The notes below the pieces were generated by a model that ran no database searches, was not told where the DNA came from, and worked only from the letters and a program-made list of their open reading frames with translations. The position numbers and the translations under genes were made by a program. Source: Acidobacteriota bacterium (GTDB lineage: Bacteria > Acidobacteriota > Terriglobia > Bryobacterales > Bryobacteraceae). From it: a DNA stretch of 64,000 bases. The stretch is from NCBI GenBank assembly GCA_025353165.1, contig JANXRE010000175.1, positions 1 through 64,000 on the forward strand, given 5' to 3'. This document shows positions 1-64,000 of this stretch, one piece after another (the first letter of the stretch is position 1; the number at the start of each line of letters is the position of its first letter).

Positions 1-957
1 GTTGGTTGCTACAGTGCCGGAATTCGTCAAGTTCCCGGAGACGGTGGCGGTGGTCTGTCCGTCCAGGTCGAAGAGGCCCGTGTTGCTGACGGTCAATGTG
101 CCCGTGCCGGGAGTAATCGTGGTCGATTGGCCGTTAAATAACTCCAGGTTTCCCTCGACACTGCTCAGTTGGGCAAAAGCGTTTGCCGCACCGGCCTTCA
201 TCGTTCCCCAGATCTGGAACGTCGAGCCCGCCACAACATCGGTGATTCCGGCTGGCTGCGCGGTCAGGTTCAGGGTCGCACCCGTGCTGACCTGGACCGT
301 TCCGTTGTTGACGAGCGAACCCAGGGTCGCCACGTCGGTGGTGTTGTTGAAGACCCCGATATTCAGCGTCGAATTTGCCGAGTTTGTAAAGCTCCCGGTC
401 ACTGTAAGCTGATTCGGCCCGCCCAGGTTAAAATCGTTGGTAGTCACCGTGCCGGTGTTCGTGAAATTCCCGGTTATGTTCGCAGTGGATTTTCCGTCCA
501 GATCCATGAAGCCGGCATTTGTCCCTCCTCCGGTAACCACCAGGCTGCTCTGGTTTTTAAAGAGGAGCTGGCCAGTCGAATTGATGGTCAGCGGCCCATT
601 GATCGTAAGGGACTCTGTGGTGTTGGCGAGGTTCTGGAGAATTGACAGACCGCTGGCGCCGCCCAGGATCAGCGATGAAATCGTAGCGTTGAGGTCCAGG
701 CTTACCGTATCGCTGGTGGTTCCGATGATGACGTTGTACGTATTCCCGCCGCCGTTGTTCGGCACGCCCGTGGGCGACCAGTCGGCCCCGGTATTCCAGG
801 TGCCCGTGCCCCCATTCCAACTCTTGTTGATACTAGCGTCTATCTTTGTTGGGCGGACCTTTTTCTGGTCCTTCGAACCACTTTCTTGCGGCAGCGCGGG
901 CGCCGCCAACAAACCCAGTACAAGCGCGGAGACAGAGATACAGCGGAACAGTTTCAC
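1..957 (-). CDS. Secreted beta-strand-repeat surface protein, C-terminus beyond window
   Basis: The reading frame is open for 319 codons on the minus strand and runs off the left edge. The GTG start at 957 is chosen because GGAGG lies 6 nt upstream. The N-terminus is a signal peptide (KLF..., hydrophobic to about residue 22, cleavage near ALPQ). After a short basic linker comes a block with W47, W54, W60 and VPNN, the pattern seen near the N-terminus of large adhesin or autotransporter-like beta-repeat proteins. The rest is Gly/Asn/Thr-rich. A 25-residue unit with core DLDG...GN.TN.GTV.TN occurs at residues 150-174 and 295-319, which fits a beta-helix or stacked-strand passenger. It is probably exported and surface-bound. 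The ligand is unknown and the anchor cannot be seen. Confidence 0.75.
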   Translation of the reverse strand, partial: MKLFRCISVSALVLGLLAAPALPQESGSKDQKKVRPTKIDASINKSWNGGTGTWNTGADWSPTGVPNNGGGNTYNVIIGTTSDTVSLDLNATISSLILGGASGLSILQNLANTTESLTINGPLTINSTGQLLFKNQSSLVVTGGGTNAGFMDLDGKSTANITGNFTNTGTVTTNDFNLGGPNQLTVTGSFTNSANSTLNIGVFNNTTDVATLGSLVNNGTVQVSTGATLNLTAQPAGITDVVAGSTFQIWGTMKAGAANAFAQLSSVEGNLELFNGQSTTITPGTGTLTVSNTGLFDLDGQTTATVSGNLTNSGTVATN

Positions 958-985
958 GAAGACCCTCCAGGACTCGGATCCAATG

Positions 986-1014
986 ACAGTACCCCGGTAG
1001 CGGCCGGGAGTCAA
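986..1014 (-). promoter_or_regulatory. Candidate sigma-70 promoter of the repeat protein
   Basis: On the minus strand TTGACT (1009-1014) and TACTGT (986-991) are 17 nt apart, about 30 nt before the GTG start at 957. The -35 is a near match and the -10 is poor. The spacer holds a small inverted repeat, CCCGG...CCGGG. This is inferred from sequence only. Confidence 0.4.
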
Positions 1015-1283
1015 GTAAAAAGTGCCGCCGCAGTTTCGCCCGGCCTCGAGGGAGGCTGCCATCCCACTGATTCGTTTGTGGTTAGGTGGGCTCTGGGTTC
1101 GTTTCGTAAAATTTCGTTTTCGAGATGTTCGCGCCGGGTTTCGCCGATCGGCGTGCGGATGGTTTCAGACATTTGGGTCTTCCCACCCCAAACATTCCTT
1201 CTTGTTTTCTGTAAGATGCGATTCTAATGAGCGATTTCCGGAGAAGGCAGGTGTGAACGCCTCTGCGGGGGTGGCCTCGCCAC
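1015..1283. other. Intergenic region, no gene recognised
   Basis: This is the space between the promoter of the repeat protein and the stop codon of the CvpA gene. Open frames here have no recognisable protein pattern or ribosome binding site. It may hold further regulatory sequence for the leftward gene, but I see no clear operator or terminator. Confidence 0.4.
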
Positions 1284-1850
1284 TCACCTGGCGGTGGCGG
1301 TGAGTCTCTCCAGACCGTGCTTCATGGGGGCCGGCAGGACCTTCTCGAGGTCCTTACATGCACTCAGAAAACCCGCTCCTACCTCATCGGGCGCGAGGGC
1401 GGAAACGACGTGGGCGGTGCCGGTCAGGTAAGGGCGAATCCTCGAATCGGTCACGCCCGGAGGCAGCGGTTTCGGCACGAACGTCAGGACCGCGAGCACC
1501 ACCAGCGCCGCAGTCACAACCCCTTGGACGCCGCCGCCGGCCGCGCCGAGCAAACGGTCCAGCCAGGTTAGTTCCGTGGCCGCGACGAAGCGTACTGCCG
1601 CGCGCTCGACGAACTCTCCCACCAGCATGACCAGGAGGAAGACGGCGAAGAATCCGGCTTCGTTGGCACCGGTCCGGGAGTGGATGAAAGAACGGAACCA
1701 GAACCCAGCCGGAACGTAAAACCAGAGGGCGCAGCCGATGGCCACCACAAAAGTCACAAAGCCGATCGCCGTGCGGGAAAAGCCCTTTCCGAGCCCGGAC
1801 ATCACGCATACGAATATGACGACAGCCAGCACAAGATCGAACCAGGTCAC
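1284..1850 (-). CDS. cvpA: CvpA family inner-membrane protein
   Basis: A 188-residue protein with the CvpA (colicin V production) layout: WFDLVL at the N-terminus, a first membrane helix with the GLGKGFSR turn, then three more hydrophobic segments (about 29-50, 66-85 and 102-125) and a soluble C-terminal tail. The start is GTG at 1850 with AAAGGAGG just upstream, a very strong ribosome binding site. CvpA proteins are linked to membrane and envelope homeostasis, but their activity is not settled. It lies 49 nt downstream of the CocE-type hydrolase on the same strand and could be read with it. Confidence 0.85.
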   Translation of the reverse strand: MTWFDLVLAVVIFVCVMSGLGKGFSRTAIGFVTFVVAIGCALWFYVPAGFWFRSFIHSRTGANEAGFFAVFLLVMLVGEFVERAAVRFVAATELTWLDRLLGAAGGGVQGVVTAALVVLAVLTFVPKPLPPGVTDSRIRPYLTGTAHVVSALAPDEVGAGFLSACKDLEKVLPAPMKHGLERLTATAR

Positions 1851-1899
1851 GGCGGGCCTCCTTTCAAAATGATACGAAAAGGAGGCGGGCGGTGTTCCA

Positions 1900-3552
1900 T
1901 CATGGACGAGCCCTTTTTAGCACGGGAAGCATGAGGGCCGAGGGAGTCGCGCCGCCGAAATAGACGGTCTGTTTCGCCGGCCTGATCTCCAACGGGCGCG
2001 CGCTGTTCAGGTTCCGGTCGAAGCGGGGGAAGTTGCTGGAGGAGATCTCCAGCCGGATGCGGTGGCCCTTGCGGAACATGTGCGCCGCCACTCCGGCATC
2101 GATGGCGATCTTGTAAGTCTCGCCAGGGTGGGCGAAAACCCGCTTGTCCAGACCGTTCCGGTAGCGCAGGCGGAGGATGCCGTCGGTCACCTCACGCGAT
2201 GCGCCGTCCGGCGCGAGGTCGACCAGTTTGGCGGTGAAGTCCGTGTCGGGCGCGCTGGTGGAAACGTACATCTCGGCGCGCACCGTGCCCGCAATCGTGA
2301 TTTCGTTGCTCAGTACCGGTCCAGTGTAGAGGAGAATATCGGGCCGGCGTTCAATAGCGCGCTGATCGAGCGGGCCGGGCGGAAAGATCCTGGCGTTGCA
2401 GCATAGGGGCCCGCCGCGGGTGGGAACCGGGTTTCGGGGATTGTAGGTGAAACGGTCGTTGCGCGCCCTGCGCTCCGGGTCCCTGTCGAGCCGACCCTTG
2501 CTCTTCAGAAACAGCGCGGTGGAGTGGGTACCGGCGGGCGGCCACTCGCCCTCATCGTGCCAGGCGTTTTCCCCGGTAAAGTAGATTCGCGCCGCGGGGA
2601 AGGTGGGCATTCCCTTCCCCCGCAGCCAGTGATCGAACCACTGGTACTGATAGGTTCGAACCGGGAAGGACGACGCCGGACCCAGGTCAATACCGTCGAC
2701 CTTTTCCGACATGTTGTGGCCCCACGGGCCGACAACGATGTGGGCAGTCCGCCCCAGCGAGCGCAGGGTGGCGAATGCCTCAAGGTCGCTTTGCGCGTAG
2801 TTGTCGTACCAGCCGGCGGCGGCGAACACGGGAACGCTCACGCGGCTGAGTTTCTCGCGAACGCTGATGGATCGCCAGAAGCTGTCATAGGTCGGGTGAT
2901 CGAGGGCGTGCTGGTACCAGTCGACGGTCTGGCCGGTGGCGGCTCGGTCGGCGGTCCGGATGGGCAGCCACCAGAGGTAACTTTTCAGCTCGGGTTGGAC
3001 GGAGCCGTGCGGGCGGAGATTTTCGGCCATCCACAGCAGGCGATGGCCGAGTTTCATCGCGCCGCCGCGGGAATAAAAACGGTCCAGGTAGGCGTCACAA
3101 CCGGAGACTGCTGGGAATATGGCTTTCAGATGCCGATTGCCGCGGACGGCCACCTCCCATTGCGCGACGCCCAGGTAGGAGCCGCCGATCATGCCGACCG
3201 CGCCGTCGGACCATGGCTGGCGCGCGATCCAGTTGAGCGTGTCGTCGCCGTCGGGGCCCTCCTGGTCGAACGGGCGGAAAGTCCCGTCGGAGTCGTGCCG
3301 GCCGCGGACATCCTGAATGACGAAAGCATAGCCGCGCTCGACGAATCCGCGGTAGAACGGCGAGAGATCGGGGCCCTTGCCGTAGGGAGTGCGTACCAGG
3401 ATGGTGGGACGGTGTGGTCCCGCCTTATAGAAAACGTTGGTCGACAGATGCACTCCGTCACGCATCGGCACGCGCAGGTCCAGTTGCTTTTCGACGGCGA
3501 TGTCGGCGCGCCCGGCCGCGGCGAGGATCAGGCAGAGGGCGACCTTACGCAC
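1900..3552 (-). CDS. Exported CocE/NonD-type X-Pro dipeptidyl-peptidase family hydrolase
   Basis: A 550-residue serine hydrolase of the CocE/NonD family (cocaine esterase, glutaryl-7-ACA acylase, X-Pro dipeptidyl peptidase S15). A short signal peptide (KVALCLILAAAGRA) precedes the alpha/beta-hydrolase domain starting with VPMRDGVHLSTNVF. The nucleophile is the serine of GGSYLG. The Asp is in AGWYDNYAQ and the His in VGPWGHN. The C-terminal half carries the family jelly-roll (EMYVSTSAPDTDFTAKLVD, HRIRLEISSSNFPRFDRN). The substrate cannot be read from sequence; an acyl ester or amide outside the cytoplasm is likely. The GTG start overlaps the preceding glycosyltransferase stop by 8 nt, so it is translationally coupled. 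Confidence 0.88.
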   Translation of the reverse strand: MRKVALCLILAAAGRADIAVEKQLDLRVPMRDGVHLSTNVFYKAGPHRPTILVRTPYGKGPDLSPFYRGFVERGYAFVIQDVRGRHDSDGTFRPFDQEGPDGDDTLNWIARQPWSDGAVGMIGGSYLGVAQWEVAVRGNRHLKAIFPAVSGCDAYLDRFYSRGGAMKLGHRLLWMAENLRPHGSVQPELKSYLWWLPIRTADRAATGQTVDWYQHALDHPTYDSFWRSISVREKLSRVSVPVFAAAGWYDNYAQSDLEAFATLRSLGRTAHIVVGPWGHNMSEKVDGIDLGPASSFPVRTYQYQWFDHWLRGKGMPTFPAARIYFTGENAWHDEGEWPPAGTHSTALFLKSKGRLDRDPERRARNDRFTYNPRNPVPTRGGPLCCNARIFPPGPLDQRAIERRPDILLYTGPVLSNEITIAGTVRAEMYVSTSAPDTDFTAKLVDLAPDGASREVTDGILRLRYRNGLDKRVFAHPGETYKIAIDAGVAAHMFRKGHRIRLEISSSNFPRFDRNLNSARPLEIRPAKQTVYFGGATPSALMLPVLKRARP

Positions 3553-4621
3553 GACATTCCTCGAGGGCTTGCCAGTAGAGACGCGCCACGTGGTCCGGGT
3601 CGTGCTGTTCGCGGATGTGCCGGCGAGCCGCGGCGCCGAGGCTGCGCGCGTCGTCGGGGAAGCGGGCGAGCCAGCGCATCATTTCCGCGAGCATGTCGAC
3701 CTCGGCCGGGCCGGGATCGATCGGGACGCAAGATGGCGTATCCTCGCCGGTTGTCACCAGGACGGGCTTTCCGATGCCCATCATGCGCACGCCGATGCCG
3801 GATGTTTCACCGGCCTGGGGATAGCGCAGGTTGATGCAGGCATCGACGGCATGCGCGTGCAGCCACCAGTCGCGTTCGCCGAGGGCGGGCAGCCGGATGA
3901 CTCCCGGCGCCTGGAGCAGCGGCGCGATGGCGCGCTCGTAATCCGAGGAGACGATGTCGCCCGCCACCAAAAGCGCCGCGCGGACGTCGCTCCGCACCTT
4001 GTCGAAGGCTCGCAACACCGACCCGAGCCTCTTGGATTCGCGCAGGTGGCCGAGCACGGCGAACAGGGTGGTGGACGGCATCACACCCAGGTGTTCCCGA
4101 AGGCGCTCGACCTCGGCTCCGGACGGCTCCGGCGGAGGTTCGAAGAGGTGCGGGATTTCGAAGACCCGGGCTTGTGGGGCGTGTGCGAGGACCATGCGCC
4201 TTGCCGCCGCGTTGTGCACGACGATTCCGGCGGAACTTTCGGCGATCCGGCGCAGCATCGGATAGCGGAAGTACTCCGGGTCGCCGGCGGAGCGGGCGCG
4301 GCGGCACCACAGATCGCCGGCGAGCGCGGCGGTCCACTCGCCGTAGTTGTACGTGAATTCCGCCAGGTAGTCCGGTTCATTCATGATCCCGAGGAGGAAG
4401 TGATGGAGGACGGCGTCGTGCAGGACCGCGACTCCCGGACGACGCAGAGCGCGAGTGTAAATAGCGCGATGGAGGTGGTTGTTGCCGACGTGATACAGCG
4501 GCGCCCCGGCTCCATTGACCCGCACTTCGCCGTGGCGGCGCATGGCGCGGAGTAGCGCGGCGGAATAGTCCGCAACACCGGTGGGGGCGGGCGGAAGGGG
4601 GGAGAAGAATCCGGCGGTCAC
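3545..4621 (-). CDS. GT4-like glycosyltransferase
   Basis: A 358-residue GT-B fold protein. The N-terminus has the FSPLPPAPTGVADYS pattern common to GT4 sugar transferases. The C-terminal half contains the donor-binding region (LFAVLGHLRESKRLGSVLRAF, then AGETSGIGVRMMGIGKPVLVT). The canonical second Glu of the EX7E motif is hard to place, so catalytic assignment is less sure than fold. The GTG start overlaps the yggS stop in a GTGA tetranucleotide, and its own end overlaps the CocE gene, giving a three-gene operon. The acceptor is unknown, with cell-surface glycan or glycolipid as the default inference. Confidence 0.8.
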   Translation of the reverse strand: MTAGFFSPLPPAPTGVADYSAALLRAMRRHGEVRVNGAGAPLYHVGNNHLHRAIYTRALRRPGVAVLHDAVLHHFLLGIMNEPDYLAEFTYNYGEWTAALAGDLWCRRARSAGDPEYFRYPMLRRIAESSAGIVVHNAAARRMVLAHAPQARVFEIPHLFEPPPEPSGAEVERLREHLGVMPSTTLFAVLGHLRESKRLGSVLRAFDKVRSDVRAALLVAGDIVSSDYERAIAPLLQAPGVIRLPALGERDWWLHAHAVDACINLRYPQAGETSGIGVRMMGIGKPVLVTTGEDTPSCVPIDPGPAEVDMLAEMMRWLARFPDDARSLGAAARRHIREQHDPDHVARLYWQALEECRA

Positions 4622-5289
4622 GCTTTCGGCCGGGGCCCGAACAGGGCCGTTCCTATCCGCACGATGGTTGCGCCTTCTTCGATGCCGGCCTCGAAATCGT
4701 TGGACATGCCCATCGAGAGCCCGGCGAGACCGTGGCGTTCGGCGAGCTCGCGCAGGCGGCGGAAGTAGGGGCGCGACAACTCGGCGTCGGTGGACCAGGG
4801 CGGCATGGTCATGAGTCCGGTGAGGCGCAGGTTTTTGGCTTCGCGCAGGACGGCGACGATTTCCGGGACAGCCTCGGGGAGCGCGCCGGTCTTGGTCTCT
4901 TCACCCCCGAGCTTCACTTCCACCATGACGTCCAGCGGTCCGGTGGCCTGTTCGGCGAGACGCCGGGCAAGTTTCAGAGAATCTATTGTCTCGATCGCAC
5001 TAAAGATTTCGGCGGCCCGGTTCGATTTATTGGATTGGAGGCTGCCGATGAGGTGATAGCGGGCGCCGGCGAGACCGGCGACTTCGGGGTGCTTGCGTTC
5101 AAATTCCTGGACGTAGTTCTCGCCGAAGTCTCGCAGGCCGAGGGCGTAAGCCTCATGAATTGTGGCCGCGGGGAACTTTTTCGTCACGGCGAGGAGCGTG
5201 ATGCCGGCTGGGTCGCGATGGGCGCGTTCGGCGGCTTGCCGGATGCGGGTCCGCACCTGTTCCAGACGATGAGCGAGCACTCTAACCAA
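4618..5289 (-). CDS. yggS: YggS/PLPBP family pyridoxal-phosphate homeostasis protein
   Basis: A 223-residue alanine-racemase-like TIM barrel that binds PLP. The PLP lysine sits in LLAVTKKFP. FGENYVQEF, IGSLQSNK, GLMTMPPW and LSMGMSNDFEAGIEEGATIVRIG are the family signatures, and length is normal. It buffers PLP and affects amino-acid pools and has no known catalytic turnover. The start is uncertain. TTG at 5289 gives the longest form, while GTG at 5280 shortens it by three residues and reduces the overlap with the divergent gene starting at 5269. It is first gene of the operon with the glycosyltransferase and CocE hydrolase. Confidence 0.88.
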   Translation of the reverse strand: MVRVLAHRLEQVRTRIRQAAERAHRDPAGITLLAVTKKFPAATIHEAYALGLRDFGENYVQEFERKHPEVAGLAGARYHLIGSLQSNKSNRAAEIFSAIETIDSLKLARRLAEQATGPLDVMVEVKLGGEETKTGALPEAVPEIVAVLREAKNLRLTGLMTMPPWSTDAELSRPYFRRLRELAERHGLAGLSMGMSNDFEAGIEEGATIVRIGTALFGPRPKA

Positions 5290-6756
5290 TATACGGTCGC
5301 GGCCAGCTTAACGGAGGCAATCGGGGGGTTTATCGGGCGGTGCCGCAGGCCGGTGCTGATTGAGCCCGGGTACGATCCAGTCCCGCTGACGGCGGATTCG
5401 TACGCCCTTGAGCAGCGCGAAGATTCGGTGACGCTGGAGGCCTGGTCGGAGCAGCGGAATCTTTCGCGGCGGGTGGTGGGGATCGAGGGCGAGACGCGCG
5501 GGCGGCTGGCTCTGTCGGTGGAACGGTTCGGAAAGAAGGCCGGGATCTTAATCCTGCTCGACCAGGAAGCGCCTCGGGGCGTCGAGACGGCGCGCCGGTT
5601 GTCGCGGCTGACATTTCGCGAGCGCTTCCGACGGGCCGTGGCGCGGCGATTTCCGGGTTGGCGGGTGGCGGAACTGACCATGGAGACCGACCTCGCCCAC
5701 ACGCTGACCTCGAACTTCCCGCGGGCGCTGGTCCGCAAGGGCGCGACCGCCTGGGCGGCGATCGGGGCGGAGCATGAGGCGGATGCGGTGCTCACCCACG
5801 GCCTCATCTGGCTGGATTACCTGCGCGCGAGAGAACGGCGGCATTTCATCGAGGGACTGCTGCTATACCTACCTGCGGGCCGTGAGCGCACCACCTGCCT
5901 GCGCCTGCGATGGTTGAATCCGCGGGCGGCGCAGTACGAGGTGCTGGCATTTACCGGCGACGGCTATGAAGATGCCGTCGACTTGCGGGATTACGGCAAT
6001 CTGGACACGCGTGTGGAAACGTGCCGCGAATACGCGGAGTGGTCGAGTGAAATCCAGCCGCTGGTGGAGCGGCTGCGGGCCGTTCCCGGCGTGGAGTGCC
6101 TGCCTCGGGGCGACGGGTCGGTTGGATTGCGCGTGCGCGGTCTGGAGTTCGCGCGAGCCACGCCCGACAGGCTGCTTTGGGGTATCGGGACCAAGCGCCC
6201 GGCGCGAGCATCCAACGCGGACGAGATCGCCTGCCTGGCGGAACAACTGGGGCGCTTTCGCAGCGACGGGGCCAGAGACCGGGGGCATCCGCTGTATCAA
6301 CGAAATCCGGAGGCGTGGCTGGAGTCGCAGGTCCGGGCGAATCTCCGGGAATTGGACCCGAGGCTCGATCCGGCGCCGGTGTACGGGCAGGTGCCACAAT
6401 TCACCGGCGGCGAGCGGGATGTGATCGATCTGCTGGCGGTGAATGGGGACGGGCGGCTCGTCGTGATCGAGTTGAAGGCGACCGAAGATGTGCATCTCCC
6501 CATGCAGGCGCTGGATTACTGGATCCGGGTCCGGTGGCACGCGGCGCGGGGGGATTTCGGAGCGAACGGGTATTTCCGGGGCATGAATCTGCGCACCGAT
6601 GCCCCGCGGCTGCTGCTGGCGGCTCCGGCGCTGGAGTTCCATCCGACGAACGAGAAGGTGCTGCGGTACTTCGCGCCGGAGGTGGAGGTGGAACGGATCG
6701 GGGTAGGGATGGAGTGGCGCAGGGAGTTGAAAGTGATGTTCCGGTACAGGGGTTAG
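5269..6756 (+). CDS. Uncharacterised protein with C-terminal PD-(D/E)XK nuclease-like domain
   Basis: A 495-residue protein starting at ATG 5269. The open frame extends further upstream, but that part is antisense to yggS and is not coding. The last third has a PD-(D/E)XK core: GGERDVIDLLAVNGDGRLVVIELKA supplies the motif Asp (DVID) and the E-x-K of IELKA, followed by the helix MQALDYWIRVRW, much as in NucS/DUF91-type domains. The first 300 residues do not match a family I know; they are mixed alpha/beta with TSNFPRAL and LIWLDYLR motifs. It may bind or cut DNA, or be a non-catalytic relative. The start lies 21 nt inside the 5' end of the divergent yggS. Confidence 0.72.
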   Translation: MSEHSNQYTVAASLTEAIGGFIGRCRRPVLIEPGYDPVPLTADSYALEQREDSVTLEAWSEQRNLSRRVVGIEGETRGRLALSVERFGKKAGILILLDQEAPRGVETARRLSRLTFRERFRRAVARRFPGWRVAELTMETDLAHTLTSNFPRALVRKGATAWAAIGAEHEADAVLTHGLIWLDYLRARERRHFIEGLLLYLPAGRERTTCLRLRWLNPRAAQYEVLAFTGDGYEDAVDLRDYGNLDTRVETCREYAEWSSEIQPLVERLRAVPGVECLPRGDGSVGLRVRGLEFARATPDRLLWGIGTKRPARASNADEIACLAEQLGRFRSDGARDRGHPLYQRNPEAWLESQVRANLRELDPRLDPAPVYGQVPQFTGGERDVIDLLAVNGDGRLVVIELKATEDVHLPMQALDYWIRVRWHAARGDFGANGYFRGMNLRTDAPRLLLAAPALEFHPTNEKVLRYFAPEVEVERIGVGMEWRRELKVMFRYRG

Positions 6757-6781
6757 AGGCTGAGATAGAAAAAGAGAGACT

Positions 6782-7018
6782 ATGGCACAACTCGATTGGA
6801 CCCAATGCCCGGCAGCGGAAAGTGTGCCGGGGCGAGTGAGTGGAGCATGGGTGTTCAAGGGAACGCGGATGCCGGTTCAGACGGTATTCCTCAATCTTGA
6901 AGCCGGGATGTCTCCAGAGGAAATCACGCGAGAGTTCGACGTATCCCTTGACCAGATCCAGGCCGTGCTCCATTTTGCCAGCCAGAGCCTTGAAAAGGCG
7001 CCGCTGCTGACGCCGTGA
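6782..7018 (+). CDS. DUF433 family antitoxin
   Basis: A 78-residue protein with the DUF433 core: a W..C near the start, GAWVFKGTRMPVQTVFLNLEAG, then a winged-helix part (SPEEITREFDVSLDQIQAVL). DUF433 proteins are DNA-binding antitoxins normally paired with a DUF5615 PIN-like toxin encoded directly downstream. That arrangement is kept: the stop overlaps a GTG in a GTGA junction. Here the downstream toxin has lost its middle. AGAGAG before the ATG may act as ribosome binding site. The antitoxin itself looks complete. Confidence 0.82.
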   Translation: MAQLDWTQCPAAESVPGRVSGAWVFKGTRMPVQTVFLNLEAGMSPEEITREFDVSLDQIQAVLHFASQSLEKAPLLTP

Positions 7019-7216
7019 AGATTCTATTTGACCATGGCACCCCGCGATCCATGGCCCGGAGCCTGGTAGGGCATTCGGTTACGCGAGCCGCGCAAATGGG
7101 CTGGCATTGCCATCGTGGTTTTTGACGGACTGATCGCTGCGGCGGTCAACTCGGCGACACCCGGCGGGTATTGTGAGATAAATATCCCGCGTCCTCCGAA
7201 ACCGCTCCGCAAGTAG
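7015..7216 (+). pseudogene. Deleted DUF5615 PIN-like toxin
   Basis: The GTG at 7015 starts the typical DUF5615 N-terminus, VKILFDHGTPRS...VGHSVTRAAQMGW, then hits a stop at 7123-7125. From about 7106, one base out of frame, the sequence resumes as the typical DUF5615 C-terminus (AIVVFDGLIAAAVNSATPG...EINIP) and ends at TAG 7214-7216. About 30 N-terminal and 36 C-terminal residues remain of a family usually 110-125 long. An internal deletion of roughly 50 codons, plus a frame change, has fused the ends near 7104. The PIN-domain acidic residues of the middle are gone, so the toxin is dead. Confidence 0.75.
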
Positions 7217-7272
7217 AGGGCGTGCCGATTGGCCTCCACGCCGGGGCGCCTGTCCACGTCAGTCCTTCCTAG

Positions 7273-8841
7273 ATGGCATTCGTGCGCGCACTCGCGGTTG
7301 TCCTGGCCGGTGCCACCATGCTGTGCGCGTCGGCGGAATCCGATCGCGTGTATGGGCAGGCCCGGGCAGCCGAGCGGCGGGGCCTCTCCGTTCGCGCGTA
7401 TCTCCTTTATTCACAGGCTGCTACGCTCGATCCCAAGAATCCACTTTATGCCTTGAAAGCCAGCGCGCTCAGGCCGGTGGCAATGAAGTCCGTGCACGTC
7501 GCGGTGGCCGGCGATCCGAAGGCACCCGACACCGCGGAGCTAGTCCAAGTTCCGGACGAGGCTGTGATGAACGAGCCCACTCACGTTCAAGCGTCTCCGG
7601 GCACGGCGGATTTTCACCTGAAGGCCGCGCCGAAGGCGATCTGGGAACAGGTGGCGTCGAAGTTCGGACTCCTGGCGATCTTCGACCGCGATTACCCGAA
7701 TGATGCGCCCATCCGTGTGGACCTGGCGGGTGTGGACTATCGCGACGCGCTGCACGCGCTCGAGAACGCCACCAATTCATTCATCGTGCCGCTCTCCGCG
7801 CGAGTGATTCTGATCGCGCAGGACACCACGCAGAAGCGCGTCGACCTGGAATCGAATGAGGCCGTCATGGTGCCCATTCCGGATACGGCTTCACTGCAGG
7901 AAGCGCAGGAACTGGCCACCATGATCCAGCAGACGCTGGAGATGCGCCGCTTCGTGGTGGACCCTCGCAAGCGGATGATCATGATGCGCGATCGCGTATC
8001 CAAAGTGGAGGCGGCGCGGGCGCTGACGGTGCAACTGCTGCATCCCAAGCCGCAGGTGGCCATCGAGGTGGAGCTGCTGAGCGTCACGGAGAGCTCGTCG
8101 CTGAGCCTGGGAATGACGCTGCCGACCGAGTTTCCGCTCGTCTACTTCGGTAATTTCTGGAAAAATGCGGCGGTCGCGGTGCCGGCTGGATTCGCGCAAT
8201 TCCTGACGTTCGGCGGGGGCGCAACGTTGTTCGGATTGGGCGTGACGAATGCCGAGCTGTTCGCCACGGCCAGCCGGGGTTCCGGAAGGACCGTACTGAA
8301 AACCGAAATTCGGGTGGCGGACGGCCAGCCCGGCACGATCCACGTCGGCGATAAGTACCCGATCGTGCAGAGTGGCTTCTACGGAGCGGCACCCGGCGCA
8401 AAGGGGCAGGTTTTTGCGCCGCCGCCCACGGTGAACTTCGAAGATCTCGGGGTGCTGCTGAAAGTGACGCCGACGGTGCACGACGCGGACGAGGTTACGC
8501 TGGAGGTGGATGCCGAGTACAAGGTTCTGGGAAGCGGGAGCTTCAATGGCATCCCGGTGATCGCCAGCCGCAAATTCGAAGCGCGGGTTCGTCTCAAGAC
8601 TACCGAATATGCGGTTGTGTCCGGGCTGATGACCGACTCGGAGTCGTACGCGAAATCGGGCATCGTCGGCCTGGCGGACATCCCGGTGCTCGGCTGGTTC
8701 TTCCGCAAGACGGACACAAAACACGATAAGGCCCAGACCTTGCTGGTGATCAAGCCGCGCATCGTGATCGCGCCGCCGAACGAATACGTGACGCGGCAGC
8801 TCTGGGTAGGCTCGGAGACGCGCCCGCTTACTCCCCTGTAG
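7273..8841 (+). CDS. Secretin-domain outer membrane protein (type II/III secretion family)
   Basis: A 522-residue exported protein with signal peptide (ALAVVLAGATMLCASA), a short helical TPR-like stretch (about 25-65), an N1-like alpha/beta domain (HLKAAPKAIWEQVASKFG to MMRDRVSKVEAA), and a C-terminal secretin domain. The latter starts at VAIEVELLSVTESSSLSLG and includes FEDLGVLLKVTPTVHDADEVTLEV and GIPVIASRKFEARVRL...YAVVSGLM, the usual secretin signature. Secretins form large outer-membrane pores for type II secretion or type IV pili. It is shorter than GspD or PilQ and no ATPase, inner-membrane platform or pilin gene is nearby. Its 3' end overlaps the convergent OsmC gene by 14 nt. Confidence 0.82.
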   Translation: MAFVRALAVVLAGATMLCASAESDRVYGQARAAERRGLSVRAYLLYSQAATLDPKNPLYALKASALRPVAMKSVHVAVAGDPKAPDTAELVQVPDEAVMNEPTHVQASPGTADFHLKAAPKAIWEQVASKFGLLAIFDRDYPNDAPIRVDLAGVDYRDALHALENATNSFIVPLSARVILIAQDTTQKRVDLESNEAVMVPIPDTASLQEAQELATMIQQTLEMRRFVVDPRKRMIMMRDRVSKVEAARALTVQLLHPKPQVAIEVELLSVTESSSLSLGMTLPTEFPLVYFGNFWKNAAVAVPAGFAQFLTFGGGATLFGLGVTNAELFATASRGSGRTVLKTEIRVADGQPGTIHVGDKYPIVQSGFYGAAPGAKGQVFAPPPTVNFEDLGVLLKVTPTVHDADEVTLEVDAEYKVLGSGSFNGIPVIASRKFEARVRLKTTEYAVVSGLMTDSESYAKSGIVGLADIPVLGWFFRKTDTKHDKAQTLLVIKPRIVIAPPNEYVTRQLWVGSETRPLTPL

Positions 8842-9259
8842 CGCCCTCGCCCACTCCAACCGCGATTTGCGCATGCACCGCGATATCGATGGTGGGCGGG
8901 AGAACGAGGGTGTTGTGAATGAGGCACTTTTGCACGGCGCGGAGCAGGCCGTCGCGATGCTTCGAATCTTCGGCGGCGTGGCAATCGACCTCGATGCGGA
9001 AAGCGCCCAGGCGCGCCGGTTGTAGATCCTTCCGCGCCTCGACGCGGATGGTGAGATCGTCCGCGGGGAGCCGGTGGATACGGAGATACTGGGCGGCGTA
9101 GAATCCCGCGCAAGTTCCTAAAGAAGCCAGGAGTAGCTCGGGGGGCGTTGGCCCCGAGTCCTCGCCGCCGTTCTCGACCGGCTGGTCCGTCAGAATTTTG
9201 TGTCCGCGGGATTCCGATTCGAAGCGAACGCCGCCGCGGTAATGAATGATTGCGTCCAT
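8828..9259 (-). CDS. OsmC family peroxiredoxin-like protein
   Basis: A 143-residue OsmC/Ohr superfamily protein. The first redox cysteine is in ASLGTCAGFYAAQYLR and the second in VQKCLIHNTL, both on the expected central helices. An N-terminal beta-sheet (IIHYRGGVRFESESRGHKI) and PPELLLASLG support the fold. Such proteins reduce hydroperoxides in the cytoplasm. The GPTPPELLLASLGTCAGFYAA pattern is closer to the YhfA/OsmC-like branch than to Ohr. It is convergent and overlapping with the secretin gene and has a divergent neighbour at 9289. Confidence 0.87.
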   Translation of the reverse strand: MDAIIHYRGGVRFESESRGHKILTDQPVENGGEDSGPTPPELLLASLGTCAGFYAAQYLRIHRLPADDLTIRVEARKDLQPARLGAFRIEVDCHAAEDSKHRDGLLRAVQKCLIHNTLVLPPTIDIAVHAQIAVGVGEGATGE

Positions 9260-9288
9260 ACTATCGAGATGCAGTTTCGCGCCGGCTG

Positions 9289-10947
9289 GTGACGATTGAC
9301 CGAAATGCTATACTTTCGCTTCTGACTCCGCGCCTCTTCCTGGTCACAGGACTCTTCTTCGGCATTGGCTACTGCTACCTTACGCCTCCCCTGCGAGTGC
9401 CGGATGAGGCCAGCCATTTCTTCCGGGCGTACACCACCACAACGGGATCCTGCACCGGCGCCCCCGCCATTCTCGCGCCCGTCGACTGGCGGCGGGGAAT
9501 GGATTCCAAACAGATCTGGACGGAACTGCCTCGCGGCACTACACCCGAGGAGATGGTGCGCCTCATGCACGCACCGCGAAACCTTCCGTACGGTGTCGTT
9601 GCCGCGTTCGCTGTCGGTAATGTATACAACTGCGTCCCTTATCTACCCGGCGCCGGGGGTATCGCCGTCGCACGATTACTTCGGATGTCGCCACTGGGGA
9701 TGATGCTTGCGGGAAGAATGGCGAATCTCGCGATCTACTTGTTGTTGATCTACTTTGCCCTTCGGCTGTTGCCTGGATGGCGTCTGCTGATGGGAACAAT
9801 TGCTTTGATGCCGATGGCGCTTCACCAGGCGGGATCACTTTCAGCGGATGGCCCGGCGATCGCGATTTCGTGCCTCTTCATCGCTTATAGTTTGAGCCTG
9901 GCCTTTGCCGAGCCCGTTCCTCTGACTTTCCGCCAACTGGCGGCACTGGCAATGCTGGTTGTAATTCTCGGTCTATGCAAGGTGCTTGTTTACCTGGTCC
10001 CAGTCTTGTTGCTGGTGCCGGCGTTGAGGTTCGGCTCTACAAAGAAGAAGTGGCTTTGGCTTGGCGTGTATGTTGCGCTGGCGGCAGGCGCGGCGTTCGG
10101 CTGGCAATGGATAAACCGGCTGAATGTGGAGCGAGTGACTGCGATTCGGGCTGACCAGGGCATCCTGATGGTTGAGAACTTGCGTTACGCGCTTACCAAT
10201 CCGGTGGACTTCTGCGTGAGAGTCGGACGGACGTTTGTGGGCCTGGGGTCTGAGTACCTTTCGGAGTTTGTGGGTAAGCTCGGCTGGCTGGCGGTGCCGC
10301 TACCGGGATGGTTGATCTGGGCATATTTCGCTGTACTCGTCCTGATTGCGGCCGGCCACGAACACCCCCGGCTTTCAAGCCGGGCCCGCGCACTGCTGGC
10401 AGCCCTGCCTCTGGTGAACGCCCTGAGCGTATTCCTCGTTGTCTGGACCTTTGAGACGCCAACCGCCCAAATCGCGTCGGGGTCGGGCTTGATCTACGGC
10501 GTTCAGGGGCGCTACTTCATACCGTTTGCGTTTCCGATGTTCGCCGCGATATCAGGCCCTTGGCTTAAGGCCGGTAGACGATGGCTGCCGCTGATTGCGT
10601 TTTGCACGGTCCTCACCGCGAACTCCGTGGCATTGGAACGTGTTTGGGCGACCTATTACTCGGTAGGTTCTCCCGCGGGTACGCGCGACCGGTTTACTAC
10701 CTTCGACCTCTTGTTCCGGCGGCGGGCTATAGTGACGTCCCAACATGAAGGCAAACTCGTTCGCCGCCCGGGCGCGGCCATCGAAGATCAGAAAGTCTAT
10801 GTCGTGACCGGCGGGATAAAGCGCTGGATAACGCATGCATCCTGGATCACCGCCCATGGATACAGATGGCCCGACGATGTCATCGTAATTCCCGCACAGC
10901 AACTGCAGACGATTCCCACAGGCGAGCCAATCGTGGCTGAGAAATAG
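9289..10947 (+). CDS. DUF2142 family polytopic membrane protein
   Basis: An integral membrane protein with about 10-12 hydrophobic segments. The DUF2142 signature PPLRVPDEASHFFRAY follows the first helix. LMPMALHQAGSLSADG and YGVQGRYFIPF are the other conserved patches. DUF2142 proteins resemble GT-C/Wzy-type membrane enzymes and sit in cell-surface polysaccharide loci, which fits the glycan genes just downstream. I prefer GTG 9289 (about 552 residues); TTG 9250 would add 13 residues and overlap the divergent OsmC gene. A C-terminal soluble piece of about 60 residues (KVYVVTGGIKRWITHASWI) resembles small repeat domains of envelope proteins. It ends 1 nt before the convergent methyltransferase gene. 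Confidence 0.82.
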   Translation: MTIDRNAILSLLTPRLFLVTGLFFGIGYCYLTPPLRVPDEASHFFRAYTTTTGSCTGAPAILAPVDWRRGMDSKQIWTELPRGTTPEEMVRLMHAPRNLPYGVVAAFAVGNVYNCVPYLPGAGGIAVARLLRMSPLGMMLAGRMANLAIYLLLIYFALRLLPGWRLLMGTIALMPMALHQAGSLSADGPAIAISCLFIAYSLSLAFAEPVPLTFRQLAALAMLVVILGLCKVLVYLVPVLLLVPALRFGSTKKKWLWLGVYVALAAGAAFGWQWINRLNVERVTAIRADQGILMVENLRYALTNPVDFCVRVGRTFVGLGSEYLSEFVGKLGWLAVPLPGWLIWAYFAVLVLIAAGHEHPRLSSRARALLAALPLVNALSVFLVVWTFETPTAQIASGSGLIYGVQGRYFIPFAFPMFAAISGPWLKAGRRWLPLIAFCTVLTANSVALERVWATYYSVGSPAGTRDRFTTFDLLFRRRAIVTSQHEGKLVRRPGAAIEDQKVYVVTGGIKRWITHASWITAHGYRWPDDVIVIPAQQLQTIPTGEPIVAEK

Positions 10948-10948
10948 T

Positions 10949-11629
10949 CTACTTCGTCAGGACGAAATAGAATTCGATGTCCTGTTCCGAAAGACGAGGA
11001 TGCGACCAGACCGACGTCCAGGCGCGCATCTCGCGGCGGACGTATTCGATGAATTCGCCGAAACTCTCGTACGTCCAGACGTGGTAGTGAATGTCATCAC
11101 CCTGTCGGTACGGGTATTCCGCGGCCCGTGCCGGGTCGGGTTGAGGGAACGCCTTGGCGAAGAACTCGACATAGTGCGGCCAGTCCCGTTCTCTCGACGG
11201 GTGCGTGTAGTCCAGGATGACGTGATCCAGCGGGGTCAATGCGCGATCGCGGTCGAACGTGACGGTCTTGTCCGGCACCACCAAGACAAGCCGTCCGCCG
11301 CGGCGCAACCGCAGGTACGCCGACTCCAACGCTCGCAGCGGATTGGGCGTGTGCTCGATCACGTGACTGGCGATGATGAAATCGAGGCTCTCGAATTCCA
11401 ATCCCTCCATGGTTTCGAAGTCGGCGAGGAGGTCCGATTCGACGATCGGAGATTCGCCGAAGTAATTACGTTCGCGGAGCTGAGCGCCAGAGTTTCGATC
11501 CGCGTAACGAATGCGGCAGGCCGCGCCGATGGGGAATGGATTCCCGCCCGCGCCAAATTCAATTCCCTGGCCCGAGAGATCCCGGCCAATCGCAGCAAGA
11601 AATTCGAGGCGCGCGCCACCGGCAGCCAT
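10949..11629 (-). CDS. Class I SAM-dependent methyltransferase
   Basis: A 226-residue Rossmann-fold methyltransferase. GIEFGAGGNPFPIG is the SAM-binding glycine loop, and DFIIASHVIEHTPNPLRALESAYLRLRRGGRLVLVVPD gives motifs II-III with the usual HVIEH. The N-terminus is short, which is typical of sugar or lipid methyltransferases in O-antigen loci. It lies 1 nt after the stop of the giant glycosyltransferase fusion, so the two are one transcription unit, and a role in tailoring the same glycan is a reasonable inference. Confidence 0.85.
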   Translation of the reverse strand: MAAGGARLEFLAAIGRDLSGQGIEFGAGGNPFPIGAACRIRYADRNSGAQLRERNYFGESPIVESDLLADFETMEGLEFESLDFIIASHVIEHTPNPLRALESAYLRLRRGGRLVLVVPDKTVTFDRDRALTPLDHVILDYTHPSRERDWPHYVEFFAKAFPQPDPARAAEYPYRQGDDIHYHVWTYESFGEFIEYVRREMRAWTSVWSHPRLSEQDIEFYFVLTK

Positions 11630-11630
11630 T

Positions 11631-14600
11631 TCAGCTCTTCTTCAAAATATACCGGTACGTCTTCTCGGCTTGTACATCCCAATCGCTGTAATTCTCGCGC
11701 ACAAACGCCGCGCCCCGCGCGGCGATCCGTTGGCGGAACGCGTTGTCCTTCAAGCCGCGCTCGATCGCCGCGGCAATCGCCCCGGAGCTGGTTTCCGTCA
11801 GCAGGCAGTTCTCCTCGTTCTTCAGCAGCCACCCCGTGTAGCGGTTCTGGTTTGTAACCACCAGCGCTCCGCATGCCATCAGCTCCATCGGCAAGTACGA
11901 CGGGTGCCGGGTCATCATCATGACAACCCCCGCGTCGCAAACTCGATAGAGCGCTCCCGTGGCCGGGTAACTGAGTAATCCGAGATTCTCCACCACGCCG
12001 TCTAACCCGTAATCGGCCGGGGACCACTCCGCCCCCGCGCTGATGATGCGCACGCCGTCGCCCATTTTCCCTTTTACCAGCCGCAGCGCAACGCCCAACA
12101 ATTCGAAACAGTTCCGGGGATGGCCCGGGCGGGCGTAACAAAACAGAGTCAACGGCCGCGCAGGGATTGGACTCCGTTCCGCCTCGAAGAAATATGGCGC
12201 GTCCACGCACGGCTCGAAATACTCCGCCTCGCCGCCGAATTCCTGGTACGTGTCCCTCAAGGGCCGCGTGTTGCAAAGCCCGTAGTACCCGAATTTGTAA
12301 GTGGCTTCCACCAGCGCGTAAGTCGAACCCGCAGGGTAGAACTGGGACTCGTAATCCTGCACGAAGTAGAACTTGCGCCGCGTATGGCGGAACGGTAGAG
12401 CCGCATACGCCGTGGTCCACAAGGTCGAGATGGTCGCGTCGGATGGGCGCACGCGTTCCCAATCCGCGTAATCGCGCATGCGCGTGAGCCGGGCCGACGC
12501 GGCGAGCTCGGGGAAGGCCGTGGCGAGCCGCGACCGCATGACCGGTTCCGGGACGTTGCCCAGCACCACGAACTCAGATTCGACCTGATGCGCGCGGCGG
12601 AAATAATCCGCAAAGCGCAGAATCGTGTGTACGCCGCCGTAGAAGGCGTGGGTGAACTCCGGAAGCACCCAAGTCAGAGAGCGCACGGAATTCCGCGGCG
12701 GTTTCGACGTGACAGCCTTAGAAGCGGCGATGGCTCCGGGCGGCGCGTCGAACAGGCTGACGAGCACACGAGCTTCGCTGCCGTAATCGAGTTTCGGCAG
12801 GTCGTGCTTTGGCGAGGCGAAGAGCACTTTTCCGCCCCGGCTCTCCAGTTGCGGGTGAAAGTACGGATCGCCCGAGGGGAAACAGGCGCGGATGTAAGCG
12901 GCCCCTTTCTCGGGCCCATCCGGGGACAGCCAGTTTTCCAGCAGTCCGCCGCCAGCCTGGACGAACGTCGCGAAGGGATTGTAAAAGATGCGGTAGCCCG
13001 ACTCCGCGCCGATCCGCAGGCACAGATCCACGTCGTGACGAGGGTAGGCCGGCTGCCCTCGGAATCCGCCCACCCGATCGAAAACATCCCGGCGGACGGC
13101 AAAGCAAGCGCCCGCGACGGCCGACCAGTTCCGGTACCACGCGCCGCCGCCGAATTGTTCGTTGATGTGCTCGGGCTCGTCGGAAAAAATGTAGTCGAGC
13201 GCGCCGTCGGCGTTAAACACCAGCCCGGCATGCCGCAAGTTCCGGCTGAGTGGGTCCAACAGTTTGGGTCCCACCAAGCCCACTCCGGGCTGCTGCAGGG
13301 GCCCCACCATTTCGATCAACCAATCCGGACTGCCGATCTCCACGGAATCGTCGAGAAACACCAGGCACTCCCCGCGGGCCGATTGGACGGCGCGGTTCAG
13401 GCGCTCGCTCAGGGGTACGCCCGGCGCGCCGGCCGCGGAGACGATTTGCAGATTCGGCGACTTCGTGAGCGCTTCTATGCGGGCGGTGTCCTCTGAGGAC
13501 GACACAAGAATGACGGTCACCGAAAGCTCTGTAGCGCCCTGCCATTCCATTTTCAGTCTGCCGCTCCGGTCGATGCTGGCGCCGGCGCGCAATCCCAGCC
13601 GTTCCGCGTGATCGTTCAGGCACTGGACCTGGCCCTTGGCGGCGTAAGGTTTTGCGGCCAGGCCACCGGATGCCACCGAGGTGGAAATGATCCGCCAATG
13701 GTAGAGGACTTCCGGCACAAACACGACCCTGCCGCCGCGGCCGATGACCCGCAGGAAGATATCCCAATCCTGCGCTCCCTCGGTTTCGGATCTCCATCCG
13801 CCGATAGCGCGCACGCTTTCCGTACGCATGACGCACAAATGGGTGAGGTAATTCACCGACAGCAGGATGTCGGGAGACCAGCGAGGCTTGAACAACGGCC
13901 GCAGCCGGGATCGGCCGTCTTCGCTCAGGCAATCCTTATCCGAGTATAGGAATTCGGCATCGGGATGTTCGTTAATTGCGGCGGCGATGGCGAACAGGGC
14001 GAAGGGCGCGAGCGTATCGTCGTGATCGAGCAGCGCCATATATTCACCTCGCACCAACTGCAACGCGGCGTTCGAATTTCCCACGATGCCCTCATTGCGA
14101 GCGAGCGCCACCACCTGAACCCGCGGCTCGCGCTCCGCCAGCGAGCCTAGATACTGGCGCGCCTCGTGGTCGTCCGGATCTCCGTGCGCGATGCAAAGCT
14201 GCCAATTATGGTAGGTCTGGCCAAGGACGGACTCAACCGTTTCGCGGAGGACCGGAAGCGGGATCTTGTACACCGGGACCACCACGCTAATCAGCGGCTG
14301 CAAGCGCAACTGGCGGGAAAGCCTGCGCTGAAGCTCCAGCCGTTCCGGGCCGGGTTCGGTTCGGGCGATCCAGGATTGGTAAGATTCCAGCGCCGGAGCC
14401 AGCATGTCAACGGGCGAATCCGGAATAGCCGGAGCTGCCAGTTGGGGGGCTTCGTCCGGCAACAGGCGAGCCCGGCGAATCACCCAGTTCACGGCGTCTT
14501 CGTAGGAACGAATCCAGCGCCATGTCCTGCGCTGGTTTGACAGCCAGTCCCGATAGCGCGAGAGCAGCCGCCAACCGGGGCTCCGGTGCACGTTCGAGAG

Positions 14601-15809
14601 CTCCTCGCGCCACCGGGCCGCTTCGGTTCGCATGGCAGCCGCCTTGTCCTGCCAGGTACGCTCGTGCGCCAGCGCCACGGCTAGTTGGCTGGAGAGGTAC
14701 GTGTCGGGCGCGGGCAACGCAGGCGGCGATGGCAAGGCGGCGCGTCGAGCCTCGATTGCTTCGGCCTGCACTTCCTCCAGCCGGTGGTTGGTTTCTTCGA
14801 GTTCCGCTTCCAGCCGGGTAACTTCGGTTTGCAGAGAGCGGACCGTATCATGGACAACCGCCTCCATCCCCCGAGAGGTTTCCAGTTCACCCGCGAGCCG
14901 GGCGGATTCTTCGCGGAGAGCCACGTTCGCATCGACACTTGCCGCCAGTTCGGATCGCAGTGCGGACATGTTGGCGCTGAGGCCCTCGATCAGGCCCGCC
15001 ATTTCGGCGTTTTTGTTCAGAAATTCGGACAGCTCGGTTCCGGTCCGTTCCAGTTGCTGCCGCAACTCCGCGATCGTCCGACCCATCGAGCCGATACGCT
15101 GCTCCCGCTCGACCAGCGCGCACTTGATTCGCACGTTCTGGCTGAACAGCGACAGGACGCCGTCGGGCAGCGGGCCCTGCCTGCGAAACAGCACGGCATG
15201 AGGCGCGACGAACGAGGCGTCGTAGATGCAGTCGGGCCAGAACCCGGCGGCCGCGAACAGTTTCAACCAGCCAAGTGCGGGCCGGACGTTCACATGCGTA
15301 GGCTCGGTGAAATCGGATGGGCTGGAGGAAAACAGGATGGTGTCGGTTAGGGAGGCGAGACCGGCGATTGCAGCCTCTGTCTCCTCCGGGGGTATGTGCT
15401 CGAGGACTTCGATACAGGTGACCAGATCGTAGCGGCCGTCCAGCGGATCGGTGATGGAAGCCACACGGCAGTGCGGCTGCATGTCGGGCCGGACCTGGGA
15501 AATCGCGAACGCAGAGATGTCGATGCCGCGGCCTTCCACGCCGCGATCCCACAAGGATTCCATGAGGAAACCGAGCGCGCATCCGGCGTCGAAGACCGTG
15601 CGGGGCTGGAGCGAACGAACAATCTGATCCGCGATCAAGCCGAAGAAATTCAGCCAGTGATCGGTGCGTTCATAGGGGAACCCGCATCCCGTGCGATAAT
15701 AATCGGCGTCGAACAAGCTGCCGCGGTTACAGTCGGCCGGCGATACCATAATTCGGACAAATTCGATCTTAGCAACAATCCGCGGGCGGCCTGTTATCGT
15801 ATAAGACAT
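11631..15809 (-). CDS. Four-domain methyltransferase / GT2 / GT2-like / WsaF-type GT4 fusion
   Basis: A 1392-residue cytoplasmic enzyme. Residues about 50-200 are a SAM methyltransferase ([24 protein letters not shown]). About 235-360 is a predicted coiled coil. About 505-715 is a GT2 domain ([21 protein letters not shown], metal motif DHDD at 595-598, QDWDIFLR). About 763-990 is a second GT2-like domain with a weaker metal motif (FLDDSVE). About 1045-1392 is GT-B, closest in pattern to WsaF-type rhamnosyltransferases ([48 protein letters not shown]). It likely builds and methylates a surface polysaccharide in one polypeptide. The start is uncertain: ATG 15809 is longest, and an ATG 20 codons later fits homologous N-termini equally well. 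Confidence 0.85.
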
Positions 15810-15854
15810 AGGGGCTGTAACTTTCGGCTTCCGTCGAACGAAATTAGGTCTGTA

Positions 15855-16778
15855 ATGATTATTCGCAATCGCCCGCCACTCAGCTACTCAGACGTGACTC
15901 CGAGGAATGAATACCTCAACCGGCGACGGTTCCTGGCCGGATCGGCGGCGGTGCTGGTTTCCGGCGCGGCCGCGCTGCGGGCCGCGAAGCTGAACGTGGC
16001 GTCGAAAAGCCCGTTCAGCACCAGCGAACCTTTGACGCCCTTCAAGGACGTTAGCACCTACAACAACTTCTACGAATTCGGCACCGCGAAAGATCAGCCG
16101 TCGCAACTGGCGAAGAACTTCAAAACGTCGCCGTGGCACATCAAAGTGGAGGGGCAGGTAAACAAGCCCGGCGTTTTCGATATGGACGCGATTCTCAAGA
16201 TCGCGCCGCTGGAGGAACGGATCTACCGGCACCGGTGCGTGGAGGCGTGGTCCATTGTCGTTCCCTGGATCGGGTTTTCGCTGAGCGAGTTGTTAAAGCA
16301 GGTCGAGCCGAAATCCACCGCCAAATACGTGGCGTTTGAGAGCTACTACGATCCCAAGCAAATGCCCGCGGGCGCGTGGGCGGGCATTTCATTCCCCTAT
16401 GTCGAGGGGCTGCGGCTGGATGAAGCGATGAATCCGCTCGCCTTGCTTTGCACGGGAATGTACGGCGAGACGCTGCCGAATCAGAACGGCGCGCCGGTCC
16501 GGCTGGTAATTCCGTGGAAGTACGGATTCAAGAGCATCAAGTCGATCGCGAAGATCAAGCTGGTGGAGAAGCAGCCACCCACCACGTGGAATCTTTCCAG
16601 CTCCCGCGAGTACGGATTCTACTCGAACGTCAACCCGCAAGTCGATCACCCGCGCTGGAGCCAGGCGAAGGAACGCCGCCTGGGCGAGTTCCTCAAGAGA
16701 CAGACGATCTTGTTCAACGGGTACGGCCAGCAAGTGGCCGGCATGTACAACGGCATGGATCTCCGAAAGAACTATTAG
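15855..16778 (+). CDS. msrP: Protein-methionine-sulfoxide reductase catalytic subunit MsrP
   Basis: A 307-residue molybdopterin-dependent periplasmic reductase of the YedY/sulfite oxidase family. It repairs oxidised methionines in envelope proteins using electrons from the membrane partner MsrQ. A Tat signal is present ([12 protein letters not shown]). The molybdenum-ligating cysteine is in [46 protein letters not shown] and [11 protein letters not shown] are family blocks. Start ATG 15855 gives the expected Tat leader. msrQ follows after 63 nt on the same strand. It is divergent from the glycan operon, with both promoters squeezed into about 45 nt. Confidence 0.93.
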
Positions 16779-16802
16779 GCTCATGTCCGTTTATTCCAAC
16801 CG

Positions 16803-16839
16803 TCAACGTGGTGCACGCACTCGTGCGCCACGTCGCCAC
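16803..16839 (+). repeat. REP-like dispersed palindromic element, copy 1
   Basis: This 37-nt element in the msrP-msrQ gap matches the first 39 nt of the element at 63581-63630 at nearly every position apart from a 2-nt indel and a few changes. It contains the inverted pair GCACGCAC...GTGCG and ends in CGTCGCCAC. Its place inside an operon suggests an RNA hairpin between msrP and msrQ. Confidence 0.55.
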
Positions 16840-17418
16840 AGGTGATGCGCATTCGGACCGGCTGGGTGAAAGCCGCTGTCTTTACCGCCGCCCTGTGGCC
16901 CGTGTTTTCGTTAACCTGGCGGGCATTCCATGATGGGCTCGGCGCGAATCCGATCGAGTTCATTACACATGCCACGGGCGACTGGACGCTCCGTTTCCTG
17001 GTCCTCTCGCTTACGATTACACCGGCCCGCAAGCTGCTCGGCCAACCTTCGCTGATCAAATTCCGCCGGATGCTCGGGCTGTTCGCGTTTTTCTATGGAA
17101 CGCTGCACCTCACGACTTATCTGTGGCTGGACAAATTTTTCGACGTCTCCGAGATTCTAAAAGACATCGCCAAGCGGCGTTTCATCACCATTGGCATGCT
17201 GGCTTTCTTTCTGTTGATTCCGCTGGCGGTAACTTCGACGGCGGGCTGGATTCGCCGGCTCGGCGGGAAGCGCTGGCGGAGGCTCCACAGGTTGGTTTAC
17301 GTCAGCGCTTGCGCGGGAGTAATCCACTACTACTGGCTGGTGAAATCAGACGTGCGGCTACCCCTGATGTATGGAGCGATGGTGCTGCTGCTGCTGCTGT
17401 ACAGGCTGGCGGTGGCGG

Positions 17419-19088
<1,670 letters not shown>

Positions 19089-19089
<1 letters not shown>

Positions 19090-21191
19090 CAATGGGCTTT
19101 CTGGTCGGGCTGCTTCTTCATGGAGTTCAGCAGGTCCAGAAACGGCTTGGCCTTGTCGGCCGGCGACGCCTTACCGGCATCCGCTGTGCTGGGCTTTCCG
19201 GTCAGCGCGCCCAGTATCCCCTTGACGTTGCTTCCCAGCGCGGCAGGATTATCTTTGGTCGGCAACAAACCCGACAGCTTCATCCTTGCGATGCGCTCCA
19301 TGTCGGGCGCGAAGTGCGGCTTTTGGAAAGTGCCGGTTACGATGGCGGGGACAACCAGCTCGCCTTTCGAATTGCCCATCACCGTGGACATGAAACCACC
19401 CACCTGCGAGCCTCCCGCGGTTTGGCTGGTGTCCTTCGCCAGCACGGTGGTGACCTTCATGTTTAAGACCTGATCGGCGAGGCCGGCAGAGCCAGTGGCG
19501 GCCATCCTGCAGCCATCGAAATCCAATTCCAGATCGTCAGTAGTCGCCACGCCGTTCAGGATGTGCAGCGTGCCCGCCAGCTTCTGTATGTTCGTGAATG
19601 GCTCGGGTTTGTGCGCGGCGCCCAGGAATTTACCGAGCGAAGCCATTTCGTTGAGCAGTTGGATGCCGGCCAAGCGGCCGTCGGTCAGCAGGATCTGAAC
19701 CGTGCCGTTCAAGCCGCGCGCGGGTTCCTGGCCTGGAGGCGGCGCGAGCTTCAGGTCCGCATTCCCGGACAGGCTTCCCGAGACGTTCTTGACCGACGTC
19801 GTCGCGGCGAGCAATTGACTGGCATCCACCTTGATTAGCTTCGCTTTGGCGGTGACGCTGGACTGCCCCGCGCGCGTGTCCATCGCGACGGTCCCGGCCA
19901 ACTGCCCCCCGAACACGCCCGCCGAAACCGGATCCAGGAAAAGTACGCCTCCTGCGAATTTGAAGTTCGCCTTTACCTGCGTAAGGGCGATCTTATCGAC
20001 CTCGAGCTTGGCAGCCTCAATAGTTCCGGCCGGCGGCGTGGAGGTTGCCAGCCGGGCATTGGCCGACTCGATCCGGATGGGCTTGGCTGACGGCGAGGTC
20101 AGAATAGAGGAGGTCTGAATGGCCACCGATCCCGAGAGCGAGAGCCCGCTCCCTCTGCCCTCCGCGTTGAGATTAAGCGAAAGCAAACCCGTGCCACTGA
20201 CGCCCTCCGCCACGCCGAAGGCATTGGCGGTTTGGAGCAGCTCGGCGATGGGCGCGTTTTCGGAACGGATCGCGGCATGGAAGACCAGGGGCGTGACATT
20301 AATCTCCGCGTTTGCATGCCCCGTCAGCGTAAGAGCGCCCATGTGGGCCGAGAGAGGCGACAGGGTCAGCTTGCCGGAGATCCGGTCGTACTGCAATTCG
20401 TACTCGATCTGCAGCGTCTCCTTGAGCCGGGCCTCGGTGGCCTTGAGCGATCCCTTGCCGGTGAGCACATTGCCCCGGCTCGATATCGCTCCGCCGCCGG
20501 ATATCATGGCGGGCCCGGCGGAGACCTCGTCCAGCGTCAGCTTTCCATCGAGATCCGTTCCGCCCGCCACTCCTTCCAGCGTCAATGCCACCTCCTGTTT
20601 GCCCTTCCCCGAAAGATGGGCGCTCAGAGTAGCCGTGAAACGCTGGCCCGGCGCGTAGTTTTTCACCGTGGCGTCGATGCGGTCATACGCCGACCGGGGC
20701 TTTCCCGCCTGGCGATCGGTCATCGCAATGGCGCCGTTCTTAAGCTCGAAGTCGTCCAGCGAAATGGGCGGCGGGGCATTCGGCGCGGCCCTTGGCGACG
20801 AGCCACCTCCCAACGTCGAGTAGTTCCACTTTCCCTCGCGATTCTTGATCAATTCCACGGCGGGATCGAGAAGCTGAAGCGAATGAATCTCCACCTGCTT
20901 CCGCAGCAGCGCGAGCAGGCCGACGCTGACCCGCACCTCGCGCGCGCTCACGAAGGGCTTGGGGGAGGCGAACTGCGGAGCCTCGCCGATGCTGAAATCC
21001 TGGATGCTGATGGAAAGGGGGAGGAGATGAAGCCCCATGCTGCCCAGGGTGACTTTCCTCTGCAGCCGCTTTTCCATTTGAGCCTGGATCTGGTCGTGAT
21101 ACTGGTTCACGTCCACTAGCAGCAGGGTCGCGACAACAGCGGCGATCAAAACGGCGATCAGCGAACCGGCAATCACGAGGAGTTTGCGCAT
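19089..21191 (-). CDS. AsmA family envelope protein
   Basis: A 700-residue protein with one N-terminal membrane helix (LLVIAGSLIAVLIAAVVATLLLV) and a large periplasmic body. The AsmA N-terminal domain is recognisable (VNQYHDQIQAQMEKRLQRKVTLG, LLPLSISIQDFSIGE, FVSAREVRVSVGLLALLRKQVEI). The AsmA-like C-terminal domain lies at about 330-620 (KLEVDKIALTQVKANF, LNGTVQILLTDGRLAGIQLLNEMASLG). AsmA-type proteins form long grooves and are thought to help lipid or outer-membrane-protein traffic. AGAAGAG lies before the ATG. The downstream amidase starts at the AsmA stop, so the pair is coupled. Confidence 0.87.
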
Positions 21192-21240
21192 GGGGATGCT
21201 CTTCTTTCTGATCCTAGACCATCCCGCGTTAACTTTGACA

Positions 21241-21302
21241 CCACTCCCTTACGGTCGTGGCTCGGAACAGGCGCTTCTGAGCCGCTCGCGTTAGCGAGCG
21301 GA
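21241..21302. repeat. Dispersed palindromic repeat
   Basis: The unit begins CCACTCCCTTACGGTCGTGG, itself an imperfect palindrome. After about 20 nt it continues to a perfect hairpin at 21282-21301 (CCGCTCGC, loop GTTA, GCGAGCGG). A degraded relative of the first part lies at 38045-38075. The right edge abuts the truncated end of the DUF1080 relic. Confidence 0.6.
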
Positions 21303-21438
21303 CTAGTGGAGTTTGCGGATCGTTGTCGATTTGCATCTTGTAACCGCAGTGCGCCGGCATCCTTTCCTCGCGCGGCTCAACGGGGATGCGGATGAACACG
21401 CCGAAGTTGTCGTGGTGGTCGCCCCATCTTGAACCCAA
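21303..21438 (-). pseudogene. Fragment of DUF1080 (3-keto-disaccharide hydrolase-like) gene
   Basis: In one minus-strand frame the sequence reads WGDHHDNFGVFIRIP, then PVEPREERMPAHCGYKMQIDN and DPQTP. This is the conserved middle of DUF1080 proteins (NSGVF.R.P...GYE.QIDN). Only about 42 codons remain. The reading frame then enters the palindromic repeat, and there is no start or the remaining four fifths of the domain. It is a relic, truncated on one side exactly at the repeat. Confidence 0.6.
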
Positions 21439-21484
21439 CCCGAATCTGGGAATCGCTCACCGGGTTCGCTGCCCGTTAGTGCTG

Positions 21485-21889
21485 CTACATCGCCCGTTTA
21501 GGGCTAATTTGCGCAGCGTTGGGTGAGACTGCACGACTGCCGATGGCGGCCATCCGCCCGAACGGCCTCGGCTCACCCAGGTCCGCACCGAGGATAGCCA
21601 GCACCGCCGTGCTGGGAGGATCCGATTCGAAGACCACCGACCGGACGTTGTACTCCCATAGCAACGAAAGTAAATTGGGATCGTTCGGCGCGATCAACAC
21701 CAGGCGCTCCGGGTGTTGAAGCAGCGAGGGATACCGGTCCAATGCCTGTCGATCGGCGACGATCACGCCGTCCCGCTCAAAGTCCGGCACCGAAACGCGC
21801 GCGACCTGATAAACCCCTTCCCGCGCGAGCAGAGACGACAGGGCACCGGCGTACGTCTCCCTCTGCACGAGGACTTGAACGGTCGACAT
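21485..21889 (-). CDS. Small response-regulator-receiver-like protein of the redox cluster
   Basis: A 134-residue protein starting at ATG 21889 with GGAG upstream; the longer open frame beyond it is antisense to the next gene and not real. Pattern: VQVLVQRETYAGALSSLLAREGVYQVARVS, GVIVADRQALDRYPSLL, ERLVLIAPNDPNLLSLLWEYNVRSVVFESDPPSTAVLAIL. The alternating strands and helices resemble a CheY-like receiver without a clear phospho-Asp cluster (VIVAD may be the site). It is the last gene of the leftward redox cluster, 80 nt after the Fe-S protein. The family is not named and its function unknown. Confidence 0.65.
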   Translation of the reverse strand: MSTVQVLVQRETYAGALSSLLAREGVYQVARVSVPDFERDGVIVADRQALDRYPSLLQHPERLVLIAPNDPNLLSLLWEYNVRSVVFESDPPSTAVLAILGADLGEPRPFGRMAAIGSRAVSPNAAQISPKRAM

Positions 21890-21969
21890 GGTCAGATCGT
21901 CTCCGCTGTTAAGACTGCAAACGGGGTGCCAAACCAGACCGTGTCGTCCGAAATCAGTGCTGTAGGTTA

Positions 21970-23829
21970 CTAACCGGATGGGTCGGCTGGCAGAGATGCC
22001 GCGACGATCTGGGCAATATCCATCAGCTTCGGAGGCGTTGGCGAAATGGACGTCAGGGCATCTCGAAACATGGTGTTGCAGAACGGGCAAGCTGTCCCGA
22101 CGACGCTGGCGCCGGTGGCCACCAGCTCCTCGGCGCGCTCCACGCTGACCCGCTTCCCGCTCTCCTCGCCCAGGAACGCCAGACCGCCGCCCGCGCCGCA
22201 GCAGAAGCTCCGTTCGCGCGACCTCGGCGGGTCCACCAACTCGCCAGTGAGCGCAATGACATCGCGGGGGGCGTCGTAGGTGCCGCGGTAGCGGCCCAGG
22301 TAGCACGGATCATGGTAGACCACCTTCTCCCCGGTAGCGCCATCGGAAGGCAACTGGTCCTTAAAGCGGGCGAGGAATTCGGTGTGGTGCTCAATGGGCG
22401 GAGCTTCGCCAAACTCTTTCCAGTCCACCGAGATGGTGCGGACGCAATGTGGGCAGATCGATACGATCTTCTTCACCTTGGCCTGCTCGAAGGCCTGCAA
22501 TCCCTGCTGGGCCAGTTCTCCGAAGACCAGATCGTTGCCGAGGCGCCGTGCCGGATCGCCCGTGCATTTCTCCTTCTTCAGGACGCCCCACGAAACGCCC
22601 AGGTGCCGCATGACGCGCGCGAAAGAGGCGACGATTTCCCTGCCCTGCGGATCGTAGGAGCCCATGCACCCCAGCCACAACAGATACTCCTGTGAGCCGT
22701 CGAAGATGGGAATGGCTTGTTTCTGGATGAACTTGTCGCGCTCCGTCGACGAGAAGCCCAGAGTGTTGCCGTAGCGCTCCAGGTCCAGGAACAGCTTGTT
22801 GCCGTAATCGTCTTCCCATTTGCCCGTATTCACCGCGCCCCTACGAAGCCCGATGATCATCGGCAAATGCTGGATACCGACAGGACACTGGAACTCGCAA
22901 GCACCGCAGGTGGTGCACTGGAACGCGGCTTCCATCGACAGATGATCCCCGATCAGCGGGGTCTCGGCGCCCGGTCCGAACTCTTTCAGATAGCTGCGGA
23001 ATCCCAGCACGATCTCTTTCGGATTTAGCAGCTTGCCCGTATGAGTCGCCGGGCAGTGCTCCTGGCAGCGACCGCACTCGACGCAGGTGTATGCCTGCAG
23101 CGTCACGATGTTCGTCAGGTCCTTGCCGGTGTCGAGACCGAAATCCTCGTCGCCTTCGAGCGGGGGAATCTGGCTGAATCCCGGACGCTTTAGGAATATG
23201 GTCAACGGACTCAGGACCAGGTGCAGGTGTTTGGTGTGAGGAATCAACGGCAGGAATATCAGCAGCGCCAGAGTGTGGGACCACCAGATCACTCTGCCGG
23301 CGGCGCTTTCCTCTGGCACGGCGAAACTCGCGAGGTACGTCACCATCAGCATGAAGATCAGACCCGCGATGACTCCGGACTCGACCGATACGTGGTCGCC
23401 CAGCCATTTCGGCCGGACGAAAAAGCGCCGGATAAACAGCCCCGCGATGGAGATCGCGACCGCCACGGCAAACAGCGCCGCGACGCCGAAGTAGAACCTG
23501 CCGAAAGCGCCGTCGCGGGAAAGGAACGGGAAGCCGAATCCGGAGGCGAAGTGATTCAGGGTAACGAGGGCGAATGCGCAAAACCCCCAGAACACGAATG
23601 CATGTGCGATTCCCGGCAGCGGACGCTCGCGGATGACCTTGCCCTGCAGCAATACTTCCCAAACGAAGTCCCACGCGCGGCCCCTGAGGGAACCGAGCTT
23701 GTACCCCGGTTCCGGTTTGGCTTTGCGGACATCGCGAATGAAGGGCAGAAACCGGCCCACGAACTGGCCGAGCGACAACGAAATGAATAACAGCTCAAGA
23801 ATTTTTTCAATAACAGACAAGTGCAGCAT
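21970..23829 (-). CDS. DsrMK-like fusion: membrane cytochrome b domain plus HdrD-type Fe-S/CCG oxidoreductase
   Basis: A 619-residue protein. The first 210 residues hold about five membrane helices with possible haem histidines (PGIAHAFVFWGF, WWSHTLALL, IPHTKHLHL), as in NarI/DsrM. Then come two [4Fe-4S] motifs, CVECGRCQEHCP and CTTCGACEFQCPVG. Next are two CCG domains: LGCMGSYD with CPHC, and DPCYLGRYRG...FCCGAGGG with CPFC, which bind the non-cubane cluster in HdrB/HdrD. Such proteins exchange electrons between the quinone pool and a cytoplasmic thiol/disulfide-type partner. It sits with NrfD-like and ferredoxin-like genes, so a DsrMKOP-like complex is likely. The cytoplasmic substrate is unknown. 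Confidence 0.85.
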   Translation of the reverse strand: MLHLSVIEKILELLFISLSLGQFVGRFLPFIRDVRKAKPEPGYKLGSLRGRAWDFVWEVLLQGKVIRERPLPGIAHAFVFWGFCAFALVTLNHFASGFGFPFLSRDGAFGRFYFGVAALFAVAVAISIAGLFIRRFFVRPKWLGDHVSVESGVIAGLIFMLMVTYLASFAVPEESAAGRVIWWSHTLALLIFLPLIPHTKHLHLVLSPLTIFLKRPGFSQIPPLEGDEDFGLDTGKDLTNIVTLQAYTCVECGRCQEHCPATHTGKLLNPKEIVLGFRSYLKEFGPGAETPLIGDHLSMEAAFQCTTCGACEFQCPVGIQHLPMIIGLRRGAVNTGKWEDDYGNKLFLDLERYGNTLGFSSTERDKFIQKQAIPIFDGSQEYLLWLGCMGSYDPQGREIVASFARVMRHLGVSWGVLKKEKCTGDPARRLGNDLVFGELAQQGLQAFEQAKVKKIVSICPHCVRTISVDWKEFGEAPPIEHHTEFLARFKDQLPSDGATGEKVVYHDPCYLGRYRGTYDAPRDVIALTGELVDPPRSRERSFCCGAGGGLAFLGEESGKRVSVERAEELVATGASVVGTACPFCNTMFRDALTSISPTPPKLMDIAQIVAASLPADPSG

Positions 23830-23867
23830 CGGCGTTTATCTATGTGGATCCGGGGCTAACCACTACT

Positions 23868-25199
23868 CTACCGGAAACCGTACTTGCGCAGCTTGTTGTA
23901 CAAGGTCGTGCGATCGATGTGCAGGACCCGGGCCGCTTGCGACAGGTTACCGCCCGTATCCTTCACAACGTGCTCCACGTGCGCGCGCTCCACTTCATCG
24001 AGCGAGCGGCCGTTGGAGCGCGACGGCTCCGACATCTGGAAGGGGAAGTCCGCCGCCTCGATGCGCTGGCCACGCCGGATCACCATGGCTCGTTCCACGG
24101 CGTTCTCGAGCTCCCGGACGTTGCCCGGCCACTCGTAGTTCAGCAGCAGCTTCAGCGCCTCCGGCGAGATTTCCGGCACTGGCCGGTTCATCGAGCGCGA
24201 GAATTTCTCCAGGAAGTGATTGAGCAGCAGCGGAACGTCCTCCTTGCGTTCCCGCAACGGAGGCGCGTGGATGGAGACGACGTTCAGGCGGTAGTACAAG
24301 TCGGGCCGGAAGGTGCCGGCCTCGACGAGGGACTTGAGATCCCGGTTGGAGGCCGCGATGCAACGGAAATCCACCTTGGTGGTCTGCGAACCGCCGACGC
24401 GCACGATCTCCCGCTCCTGCAAAACACGCAGGAGGTCGGTCTGGGTCTTCAGGGAAATGTCGGCGATCTCGTCCAGGAAGACCGTCCCTCCCTCGGCGCA
24501 TTCGAACTTGCCCTTCTTCCGCATTTGCGCGCCCGTGAATGCGCCCTTCTCGTGACCGAACAACTCGCTTTCGAGCAGCGATTCGGTCAGAGCGCCGCAG
24601 TGGATGACCACCATCGGCATCAATCTGCGGGGGCTGCAAGCGTGGATGGCGCGAGCGATGATTTCCTTGCCGGTGCCGCTTTCGCCCGAGATGAGCACCG
24701 TGGCCGGCGTGGGCGCCACCATCTCCACCAGCTCCATTACGCGCTTCATGCCGGCGCTTTTGCCGATCAGCGACGTCGATGGAAAAATCTCCTCGATGCT
24801 GTCCCGCAACTGTATGTTTTCCTGCCGCGTCCGGCGGTGCTCCAGCGCTTTCTCCACGATGTGCGACAGCTCGTCCGGATCGACAGGTTTGGTCAGGTAG
24901 TCGTACGCGCCGTTCTTCAATGCCTGGACGGCGGTCTCCACCGTGCCGTAGCCAGTCATCATGAGAACGATGAGGTCCGGATCCGCATCCCGCAGCCGCC
25001 GCTGCAGTTCGATGCCATCCATACCCGGCATCTTGATATCGAGCAAGGCCAGATCCCATCCCTCGCGCTCGACGGTGTCGAGCGCAAGCTTTCCGCTGGC
25101 CAGCGCGCGGGTGTCGTAACCTTCGCCCGCAAACCATTCCGACAGCGAGTTCCGAACGACCGGCTCGTCGTCTACGATCAGAATCCTACCTCTGCTCAC
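23868..25199 (-). CDS. NtrC-family sigma-54-dependent response regulator
   Basis: A 443-residue three-domain regulator. The receiver (1-120) has DDE acidic residues at 10-12 and the phospho-acceptor Asp54 in LLDIKMPGMDG. The AAA+ domain (about 138-370) has Walker A GESGTGKE, the sigma-54 contact loop KGAFTGA, Walker B GGTVFLDEI and arginine-finger region YYRLNVVSIHAPPLRER. The Fis-type helix-turn-helix at the C-terminus is NLSQAARVLHIDRTTLYNKLRKYG. It activates sigma-54 promoters after phosphorylation by the kinase encoded just upstream (14-nt overlap). A -24/-12 site at 29433-29447 in front of the cluster is the obvious target. Confidence 0.93.
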   Translation of the reverse strand: MSRGRILIVDDEPVVRNSLSEWFAGEGYDTRALASGKLALDTVEREGWDLALLDIKMPGMDGIELQRRLRDADPDLIVLMMTGYGTVETAVQALKNGAYDYLTKPVDPDELSHIVEKALEHRRTRQENIQLRDSIEEIFPSTSLIGKSAGMKRVMELVEMVAPTPATVLISGESGTGKEIIARAIHACSPRRLMPMVVIHCGALTESLLESELFGHEKGAFTGAQMRKKGKFECAEGGTVFLDEIADISLKTQTDLLRVLQEREIVRVGGSQTTKVDFRCIAASNRDLKSLVEAGTFRPDLYYRLNVVSIHAPPLRERKEDVPLLLNHFLEKFSRSMNRPVPEISPEALKLLLNYEWPGNVRELENAVERAMVIRRGQRIEAADFPFQMSEPSRSNGRSLDEVERAHVEHVVKDTGGNLSQAARVLHIDRTTLYNKLRKYGFR

Positions 25200-26748
25200 A
25201 AGCTACCTCCTCCTCTTCGGCGACCGTCTCCGGCCTCTGTACGGGAAGCGCAATCGTAAACTCCGCGCCCTGGCCTTCCTTGGACTGCACGGAGATTTCA
25301 CCCCCATGCTGGGCGATAATCCCGTGGGATATGGCCAGCCCCAGCCCGGATCCCTGGCCGTCCATCTTCGTCGTGAAGAACGGCTCGAAAATGTGGGGCA
25401 TCACGTCCCGCGGGATGCCCATCCCGGTGTCCCGAACGCAGACGCGGATCTCGCTGCCGCTATCGGCGATGGGTCCGCTCTCGATCCGCAGGCTCCCCCC
25501 CTTGGGCATCGCTTCCACGGCGTTCACCACCAGCGCCAGCAGCACCTGCTGGATCTGCCCTTCGTCGCACTGGATCTTCGGCAAATCGGGCTGCAGAGAT
25601 GTTTCCAACTGAACCTGCTGCAGCGCCAGCCGGTGGCGCACGACGGCAATCGCTCGCTCCACCAGAACGTTGATGTCCTGCGACGACACCTTTCTCGGCG
25701 CCTGGCGCGCGAAGGTCAGGAGGTTCTTCACGATGTCGCCGGAACGCCGGCTCTCTCGCTCGATCACCTGCAGCCGCTCAATCAGCCGCTGCCGGTCCTC
25801 CAGGTCGTAGATCTTGTTCCTTTCGGTGTCCTTCAGCGCCAGCCGCGCGTAGGTAAGAATGCCGAACAGCGGATTGTTCAGCTCGTGGGCCACGGTCGCG
25901 GCCAGTCTTCCGAGCGAAGCCATTTTCTCCTGCTGGATCAGTGAATTCTGCGTGCGCTCGATCAACTCGCGTTGGGCCTTTTCCAGCTCGGCGGTCATTT
26001 TGTTGAACGAGGTCGCGAGCTCGGCCAGTTCGTCGTTGCTCCGTACCGTCAGGCGGTGGTGGAGATCCCCGCCCGCAACCCTTTTCGTTCCGGCCTGCAT
26101 CTCCGTGACACGGCGGTGGACCACCGCCCAGACAAACACCGCGCTCGCCGCGCAGATCAGCAGCAGCGCGACCAGCGTCCAATGCCAGATCTGCTGCTGT
26201 TGCCCGGCAATCTGCTTGTCCACATTCTCCAGCGAGAGACGAGTATCGATCGCCCCGAGCACCCGCTGCTTCGCGGGCGATTCATGGCAGGCGGCGCCCG
26301 CGCAGCCTGTCTCGTTGTAGATCGGCTTGACCATTGCGATGACGCGCCCGTCGGCGGGGTCGTCCAGGATGCGGGTGGCGGGCCGCTCGAGCGAAGACAG
26401 CGTTCTGTCGGTGGTGTCGATGTCCCCCCGCAGTGCGGAGAACGTGATGCGGCCCTCCCGGTTGACGATGCGGATGCGGCGGATGCCGGGCTCGCTGCCG
26501 ATGTCCTGGACGATGCGCTGAAGCGCCTCGCGGTCGTTGCGGAGCATGTGATAGCGTGTGCTCCGCTGGATGATGTCGGTAATACTGCTGGCCTCCTGGC
26601 TCACCATCTGCTCGGCGTGGGTGCGGTGGATACGGATGTTCCACAGCCCGAATGCCAGGAAGATCGCGCCGGTGCCCAGCAGCAGATAGGCTGCGAGCTT
26701 GAGCGCAATAGGAGTGCGAAATCGGCCGTTAGCGAGACGCCACGGCAT
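25186..26748 (-). CDS. Membrane sensor histidine kinase with CX4CH periplasmic motif
   Basis: A 520-residue kinase: membrane helix about 18-38, periplasmic sensor about 40-185, second helix about 188-211, HAMP, then HisKA with phospho-His288 (VAHELNNPL) and the HATPase (N box VVNAVEAMP, DTGMGIP, GSGLGLAI). The sensor contains ETGCAGAACHES, a Cys149-X4-Cys154-His155 motif that could attach haem c. Similar CX4CH motifs occur in kinases of other soil and anaerobic bacteria, and redox or gas sensing is the natural inference. It overlaps the NrfD-like gene by 20 nt and the regulator by 14 nt, so the pair is co-translated with the redox complex. Confidence 0.9.
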   Translation of the reverse strand: MPWRLANGRFRTPIALKLAAYLLLGTGAIFLAFGLWNIRIHRTHAEQMVSQEASSITDIIQRSTRYHMLRNDREALQRIVQDIGSEPGIRRIRIVNREGRITFSALRGDIDTTDRTLSSLERPATRILDDPADGRVIAMVKPIYNETGCAGAACHESPAKQRVLGAIDTRLSLENVDKQIAGQQQQIWHWTLVALLLICAASAVFVWAVVHRRVTEMQAGTKRVAGGDLHHRLTVRSNDELAELATSFNKMTAELEKAQRELIERTQNSLIQQEKMASLGRLAATVAHELNNPLFGILTYARLALKDTERNKIYDLEDRQRLIERLQVIERESRRSGDIVKNLLTFARQAPRKVSSQDINVLVERAIAVVRHRLALQQVQLETSLQPDLPKIQCDEGQIQQVLLALVVNAVEAMPKGGSLRIESGPIADSGSEIRVCVRDTGMGIPRDVMPHIFEPFFTTKMDGQGSGLGLAISHGIIAQHGGEISVQSKEGQGAEFTIALPVQRPETVAEEEEVACEQR

Positions 26749-27907
26749 AGTCCTCCAGTTCCTCCGCCGGCTCCGGTTCGACGACCTTGCGGGCGGGTTG
26801 TTCTTCTTCGAAAACCGGGAGGTATTTGGCCGCCAGCCGGAAAGCCGCGAACCCGGCGGCGACGATCGATAACGTGATCGCGATCTCGGTCCACTTGGGA
26901 ATGTAGTGGACCCCCGAGCTGGCTTCCATGCCCGTCAGCGTTACGTTCATCCGATTCGCCAGGAATCCGAAGATCACCAGCAGCGAGCTGAGGTACAGCC
27001 AGCCCGGACTGTTGCGTATCCGCTGCTGGAACATCAGCATCATGCCCGCGAGCATGAGGCCCGTCTCCAGCCAAAAAAGATAGGTCTCGATGCGCGGGAC
27101 TGTCAGCAGGTTCAGCACGCCGCGGTGCTTCAGGTCGAGGTAGCGAATCATGAAATACACCGCCAGGCAAACCGCGTTCACCTGCGCGATTCTGGCCGTG
27201 AGCGACTGGTGGATGGCCCGGTTCAGCGCCCGGCTGGAGTGCCACGATTCGAAAATCGTCATGGACAGCCCGACACAGATGGCCGACACGTAGAACAGAA
27301 TCGGGAGGATCGGCGAATACCACAGCGGATAGAGCTTGCTCGGAACGATAAGGTACAGGCTCCCCAGCGACGACTGGTGCAATGTCGAGAGAATTACGCC
27401 CAGGATCACCAGAGGCACCGAGATGATCCGTATCATTTGCTGGCCGCGCGTCCACCCGAGCTTCTCGAAAACGGCGGGGGAGAACTCCAGCGCCAGGACC
27501 GTGGTGTACAACATGACGCACCAGGCCACTTCAAACATCACCGAGTGCGGATTCCACATCACCAGGGCGTGCCAGATCCGCTGCGGCTGGCCCAGGTCGA
27601 ACAGCAACGCGCAGACCACCAGCACATAGCCGAGAAACGACGTCAGGATGGTGGGCCGCAGAATCGGCTTGTACTTCTCGATATTGAAGATGTGAACCAC
27701 CGCGACCAGCGTGAACCCGCCCGCAGCCAGGCCGACGCCGCAGAGGATATCGAAGCCGATCCACAGGCCCCACGGGAACTGATCGCTCAGATTGGTCGCG
27801 GCCCCCAGACCATACACGACGCGTTGGTAGGTGGCGACCGCGCCGGCCGCCAGAATCAGCAGGAAAACCGCCCGCCAAAACGTGATTCGGAACTTTGCGA
27901 TCCTCAT
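26729..27907 (-). CDS. NrfD/HybB/PsrC-family quinone-interacting membrane subunit
   Basis: A 392-residue membrane protein with about ten helices. The family start is FWRAVFLLILAAGAVATYQRVVYGLG, then DQFPWGLWIGFDILCGVGLAAGGF, GQPQRIWHALVMWNPHSVMFEV and TLHQSSLGSLYL, matching HybB and DsrP. It would move electrons between the quinone pool and the neighbouring 4Fe-4S subunit. Its start overlaps the ferredoxin-like gene in an ATGA junction. No hydrogenase catalytic subunits are in the window, so the Hyb name should not be read as hydrogenase. The C-terminal tail is acidic and cytoplasmic. Confidence 0.9.
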   Translation of the reverse strand: MRIAKFRITFWRAVFLLILAAGAVATYQRVVYGLGAATNLSDQFPWGLWIGFDILCGVGLAAGGFTLVAVVHIFNIEKYKPILRPTILTSFLGYVLVVCALLFDLGQPQRIWHALVMWNPHSVMFEVAWCVMLYTTVLALEFSPAVFEKLGWTRGQQMIRIISVPLVILGVILSTLHQSSLGSLYLIVPSKLYPLWYSPILPILFYVSAICVGLSMTIFESWHSSRALNRAIHQSLTARIAQVNAVCLAVYFMIRYLDLKHRGVLNLLTVPRIETYLFWLETGLMLAGMMLMFQQRIRNSPGWLYLSSLLVIFGFLANRMNVTLTGMEASSGVHYIPKWTEIAITLSIVAAGFAAFRLAAKYLPVFEEEQPARKVVEPEPAEELEDYAVASR

Positions 27908-28668
27908 GACCGGCGCCTCGCTTTTCGCTCAGCCCGCTCCTCGGCGGCCATTTTTTCACGCCGGTGCGTGATCCAATACACGCCGCCCAGCAGCGTCGCG
28001 CCAACCGACGCCACATCGGGCACGGCGGACAGAGCGCGCCAGGTCAAGGCGGGTAACGGTTCCATCGGCACGTTCGTGCGGAGGCCGATCTGCTCGAAAG
28101 GCACTGCGGCAATGTACAGAACGGATGTCCCGCCGACTTCCCGGATACCGTAAATCTTCGGGTAGTACTCGCCGGGCTTCGCGGCAATTCGCTTGTTCGC
28201 TTCCGCGATCAACTGATCGCGGTCTCCACACGCCGTCGCGCCGGTCGGGCACGCTTCCGCGCAAGCGGTCGGCAGCCCTTTGGCCTGCCGATCGGCGCAC
28301 ATGCTGCACTTGCGAACGCGGGGCAGGCGCGAGGACCATTCGTACGTCGGGACCTGGAACGGGCAGGCCTGCATGCAGTAGCGGCATCCGATGCACTTGG
28401 TTTCGTCGTAGACCACCGGACCCGCGGACGTCTTCTGCATGGCTCCCACCGGACAGACCGACGCGCAGGTCGGCTGGACGCAATGCATGCAGGAGCGGCG
28501 CGCGAACTTGTCGCCGGTGGTCTGGATCGCAACGAACTTGTGAGCCGAGATTCTCTCTTCGCTCGCGATCTTGTCGTCGTACGGGTGACCCCAGCGCTTG
28601 GCGCAGGCCCGCTCGCACTCTCGGCAACCCACGCACAGTGTACTGTCGTACAGGATCGCTAGACTCAT
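27904..28668 (-). CDS. Four-cluster ferredoxin-like subunit (HybA/DsrO/NrfC type)
   Basis: A 254-residue protein with four [4Fe-4S] cysteine groups: CVGCRECERACAK, CMHCVQPTCASVCPVGA, CIGCRYCMQACPFQVP and CSMCADRQ...CAEACPTGA. A hydrophobic helix near the C-terminus (ASVGATLLGGVYWI) anchors it to the membrane. No Sec or Tat signal is visible at the N-terminus (SLAILYDSTLCVGC), unlike most HybA/DsrO proteins. That raises the question of which side of the membrane it faces. AAGGAG lies before the ATG. It relays electrons between the NrfD-like subunit and a partner not encoded in the window. Confidence 0.9.
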   Translation of the reverse strand: MSLAILYDSTLCVGCRECERACAKRWGHPYDDKIASEERISAHKFVAIQTTGDKFARRSCMHCVQPTCASVCPVGAMQKTSAGPVVYDETKCIGCRYCMQACPFQVPTYEWSSRLPRVRKCSMCADRQAKGLPTACAEACPTGATACGDRDQLIAEANKRIAAKPGEYYPKIYGIREVGGTSVLYIAAVPFEQIGLRTNVPMEPLPALTWRALSAVPDVASVGATLLGGVYWITHRREKMAAEERAERKARRRS

Positions 28669-28746
28669 AATCAGATCTTATTCTCCTTATATATTAAATC
28701 CGCTGCCGTGTATTTACAACCACTGTTGCTGAATTGTTCCACACTG

Positions 28747-29400
28747 CTATGTAAGGAACACATCTTTCATGAGAGCTGGAAAAGCGTCCGCATCGACCGG
28801 CGCCGAAATTGTGCCCCCACCCATGACCATCACTTTGCCGACCGTGAGTTGCCGGGCCCGTACGCCGCGTACGGCCTCTTTCATCCATGCGCGAACCAGG
28901 GATTGCGGCAAGAGGTTGCGCTCGGTGCTTTGCGGATCGGGAACAGAGACCTTGAGCAGCCAGCCTTTTCCGTACGGGTCTTTGGTCAACAACTCGGGTC
29001 TTTTCAACACCTCAAGGTTTACTTCCAGCACCTCGCCCTCGGCGGGAGACACCATGTCGATGCGCTGGTCGCCCCGGTAGACGGACCAAGCCTTCTGCCC
29101 CTGTCGAAGCCAGCGGCCAGGCTTTGGCAATTCGATCCGGTCCAAGATGCCTACGACCGACGCGGCGAGCGCGTCGGCACCGACGCGAACCAGTTGCGGC
29201 CTCTCTTCGAGGCACCAGGTGTGACCCGGATGGTAGCGAAGCTGGTCGGGGACCAGAATTCCTTCCACCGAAGCGGAGCTGAGTAGCGGAGTCGTGCGGG
29301 GCTCAGAAGTCTCCGTCACGATAACGGACTTGTTTCGATTGAGGAACGAGTCGATTGCGAGAAAAACCAGGAATGTTGCGAGTACTAGTAGAACGGCCAT
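28747..29400 (-). CDS. Membrane-anchored GcvH-like (H-protein fold) protein lacking the lipoyl lysine
   Basis: A 217-residue protein with one N-terminal helix (VLLVLATFLVFLAI) followed by a glycine-cleavage-H-like fold: LRYHPGHTWC, VRVGADALAASVVGILDRIELPKPG, VSPAEGEVLEVN, DPYGKGWLLKV. In GcvH the lipoylated Lys lies eight residues before the Pro of AP(V/A)SGEV; the matching position here, in GDQRIDMVSPAEGEV, is Asp, and no Lys is nearby. So lipoylation by the usual route is unlikely. ATG 29400 is preferred over an upstream start because GGGAAGG lies before it and it falls just after a sigma-54 promoter. First gene of the redox cluster. Confidence 0.75.
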   Translation of the reverse strand: MAVLLVLATFLVFLAIDSFLNRNKSVIVTETSEPRTTPLLSSASVEGILVPDQLRYHPGHTWCLEERPQLVRVGADALAASVVGILDRIELPKPGRWLRQGQKAWSVYRGDQRIDMVSPAEGEVLEVNLEVLKRPELLTKDPYGKGWLLKVSVPDPQSTERNLLPQSLVRAWMKEAVRGVRARQLTVGKVMVMGGGTISAPVDADAFPALMKDVFLT

Positions 29401-29432
29401 TTTGAATACCTTCCCTTCTGGTGTGTGTAATG

Positions 29433-29447
29433 GCAATCGCGAGTCCA
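29433..29447 (-). promoter_or_regulatory. Sigma-54 (-24/-12) promoter of the redox cluster
   Basis: On the minus strand the 15-mer TGGACTCGCGATTGC has GG and GC exactly 12 nt apart with TTGC at -12, matching the consensus TGGCAC-N5-TTGC at key positions. The expected transcript start is about 20 nt before ATG 29400. The cluster encodes an NtrC-type activator, which supports autoregulation. No confident enhancer palindrome was found upstream. Confidence 0.65.
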
Positions 29448-29649
29448 CGATGTAACTGGTGTGTTTTCAATGACGTAGATTTAAGTTACGAAAACCGGGT
29501 GTAGAGATTCACAACAGTATTTGTCGCTAAATGACGGACCCAAGTGTAGAAGTTTCCTGTAATCAATACATGCAGTGTACTGTTGTAATTCTCCACATGC
29601 GACGATAAGTGCAACGGACTGCTGACCGGGCACCCTACGACTTCGTACA

Positions 29650-30615
29650 ATGCAGAGAGTGCAAGGAAAAAAATTGCGATACCTGATCTCGGGAGGGGCC
29701 GGATTTGTAGGCTCTCATCTGTGCGATGTCCTGCTGTCGGAAGGGCATGAAGTCGTGGCGGTCGACAACCTGGTCACCGGCTCGGCGCGGAACGTCGAGC
29801 ACCTGAAGCGCGAGCCGCGCTTTCAACTAATCGAAGCCAATGTTTGTAAGCCGCTGGACATTCCGGGACCGTTCGACACCGTCATGCATCTGGCGTCGAT
29901 CGCCAGTCCTAAGGAGTACCTGGCCCGGCCCATCGAGACCCTCGAGTCGGGATCTACCGGAACCCGCAACATGCTGGAACTGGCGCGGCGGGACAACAGC
30001 CGGTTCCTGCTGACCTCCACTTCGGAATGTTACGGCGATCCGGAAGTGCATCCGCAGGTGGAGACCTACTGGGGTCATGTGAACCCGGTGGGCCCGCGCT
30101 CCTGCTATGACGAGAGCAAGCGTTATGCCGAGGCGTTGACCATGGCCTACCACCGGGTCCACGGCCTCCGCACCAACATCGCCCGCATCTTCAATACATA
30201 TGGACCGAGGATGGCGCTCAACGACGGCCGCGTGGTCCCGGCTTTCCTGGACGAGGCGCTAAGAGGAGCCCCGATCACCGTGTACGGCGACGGAAAGCAG
30301 ACCCGCAGCTTTTGCTTTGTCGGCGACCTGGTGAACGGTCTGATCCTGCTGTCCCGATCCGAGGAGCGCTATCCGGTGAATCTGGGCAATCCGCTGGAGT
30401 TGACGATTCTCGAGTTCGCCGAAGCGATCCGCCACGTGACTGGGACAAAAGTTCCGATCCAGTTCTGTCCACTCCCCGAAGACGATCCCAAGCGGCGGCG
30501 CCCGGACATCACGAAAGCCCGCACGATTCTGGGATGGGAGCCGGTGGTGCCGCTCGATGAGGGGTTGCGGGAAACGGTCGCCTACTTCCAGACCGTGATC
30601 GCCGCCACCGTCTGA
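29650..30615 (+). CDS. UDP-glucuronate decarboxylase-like NAD-dependent sugar epimerase/dehydratase (UXS type)
   Basis: A 321-residue extended SDR. The NAD motif [10 protein letters not shown] is at residues 15-24, the catalytic Tyr-Lys in [11 protein letters not shown], and the active-site Ser/Thr in [53 protein letters not shown] and [15 protein letters not shown] match UDP-glucuronic acid decarboxylases making UDP-xylose. A related UDP-glucose epimerase role cannot be excluded. The product would feed surface glycan synthesis in the cytoplasm. It is divergent from the redox cluster, separated by an AT-richer region of about 250 nt. Confidence 0.85.
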
Positions 30616-30672
30616 CCTGCAGAAACTGTAACGGATTGATTCTACTGAGCCGGGCGCGCCAGCAAGCGGTAT

Positions 30673-31929
30673 CTATTCGTAGCGCAGCGCTTCCACGGGA
30701 TCGAGGCGCGACGCTTTCACCGCCGGCCACACGCCGAAGAAGACGCCGATCGCAACCGACACGCTGAAGCCGGTCACCACGGCCCACGTCGGAACCGATG
30801 AGGGCAGGCTGGGAACCAGCACGCCGACCAGGAGCGTAGCGAGAATCGAGAACGCGATTCCCACCAGGCCGCCGAGTCCGGTCAGCGCGATGGCCTCGGT
30901 GAGGAACTGAACCACGATATCCTTCCGGCGCGCGCCCAACGCTTTCCGCACCCCGATTTCCCGGGTCCGCTCAGTGACGCTGACCAGCATGATGTTCATC
31001 ACGCCGATGCCGCCGACCAGGAGGCCCAGTCCGGAAATCGCGATGGAGACCAGTACGATCATGCCGGTGACCTTGTCGAAATTCTGAATGATGGAATCGG
31101 CGGTGGAGAGCGTGAAATCGTCCTCCACTCCGGGAGGCGTGTGGCGGAATTTCCGCAAGGCGGCGCGGATCTCCTCCATGGCGTCGGCCCGCTGGCCCGG
31201 CCGCGCTTTCGCGGTGATGAAGAAATTCTTGGATTGAGAATAGCGTAGACGCGCGGTTTGATACGGGATCAGGACCTGCCGGTCGAGTCCGTTCTCGCCG
31301 AAGAACCCGCCTTTGGCCTTTGTGAAGACGCCCACCACCGTGTACTCCGCGCCGTCCACCATCAATGTGCGGCCCAGCGCGGATTCGCCGGGGTACAGAG
31401 CGTCGGCCAGGCTGAACCCGAGCACCGCGACGCGCTGCGCCCGCTGCTCCTCGTCGGCGGTATACATGCGCCCCTCTTTCAACTCGCGCGGCGAAATCTT
31501 GTACAGGTTCGTCGATTCTCCCGCGAGGAACATATTGTCCGACTCGTACCCAGGCACTTTCGCGGTGAGGAGTTTCCCCACTGCCGGATTGATGAACAGG
31601 CTGACGCCCACATCCTCCACCGTGCGGCACACCGTCTTCAGGTACGCCACCGTCTCGGGAGCGATCGGCTTCCTTCTCATCTCTTTGGGTGGGGCGCGTT
31701 CACCGCTTGGGTCGCCGCTGACGCGCGCAACAAAGATATTGTCCGGACCAAACTCCTCGAAGAAATCGACGATACCCTTGCGCAACCCGGTCAGCAGCGA
31801 GGCGACCGTCACCACTGTCGTGATGCCGATCACGATGCCCAGGATCGTCAGGCCCGAGCGGAACTTGTGCGACCACACAGATTGCATGGACATCCGCAAC
31901 GTCTCGCGCGTTCCAACGGTGTAGTTCAT
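30673..31929 (-). CDS. MacB-like ABC transporter permease (FtsX family), second of pair
   Basis: A 418-residue permease with one helix after an amphipathic start (SMQSVWSHKFRSGLTILGIVIGITTVVTVASLL), a large periplasmic MacB-PCD domain (about 45-270) and three C-terminal helices with the FtsX core (GGIGVMNIMLVSVTERTREIGVRKALGA). Such proteins do not transport through a channel but drive periplasmic processes by mechanotransmission powered by a cytoplasmic ATPase. Its ATG follows the TAG of the paralogous permease directly (TAGATG). No ATPase or membrane-fusion partner is encoded in the neighbourhood. Confidence 0.88.
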   Translation of the reverse strand: MNYTVGTRETLRMSMQSVWSHKFRSGLTILGIVIGITTVVTVASLLTGLRKGIVDFFEEFGPDNIFVARVSGDPSGERAPPKEMRRKPIAPETVAYLKTVCRTVEDVGVSLFINPAVGKLLTAKVPGYESDNMFLAGESTNLYKISPRELKEGRMYTADEEQRAQRVAVLGFSLADALYPGESALGRTLMVDGAEYTVVGVFTKAKGGFFGENGLDRQVLIPYQTARLRYSQSKNFFITAKARPGQRADAMEEIRAALRKFRHTPPGVEDDFTLSTADSIIQNFDKVTGMIVLVSIAISGLGLLVGGIGVMNIMLVSVTERTREIGVRKALGARRKDIVVQFLTEAIALTGLGGLVGIAFSILATLLVGVLVPSLPSSVPTWAVVTGFSVSVAIGVFFGVWPAVKASRLDPVEALRYE

Positions 31930-33177
31930 CTATTCAGCTCGCAGCGCCGCGACCGGGTCCATGCGGGCGGCCCTCCGCGCGGGATACCATCCCGAGACAA
32001 TGCCCACTGCGCTGGAAACAAGAATTGCCAGCAGCACGTACGGCGCCGTGATCTTCAGTGTCGCGCCGAACAGCGCGGACAATATCACGCATACCAGAGC
32101 GCCGGTCCCCAATCCGACCAGACCTCCCAGCAGCGACAGGATCACCGATTCGCTGAGGAATTGCAGCATGATGTCCGTCCGCCGCGCGCCGAGACTTTTT
32201 CGTATGCCGATCTCGTGCGTGCGCTCCGTCACGCTTACCAGCATGATATTCATGATCACGATGCCGCCCACTACCAGGGAAATGCTGGTGACGGGCACGA
32301 CGATGGCCGCGATCACTCCCAAGACCTGATCGATGAAGGCCCGCACCGAATCCGGAGTGAGAAAATCGAAGTTGTCCTCTTGCCCCACCGGGGTATGGAA
32401 GTGAATGCGCAGCGAGGCGCGGGTCACATCGATGGCCTGATCCATGGTCAGTTCCGTACCCGGACGGGCTCTGGCGAACACGGCCATGCCCCGCTGGCCC
32501 CCGTACATCTGGTCGTATACGGTGACGGGGATGTAGACCGGATTGTCGAGGCTCCGGCCGAATGAAGACCCCTGCTTTTCCAGCAGCCCGACGACGATGA
32601 AGTCTTCGCCGGCGATCCGGAGTTTTCGTCCCAGCACCGATCCGGTGGGGAACAACGTGGTCCGGATGTCCTCGCCGATCACGGCGACGCGTTGGCGCAT
32701 GTGTTCCTCGGTCTCGCTGAAGAACCGTCCGTCGCCGACAGCCACTTCGCGCATTTCAGGAAGGGTGGCCGATACGCCGAGGATGGAAGCGCCTTCGTAA
32801 ACCTGGTTTTCGCCCTTCACGTCCTCCGACTTCTGCTGGTACGGACTGTACATAATCGAGTCGCCCGTCGTCGAACGCAAGTACGCGACATCGTCCGGAC
32901 GAATGCGCTTGTTCCGCTTCTGCTTCTCGACCAACTGCTTTTGGGTAAGCCCGCCCACCGCCGCGATCTGCGCCACCAGGTAGCTGTTGCTGCCGAAAGC
33001 TTTGGCCGTGATGCCCTCGGCGTAGGCTCCGAGCCCATCGATCGCCGCGCCGACCAGAATGACGCTCGCGACGCCAATGATGACTCCCAACAGAGTCAGG
33101 AAACTGCGCAGCTTGTGAGCCCGGATGGACTCGATGGCCAAGCCGAACGCGGTCGCAATGTTGTAATAGAGATGCAC
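31930..33177 (-). CDS. MacB-like ABC transporter permease (FtsX family), first of pair
   Basis: A 415-residue paralogue of the next gene, with the same plan: AIESIRAHKLRSFLTLLGVIIGVASVILVGAA, a periplasmic domain, then GGIVIMNIMLVSVTERTHEIGIRKSLGAR and two more helices ending in WYPARRAARMDPVAALRAE. Pairs of divergent MacB permeases are common in acidobacteria and probably form a heterodimer. It is divergent from the thioredoxin-domain gene starting at 33215, leaving less than 40 nt for both promoters. Confidence 0.88.
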   Translation of the reverse strand: MHLYYNIATAFGLAIESIRAHKLRSFLTLLGVIIGVASVILVGAAIDGLGAYAEGITAKAFGSNSYLVAQIAAVGGLTQKQLVEKQKRNKRIRPDDVAYLRSTTGDSIMYSPYQQKSEDVKGENQVYEGASILGVSATLPEMREVAVGDGRFFSETEEHMRQRVAVIGEDIRTTLFPTGSVLGRKLRIAGEDFIVVGLLEKQGSSFGRSLDNPVYIPVTVYDQMYGGQRGMAVFARARPGTELTMDQAIDVTRASLRIHFHTPVGQEDNFDFLTPDSVRAFIDQVLGVIAAIVVPVTSISLVVGGIVIMNIMLVSVTERTHEIGIRKSLGARRTDIMLQFLSESVILSLLGGLVGLGTGALVCVILSALFGATLKITAPYVLLAILVSSAVGIVSGWYPARRAARMDPVAALRAE

Positions 33178-33214
33178 CTAGCGATTGCCCCAGAGGATCA
33201 CTTCTGAAAATACC

Positions 33215-35233
33215 ATGCACACCAACGGTCTGATCGGCGAAAAGAGTCCGTATTTGCAGCAGCACGCTCACAATCCGGTGGATTGGCAGCCGTGGGGAGA
33301 AGCGGCGTTCGCTCGGGCGCGAAGCGAGGACAAACCGATATTTTTGTCGGTCGGCTACTCGACCTGTCATTGGTGTCACGTCATGGAGCGCGAGTCCTTC
33401 GAGAGCGCGGAACTGGCCGAGGTGTTGAACCGGTATTTCATCCCGGTGAAGGTCGATCGCGAAGAGCGGCCGGATGTCGATCGCATCTATATGACGTTCG
33501 TCCAGGCCACCACGGGCGGAGGCGGATGGCCGATGTCCGTCTGGCTCACTCCGGATCTCAAGCCGTTCTTCGGAGGAACGTATTTCCCGCCGGACGATCG
33601 CTACGGCAGGCCGGGGTTCAAGTCAGTTCTGGAATACCTTGCCCGGCTGTGGGCGACGGAGCGCGCGAAGATTCTCGAGTCGAGCGAGCACGTCACTCGC
33701 CAGCTTGCCGATTACGGGCGCATCGAAAAGAAGGCGGGCGATACGGACGCCGGCGTTCTCGATTCCGCGTACCAACAGTTTCGCCGAATGTTCGATTCCC
33801 GCCTGGGTGGGTTCGGCGGCGCGCCGAAATTTCCGCGGCCGGTGGTGCACAACTTCCTACTGCGGTACCACCATCGCACGGGCAACGAGGAAGCGCTGGA
33901 GATGGTGCTCAAGACCCTTCAGGAAATGGCGCGCGGAGGCATGCGCGACCAATTGGGCGGAGGGTTTCATCGCTACTCCGTGGACGACCGCTGGTTCGTG
34001 CCGCACTTCGAGAAGATGCTGTACGACCAGGCTCAACTCGCGATCTCGTATGTCGAGGCGTATCAGATTACGGGCGACGATTTTTACGCCGGCCTGGCGC
34101 GCGACATTCTGGACTACGTGCTTCGGGATATGACCCATCCCGGCGGCGGATTCTATTCGGCGGAAGACGCGGACAGCGTTGTCGACCCTGGCCTGCCGGA
34201 AGTGAAGGCCGAGGGGGCTTTTTATGTCTGGAGCTTCGAGGAACTCCGGCAGTTGCTCGACCCGGAAACGCTGAAGCGGTTCTGTTACCGGTACGGGGTG
34301 GAGCCCGGCGGCAACGTGCAAGAAGATCCGCACGGCGAGTTCACTGGGAAGAACATTCTCTATCAGGCGCACACGGTCGAGCCGGAGGTTCAGGCGCGCG
34401 AGATACTGCTCGCGGCGCGATCCCGGCGCGTCCGTCCTCATCTGGACGACAAGATCCTGACGGCCTGGAACGCGCTCATGATTTCCGCCTTCTCGAAAGC
34501 GGCGCAAGCGCTGGCGGAGCCTCGCTATGCCGAAGCGGCGCGCGGCGCAACGGAGTTCATTCTGGCGCACATGTACGACCGCGAGACCGGCGTGCTCCTG
34601 CGCCGCTTCCGGGAAGGCGAAGCGGCGATCCCGGGGTTCCTCGACGACTACGCGTTCTTCGTGCAGGCACTGATCGACCTGTTCGAAACCGTGCATGATG
34701 CATCTTATTTGAAGCTTGCCCTGCTGCTGGCCGATCGCATGCGGTCGATGTTCGAGGATGTGGAGAACGGGGGCTTTTACTCGACCGCCGGGTCGGATGC
34801 GAGCCTGATTCTGCGGATGAAGGACGATTACGACGGCGCGGAGCCTTCCGGAAATTCGATCGCTGTTTTGGATCTGCTGCGCTTGTCGCGGCTCCTGCAC
34901 AAGGATGACTTCCGAGCGAGCGCCGAGCGAGCGTTACAGGCCTTCTCACAACGGTTCGCCGGCGCCCCGCAGTTGCTGGTTGCGCATCTGTACTCCACGG
35001 CCGCGCCGATGCAGGTGGTGATCGCCGGCGAGCCGGACAGCGCTTTGTTGCGCTACGCACAGCGGCAGTTCCTGCCGGACACGGAGACGTTTCTCGCAAG
35101 CGGACTGGGAATTATGCCGGAGGTGGCGGACATGCGGCCGGTAAACGGAAAGCCCGCGGCTTATGTTTGCGAGAATTTCGCCTGCCAGTTACCGGTCACC
35201 GATGTGGAGGGTTTAGCGGCACTGCTAAAATGA
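33215..35233 (+). CDS. Thioredoxin-domain protein of the YyaL/SSP411 (DUF255) family
   Basis: A 672-residue cytoplasmic protein. The N-terminal DUF255 thioredoxin-like domain has [15 protein letters not shown] and the redox motif [13 protein letters not shown]. The remainder is an (alpha/alpha)-barrel similar to N-acylglucosamine epimerases ([64 protein letters not shown]). The biochemical role is not established in any member. ATG 33215 is chosen over TTG 33185 because it matches the family N-terminus ([11 protein letters not shown]). The tpx gene follows after 9 nt, so both may be read together. Confidence 0.88.
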
Positions 35234-35242
35234 GGGTCAGAC

Positions 35243-35767
35243 ATGTCCGAATCATCTCGCGTTGCCACTCTTAACGGAAATCCTCTCGCTCTTCTCGGCC
35301 CCGAGCTGCATCCCGGCGATCCCGCCCCGGATTTCGAGGCTTACGATAACAAACTCCAGCCGGTGCACCTGAAGGAAACCGGATCGAAAGTGCGCATCTT
35401 CAGCGTGCTTCCGTCGTTGGACACGCCCGTATGCGATGCGCAGACGAAGCGGTTCAACGAGGAAATTGCCAAGCTGCCGGACATCGACGTTTACACCGTG
35501 AGCGTGGACCTCCCGTTCGCCATGTCGCGCTGGTGCACGGCGATGGGCGTGGATCGCGTGAAGATGCTTTCCGACTACCGGAAGGGCTCGTTCGGCGAGG
35601 CTTACGGCACTCTGATCCGGGACCTGCGGCTGGAGAGCCGCGCCATTTTCGTCGTCGGCCCCGACAATACGATCAAGTATGTGGAGTACGTGAAAGAAGT
35701 CGCCAGCCATCCGGATTACGACGCTGCGATCGCGGCAGCGCGTTCGGCCGCGGGTGATGGGGGATAG
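35243..35767 (+). CDS. tpx: Thiol peroxidase
   Basis: A 174-residue atypical 2-Cys peroxiredoxin of the Tpx type. The peroxidatic Cys is in PSLDTPVCDAQTKRF and the resolving Cys in SRWCTAMG, the Tpx-specific position on helix 3. GDPAPDFEAYDNKLQPVHL and SFGEAYGTLI complete the fold. It reduces lipid and alkyl hydroperoxides with thioredoxin. GAGGG before the ATG serves as ribosome binding site. It immediately follows the thioredoxin-domain protein gene. Confidence 0.94.
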   Translation: MSESSRVATLNGNPLALLGPELHPGDPAPDFEAYDNKLQPVHLKETGSKVRIFSVLPSLDTPVCDAQTKRFNEEIAKLPDIDVYTVSVDLPFAMSRWCTAMGVDRVKMLSDYRKGSFGEAYGTLIRDLRLESRAIFVVGPDNTIKYVEYVKEVASHPDYDAAIAAARSAAGDGG

Positions 35768-35804
35768 GATGTTCTGATGCCCGGCTATGGGAAGATGTAC
35801 CGGC

Positions 35805-35954
35805 TCACCGCGGCTCGAGATCCAAAATCAGGCGGGCCATCCCATCCTCTCCGTCCGCGATTTCACCGGCATTCAGCGATGCCGTTCGTTCCGCGATAGC
35901 TGCTGTGAACTGGGAAACCTGCGCCCGCGCTGTCTCCCTCCATGTGCGTTTCAA
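35805..35954 (-). CDS. Possible small protein overlapping the rpiB stop
   Basis: A 49-codon frame begins at a TTG overlapping the rpiB stop (TTGA) and reads KRTWRETARAQVSQFTAAIA, then ERTASLNAG and ARLILDLEPR to TGA. The composition is protein-like and the overlap resembles real coupled genes nearby, but I recognise no family. It fills the space between rpiB and tpx. Weakly supported. Confidence 0.3.
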   Translation of the reverse strand: MKRTWRETARAQVSQFTAAIAERTASLNAGEIADGEDGMARLILDLEPR

Positions 35955-36439
35955 TCTCGTGGGGCGATTCGATCGGCATGCTGACCTCCCTGATAACGCT
36001 TCTCGATCGACGCCACCTTCTCAAGCCGCTTCTTATGCCGCGGCTCGCCAGTGAACTTAGCCCCGAGGAAGGCGATCATCAGGTCGCGCGCCAGTTCGCT
36101 CCCGATGATCCGCGAGCCCAGCACGATCACATTCATGTCGTCGTGCTCGACTCCCTGGTGGGCGGAGTAGACGTCGTGGCAGACCGCCGCGCGGATGCCG
36201 TGCATCTTCGTCGCGGCGATGCTCGCACCGACACCGCTGCCGCATATCAGTACGCCGCGCTCCGCATCGCCGTTCAGGACCACGAGCCCCAGCGCCTCAG
36301 CGAAATCGGGGTAGTCGTCCGCGGAATCGTACACGAACGCGCCCGCATCGACGGGATCGTGCCCGAGACTCCGCGCCGCGGCGAGAAGGAATTGCTTCAG
36401 TTCGAAACCAGCGTGATCGGAAGCGAAGGCAACGCGCAT
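35951..36439 (-). CDS. rpiB: RpiB/LacA/LacB family sugar-phosphate isomerase
   Basis: A 162-residue ribose-5-phosphate isomerase B family protein. The start is RVAFASDHAGFELKQFL with the conserved D-H. The active Cys loop is VLICGSGVGASIAATK, and HDDMNVIVLGSRIIG matches the (N/D)DANVL.LG region. It interconverts ribose-5-P and ribulose-5-P, or a related aldose/ketose phosphate pair. The C-terminus is slightly longer than usual. It lies 12 nt after the stop of the heparinase-like gene on the same strand. Confidence 0.88.
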   Translation of the reverse strand: MRVAFASDHAGFELKQFLLAAARSLGHDPVDAGAFVYDSADDYPDFAEALGLVVLNGDAERGVLICGSGVGASIAATKMHGIRAAVCHDVYSAHQGVEHDDMNVIVLGSRIIGSELARDLMIAFLGAKFTGEPRHKKRLEKVASIEKRYQGGQHADRIAPRD

Positions 36440-36451
36440 GTAAACAGACTA

Positions 36452-37816
36452 TCAGCGCGCTCGCTTTCGCATTCGCACGGCCGGCGTCACCCTGACCACC
36501 GCCGGGCTTGCGGCGGCGATCTCGAGCACCAGAGTCCCGGTCTTGTCCGCAACCTCGCGGTAGGAGTGTTCGCGAGCGCCCTCGACGGTGTAGCCCGCGC
36601 CGGGAGGCACTCCCAAAATCACGACGGCCTCCACCTCCCCCGGCGCGAACGAGAGCGGCGCGGGCGGCTGTCCGAAGATCACCCGGTAGGGTCCGATGTC
36701 CATGGGCGCGCGGGATGCCGCTACGGTGAGAATTGTGGTCTTGCCGCCCGAGAACAACTGCAGTTCCCCGCTTACCCTGCCGAGCCACGTCGCCGTATCG
36801 TCCCAACTGGATCGCAGGGCCAGGCGTCCACTGGCCGCATCCTGGAAGATCTTCGGCATGTGACGATAGCTGAGGCCCGGCAGATACGGATTGGCCCACA
36901 GAAACTCGTACGGCGCGCCGAAGGCGGTCTTCAGGGCGAAACTGTCCTGAATCAGCCAGCCTTGCAGAAACTGGCTCTCCAGGGCATTGTCGTCATACGC
37001 GACAATGCTCAGCCCCGCCGCCCGGGACAGCGCCGCGGCGCGGAAATCGGGCTCGCCGGCGCCGGCGTAAGCCGGGACGTAGTAGTTGCCCTCCGGCGCG
37101 GTAAAGGGCGCGGGGTAGTGCGACAGTAAATGCCATTTCGGCAGGGCGTGAAACCAAGCGCCCGCGTCCTCGCGAAGATCGATATTCAGGTTGTCGCGGA
37201 TTACGTGCAACAACTCGTAAAGCGCGTGGTGATCGGGCGCAGCCAGCAGCAGGCGGCCGGAGACCAGCGCCGGCGCGGTGCGTTTTCTCCACCAGTCCGT
37301 CACCACGTCCCGCAGAGCGCCTTCCGCGGCAGCGGGCTCGTCCGAGGAGATCGAGACCGCCGCGAAGGCCCGCGTACGCGTCGAAGACACCGATCCGTCG
37401 CCTGGACTGGAGGCCACCGCTCTCAGCCGGTCGACAATCGCCTTTCGTTCGGCGGGGGTCATCTTGGACCGGCACCAGTCGAGCACGATCGCGACTTGGC
37501 GGGCGTCGCTGTCCGGGTCGGCCGCCCACTGGATAGCCTGGCGGGCCGGCGCCGGTTCTCCGGTCACGGCGGCTTGGAGCGCGTGCAGGAATCCGGGCTC
37601 GGGAGAGGACTGCAGGTCGGCGAATTGCTGCCACCGCGGGGACTGGCGCTCCCGTTCCCGCTTCAACAGGCGAAGCCTCTGCGGCCGGAGGAAGATTCGC
37701 GGGGAGTCGGTGTAGACGCGGAAGAACTCGTCGCCGGCTTGCGCGCACGAGCAGGCTGCGAGAGTGAGAAACAGGCCGGCCAGACCGAAGCGTAACACCG
37801 GCGACCATTGTGTCAC
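36452..37816 (-). CDS. Exported heparinase II/III-like protein or lipoprotein
   Basis: About 454 residues from GTG 37816 (TTG 37888 is the longest possible start). The N-terminus is a signal sequence with a possible lipobox (FLTLAACSCAQAG). A helical domain (about 60-330: WRKRTAPALVSGRLLLAAPD, DAGAWFHALPKWHLL) is followed by a beta-rich C-terminus (GRLALRSSWDDTATWLG, GELQLFSGGKTTILTV). This order resembles heparinase II/III-type polysaccharide lyases, but catalytic residues cannot be assigned with confidence. The GTG sits inside a 17-bp perfect palindrome, suggesting control at the start. It is probably co-transcribed with rpiB. Confidence 0.55.
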   Translation of the reverse strand: MTQWSPVLRFGLAGLFLTLAACSCAQAGDEFFRVYTDSPRIFLRPQRLRLLKRERERQSPRWQQFADLQSSPEPGFLHALQAAVTGEPAPARQAIQWAADPDSDARQVAIVLDWCRSKMTPAERKAIVDRLRAVASSPGDGSVSSTRTRAFAAVSISSDEPAAAEGALRDVVTDWWRKRTAPALVSGRLLLAAPDHHALYELLHVIRDNLNIDLREDAGAWFHALPKWHLLSHYPAPFTAPEGNYYVPAYAGAGEPDFRAAALSRAAGLSIVAYDDNALESQFLQGWLIQDSFALKTAFGAPYEFLWANPYLPGLSYRHMPKIFQDAASGRLALRSSWDDTATWLGRVSGELQLFSGGKTTILTVAASRAPMDIGPYRVIFGQPPAPLSFAPGEVEAVVILGVPPGAGYTVEGAREHSYREVADKTGTLVLEIAAASPAVVRVTPAVRMRKRAR

Positions 37817-37825
37817 AGTGACACA
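37809..37825. promoter_or_regulatory. 17-bp perfect palindrome over the heparinase-like start codon
   Basis: TGTGTCACAGTGACACA has 8-bp arms around a single central A. It covers the preferred GTG start (37814-37816). It could be a repressor operator (the TGTCAC/GTGACA half-site type is used by several dimeric regulators) or an RNA hairpin over the start. The regulator is unknown. Confidence 0.5.
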
Positions 37826-38044
37826 CCGTCCGGCCGCAGAACCCCCATTCCGAGGCGATCTCTTGCCGCCAAGTGATTGAATCGACAAAAGAACAACGTG
37901 GAGTCACGATTGCACATGGATATCCCGAATTGATGGAGTTTCACCTTTAAACCTGCCCTCTGCTAGCAATTGGTGGGCGACCGGGAGCGAGCGGGCTGAT
38001 TTTTTGCACAGCGTGCTTGCGGGAGACGGTGTTATTGAGTTCTA

Positions 38045-38075
38045 CCGCTCCCTTCCGAGAGTTCACGGTTGCGGC
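38045..38075. repeat. Degraded copy of the 21241-type repeat
   Basis: CCGCTCCCTTCCG, then CACGGTTGCGG, matches the CC(A/G)CTCCCTTACGGTCG(T/C)GG unit at 21241 with an insertion. It is followed by eight Ts at 38084-38091. It is a weak match that I found by eye. Confidence 0.35.
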
Positions 38076-38139
38076 AGAGGGGCTTTTTTTTGGATCTTCA
38101 GTTCGCGGCTTATGCCGCGTCCCGCCTTGCCGCAGCCCC

Positions 38140-38278
38140 CGATTGCAGGAACTACCCCGGCAGCTTATCGGTATTGATTACAGGTCGTCTTCAATTCAAG
38201 TTTGGCATCATCCTTCTTTGGGCCTTCACGCTGGTCAAGGTCAGCCGGGGCGAGAACTATCGCCTACCCGCGAGTTGA
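38140..38278 (+). pseudogene. Internally deleted copy of the DUF4870-type gene at 40127
   Basis: The segment 38140-38188 resembles the upstream region of the 40127 gene (about 40062-40110, sharing TTATCG..ATTGATTAC). It is joined directly to a match of that gene's 3' part (about 40469-40546), reading FKFGIILLWAFTLVKVSRG then ENYRLP, where the intact gene has FKLGIMILWIFMLVKVSQG. About 360 nt including the start codon and first helices are missing, and a stop follows. It is a paralogue decayed by one internal deletion. Confidence 0.7.
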
Positions 38279-38614
38279 GTCCCGTGAAGCAGATGTCGCT
38301 GTACGCGATAAAAGGGAGGGATGTAGGGAGTTCCACGCGCACTGCTCGTCGTATTGGCAATGAAATCAATGTGTCGGGCGAATTATTCTCCTTGCCACCC
38401 GCGCGCGCCAAGTGGGGCTGCCATAGGTCTTGCAATTCCCTGCGACGATTTGATGGTCTGCCAGGCTTGCGAGGTCCCGCCCTTTCTTGCGCCGTTGTTC
38501 ATCACGGCCGGTGGCGGATGAATCGCCCGGACGATGGCGGGCGCGTTTGAGAGATCCGCGACTTGCAGCTCTTTCGCGGCGCAGGCGGCGGGGGCGAAGA
38601 AGCGATCAAAGCTC
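38279..38614. other. Intergenic region, no gene recognised
   Basis: Between the DUF4870 relic and the LOV phosphatase stop. Short open frames exist on both strands (for example 38383-38652 minus), but none has a convincing start, ribosome binding site or family pattern. It may contain further decayed coding sequence. Confidence 0.35.
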
Positions 38615-39847
38615 TTAACTATCGGAGCGTTCGATCGCCAGTATCGAGGCATCGTCCGTCGGGCCCGCGGGCGCAGACCACTCTTCGACCGACTCCATCA
38701 GCGAAGACAGACTCCGGTCCAGCGGCAACTCCCGATTTCGCGTCAGCGTCTCCAGCAGTTGGTCGACGCCAAACTGCTGTTCGGCGGAATTCTCCGCTTC
38801 CAGAATGCCGTCCGTACAGAGATACAGCCGGTCTCCCTTGGACAGCGTGACGGAGTGCTCTTCATACGCCGCACCATGGAAGAGTCCGGCGGGGATCCCT
38901 CCCGCCTCTCGAATCGGAAGGGCGGCGCCGTCATGAAAATGGATCGGACCCAAGTGCCCCGCCGAAACATACTTCAATTCGGCAGTTTCTTTGTCCAGGA
39001 TGCCGTAAATCATCGTGAAGAACTGAGGAACGCCCGACCCGCGGAGGAATTGCCGGTTCAACCGCGTCACCACCTGTGCGGGCGGTGCGATGCAATGCCG
39101 GCTTGGGTTGTCCGGGCTCGCCTGATACAGGAATGACCGGTCCGGTACGGCCGATAACATGTGACTCAGCGTGACCGACAGCAGTGCCGCGGCCACACCA
39201 TGGCCCGACACGTCCAGGATGTAGACGCCCAGGTGGCGGTCGTCGAGGGAAAGGACGTTCAGGCAGTCGCCTCCTACGTCCGCGCAGGGCCGGAACTTGT
39301 AGGCAAACCGCATGCCCGGCACGTTCGGCATCTGGAGCGGCAACAGCGACCGTTGCACCTCTTCGGCCGCCGCCAGATCGCGCTTCATCACCAGGCTGGC
39401 GGCTTCGAGGCGTGCGTTCGCTTTCTGGAGCGCGTCTTTTGCCTGCTTCTCCTCGGTGACGTCCGATTGCACTCCGATGAAATGCGTGACCACCCCCGCG
39501 GCGTCCCGGACCGGGGTAATCGAGAGCCGGTTCCAGAAAGGCGTGCCGTCCTTCCGGTAGTTCAGCAGCGTCACGGTCACAGCGCACTTTTCCCTGATGC
39601 CTGCCCGCAGATCTTCAACGGCTTTAGGATCCGTACCGGGGCCCTGCAGAAAACGGCAATTCCGCCCGATGACGTCGGCCACGCTATATCCCGTCAGTCT
39701 CTCGAAGCCTGCGTTGGCGTAAATGAGAGGCTTGTCGGGCAGTCCGGCATCGGCGATCGTGATGCCTTCCGCGCTGGACGCGAGCGCCCGATCCTTCAAT
39801 TCGAGCTGGGAGCGAACGCGCCTGGTGTCGAGGCTCTTGGCAGTCAT
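38615..39847 (-). CDS. LOV-domain PP2C/SpoIIE-type serine phosphatase (blue-light receptor candidate)
   Basis: A 410-residue soluble protein. Residues about 15-135 are a PAS domain of LOV type: NAGFERLTGY, the flavin-adduct motif GRNCRFLQG with Cys64, and NYRKDGTPFWNRLSITPVRD...HFIGVQSDVTE. A short coiled linker (DALQKANARLEAASLVMKRDLAAAEEVQRSLLP, in two halves) leads to the SpoIIE phosphatase at about 180-410, with metal Asp residues in CADVGGD, LDVSGHGVAAALLS and GPTDDAS. LOV-SpoIIE proteins change phosphatase activity on blue light and usually act on STAS-domain anti-sigma antagonists. No anti-sigma or STAS gene is nearby, so the target is unknown. Confidence 0.87.
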   Translation of the reverse strand: MTAKSLDTRRVRSQLELKDRALASSAEGITIADAGLPDKPLIYANAGFERLTGYSVADVIGRNCRFLQGPGTDPKAVEDLRAGIREKCAVTVTLLNYRKDGTPFWNRLSITPVRDAAGVVTHFIGVQSDVTEEKQAKDALQKANARLEAASLVMKRDLAAAEEVQRSLLPLQMPNVPGMRFAYKFRPCADVGGDCLNVLSLDDRHLGVYILDVSGHGVAAALLSVTLSHMLSAVPDRSFLYQASPDNPSRHCIAPPAQVVTRLNRQFLRGSGVPQFFTMIYGILDKETAELKYVSAGHLGPIHFHDGAALPIREAGGIPAGLFHGAAYEEHSVTLSKGDRLYLCTDGILEAENSAEQQFGVDQLLETLTRNRELPLDRSLSSLMESVEEWSAPAGPTDDASILAIERSDS

Positions 39848-40126
39848 AAGTGGAGAACTACAACAAGATTATCGCTAGTATTTCCTCTGTTTAGCTCCGC
39901 TTTTCACCATCCAGATGTTGCCCCTGGTCTGGTGGAGATTGAGAACGATTCGATACTCGCTCAATGCCATTCGTCGATACGGTTCAATCGGTCGTCAGCC
40001 ATTCGGGCACTTGCCCATCTTCGCGCGTTAGGCGGGACCGAGCAAGGCTGCGCGGCGAGACGGGAATTGCCGGAACTTACCCCGAGAGTTTATCGTAATT
40101 GATTACGGGCAGTACTATAGAGCAGC
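39848..40126 (+). promoter_or_regulatory. Upstream region of the DUF4870 gene
   Basis: The 279-nt gap between two divergent genes. TTATCG at 40090-40095 and TACTAT at 40113-40118 are 17 nt apart, a weak promoter candidate just before ATG 40127. The 40062-40110 part is duplicated at 38140-38188. No other feature is seen. Confidence 0.25.
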
Positions 40127-40591
40127 ATGGCCTTCTGTACACAATGCGGATCGGCGGTGGTGGACGCGGACCGATTCTGCGGAAAATGCGGCGTGCCACA
40201 GCCGGCGGTAGCTGCGGCCTCTTCAGGCGGACCGGAGTTTCTGTCTGGCGTGAACGCGCGCACGGCTTCCCTGCTCTGCTATATCCCCATGATCGGTTGG
40301 ATCGCCGCGATCGTGGTGCTGGCGGCCACGAGGTTCCGGCACGACCACAATACTCGGTTTAACGCGTTCCAGGGGCTTTATCTCTTCGTCGCCTGGCTCA
40401 TCGTCGACTGGGTTGTCAGTCCGATTTTCATGCTTCCGGGCATGCCTTTCCACGACGTGTTCGGCAGCGTCTTCAAGTTGGGCATCATGATCCTGTGGAT
40501 CTTCATGTTGGTCAAGGTCAGCCAGGGCGACAACTATCGCCTGCCCATCGTCGGCGAACTGGCCGAGCGATCCGTCAGCGAACAAGTCTGA
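40127..40591 (+). CDS. Zinc-ribbon plus DUF4870-like membrane protein
   Basis: A 154-residue protein. A zinc ribbon starts at residue 3 (FCTQCGSAVVDADRFCGKCG). After a linker of about 20 residues comes a DUF4870/Tic20-like membrane region: NARTASLLCYIPMIGWIAAIVVLA, FNAFQGLYLFVAWLIVDWVV, VFKLGIMILWIFMLVKVSQG. DUF4870 proteins are small polytopic proteins of unknown function. The Cys ribbon probably binds Zn in the cytoplasm. A deleted paralogue lies 2 kb away at 38140-38278. Confidence 0.83.
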   Translation: MAFCTQCGSAVVDADRFCGKCGVPQPAVAAASSGGPEFLSGVNARTASLLCYIPMIGWIAAIVVLAATRFRHDHNTRFNAFQGLYLFVAWLIVDWVVSPIFMLPGMPFHDVFGSVFKLGIMILWIFMLVKVSQGDNYRLPIVGELAERSVSEQV

Positions 40592-40621
40592 TTCCCGGGT
40601 AGACTGTAGCTACTGGGCATC

Positions 40622-41809
40622 ATGTCAACTCGAATCTTTTTCTGCGCGCTGCTGGCGGCCGGCGTGGCGTTTGCATGGCAAACCCCTCCCTCTCTGCCGT
40701 CCGAGGTGAAACTTCCGCCTCCCTACGCTACGCCTTCCACGAACAACGGACCAAAGGTAATCGCGCGGCCGGATGGCGCGCGGCTGCAAGTGCCCGCGGG
40801 GTTCAACGTCGAAGAATATGCAACCGGCTTTGAGAGACCGCGGTACATGGCGCTGGGGCCGGGCAAGGAGTTGCTGCTGTCCGACAGCATGAACCCGGGG
40901 AAGGTCTATGTCCTGACGAGTGGCGGAAAAGACCGGAAGGTTCTGCTGGAAGGGCTCGACCGGCCCTACGGTCTGGCCTTCTGGAAAGACTATCTGTATG
41001 TCGCCGAGACGACGTCGATCAAACGGTACAAGTACGATGCGAAGGCGATGACGGCGACGACGCCGGGCGAGGAAGTCGTCAGCCTGAAGGGAATGGGCAA
41101 AGGCCACTGGACCCGCTCCATTCTGTTCGACCGCAACGGCGCGAAGTTCTACCTGGGCGTCGGCTCGTCCTCGAATGTCTCGCCGGGCGATCCTGAGATG
41201 CGGGCGGCGATCAACCGGTTCAACCCCGACGGCAGCGGTCACGAGATATTTGCGGCCGGCACCAGAAATCCCATCGGCATCCACTGGTATCCGGGGACGG
41301 ATACGCTTTGGGCGGCGATTCAGGAGCGGGACCTGATCGGGGACGACCTGGTTCCGGATTACTTCACTCACATCCGGCAGGGCGGGTTTTACGGCTGGCC
41401 TTACGCCTACTCCGGGCCGAACGAGGACCCCAGGAATAAGGGGCTGAAGCCGGATCTGGTGGCGAAGACGATCCAGGGGGACGTGTTGCTTCCGTCGCAC
41501 GTGGCGGTCCTCGATTACACGTTCTACACCGGTAAGATGTTCCCCAAGGAATATCAGGGTGGCGCTTTTCTGGCGTTGCACGGATCGTGGAACCGGTCCA
41601 AGCGCATCGGCTACGAAGTTGCGTTCGTGCCGTTCCGGGACGCGAAGCCGGTTGGCCCGGCGCGCGATTTCATGACCGGCTGGATGCTCGATCCAGATCA
41701 GAAAGAGGTCTGGGGCCGGCCCGTCGCCGTGCTGGAATTGCCGGACGGAAGCTTGCTGGTGAGCGACGACGGCGGCAATAAGCTTTGGCGCATCAGTTAC
41801 CGGCAGTAG
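40622..41809 (+). CDS. Periplasmic PQQ-dependent sugar dehydrogenase-like (sorbosone dehydrogenase type) protein
   Basis: A 395-residue exported beta-propeller with a signal peptide (FFCALLAAGVAFA). Family blocks are GFNVEEYATGFERPRYMALGP, LDRPYGLAFWKDYLYVAET, AAGTRNPIGIHWYPGTDTLW, RQGGFYGWPYAYSGPNEDPRN and ALHGSWNRSKRIGYEV, with the final blade VWGRPVAVLELPDGSLLVSDD. These match the glucose/sorbosone dehydrogenase family, in which PQQ takes electrons from an aldose. The next gene encodes a multihaem cytochrome and overlaps it by 25 nt, so that cytochrome is its likely electron acceptor. Confidence 0.87.
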   Translation: MSTRIFFCALLAAGVAFAWQTPPSLPSEVKLPPPYATPSTNNGPKVIARPDGARLQVPAGFNVEEYATGFERPRYMALGPGKELLLSDSMNPGKVYVLTSGGKDRKVLLEGLDRPYGLAFWKDYLYVAETTSIKRYKYDAKAMTATTPGEEVVSLKGMGKGHWTRSILFDRNGAKFYLGVGSSSNVSPGDPEMRAAINRFNPDGSGHEIFAAGTRNPIGIHWYPGTDTLWAAIQERDLIGDDLVPDYFTHIRQGGFYGWPYAYSGPNEDPRNKGLKPDLVAKTIQGDVLLPSHVAVLDYTFYTGKMFPKEYQGGAFLALHGSWNRSKRIGYEVAFVPFRDAKPVGPARDFMTGWMLDPDQKEVWGRPVAVLELPDGSLLVSDDGGNKLWRISYRQ

Positions 41810-42318
41810 CTCTGGCAGTGGTGGTGGCGACTCTCGCGGCGGGCGCCGATTTCTCGCACAAGCTTCACCTGCGGCTCATCCGCGATTGCTCGGCGTGCCA
41901 CGTGGCGGCTCGCGCGAGCACGCGAGTGGAGGACAATCTCCTGCCGCGGCCCGCAGTCTGCCGGCCTTGTCACGGAGACCGGACCGTCCGATCGGCACCG
42001 ACGCCGACCGTGCTGGCGCGCTTCAACCACTCGACCCACGTGAAGATCGTGCCGGGCGGTTGTAGTGGATGCCACAGAGGCTTGGAGCAGTCGGACAAGG
42101 TTACCCAAGCTGTGTTTCCGAAGATGGAGCAATGCCTGGCCTGCCACACCAAGATCGATCCGACCGACAGTTGCGCGCTGTGCCATATTGTCGGGCCGGA
42201 GCTGAAACCCGCGAGTCACACGGCCGAGTGGGGCGATCTGCATTCCAATGCGAAGATCGAGAAGGCGGGTTGCTGGGTCTGCCACGGCAAGCGGTTTACT
42301 TGCCAGGGCTGCCACTGA
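41785..42318 (+). CDS. Seven-haem periplasmic cytochrome c
   Basis: A 177-residue protein with a signal peptide (AVALAVVVATLAAGA) and seven CXXCH motifs: CSACH, CRPCH, CSGCH, CLACH, CALCH, CWVCH and, at the very C-terminus, CQGCH. Extra His residues (FSHKLHLR, FNHSTHVK, KPASHTAEWGDLH) supply distal ligands as in cytochrome c3/c7-type proteins. The start is TTG 41785 inside the end of the dehydrogenase gene, the only start leaving a full signal peptide. It probably collects electrons from the PQQ enzyme. The stop is 2 nt from the convergent neighbour. Confidence 0.87.
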   Translation: MAHQLPAVALAVVVATLAAGADFSHKLHLRLIRDCSACHVAARASTRVEDNLLPRPAVCRPCHGDRTVRSAPTPTVLARFNHSTHVKIVPGGCSGCHRGLEQSDKVTQAVFPKMEQCLACHTKIDPTDSCALCHIVGPELKPASHTAEWGDLHSNAKIEKAGCWVCHGKRFTCQGCH

Positions 42319-42320
42319 CG

Positions 42321-42830
42321 TTACTGGCCCGGCGGTGGCGGAGGCGCGGGGTTGCCGAACAGGTTCTGCCAGGCCGATTTGAAATTCCAGTGGCGTCCGG
42401 GGCAGCGCGGCCACGGCGCAAAACTCAGAACTTTTGTCGAGCGATCCACGTAAAGCCCCGCTGGATCGGCGCCCGGATAGACGATTCCGAGGACCACGCC
42501 GCCGCCGCACGCATCGACTTCTCCGTAGGAGATTTTGGCGGGATCGGAATAGGTACCCTGGGGCCCCCAATCCTTCATGAACCGGTCGAAGGTGTAATCG
42601 CGGCAGGGAGTCTGTTCCGTGCAGCCCCACATGCGGTACGCGGATTGATAATCGCGGGACCGGAGACCCTCGAGGAAACGCTTGCCGGCGCGTTCTTCCA
42701 GGAAGTTATGAAAAAAAGCGAAGAGGCTGACACCGGCGACAACCAAGACGATCAGGCCGATGACGATGCGTTTTCGTTTGCGCTCGCGCTGTTCGTCTCC
42801 GACGCCGTATCCCTCAAGATAATCCGACAT
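42321..42830 (-). CDS. Small membrane-anchored protein of unknown function
   Basis: A 169-residue protein from ATG 42830 with GGAG upstream; the longer frame beyond it is antisense to skp and not coding. A charged N-terminus (DYLEGYGVGDEQRERKRKR) precedes one helix (IVIGLIVLVVAGVSLFAFF). A periplasmic domain of about 120 residues follows, with Cys pairs (MWGCTEQTPCRDYTFDRFM, VDACGG) and a proline-rich end. It resembles an NTF2-like or DUF4878-type fold in outline (FLEGLRSRDYQSAYRMW) but I cannot name it. It follows skp by 19 nt, so an envelope role is plausible. Confidence 0.7.
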   Translation of the reverse strand: MSDYLEGYGVGDEQRERKRKRIVIGLIVLVVAGVSLFAFFHNFLEERAGKRFLEGLRSRDYQSAYRMWGCTEQTPCRDYTFDRFMKDWGPQGTYSDPAKISYGEVDACGGGVVLGIVYPGADPAGLYVDRSTKVLSFAPWPRCPGRHWNFKSAWQNLFGNPAPPPPPGQ

Positions 42831-42849
42831 TCGACAGGCTCCACACCGG

Positions 42850-43374
42850 CTACTTCGGCGGATAAGCCTTGTCGTAAGCCGCGGTTGCTTCCTTGGTGAT
42901 CTCCATGGTGGGCCGGAAGAATACGGTGGTGGTGACGTCCACGACCATGTCGAGGCCCTTCTCATCGGCGATCTTGCGGACCACCTCGGACATTCGCTGG
43001 CCGGCCTTTTGCAGGACGTCGTTCCGTTCGCGGTCCACATCGCCTTGCAGATCTTCCTGCATGCGCTGCAGTTCGAGCTGGCGGCGTTTGCCGCGGGCTT
43101 GCAGTTCCTGCTCACCCTGCTGGCTCAGGCGGCCGCTCTGCATCTGAGCCTGGATATCCTGCAAATCCTTTTGCAGCTTCTCCATCTCGGCGGTGCGGGG
43201 CTTGTATTTGGCCTCCAACTCGAGCTGGGTCTTTTTGATGTCGGCGGTCTCGACAATCGCCCGTTGGAGGTTGACGATAGCGACCTTGGCGGCAGTCTGG
43301 GCCGGCGCGAGAGCCGCGCAGGCGAGGCCCGCGCCGCAGACCATCACCGTGCGCAGAAAATCCTTGCTGAACAT
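42850..43374 (-). CDS. skp: OmpH/Skp family periplasmic chaperone
   Basis: A 174-residue exported protein. A signal peptide (VMVCGAGLACAALAPAQ) precedes the Skp head strand (KVAIVNLQRAIVETADIKK). A long coiled-coil tentacle (about 50-130, QLELEAKYKPRTAEMEKLQKD and on) follows, then the returning strand GLDMVVDVTTTVFFRPTMEIT. Skp holds unfolded outer-membrane proteins in the periplasm. It lies 56 nt downstream of groES on the same strand, an unusual pairing of two chaperones. Confidence 0.87.
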   Translation of the reverse strand: MFSKDFLRTVMVCGAGLACAALAPAQTAAKVAIVNLQRAIVETADIKKTQLELEAKYKPRTAEMEKLQKDLQDIQAQMQSGRLSQQGEQELQARGKRRQLELQRMQEDLQGDVDRERNDVLQKAGQRMSEVVRKIADEKGLDMVVDVTTTVFFRPTMEITKEATAAYDKAYPPK

Positions 43375-43430
43375 TACGAAGCTAACTCCTTGCGAAAGAG
43401 GGGTGGTGTCACCATTACGGTAACATACGG

Positions 43431-43721
43431 CTAAACGCCGAGAACAGCAAGAATTTCGTCCTCGCGGAGGATGAGGTAATCCTCGCCTTCCAGGCGGATC
43501 TCGCTGCCGGAGTACTTGCCGAACAGAATGCGGTCTCCCGCCTTTAATTCCATGCTGGCGCGTTTGCCGGTTTCGAGTAGTTTCCCGGTGCCGACGGCGA
43601 TGACTTCCGCTTGTTGGGGCTTTTCCTTGGCGGTGTCGGGAATGATGATGCCGCCTACTTTCTGCTCGGCCTCTTCGAGGCGGCGAACGAGGATGCGGTC
43701 ATGAAGCGGACGCAGGCTCAT
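43431..43721 (-). CDS. groES: Co-chaperonin GroES
   Basis: A 96-residue Gro[29 protein letters not shown] with the mobile loop, [16 protein letters not shown], and [33 protein letters not shown]. It caps the GroEL ring. GGAGAAT before the ATG is an adequate ribosome binding site. groEL is not adjacent; the next gene downstream is skp. No CIRCE element was seen upstream, but an inverted repeat lies at 43829-43857. Confidence 0.95.
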
Positions 43722-43828
43722 GATGATGATTCTCCTGGGATGAACTTGGTTGGCGCGCCGTGGCTTGCGCCGCTTTCGATTATAGCGTGAGGCAGTACGA
43801 ACTTGGTTAACGAAATGAAAATGGCTTA

Positions 43829-43857
43829 CCTTTCGTAAGGATAAGGATAACGAAAGG
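43829..43857. promoter_or_regulatory. Perfect inverted repeat upstream of groES
   Basis: CCTTTCGT at 43829-43836 and ACGAAAGG at 43850-43857 are exact complements separated by 13 nt that contain AAGGATAAGGATA. The site lies 108 nt before groES and 139 nt before the DUF2281-like antitoxin start, so it could control either. GAACTTGGTT is also repeated at about 43742 and 43799. Operator function is inferred. Confidence 0.45.
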
Positions 43858-43995
43858 ATTCTGTGTCCAACGCAGAGGACCGACGGTCACGACCGGGCGG
43901 GTATATTGTCAAGGCGTATGGCGAGGAGAGCGTCAGTGCGTTCGTTCCGCCGCCGCTGCCGCCCGGGACGCCTTACGATGAGAGTAAGGATCGAT

Positions 43996-44187
43996 ATGAG
44001 CACACGCGACGTCATCGCCCGTGAGTTGGAGCGGCTGCCTGAACAGGATCTGCCCAAGTTGCTCGAATTTCTGCGGCCACTCCAGGAAGCGCAGGCCGAA
44101 AACGTAATGCCAACGCTCGCCGCCGAATCCGCTCTCGCCAAGGACTGGCTTACACCTGAGGAGGATGCTGCTTGGGCCAGTTTGTAA
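43996..44187 (+). CDS. DUF2281-type antitoxin
   Basis: A 63-residue protein from ATG 43996 with AAGGA 7 nt upstream; longer starts at 43975 or 43906 are possible. STRDVIARELERLPEQDLPKLLEFLRPL is the typical DUF2281 helix pair, and the acidic tail LAKDWLTPEEDAAWASL is typical of antitoxins paired with PemK/MazF toxins. The stop overlaps a TTG that begins a PemK-like sequence, as in intact modules, but the toxin is cut to 14 codons. The antitoxin is apparently orphaned. Confidence 0.7.
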   Translation: MSTRDVIARELERLPEQDLPKLLEFLRPLQEAQAENVMPTLAAESALAKDWLTPEEDAAWASL

Positions 44188-44216
44188 GAGGTGATGTCGT
44201 GGTCTTCATCGCGTGA
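44172..44216 (+). pseudogene. Truncated PemK/MazF-type toxin start
   Basis: TTG at 44172, overlapping the antitoxin stop, starts GQFVRGDVVVF, the highly typical N-terminus of MazF/PemK endoribonucleases (GxFxxGDVVVVPFPFSD). The frame then ends at TGA 44214-44216 after 14 codons. The remaining 90-100 codons are absent; the next sequence belongs to the convergent glycosidase gene. Confidence 0.6.
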
Positions 44217-44249
44217 TCGTCACCTTAGAATCAGCCGCGAGCGGTCAAT

Positions 44250-46247
44250 TTAGCGGGCGACCGGGAACGCGGATACTCGAAGCCTCGCGCAACCCATCGG
44301 GATCAGGGTTACCTCTTCTTCGGCGGCGTTCGTTGACACGGGGCTCTGTGGGACTTCCTGGATCATTCCATTCGCTTCCTGAGTCCAGGACGGGATTTTT
44401 CGCGCGTTCGCCCGCAGCAGGACGGGGGCCGCGTTTGGCGTGAATGGCTGATCGTTGGCGACGTCGTATTTACGCGGTAGCACTCGGATGGATGAGGGCA
44501 CCAGGGCGTAGTTCCAGGAGGTCGTCGGGAACACTTCGTATGCCGGCCACTTGGCTCCGGGGTTGTAGCGCTCCCAGCGCTCGCCGATTCTCAGGGAATA
44601 CGCAAGCGGCCCCCGGTAGACCGACACCGAATTCCGGTTTTTGGCCCAGGTCCGAACCTCCACCGCCATCGGAAGACGAAGCTCGATGCGATCTCCGTTC
44701 CGCCACGTATTCTCGATAACCAGCCACCCGCGCTTGGTTTCCGGCAGAACCATCGGCTTCCCGTTGACCTTCAGCGCCGGCGCAGCGGCCCACCCCGGCA
44801 CCCGCAGAGCGAGCGGGAATCGCACCGCTTCTTTCGTCGCGATGGTAAGAGTGATCTGCTCGTCAAAAGGATATTGCGTCTCTTCGCGGATCTGAATTTC
44901 GTGGCCGCCGGCGACTTTCGCTTTTACGCTGCTCGCCGCGTAGAGCACCGCCGCAAGCCCCTCGCCCGGCGTCGCCATCCACAGGTGCTCCGCGAAGTAG
45001 GGCCATGCGTGGGCGACGTTGTGCTGACAACAACGGTATTGATACGGATTGTACGAGAACATATCGCCGCCGTTCTCGATCGCCGGCGCCTTGCTCCCCC
45101 GATCGAGTTGGACTTGGTTCGGCGCAGTCAGGTAATGCAGACCTTTCAGATCCGGGGTCATCGACGCGGGCAAAGAGTTGAATGCCACATCCTCGGCGCG
45201 ATCGCCCCACACCGGGTCGCCGGAGATCTTCAGCAGCATTTCGTCGCTCAACATGTACTCCGCCATCGAGCATGTTTCAGCGCCCTGGCGCGGACCGCCG
45301 AAGCCGGCACGCGCGTTTTCGTCCGCGCCGAACATTCCGCCGGGGACCTGCCCGTACCGATCCATCACCATGCCGTAGTTCCTCTCGGTGGCATCGAGAA
45401 ACTTCGCATCCTTCGAAACCTGGAAGAATTCTCCCGGCTCGCGGAAGCCCTGGCTGACATTCACGCCGTGCCACGTGGGAATATTCGCGAACCAGTTCGC
45501 CGTGCGCTCATGATTGAAGCGCGCGAGATCGAGCAGGAACGCGTCGCCGGTGCGGTTGTATAACCAAACAATCGAATCCAGATTGTCGCCGCCCCTGTAC
45601 TTCTGCCAGCTTCCGGGCAGAAACTGCTCCGCCGGAATCGCTTGCTGCCAGCGGAGATATTTCGTCAGGAACGGGATGATCCGTGAGTCGCCGGTCGCCT
45701 CGTAGAACGATCGGAGCGGGTACATCATGATCATGTTGGGCCAGAGGTCGATGGCGCGCGCGGGCTTGTCGGTGTTCATCTCCGGCTGATCGCCGCGCTT
45801 CACTTCCAGGTTTTTCGCGTTCCCGAAATAGCCATTTTCACGCTGCGTTTTGAGCACCGCGTCCAACCAGCGGTTGGCTTCCGCAATGATCCGCTTGTCG
45901 CCCAGGATGTACCCGAGATCGGTGAATCCCTTGAGCCAGTACGGGACCTCTTCCCAGCCAAAGTCGCCTTCGCCCTTCGGATTGGTCCACGCGTTGCCCT
46001 GGTACTTACAGAAGTCGCTGAGCTCGGTGAGCCGGCCCGAGAAGCCGTCCGCCTCCAGCACAAGCTGTTTGCGGAGCCAGCCTTCCGGGCGCACAGCGCC
46101 GATGGGCAGCTTTATGAGAGGGCTCGGTGCGAGCGGCGCGCGGTTGCCTGGGTAATAGCGGTTCTCGCCGCCGGGAAGTTTATCGATGAACCGGACCTGT
46201 TGGGCCAGGATGGGGAGAGAAACACACAGGAGCACAAACGCTCTCAT
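44250..46247 (-). CDS. Exported GH127-family (DUF1680) glycoside hydrolase
   Basis: A 665-residue protein from ATG 46247; the frame continues upstream but that part is antisense to the rhodanese gene. A signal peptide (FVLLCVSLPILAQ) is followed by an (alpha/alpha)6 barrel. Zn-cysteine ligands and nucleophile expected of GH127 beta-L-arabinofuranosidases are present in ETCSMAEYML and YRCCQHNVAHAWP. FGWEEVPYWLKGFTDLGYILGD and ENGYFGNAKN are further family blocks. The C-terminal beta-sandwich is LALRVPGWAAAPALKVNGK. It likely releases arabinose-type sugars from plant polymers in the periplasm. Its ATG overlaps the upstream stop (ATGA). Confidence 0.87.
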   Translation of the reverse strand: MRAFVLLCVSLPILAQQVRFIDKLPGGENRYYPGNRAPLAPSPLIKLPIGAVRPEGWLRKQLVLEADGFSGRLTELSDFCKYQGNAWTNPKGEGDFGWEEVPYWLKGFTDLGYILGDKRIIAEANRWLDAVLKTQRENGYFGNAKNLEVKRGDQPEMNTDKPARAIDLWPNMIMMYPLRSFYEATGDSRIIPFLTKYLRWQQAIPAEQFLPGSWQKYRGGDNLDSIVWLYNRTGDAFLLDLARFNHERTANWFANIPTWHGVNVSQGFREPGEFFQVSKDAKFLDATERNYGMVMDRYGQVPGGMFGADENARAGFGGPRQGAETCSMAEYMLSDEMLLKISGDPVWGDRAEDVAFNSLPASMTPDLKGLHYLTAPNQVQLDRGSKAPAIENGGDMFSYNPYQYRCCQHNVAHAWPYFAEHLWMATPGEGLAAVLYAASSVKAKVAGGHEIQIREETQYPFDEQITLTIATKEAVRFPLALRVPGWAAAPALKVNGKPMVLPETKRGWLVIENTWRNGDRIELRLPMAVEVRTWAKNRNSVSVYRGPLAYSLRIGERWERYNPGAKWPAYEVFPTTSWNYALVPSSIRVLPRKYDVANDQPFTPNAAPVLLRANARKIPSWTQEANGMIQEVPQSPVSTNAAEEEVTLIPMGCARLRVSAFPVAR

Positions 46248-47605
46248 GTCGGCAGGCTGCTCCAGGCATCGTATCCGCCGATTACGTTGATCACTTCGCG
46301 AAACCCCGCGCGTTGCACCACTGAGCAGCCGACGGCGCTGCGGTAACCGCCTTTGCAGTAGACCACGGTCCGGCGATCCGGGTCCAGATCGTGCAGCGAC
46401 GCCGCCAAATGATCCAGTGGCTTGTGGACCGCGCCGCTGATGTGGCCGGCTTCCCACTCGGAGGCCCGCCGGACGTCGATCAGTTGAAGCGAATCCGCGC
46501 CCATCGAGCGTAGTTCCTCCGCCGCGATCTGGGCTAACGGGACCACCGGCAGCTTCGCCGCGACCCAGCCGGAGAGGCCCCCGGCAATCGCGCCACTCAC
46601 TCGTTCGATTCCCACCCGGGCGAGCCTCAATCGCGACTCGGATCCCGCCGGTTCGTCTTCCGCCAGGATGACGATATCCGCGTCCAGGCCAATCACGATG
46701 GCCGCCCACGTAGCGAATTGCCCCGAGAGTCCCACCTGGATGGAAGCCGGGATGTGAGCGGCCCCGAACTCCGCGGACGGACGGGTGTCGAGAATGATCG
46801 CGCCTGCCTGCTGCCGCGCATACGCCTCCGCCGGCGAAAGCAGGGGAAGCGGGGGCAAACCTGCCAGCGCCGGCGCGCCCTCGCGATTGATCTCGACGTC
46901 TTTTGAGAAATAGCCGGGCCGCTCCGGCAGGTCCGCCGTGACCAGGTGAACGAACTCCTCTTCCGAGCGGGCGCGAAGGGCGTAATTGGCCGCGCGCTGG
47001 AGACCAATGGTGGATTTCCGTTCCGCGCTCATTTGCCGCCCGCAAAGAGAGCCCGCGCCGTGCGCCGGGTAGACCTCGACAGCATCGGGCAGCGTGAGCA
47101 ACTTCTGGTGCAGGCTTTGGTACAACATGGCGGCCAGTTGCCGGGGAGTATGATCCGCGGCGAGATCGGGCCGGCCGACGTCGCCGATGAACAGAGTGTC
47201 TCCGGTCAGCACCGCGAACGGATCGGGCGAACGCTCCAGGTCGGAGACGAGGATGCAGATGCTCTCAATGGTGTGCCCCGGAGTTTCCAGGAAACGCAGG
47301 GCGCATTTCCCGAACCGGAATCCGTCGCCGTCGCGGACCGCTACATGATCGAATTTCGCGCCGGCTCGCGCGCCCAGGTGGACTGTCGCCCCAGTGCGTG
47401 CGGCGAGTTCGTGGTGGCCCGAAACAAAATCGGCGTGCAGGTGGGTTTCGATGACGTGCCGGATTTCCAGGCCGCGCTCGGCCGCGGTTTGCAGGTAGAT
47501 ATCGACATCACGCTGCGGATCCACCACCGCGGCGATGCCGTCGCTGCCAATCAGGTACGACGCATGGGACAGACAGGTCAGATAAAACTGCTCGAAGGTG
47601 AACAA
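46244..47605 (-). CDS. Metallo-beta-lactamase persulfide dioxygenase-like protein with two rhodanese domains
   Basis: A 453-residue fusion. The ETHE1/GloB-like domain (1-235) has THLHADFVSGHHE, TPGHTIES, LTGDTLFIGDVGRPDL and YPAHGAG for the iron site. A first rhodanese domain (about 255-350, ILDTRPSAEFGAAHIPASI) lacks a catalytic Cys: the loop reads ILAEDE. The second (about 355-453) has the active loop VVYCKGGYRSA. It oxidises glutathione or low-molecular-weight persulfides and handles sulfane sulfur in the cytoplasm. It is 3 nt downstream of tlpA-like and overlaps the GH127 gene, a functionally mixed operon. Confidence 0.88.
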   Translation of the reverse strand: MFTFEQFYLTCLSHASYLIGSDGIAAVVDPQRDVDIYLQTAAERGLEIRHVIETHLHADFVSGHHELAARTGATVHLGARAGAKFDHVAVRDGDGFRFGKCALRFLETPGHTIESICILVSDLERSPDPFAVLTGDTLFIGDVGRPDLAADHTPRQLAAMLYQSLHQKLLTLPDAVEVYPAHGAGSLCGRQMSAERKSTIGLQRAANYALRARSEEEFVHLVTADLPERPGYFSKDVEINREGAPALAGLPPLPLLSPAEAYARQQAGAIILDTRPSAEFGAAHIPASIQVGLSGQFATWAAIVIGLDADIVILAEDEPAGSESRLRLARVGIERVSGAIAGGLSGWVAAKLPVVPLAQIAAEELRSMGADSLQLIDVRRASEWEAGHISGAVHKPLDHLAASLHDLDPDRRTVVYCKGGYRSAVGCSVVQRAGFREVINVIGGYDAWSSLPT

Positions 47606-47608
47606 GCG

Positions 47609-48148
47609 TCAAGGCTCCAATAGGACGGCTTCGATGTCTTTCCGGAATTGAGATTCGGAGACCGCGCCTTCATACCTCCGCGCGACCCTTCCGTGGCGAT
47701 CGAACAGAAGTGTTGTCGGCAGCAAAGAGATGGCGGACAGCAGGGATGAATTGGGTGGAGGGACCAGCACCGGATAGCCGACATTGTACTCCTTCACGAA
47801 TTCGCGGACCGGCGCGTCCTTGTCGTCGTCCATCATGACTCCAGCGACCTGGAGCCCCTGACTGCGATAGCGGCCGGCGAGGTTCACCAGCCCCGGCGTT
47901 TCTTCACGGCACGGCGCGCACCAGGTGGCCCAGAAATTCAGGAGAACAACCTGGCCCCGGTAGTCGGTCAGCTTCCATTCGTGACCGGCGAGGTCCGGCA
48001 GGGCGAACTGGGTGACCTGTTTCCGCTCGCCGAGGGCAACGGGCTCACTCGCCTGGTTCCGCGTGGCGAAGACGTAAGTCACGGCGGCTCCGACCACCAG
48101 CACGAGCGCCGCCTTGAGCGCCAGGTTTTTGAGGTTTGCCGAATCCAC
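47609..48148 (-). CDS. TlpA-like membrane-anchored thioredoxin
   Basis: A 179-residue TlpA/ResA-type protein. One N-terminal helix (ALKAALVLVVGAAVTYVFA) anchors a periplasmic thioredoxin fold with FALPDLAGHEWKLTDYRGQVVLLNFWATWCAPCREE, redox motif WCAPC. LLPTTLLFDRHGRVARRYEG includes the cis-Pro. It reduces periplasmic disulfides, for example in cytochrome c maturation or copper handling. It begins the operon with the persulfide dioxygenase and GH127 genes and is divergent from the MOSC gene 34 nt away. Confidence 0.88.
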   Translation of the reverse strand: MDSANLKNLALKAALVLVVGAAVTYVFATRNQASEPVALGERKQVTQFALPDLAGHEWKLTDYRGQVVLLNFWATWCAPCREETPGLVNLAGRYRSQGLQVAGVMMDDDKDAPVREFVKEYNVGYPVLVPPPNSSLLSAISLLPTTLLFDRHGRVARRYEGAVSESQFRKDIEAVLLEP

Positions 48149-48182
48149 CTCCTTCCATCATTGCAGTTATCCTCAAGGATGA

Positions 48183-48686
48183 ATGGGCGGTCGTGTCATC
48201 CAGGTCAGCGTGTCCCTCGGCGGGGTCCCAAAGCATCCCGTGCCCGAAGGTTTTCTGGCCCCGCCCGGCCTCGAGGGCGACGCCCACGCTCATCCCCAGT
48301 TTCACGGCGGCCCGATGAAAGCGGTTCTGGTCGTCACCGCGGAGACCGTGGATGAGCTGATCGCGGAGGGGTTCCCGTTGTTCTACGGCGCGCTCGGCGA
48401 GAACCTGACGGTACGCGGCGTCGCGGCCCGGTGGCTGCGGTCCGGACAGAGATGGCGCGCGGGGCAGGCGGTGATCGAGCTGACCACCCTGCGGGTCCCC
48501 TACTCTGCCTTGACGGTGTACGATCTGCCCGGCCGTCCGTTGCGGAGCGCCATCTGGGACGAACGGACGAAAGCGGGCGACCCGTCGTCCCCCGTGTGGG
48601 CGAAAGCCGGATTCTACGGTTGCGTCGTGCAACCGGGCGAGGTCCGGCCGGGCGATCCATTCGTGCTGCTCGAGCAATCGGTCTAA
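48183..48686 (+). CDS. MOSC domain protein
   Basis: A 167-residue single MOSC domain related to YiiM and the C-terminus of molybdenum cofactor sulfurase. VIQVSVSLGGVPKHPV and EGDAHAHPQFHGGPMKAVLV give the start of the fold. FYGALGENLTVRG is the MOSC signature and WAKAGFYGCVVQPGEVRPGD carries the conserved cysteine region. MOSC proteins carry sulfur for metal-sulfur cluster or hydroxylamine reduction functions. Start ATG 48183. It shares the promoter gap with tlpA-like. Confidence 0.85.
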   Translation: MGGRVIQVSVSLGGVPKHPVPEGFLAPPGLEGDAHAHPQFHGGPMKAVLVVTAETVDELIAEGFPLFYGALGENLTVRGVAARWLRSGQRWRAGQAVIELTTLRVPYSALTVYDLPGRPLRSAIWDERTKAGDPSSPVWAKAGFYGCVVQPGEVRPGDPFVLLEQSV

Positions 48687-48989
48687 AAGCGGGCGGCAAT
48701 AGAACAAGGGCGGCCACGGCATCTGGAATTCCGGACGTTGCTTACCGCAGGCCATACCTTGAACTTTCCCGGCCCTCCTGCGCGTCTGCTGGCTATGGCA
48801 AAATGCGGCCGAATCCGGGTGGACATCTGCGACGAAATCCTGAACGAAACAAGTTAGGGCCGACCCGGACGATAACCGCATTTTCAAAATGCGCGCAGGC
48901 GGTAAAGGCCCAAATCATGAGGGTTGCGGGTTTCTAAAACTGCTGGCCAGCGGCACTGAGCAATCGGTCTGAAACAGACGGCCGTTATA
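48687..48989. other. Intergenic region with a 17-bp palindrome
   Basis: 303 nt before glnE without a recognised gene. It holds the perfect palindrome CGCATTTTCAAAATGCG at 48877-48893 (8-bp arms, 1-nt centre). It also holds a second copy of GAGCAATCGGTCT (about 48957) whose first copy is the end of the MOSC gene (about 48673). The palindrome is about 100 nt before glnE and may be an operator. Confidence 0.4.
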
Positions 48990-51923
48990 ATGACAGCAGA
49001 CCAAGTCGTCATGCCCAGTCTGCTGGATTCTGTCGCGTTTCGCGATCCTGGCCGCGCGCGAAGATACCTCGAACACGTCGGCCCGGAACTCCGGGCTCTG
49101 CTGGAAGGTCACGTCGAGCGGATGCTTCAGTTGTCCCCGGATCCGGACGGAGCGTTCGCGTATTTCGCTTCGTTTGCCGAGCGCCACCCTTCCGTGTTCC
49201 AGCGCCTGGCCGCCTCAACCGCCGGACTGAAATACCTGACCGCGACGTTCTCCTACAGCCGTTTTCTTTCGGAAGAGGTCCTGCAAAGCCCGGGCTGGAT
49301 CGAGGAACTGGCGCAGGCCTCCGACATGTTCCGCGTGCGGTTGCCGCATGAATTAGAGCAGTCGCTGGAAGACTTTCTGGTGGAGCGTTCCAGTTCTCCG
49401 CTGGCCCGCGCGCTGGCGCTTTTCCGGCGCAAGCAGTTGCTCCGGATTGTTCTTCGCGACGTGCTGGAATTCGCAACCCTGCCAGAGGTCACCGAGGAGA
49501 TCTCGAATCTGGCCGGCGCGATCGTGAACACGGCGTACCGGCGGATTCGCGCGGACCTGACCGGCCGTCATGGACGCCCGTGTTCGCCAGGCTCCAATGC
49601 GCCGGTCGAAACCGAGTTCTCCGTGATCGCGCTCGGGAAACTCGGGGGCGGCGAGTTGAACTACAGCTCCGATATTGACCTGATGTTCGTTTACTCGGAC
49701 AACGGGACAACCGAAGGTCCGGCCCAGGTCTCGAACAAGGAATTCTACAAGAAGCTCGCGAATCAGCTAACGGACCTGCTCTCGACCTATACACCCGAAG
49801 GCATTTGTTACCGCGTCGACCTGCGGCTTCGGCCGGAGGGGCGATACGGCGAGGTCTGCATCTCGCTTAATGGCGCCAAGCAGTATTACAGCTCCCGTGC
49901 GCGCGATTGGGAACTGCAGATGCTCATCAAAGGGCGCGTCGTCGCCGGCGAACCCGGGCCGGGACGCGAACTTCTCGACTTTGTGGAGCCGCGGATCTAT
50001 TCGACCTCCACCGACTTCTCCTCCATCGAAGTGGTTTCCGAAGCGCGCGAACGCATTTCCGAAAAGCAGGCGGCCCGGCGGGGCGGCCAGGGCCCTTCGG
50101 GCTTCGATATCAAACTCGCGCGCGGCGGCATTCGCGATATCGAATTCCTGGTGCAATGCCTTCAGCGGCTGCATGGCGGGCGCGACCAGTGGGTGCGGCA
50201 CGGCGGCACTATGCTCGCGCTGTCGAGGCTGCACGATAAGCAACTGCTGTCGGAAAACGAGTATGGCCGTCTGCTGGACGCATACGAGTTTCTGCGGGGA
50301 CTGGAGCACCGGCTTCAATTCCTGGACGATCGCCAGACACACTCTCTTCCCTCGGACCCGCTGGAAATGGATCTGCTCGCCCGCCGCTTGCACGCCGGCA
50401 AGCGGGGACCGTATGCATCGGCGGAGGTCTTGCGAGCCCGGCTGAACGAGCTGCTCGAGGAGGTAGCGGAGATTTACGAGCGCGTAATCCACGCGCAGAA
50501 ACCCATGTACTATACCGCTGCCATCCCCGCTGCGGACGAAGAGGAGGCGGTAGAGCCCGATCCGATCCGCCAGCCCGCGCCAAGCAATCTGATCCGCTTT
50601 CTGGATCGGAAAGCCCCCGGCCTTGCGGCGGTCATGTCCCGGCAGAATTTCGGGCGCTCCACCAGAAGCCTGGAACATTTCCTGGAACGAGTGTTCTCGA
50701 ACGCCGAGTGGATGACACTGCTGGACTCCGATCCGCTGGTGTCCGGCTATCTGCTAGATCTGTTCGATCACAGTTCCTATTTCGCGGAACAGTTCATCCG
50801 CTCCCCCGAATTGCTGGAGGAATTGCGGGAGGTGGCGCGCGCGCCTGAAGCCAGGCGCGACTACAGCGCGCTCGCGGCCGGCTTGCAGGAACCGCAGGAC
50901 CTGCGGCGGTTTTTCCGGCGCGAAATGGCGCGGCTGCAATGCGCGAGCGTCTGCCTGCGCGTTCCGATCTTCGACACCCTGGCCGCAACATCGGATCTAG
51001 CCGACTCGGTCATCGGCGCGGGTTATCGAATCGCGCTGGCGCAGGTGTTGGCGACGAAACCTCCGCGCGACCCCGGATACCAGGTGCGCGATCAGCTGAT
51101 GGTCATTTCGCTCGGCCGGCTGGGCCAGCGCGAGTTCGACCTGGCCTCCGACGCGGATCTTCTGTTTGTGATTCCCGACGCGGACAGTTGCGAGCAGATC
51201 TTTTGGACCCGGGTCTCCGAGCGCGCTATCGACCTGATTACTGCCTACACGGGCGATGGCGTGATGTTCGCCGTTGACACACGGCTCAGACCGAACGGAC
51301 GCGAGGGAGCGTTGGTCCAGACCGTGACCGCGTTCCACGATTACTTTGAAAAAAGCGCCGCGGCCTGGGAAGGGATCGCGTACATGAAGGCGCGCGCGGT
51401 GGCGGGTAATCCCGAGGCGGCGCGCGTGTTCCTGAACCAGCTACAGGACGTGGATTGGCGGCGCTGGGGGCAGAGCGGCCGCTCCCGCCGCGACTTGCGG
51501 GCCATGCGGGCGAGGCTGGAGAAGGAACAGGGCGCGTCGAATCCATTGAAGGCGGGACGTGGCGGCTACTACGATATCGACTTCGCATTAATGTATCTGC
51601 GCCTCAAGAGCGCCGGCGTATTTTACCCGGTGCTGAACACCCCCGCGCGCATCGACATCATCGAGCGGATGGGGCACCTGGACCGCGACGATGCGGCCTT
51701 CCTCAGCGACGCGGCGGTATTCTATCGTTCGCTGGATCATGCTCTCCGCATATTCTCGGGCCACGCGGAAGGCAGCCTGCCGAACTCGGAGGCCAAGCTG
51801 GAAGCGCTGACGGAACTCGCCGGCCGCTGGACGCCGGACCATCTGCACGGCCGGCCGCTCAAGACGGAATTGAGCCAGATCCAGGCGCGTACGCGCGAGA
51901 TCTTCGAACGCCTGTTCGCCTGA
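48990..51923 (+). CDS. glnE: Bifunctional glutamine synthetase adenylyltransferase/adenylyl-removing enzyme
   Basis: A 977-residue GlnE, close to the usual 950. The N-terminal nucleotidyltransferase (de-adenylylating half) has LGKLGGGELNYSSDIDLMFVYS; the C-terminal half (adenylylating) has LGRLGQREFDLASDADLLFV. Each is followed by a helical GlnD-UR-like domain (RDIEFLVQCLQRLHGGRD, YYDIDFALMYLRLKSAG). It controls glutamine synthetase activity by AMP addition or removal according to PII signals. ATG 48990. A TolB-like gene follows after 22 nt. Confidence 0.95.
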   Translation: MTADQVVMPSLLDSVAFRDPGRARRYLEHVGPELRALLEGHVERMLQLSPDPDGAFAYFASFAERHPSVFQRLAASTAGLKYLTATFSYSRFLSEEVLQSPGWIEELAQASDMFRVRLPHELEQSLEDFLVERSSSPLARALALFRRKQLLRIVLRDVLEFATLPEVTEEISNLAGAIVNTAYRRIRADLTGRHGRPCSPGSNAPVETEFSVIALGKLGGGELNYSSDIDLMFVYSDNGTTEGPAQVSNKEFYKKLANQLTDLLSTYTPEGICYRVDLRLRPEGRYGEVCISLNGAKQYYSSRARDWELQMLIKGRVVAGEPGPGRELLDFVEPRIYSTSTDFSSIEVVSEARERISEKQAARRGGQGPSGFDIKLARGGIRDIEFLVQCLQRLHGGRDQWVRHGGTMLALSRLHDKQLLSENEYGRLLDAYEFLRGLEHRLQFLDDRQTHSLPSDPLEMDLLARRLHAGKRGPYASAEVLRARLNELLEEVAEIYERVIHAQKPMYYTAAIPAADEEEAVEPDPIRQPAPSNLIRFLDRKAPGLAAVMSRQNFGRSTRSLEHFLERVFSNAEWMTLLDSDPLVSGYLLDLFDHSSYFAEQFIRSPELLEELREVARAPEARRDYSALAAGLQEPQDLRRFFRREMARLQCASVCLRVPIFDTLAATSDLADSVIGAGYRIALAQVLATKPPRDPGYQVRDQLMVISLGRLGQREFDLASDADLLFVIPDADSCEQIFWTRVSERAIDLITAYTGDGVMFAVDTRLRPNGREGALVQTVTAFHDYFEKSAAAWEGIAYMKARAVAGNPEAARVFLNQLQDVDWRRWGQSGRSRRDLRAMRARLEKEQGASNPLKAGRGGYYDIDFALMYLRLKSAGVFYPVLNTPARIDIIERMGHLDRDDAAFLSDAAVFYRSLDHALRIFSGHAEGSLPNSEAKLEALTELAGRWTPDHLHGRPLKTELSQIQARTREIFERLFA

Positions 51924-51945
51924 ACAGCCGCTACAATAGCAGTTT

Positions 51946-52944
51946 GTGCTGAATCCTCTCGTTCCCGTTTGCCTGTTTGCCGGCTTGCTCGGCGCCCAAC
52001 ATCTGGACGGCATCAAGCAGCTCACATCCGGAGGCCAGAACGCGGAAGCCTATTGGTCGCCCGACGGAAAGCGCCTGATCTTTCAATCCAGCCGCGGCGA
52101 AATGAAGTGCGACCAGGAATTCATCATGAACGCCGACGGATCGGACGTGCGCATGGTGTCTACCGGAAAAGGCGTGACGACGTGCGGATATTTCATGCCG
52201 GATGGGAAGCATATTGTTTATGCATCGACGCACGAAGCCGGCGAGGGTTGCCCACCGCGGGCCGATCGCAGCCGCGGATATCTGTGGGACGTGTTTCCCG
52301 GTTTCGATATTTATCTCGCGACCGACGACGGCAAGATTCTGAAGAAGCTTACGGAGACGCCGCGCTACGACGCGGAAGCGACCATCAACTGGAAGACGAA
52401 GAAGATGGTCTATACCTCGCTGGCTTCGAGCGACCTGGATCTTTGGTCGATGAACCTGGACGGTACGGACAAACGGCAGATCACCCACGACATCGGCTAC
52501 GACGGCGGCGCGGTATTTTCGCATGACGGAAAGAAACTGGTGTGGCGGGCGAACCACCCGTCAACGGTCGAGGCCAACCAGCGCTATCAGGATCTGTTGA
52601 AGGACAACCTGACCGCACCGATGAAGATGGAGATTATCGTCGCCGACGCCGATGGCAGGAATCAGAAGCAAATCACGAATTTCAATTGCGCGAGCTTCGC
52701 CCCGACGTTTACGCCCGACGATAAGAAGATTCTCTTCGCTTCGAACAAACACGCGTGCGACAGCCGGAAATTCGAGCTGTACCTGATGAACACGGACGGA
52801 ACCGGCCTGGAGCAGGTGACGGACTTCGGCGAGTTTACTTCGTTCCCCGAGTTTTCGCCAGACGGTAAGACGCTGGTGTTCGTGTCGAGTTGGAAGGCGC
52901 CCGGGAAATACGAATTCAACATCTTTACGGCCGTCTGGAAATGA
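51946..52944 (+). CDS. TolB-like WD40/PD40 beta-propeller protein
   Basis: A 332-residue exported propeller. A short signal peptide (VPVCLFAGLLGAQ) is followed by about six PD40 units: GQNAEAYWSPDGKRLIFQSS, VTTCGYFMPDGKHIVYAST, GGAVFSHDGKKLVWRAN, FAPTFTPDDKKILFASN and FPEFSPDGKTLVFVSS. It resembles the propeller part of TolB but lacks the TolB N-terminal domain. A binding or scaffolding role in the periplasm is inferred. GTG start. Its stop overlaps the M50 protease start (ATGA). Confidence 0.82.
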   Translation: MLNPLVPVCLFAGLLGAQHLDGIKQLTSGGQNAEAYWSPDGKRLIFQSSRGEMKCDQEFIMNADGSDVRMVSTGKGVTTCGYFMPDGKHIVYASTHEAGEGCPPRADRSRGYLWDVFPGFDIYLATDDGKILKKLTETPRYDAEATINWKTKKMVYTSLASSDLDLWSMNLDGTDKRQITHDIGYDGGAVFSHDGKKLVWRANHPSTVEANQRYQDLLKDNLTAPMKMEIIVADADGRNQKQITNFNCASFAPTFTPDDKKILFASNKHACDSRKFELYLMNTDGTGLEQVTDFGEFTSFPEFSPDGKTLVFVSSWKAPGKYEFNIFTAVWK

Positions 52945-53651
52945 ACCAACTCACTCCGGATGTACTAGCTCTCGGCGTTCTTCAATACATCGTCTTTCTG
53001 CTTTCCACGTCATTCCACGAGGCGTCGCACGGTTTCGTCGCGAAGCTCGGCGGCGATCCGACCGCCTTTCATGGCGGGCAAGTCACGCTGAATCCCCTGC
53101 CTCACATCCGCCGGGAGCCTTTCGGTATGGTGGTGGTGCCGTTGCTTGGAATCCTCATGGGCGGCGGCCTCATCGGCTGGGCGAGCGCGCCTTACGATCC
53201 GTTATGGCAATTGCGCCACCCGCGCCGCGCTGCGCTGATGTCACTGGCCGGCCCGGGCGCGAATTTCACGCTGGTCATTCTCGCGTTTATTCTGATGCGC
53301 ATCGGCTTGTTCGCCGGCGTCTTCCAGCAGCCCGTGCAATTTGCGTCGATGCGCCTGGTGGATGCCGCGGGCGGCGGCGTTTGGGAAGGAATCGCCGCTT
53401 TTGTCAGCGTGCTGTTTTCGCTGAATCTGCTGCTGGGGATTTTCAACCTGCTGCCCTTCCCGCCGCTGGACGGATTCACGGGCGTGGGCCTGCTCCTGCC
53501 CGAACGCGCGGCTGTCTCGTACATTCGCTTCGGATACCGGCTCGGGTCTTACTCGTTCCTGGGCCTGCTGATCGCGTGGCGCCTGTTCGGGAATCTATAC
53601 CAGCCCATTCTGCTGGCGTCGTTGTATTTGATCTACCCGGGCCTGGGATGA
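52941..53651 (+). CDS. Site-2 protease family (M50) intramembrane metalloprotease
   Basis: A 236-residue polytopic protein with the zinc motif STSFHEASHGFVAKLGGDPTA (His-Glu-x-x-His). A second motif, NLLPFPPLDGF, supplies the third ligand Asp. GPGANFTLVILAFILM is the conserved membrane segment. It is the short, PDZ-less YwhC-like branch. Such enzymes cut transmembrane substrates within the bilayer. ATG 52941 overlaps the previous stop. The link with the TolB-like gene is coupling only; the substrate is unknown. Confidence 0.9.
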   Translation: MNQLTPDVLALGVLQYIVFLLSTSFHEASHGFVAKLGGDPTAFHGGQVTLNPLPHIRREPFGMVVVPLLGILMGGGLIGWASAPYDPLWQLRHPRRAALMSLAGPGANFTLVILAFILMRIGLFAGVFQQPVQFASMRLVDAAGGGVWEGIAAFVSVLFSLNLLLGIFNLLPFPPLDGFTGVGLLLPERAAVSYIRFGYRLGSYSFLGLLIAWRLFGNLYQPILLASLYLIYPGLG

Positions 53652-53690
53652 ACCGCTGGCTTACGCGCGCGCCTGGGAACCGAACCACGA

Positions 53691-54377
53691 CTAGCGTTTC
53701 GGCGGAAGCGTGGCCGCGATGGCGGTCGCTGCCGGGCTGCATTGCGGATGGCCCCAACCGCTCGCACTGACGCCCGAAGTGATGTCGTACACGATGTTGT
53801 CGGGACGCGCCGGGTCGCCGCTCACGCCCGCCGGCACGTAATCGAGCATCAGATTATGGCGCGTGCGCCAGCCGATGTTGTGATCGGCGCACGACGCATC
53901 GCCGCTCACTCCCAGCGCGCCCAGCAACACGCCGCCCGGACCGTACAGGGCAAGGCCGCCGCCGAAGACGTTGACTCCGCCGAGGCGATGGCCCACCATC
54001 GGGTCGTCCGCTTGTCCATAACCCGACGGGTCGCCGCCATACGCGACTGAGGTGTCCACCGGGTTGCTGTGCTGCAGGCCGAACAGCGTGCCACCCGGCT
54101 GGGCGACGCTATACAGATTCGCCGTCGAGAGCGCGAGCCCGGGCAGGCTGAACGCATTCGCCGTATTCGCTTTCTGCGCCGAAATCACGCGGCTGCCGGG
54201 CCACTGATCGCCGCGGTCGCCGCCGGTGAACGCGACGGCGCACACGATTCCATCGCGATTCACGATGGTTCCCCACATGTCGAGATTGAAGCCTCCGTTG
54301 GCCTCGGCGCGAGCCGCTTTGAGCGCGGCAAGAAGCACGGCATGCGAGGGCAGGCCGCTACAGGTGTTCTCAAGCAT
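53691..54377 (-). CDS. GlcG/HbpS family haem-binding-like protein
   Basis: A 228-residue GlcG/HbpS (DUF336) protein. LKAARAEANGGFNLDMWGTIVNRDGIVCAVAFTG, GSRVISAQKANTANAFS and GGLALYGPGGVLLGALGVSGDASCADHNI are the usual profilin-like fold segments. The family includes haem-degrading or haem-binding proteins and proteins of glycolate metabolism. No signal peptide is visible from the chosen ATG. It is divergent from the next gene by 28 nt. Confidence 0.82.
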   Translation of the reverse strand: MLENTCSGLPSHAVLLAALKAARAEANGGFNLDMWGTIVNRDGIVCAVAFTGGDRGDQWPGSRVISAQKANTANAFSLPGLALSTANLYSVAQPGGTLFGLQHSNPVDTSVAYGGDPSGYGQADDPMVGHRLGGVNVFGGGLALYGPGGVLLGALGVSGDASCADHNIGWRTRHNLMLDYVPAGVSGDPARPDNIVYDITSGVSASGWGHPQCSPAATAIAATLPPKR

Positions 54378-54405
54378 GGATGGATTATAGCGCTCCTGCT
54401 ATCCT

Positions 54406-55302
54406 GTGGGCTTGAACGCAGCCGGTTGCATCCTTGTGGCGCTCGCCGCGCTCCTCCCGGCCAAGTCGGCGAACATAGCCGGGGCAGCCCTGGACGGTCA
54501 CACGATCTACACCTGGGGCCGAGATCTGCGCGAATGGAACCCATCCCGGTTGGTGGCCAAGGCGAACTCGGAGTTCGGCGAAGGCGGGTGCATCGACGGA
54601 GACGCGATTATCCTGCAGGATGGCGCGCCTTTAGGGAATTTGGTACGCGTGCGTCTGGCGGACGGCCGCCGTACGGTGCTGGATCACGATGTCGAGATGC
54701 ACGATTGCCTTGCCACGACGCTCTTTGGCAAACACGGCGTACTGGTTGTGCACCGCTACGCTCAGGTTCGCTTCTACTACGACGGCGGCGTTCAGGAGGT
54801 CTACTCCTTTTACACGGCATCGAAACAGGGCGGGCTGTTGCGCGCCGAGGGACGCAGCGATATCCTCTGCGGCAATTATTGGATCCGCGGCCCGGAGCGG
54901 TTCGAGCTGCCGTGGCGCCTCTTCGCCATCAACGTGCGGCATGAAACCCCGGAGTCGGCGAACTTCCGGCTCGCCTGGTTGGGAGCGGATTTGATCGCCG
55001 CGCAAGGTCACATGGCGGCGGGGATTGTCTATCGTTACTCGCCCCCGGCGGACCGCACCCAACAGTGGATCGAGACGCGCGTCGCCGAGTTGCACTTTCC
55101 GCACGCGGTCGCAACCACACCCGCCGGAGTGGTCATCGGCGAAAATGCCGGGCCGGGGTCTCGGGTGTTCCTGCTCCGGACGGATGGAACGATGGAGCGG
55201 ATCGCGACCACGGACGGCGTTCACACCGCGCTTTCAGACGGCGATCGCGTGGCGCTGGTCGGCGCCGAGCGAGTCCGGTGGATTTCCGTGGGCAAACCAT
55301 GA
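54406..55302 (+). CDS. Hypothetical exported beta-propeller-like protein
   Basis: A 298-residue protein I do not recognise. A signal sequence (GCILVALAALLPAKSA) precedes repeated strand patterns (GGCIDGDAIILQDGAPLGNLVRV, HDCLATTLFGKHGVLVVHRY, HAVATTPAGVVIGENAG, VFLLRTDGTMERIATTDGVHT) spaced about 45 residues, suggesting a propeller. The patatin-like gene starts on its stop (ATGA), so the two are co-translated. The start is GTG 54406 with TTG 54412 as alternative. Confidence 0.65.
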   Translation: MGLNAAGCILVALAALLPAKSANIAGAALDGHTIYTWGRDLREWNPSRLVAKANSEFGEGGCIDGDAIILQDGAPLGNLVRVRLADGRRTVLDHDVEMHDCLATTLFGKHGVLVVHRYAQVRFYYDGGVQEVYSFYTASKQGGLLRAEGRSDILCGNYWIRGPERFELPWRLFAINVRHETPESANFRLAWLGADLIAAQGHMAAGIVYRYSPPADRTQQWIETRVAELHFPHAVATTPAGVVIGENAGPGSRVFLLRTDGTMERIATTDGVHTALSDGDRVALVGAERVRWISVGKP

Positions 55303-56174
55303 GCTGGGCTATCGCCTGCATGTCCGGCGGCTTCAAAGGCATCTTTGTGCATGGCGTATTGTGCGGGCTGGAACAGACCGGGCTGCGCGCGAGCGCTTAC
55401 GCCGCCGCTTCCTCCTCCACGATGCCCGCCGCCTATGCAGCCGCCGGATGCCTGCGCGATCTGGATCTCGCCATCTGGGCCGCGAGCGCGAGCGGTTCCG
55501 CCATGAGCGACGTAGTCCTTCGCAATATCGCCACGCTCGGGCCAGCGCTGCACCGCCTGCTGTTTACTTCGGAAGCGGCTCGGTTCTGCGTAGCCGCAAG
55601 CCTGGTGACCACGGCCGAAGGCGCGGCCGTCACGCAAGGCGCGGAAGCGCGCCGGCTGGGACGGCGGCTGTTGATCGACGCCGCCCGGCGGAATACGCTC
55701 TGGCGGGACACGCACCTAATTCCCCGACTGTTCGACTCGCGGGCATCGGGTGCCGGCCTGCGCCTCACCCCCGAGAACTTCGACGAGGTTGCCTATGCCA
55801 CCACCCGCATGTTGCACGCCTGGCATATCCCGGCGACGGTCGCAGGGCAGCCTTACATCGACGCCAGCTACACCTGCCTGTGCCCCGCCCTGGAGATGGC
55901 GGAGCTGGGTTACACCGAGGTCCTCGCGATCGGCATCGAGTGCGGCCCGCTGCGGCGCGACCTGTTCAGCGCCGAAACGATTCCGTGCCAATGGAAAGGC
56001 GCGCGAATCGAGACCATCCAACCGGAGCATGACCTCGAAGACCTCGGCGTGGATTTCACCCGCGCCGCGCCTGAGAGTTTGGCGCAAGTCTTCGAACAGG
56101 CGGTCACGCTCGGCCGCGAGTTTGGTTCACGCCGGCGGGAGTTGGCTTCGTTTCGGATTCCGGCCATGGAATGA
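55299..56174 (+). CDS. Patatin-like phospholipase with unusual nucleophile elbow
   Basis: A 291-residue protein of patatin fold. SGGFKGIFVHGVLCGLE supplies the oxyanion-hole loop, and the region ASAYAAASSSTMPAAYAAAG aligns residue for residue with the usual elbow, so Ser38 is the nucleophile. Asp188 in YIDASYTCLCPALEMAELGY is the dyad partner. Both glycines of the canonical GxSxG are replaced (AxSxS), and DGG reads DAS. Activity may be altered or lost. The true start is ATG 55299; the longer frame upstream is a shadow of the previous gene. Confidence 0.72.
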   Translation: MSWAIACMSGGFKGIFVHGVLCGLEQTGLRASAYAAASSSTMPAAYAAAGCLRDLDLAIWAASASGSAMSDVVLRNIATLGPALHRLLFTSEAARFCVAASLVTTAEGAAVTQGAEARRLGRRLLIDAARRNTLWRDTHLIPRLFDSRASGAGLRLTPENFDEVAYATTRMLHAWHIPATVAGQPYIDASYTCLCPALEMAELGYTEVLAIGIECGPLRRDLFSAETIPCQWKGARIETIQPEHDLEDLGVDFTRAAPESLAQVFEQAVTLGREFGSRRRELASFRIPAME

Positions 56175-56473
56175 CGGGGCGCCGTCTCTGCATGGCGCAT
56201 TCCCTTAAAAACAGGTTGATGAGATTCTGATATCCGCGAATCGAATGCCAGAGTCGTGCGCTTCTAAATAGAGGGCAGGTCTCCACTACAAGCGCTGGCA
56301 AAAATGTGTTGCTGATGGCCAACAGCTTAACGCCCGGAAGCTTCTCCAGATTGGTCGCCGAATGGCGATAGCCGCACGCGCACGTCCCGAGCCTCGCCGG
56401 TCCAATTATAAAAAGCGACCCGGCGCTGCGCCGCGAGTGGAACTGCGCACAGCGATTGTGGTTGGATAGAACC
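56175..56473. other. Intergenic region, no gene recognised
   Basis: 299 nt, more AT-rich than its neighbours. A minus-strand frame (to 56688) reads YRHSATNLEKLPGVKLLAIS, which looks protein-like, but I recognise no family and it overlaps the oxidoreductase gene. It may be another relic. Confidence 0.35.
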
Positions 56474-57577
56474 GTGAACCGAAGAATCTTCCTATTGGGT
56501 TCGGCGGCGGTGGCCGCGCGGGGGCAGACGCCCGAACAACTCATTCGCACAGCCCTTATCGGCGTCGGCAACCGCGGCTCGTACCTGCTGGAAGGCGTGC
56601 TCGCACAGCCCGCCGCCAAACTCGTGGCGCTATGCGACATCAAGCCGGATCGCTTGGACAAAGCGGCCACCGCCGCTGCCAGGGACAACCCCGCTACCTA
56701 TGCGGATTGGCGAAGCGTCATCGACCGAAAAGATGTGGATGCGGTTTTTATCGCTTCCCCGCCGGACCTGCATTCCGGAATGGCGGTGGCGGCGCTCCGC
56801 GCGGGCAAACACGTGTACTGCGAGAAGCCGATCGGAATCACTCCCGCACAAGTGCGCGCCATTGTCGAGGCCGCGCGGGCGTCCAACAAGGTGTTCGTCC
56901 CGGGCCAGCAACTGCGTTCGATCCAGCAATACATGGAAGCGGTCCACAAAATCCGGGCAGGCATTATAGGGGATGTGATCATGGTCAAGGCGCAGCGGCA
57001 CGCCGCGGCCGACCTTCCACACGACGGAAGTTCCGCCGACTGGTACTTCGATGTGACCCGGTCGGGCGGATACCTCATCGAGCAGTCGGTGCATAATCTG
57101 GACCTCTGCAATTGGGTGATCGGAGCGCACCCGGCGCGCGCGTGCGGATTCGGCGGGATCCTGCTCTACAAGAACGATCCGCCTGGCCGGACCATCTTCG
57201 ACTGCGGGACGCTCAGTTACGAGTATCCCGGCGGGGTGAAGATGTCATTCACGCAGAATGTATTTCACCCGCGCGGGATGCCGAACGGCAATCAAGGCCT
57301 CTACATCTACGGCACGAAGGGCGCGATCGATTTCATGGGCACGCCTACGATGTACGCGCTTTCAGACGAAAGCAAGCCGGTAGTGATCGCCGATAAGCCG
57401 GAGCGGGAGGATCCCCACGCGCATATTGCGGCTTTCTACAATTCCGTTGTGAACGGCGCGAAACCGCCGGCGGACATTACGATCGGCGCGGCCGCGGCAT
57501 TGACCGCTATCCTCGGTCACCAGGCGATGACCCGCCAGCAAGTTGTCGATTGGAATGGACTGGGCGTGGAGTTGTAG
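56474..57577 (+). CDS. Tat-exported Gfo/Idh/MocA family oxidoreductase
   Basis: About 367 residues from GTG 56474. The leader NRRIFLLGSAAVAARGQ is Tat-like. The Rossmann motif ALIGVGNRGSYLLEG, then ALCDIKPDRLDKA and the Gfo/Idh Lys motif HVYCEKPIG, lead to the C-terminal sheet domain (GGYLIEQSVHNLDLCNWVIG, carrying the catalytic His). It reduces or oxidises a sugar or cyclitol using NAD(P). TTG 56456 would add six residues ahead of the Tat motif. Its 3' end is followed by the inverted cupin copy. Confidence 0.86.
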   Translation: MNRRIFLLGSAAVAARGQTPEQLIRTALIGVGNRGSYLLEGVLAQPAAKLVALCDIKPDRLDKAATAAARDNPATYADWRSVIDRKDVDAVFIASPPDLHSGMAVAALRAGKHVYCEKPIGITPAQVRAIVEAARASNKVFVPGQQLRSIQQYMEAVHKIRAGIIGDVIMVKAQRHAAADLPHDGSSADWYFDVTRSGGYLIEQSVHNLDLCNWVIGAHPARACGFGGILLYKNDPPGRTIFDCGTLSYEYPGGVKMSFTQNVFHPRGMPNGNQGLYIYGTKGAIDFMGTPTMYALSDESKPVVIADKPEREDPHAHIAAFYNSVVNGAKPPADITIGAAAALTAILGHQAMTRQQVVDWNGLGVEL

Positions 57578-57604
57578 ATGGTGGGTTCGGGGATGCATAG
57601 TCAC

Positions 57605-57931
57605 CGCCCGCGCAGTAGGCGTCGTTCCCCGACTTCCAATCCTCTCGGTGCGGGGAGAAGATATCGGCGGCGACCACATCGTCCAGAGCCTCGGCGGAAT
57701 GCGGCACGTTCGGAGGAATGCGCAGCACTTCGCCAGGACCGACGATCTGCTCTTTGCCATCCAGGACGAAGCGCAGCCGGCCTTCCTCAGTCATCGAGAT
57801 CTGCTCGTTGTGATGGCTGTGCTCGGGCACGATGTAGCCCTTGCCCATCCAGAGGCGCGCGACGGTAATTTGATCGCCGTGGATGCACTGCCGCGCGAAC
57901 AACGGGTTCAGCCGTTCCTTCTCGACGGACG
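57605..57931 (-). pseudogene. Inverted, truncated copy of the cupin gene at 60975
   Basis: 327 nt matching 60994-61321 in inverse orientation with 7 substitutions and one 1-nt deletion (about 97.6% identity by eye). The copy lacks the first 6-7 codons of the cupin including its ATG. The deletion near 57615 (CTACCTGCG to CTACTGCG) shifts the frame at the last few codons, so the stop is lost and the frame runs on to 57507, inside the oxidoreductase gene. The cupin metal site (HSHHNE) is unchanged. Translation could only begin at an internal TTG (57902). Best read as a recent non-functional duplicate. Confidence 0.85.
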
Positions 57932-57946
57932 CTAAAACGCACCGGC

Positions 57947-58111
57947 ATGCATTGGACCGTGCTTGGTTCCAACGCCATCATCGCGCTTCGTTGCCGCATC
58001 CTCAGCGGAACCTTTGAGGACTTCCGGGAGCGCCGGTCCGTTCGACAAAAGGCCGCCTACAAGCGCTGCGTTAGCACTTTCTTGTCGTGCACCCGTTGGA
58101 CACTACACTAG
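57947..58111 (+). pseudogene. C-terminal relic of a transposase
   Basis: An open frame of 54 codons reads HWTVLGSNAIIALRCRILSG then TFEDFRERRS, the pattern of the C-terminal end of some ISKra4-like transposases (W.V.G.NAI.ALRC..L.G.FEDFW..R). Only the tail is present. It lies 15 nt from the junction of the inverted cupin copy, so a transposition or recombination event there is plausible. Family naming is from memory of the motif. Confidence 0.5.
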
Positions 58112-58221
58112 CGCTTATGGGTTCGTCCCCCGCCCCCCCGCCTTGTCGAATTCCTCATCAATTCGACGCTATTTACCCCCTGGCTTATGGCATCATAAGT
58201 ATTAGGAGAGAAGAGTCCGAA

Positions 58222-60966
58222 ATGGCAATCACCACTAGCAAGCTCGGGGCCGGCAAGCCGAATTCAGGGAAGCCCTCTTCGGTAATCGAGCCCGGCGAAC
58301 ATCCGCTCGATGTCTTTTTCTCGCCCAGAAACATCGCGGTGGTCGGGGCGACGGAATCGGCCGGGAGCGTGGGACGCACAACGCTGTGGAACCTCATCAG
58401 CTCGCCGTTTGGCGGGACGGTGTTTCCGATCAACCCCAAACGGAAGAGTATCCTGGGCATCCGCGCGTACAAGAGCATTCTCGATGTGCCGGAGCCGGTG
58501 GACCTGGCCGTTGTCGTCACGCCCGCGCCGTCCGTCCCCGGAGTGATTCACGAGTGCGGACAGGTAGGAGTGAAGGGCGCCATCGTCATTTCGGCCGGGT
58601 TCAAAGAATTAGGGCCGGAAGGGCTCGCGCTGGAGCAAAAAGTTCTGCAGGAGGCGCGCGCGGGCGGCCTTCGCATCATCGGTCCGAACTGCCTGGGACT
58701 CATGTGCCCCCCGACGGGCGTGAACGCGACGTTCGCCCGCGGGATGGCCAGCGCCGGATCGGTCGGATTCATCAGCCAGAGCGGCGCCCTCTGCACCGCG
58801 GTTCTGGACTGGAGTTTCGAAAGCCGCGTCGGTTTCAGCGCCTTCCTGTCGATCGGCTCGATGGTGGACGTGGATTGGGGCGACCTCATCCAATACCTGG
58901 GCCGCGACCCGCGCACGCGCTCGATTTTGATTTACATGGAGTCGATCGGCGACGCGCGTTCGTTCCTTTCCGCGGCGCGTGAAGTGGCGCTCTCGAAACC
59001 CATCATCGTCATCAAAGCGGGGCGAACGGCGGCGGGCGGGAAGGCGGCGGCCTCCCACACGGGCGCGCTCACCGGATCCGACGATGTCCTCGACGCAGCC
59101 TTCCGGCGCGTCGGCGTCCTGCGGGTGGAACGCATCTCCGACCTGTTCTACATGGCCGAGGTGCTGGGGAAACAGCCGCGCCCCAAGGGCCCGCGCCTTA
59201 CGATCTTGACGAACGCCGGCGGTCCCGCCGTGCTGGCAACGGATGCGTTGATCGTAACTGGCGGCGAGATCGCGGAGATCGGGGAAGAAACGCTGGCCGC
59301 GTTGAATGAAGTCCTGCCGGCGCAGTGGAGCCATGGGAATCCCATCGACATCCTCGGCGACGGTGGCCCCGACCGTTACGCCAAGGCGCTCGAGATCGCC
59401 GCGAAAGACCCGAACAGCGACGGCCTGTTGGTGGTGCTCACGCCCCAGGCGATGACGGACCCCACGCAAACCGCGGAGAAGCTGAAGCCTTACGCACATT
59501 CGCTTAACAAGCCTGTTCTTGCCGCTTGGATGGGCGGTCCCGAAGTAGCGGCCGGCACCGACATTCTGAGCCGCGCGGGCATTCCGACATTCCTCTACCC
59601 GGACACCGCCGCGCGCGCGTTCCTGTACATGTGGCGGTACACGTACAATTTGAACGGCTTGTATGAAACGCCGCACATGCCCGAGGATGAAGCTGGCGGC
59701 GAGGATCGTCTTGCGGTCGCGAACCTGATAAAGGAAGTTCGCGCCAATGGGCGGACGCTGCTTACCGAGTTCGAGTCGAAGAAGGTGCTTTCGCTGTACG
59801 GGATTCCGACCGTCGAAACCCGGATCGCCACGGCCATCGAAGAAGCAGTGAGCCACGCCGAAGAAATCGGCTACCCCATCGTGCTGAAGCTGTTCTCCGA
59901 GACAATCACTCACAAGACCGATGTCGGCGGGGTGAAGCTGAATCTCGCCGGCCCGGATGCGGTTCGGAAGGCGTTTGAAGCGATCCGGGCCGGCGTCGCG
60001 GCGGAACATTTCCAGGGCGTTACGGTCCAGCCGATGGTGAAGCTCGAGGGCTATGAGCTCATCCTCGGCTCGAGCGTCGATCCGCAGTTCGGTCCGGTCC
60101 TGCTGTTCGGACTGGGCGGACAACTCGTCGAGGTGTTCAAGGATCGCGCGCTGGCGCTTCCTCCTCTGAACACGACGCTGGCCCGCCGGATGATGGAGCA
60201 GACCAAGATTTACAAGGCGCTGAAGGGTGTGCGCGGACGGAAATCCGTGGATCTCGCGCAACTTGAGCAGTTGATGGTGAACTTCAGCCAGCTCGTGGTG
60301 CAGCACCGTTGGATCAAGGAAATCGACATCAACCCGATGCTCGCCGGTCCGGATGGGATCCTCGCGCTGGACGCGCGGGTGGTGCTTCACGAGGACATGG
60401 ACGAGAAGTTGTTGCCTCGGCCCGCCATCCGTCCCTACCCGGTGCAGTACACCTGGAAGTGGAATCTCAAAGACGGCACGCCGGTGACGATCCGGCCCAT
60501 CCGCCCCGAGGACGAACCGCTGCTGGTGAAATTCCACGAGACGCTGTCGGACCGCAGCGTTTACCTGCGCTACCTGCACATGTTGAAGCTCAGCCAGCGC
60601 GTAGCGCACGAGCGGCTGACGCGGATTTGCTTCATCGACTATGCGCGGGAGATCGCGCTGGTCATGGAAAAAACCGGCGACGACGGAGAGCGCCACGTGC
60701 TGGCCGTTGGCCGGCTCCAGCGGCTGCCCTCCGAAGGGGAGGCCGAGTTCGCGCTACTGGTCAGCGACGAGTATCAGGGCAAGGGCATCGGGCCGGAGAT
60801 GCTGAACCGGCTGATAGATGTCGGCCGGCGCGAAGGACTGAAGCTGCTGACGGCGGATATCCTGTCCGACAACAGCGCCATGCAGCGGCTGTGCGCGCGC
60901 ATCGGGTTCAAGCTGCATCGGGAGATCGGCGACCCGACGGTGAGGGCGGAGATGGAGTTGCTATAA
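58222..60966 (+). CDS. ADP-forming acyl-CoA synthetase / GNAT acetyltransferase fusion (Pat/YfiQ-like)
   Basis: A 914-residue protein. Residues about 30-480 are the CoA-binding and ligase domains of ADP-forming acetyl-CoA synthetases ([47 protein letters not shown]), with the phospho-His loop [12 protein letters not shown] (His279). About 520-740 is the ATP-grasp part ([34 protein letters not shown]). About 755-914 is GNAT ([46 protein letters not shown]). Such fusions acetylate lysines of central enzymes, and the His suggests synthetase activity may persist. The frame upstream of ATG 58222 is not coding. Confidence 0.88.
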
Positions 60967-60974
60967 TTTTCGCA

Positions 60975-61325
60975 ATGGAACTCTATAACTGGACGTCCGT
61001 CGAGAAGGAACGGCTGAACCCGTTGTTCGCGCGGCAGTGCATCCACGGTGATCAGATTACCGTCGCGCGCCTCTGGATCGGCAAGGGCTACATCGTGCCC
61101 GAGCACAGCCATCACAACGAGCAGATCTCGATGACTGAGGAAGGCCGGCTGCGCTTCGTCCTGGATGGCAAGGAGCAGATCGTCGGTCCTGGCGAAGTGC
61201 TGCGCATTCCTCCGAACGTGCCGCATTCCGCCGAGGCTCTGGACGATGTGATCGCCACCGATATCTTCTCCCCGCACCGCGAGGATTGGAAGTCGGGGAA
61301 CGACGCCTACCTGCGCGGGCGTTAG
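60975..61325 (+). CDS. Small cupin-domain protein
   Basis: A 116-residue single-domain cupin. VARLWIGKGYIVPEHSHHNEQISMTEEGRL holds motif 1 (H-x-H-x-N-E) and GPGEVLRIPPNVPHSAEALDD motif 2 (P-x-x-x-P-H). A metal site is expected, and it may be a binding protein or an isomerase/dioxygenase. ATG 60975 follows the fusion gene by 8 nt, so it is co-transcribed with the acyl-CoA synthetase/GNAT gene. An inverted partial copy lies at 57605-57931 on the other side of that gene. Confidence 0.87.
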   Translation: MELYNWTSVEKERLNPLFARQCIHGDQITVARLWIGKGYIVPEHSHHNEQISMTEEGRLRFVLDGKEQIVGPGEVLRIPPNVPHSAEALDDVIATDIFSPHREDWKSGNDAYLRGR

Positions 61326-61337
61326 CCGCCGCATATC

Positions 61338-61368
61338 GCCAGCATAACGATGCTGACACAACGCTGGC
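61338..61368 (+). other. Two mutually exclusive hairpins after the cupin gene
   Basis: CAGCAT-AACG-ATGCTG (61340-61355) is a perfect 6-bp hairpin. GCCAGC (61338-61343) can instead pair with GCTGGC (61363-61368), using the same bases. No T-run follows, so it is not a classical terminator. It may affect RNA processing between the cupin and VOC genes. Confidence 0.3.
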
Positions 61369-61395
61369 AGGAGACCCGCGGCATACTCGAAGGCG

Positions 61396-61743
61396 ATGAC
61401 AGACAACGATCGACGAATCGACTACCTCGAATTCCCCGCTACCAACGGGGAAAGCGCAAAGGTTTTCTACAGCCCCGTGTTCGGATGGAAGTTCACCGGC
61501 TACGGCCCGGACTATACGAGTTTTGAAGACGGCCGGCTCTCGGGCGGCTTCTGGAAGAAGGACGGCGTGAACGGCGGCGGGCCGCTGGTGGTGATTTACG
61601 CGGCGGATCTCGCCGCGATGGAAGAGCAGGTGCGAGCGGCCGGCGGCGCCATCGTCGAGGAGACTTTCGAGTTTCCAGGCGGGCGGCGATTCCATTTCAC
61701 CGATCCCAGCGGAAATGAGCTGGCTGTGTGGTCGGAAAAATGA
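61396..61743 (+). CDS. VOC (glyoxalase/bleomycin-resistance) family protein
   Basis: A 115-residue single VOC domain of the PhnB/CarO-like small class: RIDYLEFPATNGESAKVFYSPVFGWKFTGYGPDYTSF, LVVIYAADLAAMEEQVRAAGGAIVEETFEFPGGRRFHFTDPSGNELAVWSE. The metal residues His (or Glu in YLEF), His in FHFTDP and Glu in NELAVW are plausible. The substrate is unknown. A Cdd1-like reading frame overlapped its stop (ATGA) but is now a relic. Confidence 0.84.
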   Translation: MTDNDRRIDYLEFPATNGESAKVFYSPVFGWKFTGYGPDYTSFEDGRLSGGFWKKDGVNGGGPLVVIYAADLAAMEEQVRAAGGAIVEETFEFPGGRRFHFTDPSGNELAVWSEK

Positions 61744-61833
61744 GAGTCCCCGGAGTTGGCCCGTCGATCGCGGCCGATCTCTGCCGTTCCGGGATCCGAG
61801 ATGTGGTGGAACTGGAAGGACCGGGCGCTTACC
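61740..61833 (+). pseudogene. N-terminal relic of a Cdd1-like helix-hairpin-helix gene
   Basis: An ATG overlapping the VOC stop begins RVPGVGPSIAADLCRSGIRD then [11 protein letters not shown], the typical start of Cdd1/pathogenicity-locus proteins (PGVG.S.A.DL..LGI..V.DL.G..P..LY.RLC). After about 30 codons the sequence becomes the 3' end of the convergent alpha/beta hydrolase and the rest of the domain is missing. A truncated gene. Confidence 0.5.
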
Positions 61834-62722
61834 GGTTCAGCAGCCAGGTCCGCATCGCCTTCGTCACCGTGTCCGCCGCGTCCTGCTGGACGAAGTGCCC
61901 GGCGTTCGGAACGGTGATTAACGTAAGGTCCTGTTCCAGCCAATCCCACGTGTTGTTGAGCGCGCCGGGCAACAGCGCCCAGTCTTTCAATCCGTGGATC
62001 ATGAGCACGGGCGCTTTCACTTTCACCACCGGCGACGTATCTTCCTTGTACGGTTCGCGCGGGTAGTTGCGCTTGTAGTAATTCAGCATCGCCTCGAAGT
62101 CCGAGTTCTTGAACGCCGCGATGTACTTCGGCTTGGCGGCTTCGTCCGTCACCCAGAAGGTGAGCGCCTCGGGCGTCAGCTTCGACGCCGCATCCGGCTT
62201 CTGGAAATCGCGCGCGTACTGGCTGTTCTTCTGCTGCTGCGGATTATTGGCGAGTTCCCGCGACAGCCCGCGCAGATGAGGCAGGTTCAGAATGATCAGC
62301 TTATCGACGGAGTCCGGCGCGTACATGGCCGTGGTCCAGGCGACCGCCCCGCCCCAATCGTGCCCCACGACGATAGCTTTCTGCTTCCCAAAGTGCTTGA
62401 TAACAGCGAGGACATCCCCGACCAGCAGCCTCATGTCATAGTTCTCGACACCCTTGGGCTTGTCGCTCAGGTTGTACCCGCGCTGGTCGATGGCCACCAC
62501 TTGGAACTTGTCGGCGAGTCCCTCCATCTGCTTGCGCCACGTGTACCAGTAATCGGGAAACCCGTGGATCATGACCACGAGCGGACCGCTGCCCATCGTG
62601 GCGTAATGAATCTTGACGCCGTTCGAATCGGCGTATCCGTGTGTGACCTGCGCGTCGAAATCTGCCGCCATGGATGTCCCCGCAATGAGTGATGTCGCCA
62701 GCAAAAGCCCGATGAACCTCAT
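61829..62722 (-). CDS. Exported epoxide-hydrolase-like alpha/beta hydrolase
   Basis: A 297-residue alpha/beta hydrolase with a signal peptide ([17 protein letters not shown]). [13 protein letters not shown] is the oxyanion loop, [14 protein letters not shown] carries the nucleophilic Asp typical of epoxide hydrolases and haloalkane dehalogenases, and [14 protein letters not shown] the His. The acid is probably in [10 protein letters not shown]. Epoxide or ester hydrolysis in the periplasm is likely. True start ATG 62722; the longer frame is antisense to the neighbour. Only 24 nt separate it from the divergent hydrolase. Confidence 0.88.
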
Positions 62723-62746
62723 AGCATTGCAGTATAGTCGAATCGA

Positions 62747-63562
62747 ATGAGACTTCCTGCTCTGCTCCTTTTCGGCGGCCTGATTCTCGCCGCCCAGACC
62801 CGCACCGAAGCCCTTTGGCCGGGCACGCCCGACGCCGATCAGACGGCGCTCACGTTCTATCTGGCGAACCCCGCGAAAGCCAGCGGAACCGCGGTGGTCG
62901 TCTGCCCGGGAGGCGGTTACGGCGCGCTCGCGATGGACCACGAGGGCAAGCAGATCGCGCAGTGGCTGAACGGCTACGGCGTGTCGGCCTTCGTCCTGAA
63001 ATACCGGCTCGGGCCGCGCTATCACCATCCGGTGATGATGCAGGATGTGCAGCAGGCCCTGCGCACCGTGCGTTCGCGCGCGGGCGAATTCAAAATCCGG
63101 CCGGACCGCATCGGCGTGTGGGGATTCTCGGCGGGCGGCCACCTGGCTTCGACGGCCGCGACCCATTTCGAAACGAAGGAGGGAGTGAGCAGCCGGCCCG
63201 ACTTCGCGATCCTGGCATACCCCGTGATCACCATGAAGGACCCCTACGCGCACAAAGGCTCGCGCCAGAACCTACTGGGCGACAATCCGGATCCCGCGCT
63301 GGTAGAGCTGATGTCGAACGAGACGCAGGTGACGGCCGAGACGCCGCCCACGTTCATCTTCTTTACGGCCGACGATTCCGGCGTGCCGGTGGAGAACGGC
63401 CTGCTGTTTTTCCAGGCGCTGCGCAAGGCCGGAGTGCCCGCGGAGATGCACATCTTCCGTTCGGGGCCGCACGGCGTCGGACTCGCGCCCGATGATCCCG
63501 ATCTCTCCTGGTGGCCGAAGCTGCTGGCGGAGTGGATGCGCGGATTAAACCTGATCCCCTGA
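62747..63562 (+). CDS. Exported BD-FAE/acetyl-xylan esterase-like alpha/beta hydrolase
   Basis: A 271-residue secreted esterase. A signal peptide ([13 protein letters not shown]) precedes the oxyanion loop [17 protein letters not shown], nucleophile [10 protein letters not shown], an acid in FFTADDSG (VPVENG), and His in [15 protein letters not shown]. This combination is typical of bacterial acetyl-xylan or feruloyl esterases of the BD-FAE type. It probably removes acyl groups from plant polysaccharides and could act with the GH127 enzyme of this window. It is divergent from the epoxide-hydrolase-like gene. Confidence 0.87.
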
Positions 63563-63580
63563 AGATCGCCCCTTGCCATT

Positions 63581-63630
63581 TCAACGTGGCGCACGCACTG
63601 GTGCGTGCCGCGTCGCCACTCCTGGCGACG
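63581..63630. repeat. REP-like dispersed palindromic element, copy 2
   Basis: The first 39 nt resemble 16803-16839 and contain GCACGCAC-TG-GTGCGTGC. The following CGTCGCCA-CTCC-TGGCGACG (63611-63630) is a perfect 8-bp hairpin with a 4-nt loop. Two stems side by side are typical of bacterial REP-type elements. No transposase is nearby. Confidence 0.55.
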
Positions 63631-63663
63631 CCGTGCGGAATTCATCAAAGTGAATTGAGACAC

Positions 63664-63753
63664 ATGGCGCATCTGATTTGCCGGGTTCGGGGTTTCAATA
63701 TTGTCGCACCGTACACCGTGCTCATCCGCTTTCGCGATCACACGCAACTGTAA
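63664..63753 (+). pseudogene. N-terminal relic of a DUF2442 gene
   Basis: From ATG 63664 the frame reads RGFNIVAPYTVLIRFRDHTQL and stops at TAA 63751-63753 after 29 codons. This is the first strand pair of DUF2442 proteins (F.IV.PYTL.VRF.DGT...IDF). The rest of the domain is missing. Confidence 0.45.
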
Positions 63754-63801
63754 CCGCCCAGGCATGGGAAGGCGTGAAGCCTGGTTGCGGACGGGTCAGA
63801 A

Positions 63802-64000
63802 TCAAGGAAGCGCAGCCAGAGCCGCGCCTATGTCTTCCGGGCTGACGTAAAAATGCGGCGACATCCGCACCCAGCCATTCCGCGCCGCCGCCAGAATGTT
63901 CTTGTCCTTAAGCTCCCGGACGACCAGACGCGACTCAACGCCCGGCTTTCGAATGCTGACGATGCCCGCTCCCGTGGAGGGCGTCCGAACGCCAAGGACG
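63802..64000 (-). CDS. Class V aminotransferase family protein, C-terminal end only
   Basis: The final 65 codons before TGA 63802-63804; the gene runs off the right edge. GVRTPSTGAGIVSIRKPGVE, then VVRELKDKNILAAARNGWVR and MSPHFYVSPEDIGAALAALP match the C-terminal subdomain of class V aminotransferases (cysteine desulfurase/isopenicillin N epimerase-like branch; RMSPHFY.SPEDI is typical). The PLP lysine lies outside the window. A weak CAGGC...GCCTG stem follows the stop. Confidence 0.78.
   Translation of the reverse strand, partial: VLGVRTPSTGAGIVSIRKPGVESRLVVRELKDKNILAAARNGWVRMSPHFYVSPEDIGAALAALP

Follow-up and report, generated by a model that had tools for sequence, protein, structure and literature searches.

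An inverted partial copy of a cupin gene beside an ISKra4-family remnant, probably a neutral duplication scar upstream of an acyl-CoA ligase/GNAT gene

The inverted repeat that encloses an acyl-CoA ligase gene in this genome is probably a neutral scar, in which a 327-nt piece of the cupin gene on one side of the ligase gene was copied, inverted, about 3 kb upstream, beside a truncated and probably older insertion sequence (IS) of the ISKra4 family. There are two copies of the cupin sequence and an IS remnant; the downstream frame is intact and the upstream copy is broken. The remnant touches the copy, and it is new with respect to the first-pass annotation of this DNA. The window, the whole stretch analysed, comprises the first 64,000 bases of the 141,723-base contig C189 of a genome of 5.77 Mb (200 contigs, 98.4% complete and 2.7% contaminated). 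The features of the locus, in the order in which they lie, are:

56456-57577, plus strand: gene for a Gfo/Idh/MocA-type oxidoreductase, upstream of the copy (Pfam GFO_IDH_MocA 5.7e-24)
57605-57931, minus strand: partial cupin gene copy that runs from codon 7 almost to the stop (alignment; tblastn)
57605-57931, minus strand: arm 1 of the repeat (alignment to 60994-61321)
57932-58094, plus strand: right-end remnant of an ISKra4-family IS (80% nucleotide match to C53:1949-2057)
58095-58221, plus strand: leader of the ligase gene, 127 nt, with AGGAG before the start codon (direct reading of the sequence)
58222-60966, plus strand: gene for an ADP-forming acyl-CoA ligase fused to a GNAT domain (Pfam domains; PDB matches)
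60975-61325, plus strand: intact cupin gene, 116 aa, single-domain (Pfam Cupin_2 8e-13)
60994-61321, plus strand: arm 2 of the repeat, within the intact cupin gene

The ligase/GNAT protein is similar to protein acetyltransferases. Its residues 28-904 match PDB 9it0 (E 2e-150) and residues 29-904 match 9isq (E 3e-149), each entitled 'Protein acetyltransferase', and by its resemblance to these solved proteins it is Pat/PatZ-like. The cupin has five relatives in named records, all in metagenome genomes, with the labels Bryobacterales (2), Bryobacteraceae, Terriglobia and Acidobacteria; the host is accordingly a probable acidobacterium near Bryobacteraceae, probably from soil.

It had been noted that 57605-57931 and 60994-61321 are inverse copies at about 97.6% identity, with 7 substitutions and one 1-nt deletion, and that they flank a single gene of 2.7 kb. 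Alignment bears this out. The aligned arms occupy 328 columns (identity 97.56%, E 6e-157), the deletion is in the upstream copy, the longest identical block is 92 nt, and the one gene between the arms is the 914-codon ligase/GNAT gene. Five of the substitutions fall at third codon positions and two at first positions; three alter the residue. The arms are the sole repeat pair of more than 130 nt in the whole contig, among pairs with E 1e-8 or better. When 22 stretches of the same genome were sampled (439,055 bases, roughly 8% of its length), inverted pairs of at least 40 nt numbered 16, and among these the cupin pair alone exceeds 105 nt with an identity of at least 85%. In 14 stretches from relatives (217,032 bases) no inverted pair of at least 40 nt was found.

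Other repeats were seen in passing. Within the window, 38195-38269 and 40472-40546 form a direct repeat of 75 nt with 84% identity, perhaps from paralogous genes. A 48-nt repeat at 63584-63631, a REP-like dispersed element, is predicted to fold into two adjacent hairpins (z -2.5 for 63575-63640) and has at least 45 matches in the genome (40 of 241 candidates scored). Elsewhere in the genome, nine inverted-repeat pairs of 46-419 nt and 64-91% identity are clustered in 17 kb (L085, G000:C19:1-17000).

The upstream copy lacks the first 6 codons of the gene (60975-60993) and its last 4 bases (61322-61325), and it is frameshifted at codon 112; over cupin residues 7-115 it retains 94% amino acid identity (tblastn). 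By these marks it reads as a non-functional fragment. The downstream gene is the probable source, and the upstream copy probably derived, because a cupin gene sits 3′ of the ligase gene, in the same direction, in other genomes. With start and stop missing from the copy, and with that gene order elsewhere, the earlier proposal that the upstream copy is the younger and broken one is probably correct. Polarisation of the substitutions against 37 distinct relatives weakly favours the intact gene as the older copy. At codons 27, 66, 95 and 102 the rarer variant is in the upstream copy (the polarity at codon 27 coming from 2 relatives with the same residue, and that at codon 66 from 1 such relative). 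At codons 25 and 93 the upstream copy has the commoner variant and the intact gene the rarer, and codon 35 is undecided; at codon 93 the two nearest relatives side with the intact gene.

Gene order was followed by searching for ligase and cupin in the same 101 genomes, the present one included, a ligase match being counted at E 1e-200 or better. The ligase is matched in 75 of the 101 and the cupin in 94, and many family genomes have more than one cupin match. Of the 74 other genomes with a ligase, 6 (G043, G099, G056, G006, G031 and G024) have a cupin gene 61 to 3,038 nt 3′ of the ligase gene, on the same strand. The cupins of these six, with identities of 46-56%, are likely to be orthologous. 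Most of the remaining genomes are uninformative on gene order, since their ligase and cupin are on different contigs. No cupin within 15 kb upstream of the ligase is among the matches listed for the 74 other ligase genomes; G013 has an upstream cupin at a distance of 19.4 kb, on the other strand. One genome counts against an ancestral downstream cupin. In G001, the sole other searched genome of the genus, the ligase is at C22:551390-554065 and the nearest listed cupin at C22:720614-720955, about 167 kb away among the matches listed. In the comparison with relatives proposed in the first-pass annotation, a ligase flanked on both sides by cupins no more than 15 kb away occurs in 0 of the 100 other family genomes among the matches listed, many of these genomes being fragmented.

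The sequence directly beside the copy has its own history. A search of the genome with 57932-58221 finds one other place, C53:1949-2057, with 80% identity across 109 nt. Lengthening the query leaves the start of the match at 57932, the first base past the copy, and the boundary of the copy (57931/57932) is the start of the IS match. The transposase of C53 has 474 residues and scores 300 bits against the NCBIfam model transpos_ISKra4 (NF033572, cut-off 205); that score belongs to the C53 gene, and the class of the remnant rests on its nucleotide match to that gene. The remnant holds the last transposase codons together with the terminal inverted repeat of the right side (about 58075-58094). On the minus strand this end, before 58094, starts GGGTGCACGAC and resembles the ends of the C53 element and of related elements. 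From these resemblances, 57932-58094 is identified as the right end of an ISKra4-family element, now decayed and with the same orientation as the ligase gene. Its decay is deduced from the replacement of conserved residues (Trp464, present in 15 of 15 homologues, by Arg, and Arg459, present in 14 of 15, by Thr) and from the position of its differences from C53, 11 of 22 of which are at first and second codon positions.

It is a remnant and not a complete element. A search of 57578-57604 for a left terminal repeat found none (815 of 2000 shuffles scored equally well), and the 9 bases past 58094 are not repeated in that left flank as a 9-bp target duplication; elsewhere in the window exact copies of these bases occur only at 35416 and, reversed, at 43863. 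Repeats of 9 bp flank 4 of the 10 loci listed, as judged by eye (L088 = C53, L093, L094 and L095). A site at 50227 agrees with the terminal repeat at 16 of 20 positions. It was taken as chance because it is inside a 977-codon open frame and the 9 bases that precede it differ from those past 58094, although a site of its type occurs in only 2 of 200 shuffles (one strand). No match to 57578-58221 was found in a plasmid collection searched in distant mode. The C53 element itself is complete (L087, G000:C53:259-2111). It spans 1,853 bases, its terminal repeats lie at 259 and 2111 with a 9-bp target duplication outside them, and a DUF6788 gene precedes its transposase gene; past it is an open frame (2518-2865) with a weak ParE_toxin match (27.4 bits, cut-off 23).

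The most economical course of events starts with an ISKra4-family element that would have inserted in front of the ligase gene and then undergone truncation and decay. Later, in the course of repair or replication, a nascent DNA end close to the truncated IS may have copied 327 nt of the cupin gene from the other strand, about 3 kb off. Rejoining would have left the inverted copy within the IS remnant or at its deletion end. The route would be template switching or break repair, and the copy would have drifted neutrally since. The order of IS, IS decay and then cupin copy is probable from the divergences, since the remnant is 80% identical to the C53 IS while the cupin copies are 97.6% identical to one another. 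The C53 element, at 80% identity, is the only related IS that turned up in the genome, and the remnant may descend from another. For E. coli, inverted template switches have been documented in lac amplification (PMC3161906). A switch inside a single replication fork is doubtful as the form of the event here, because the distance of about 3 kb is greater than the 1.5 kb given for an E. coli fork in that account (PMC3161906). Among the literature matches listed, no title is that of a bacterial case of templated insertion, and no claim of absence is made. Duplications in Solibacter are the subject of another paper (PMC3174227).

An assembly error could mimic such a scar if a false join had put the inverted copy beside an IS end, where contigs tend to break. 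The genome is indeed in 200 contigs, and several relatives have short transposase C-terminal fragments at contig starts (e.g. G037 and G061), which suggests that such repeats break assemblies. However, 7 substitutions and an indel separate the copy from its source, no identical block is longer than 92 nt, the copy is inside a 141.7-kb contig with both junctions assembled, and the IS remnant is decayed and not an active repeat, the genome search having yielded one related copy of it. An artefact is accordingly an unlikely account of the arrangement.

Homologous recombination between the arms might be thought to flip the ligase gene and alter its expression. The arms are long, 97.6% identical and include the 92-nt identical block, and arms of the length and identity of these are enough in principle for RecA; inversion between the 327-nt arms may possibly occur at some rate. 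It was proposed earlier that such recombination would flip the gene relative to its promoter region. The position of the leader speaks against that proposal. The whole of 58095-58221 is between the arms and inverts with the gene, and after a crossover simulated in the 92-nt block, ligase and leader stay joined. Inversion would probably not work as an on/off switch, because ligase and leader would move together. In the simulated isomer it is the cupin that changes, becoming a hybrid with a frameshifted tail, of 147 aa as against 116. A promoter upstream of 57605, for instance in an oxidoreductase operon, is possible, and inversion would then uncouple the ligase from it. Against a switch, the contig is assembled through both arms in one orientation, and a cupin on both sides of the ligase, as given above, is not among the matches listed for the other genomes. 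On the position of the leader and the simulated isomer, an invertible switch was judged highly unlikely.

A promoter is likely to be within 58095-58221. No sigma-70-like consensus site was found in 57400-58400, and the best match in a loose promoter scan of 58095-58222 is 8 of 12. Near the start codon, the leader stretch AGTATTAG-AGA resembles the leader of G043; the leaders of other relatives align poorly. The RNA fold of 57932-58221 is no better than that of shuffles (z 0.14), and no known RNA family was found in the 64-kb window at gathering thresholds.

The upstream copy, read on the plus strand, is antisense to the cupin gene, and read-through from the oxidoreductase gene could yield antisense RNA against the cupin message, or else a long hairpin, with cupin expression lowered. 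No terminator-like site was found in 57400-58400, which would permit such read-through. However, no such arrangement was seen in the 100 other genomes searched (many fragmented) and the copy has an indel; antisense control of this kind is very improbable.

To our knowledge, the capture of gene fragments by Mutator-like elements is known from eukaryotes only, and were it shown for a Mutator-like IS the mechanism would be extended to bacteria. Fragments of genes are carried by the Pack-MULEs of plants, which have a preference for the 5′ ends of genes, as described in a treatment of these elements (PMC3942029). A bacterial counterpart here would be a defective ISKra4 element, lying before a gene, that captured a host gene fragment beside its right end and whose left end was lost afterwards. 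This reading is very improbable; of terminal repeats on both sides and a target duplication only the right repeat was found. By title, no bacterial Pack-MULE case is among the literature matches listed, and here too absence is not claimed.

The neutral scar can be set beside three known systems. As in the promoter inversion switches of phase variation, inverted repeats surround a segment. The difference is that here the leader is within the segment together with its own gene, and the repeats consist of a fragment of a gene and the gene from which it likely came. Whether a leader is inside or outside the repeats goes far towards settling claims of a switch, and an inverted repeat that encloses a gene, however striking, can be no more than an ordinary scar of duplication.

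ISKra4 is grouped with the bacterial Mutator-like elements (p-MULT 4), and several members of its group are described as inserting upstream of promoters (PMC3942029), which would fit the place of the remnant. With ISKra4-family IS elements the remnant shares the transposase C-terminus, the terminal inverted repeat and a position before a gene. Unlike an intact member, it has changed conserved residues, and its left end, most of its transposase gene and a target duplication were not found.

The closest parallel to the copying itself is in E. coli, where the embedded inverted duplications described are of 5.2-42.6 kb, inside lac amplicons, and have microhomology (PMC3161906). Unlike those cases, the cupin copy is of 327 nt and broken, and its junctions are not polarisable from one genome. 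Like the template-switch duplications of E. coli, it is an inverted copy of nearby sequence with novel junctions.
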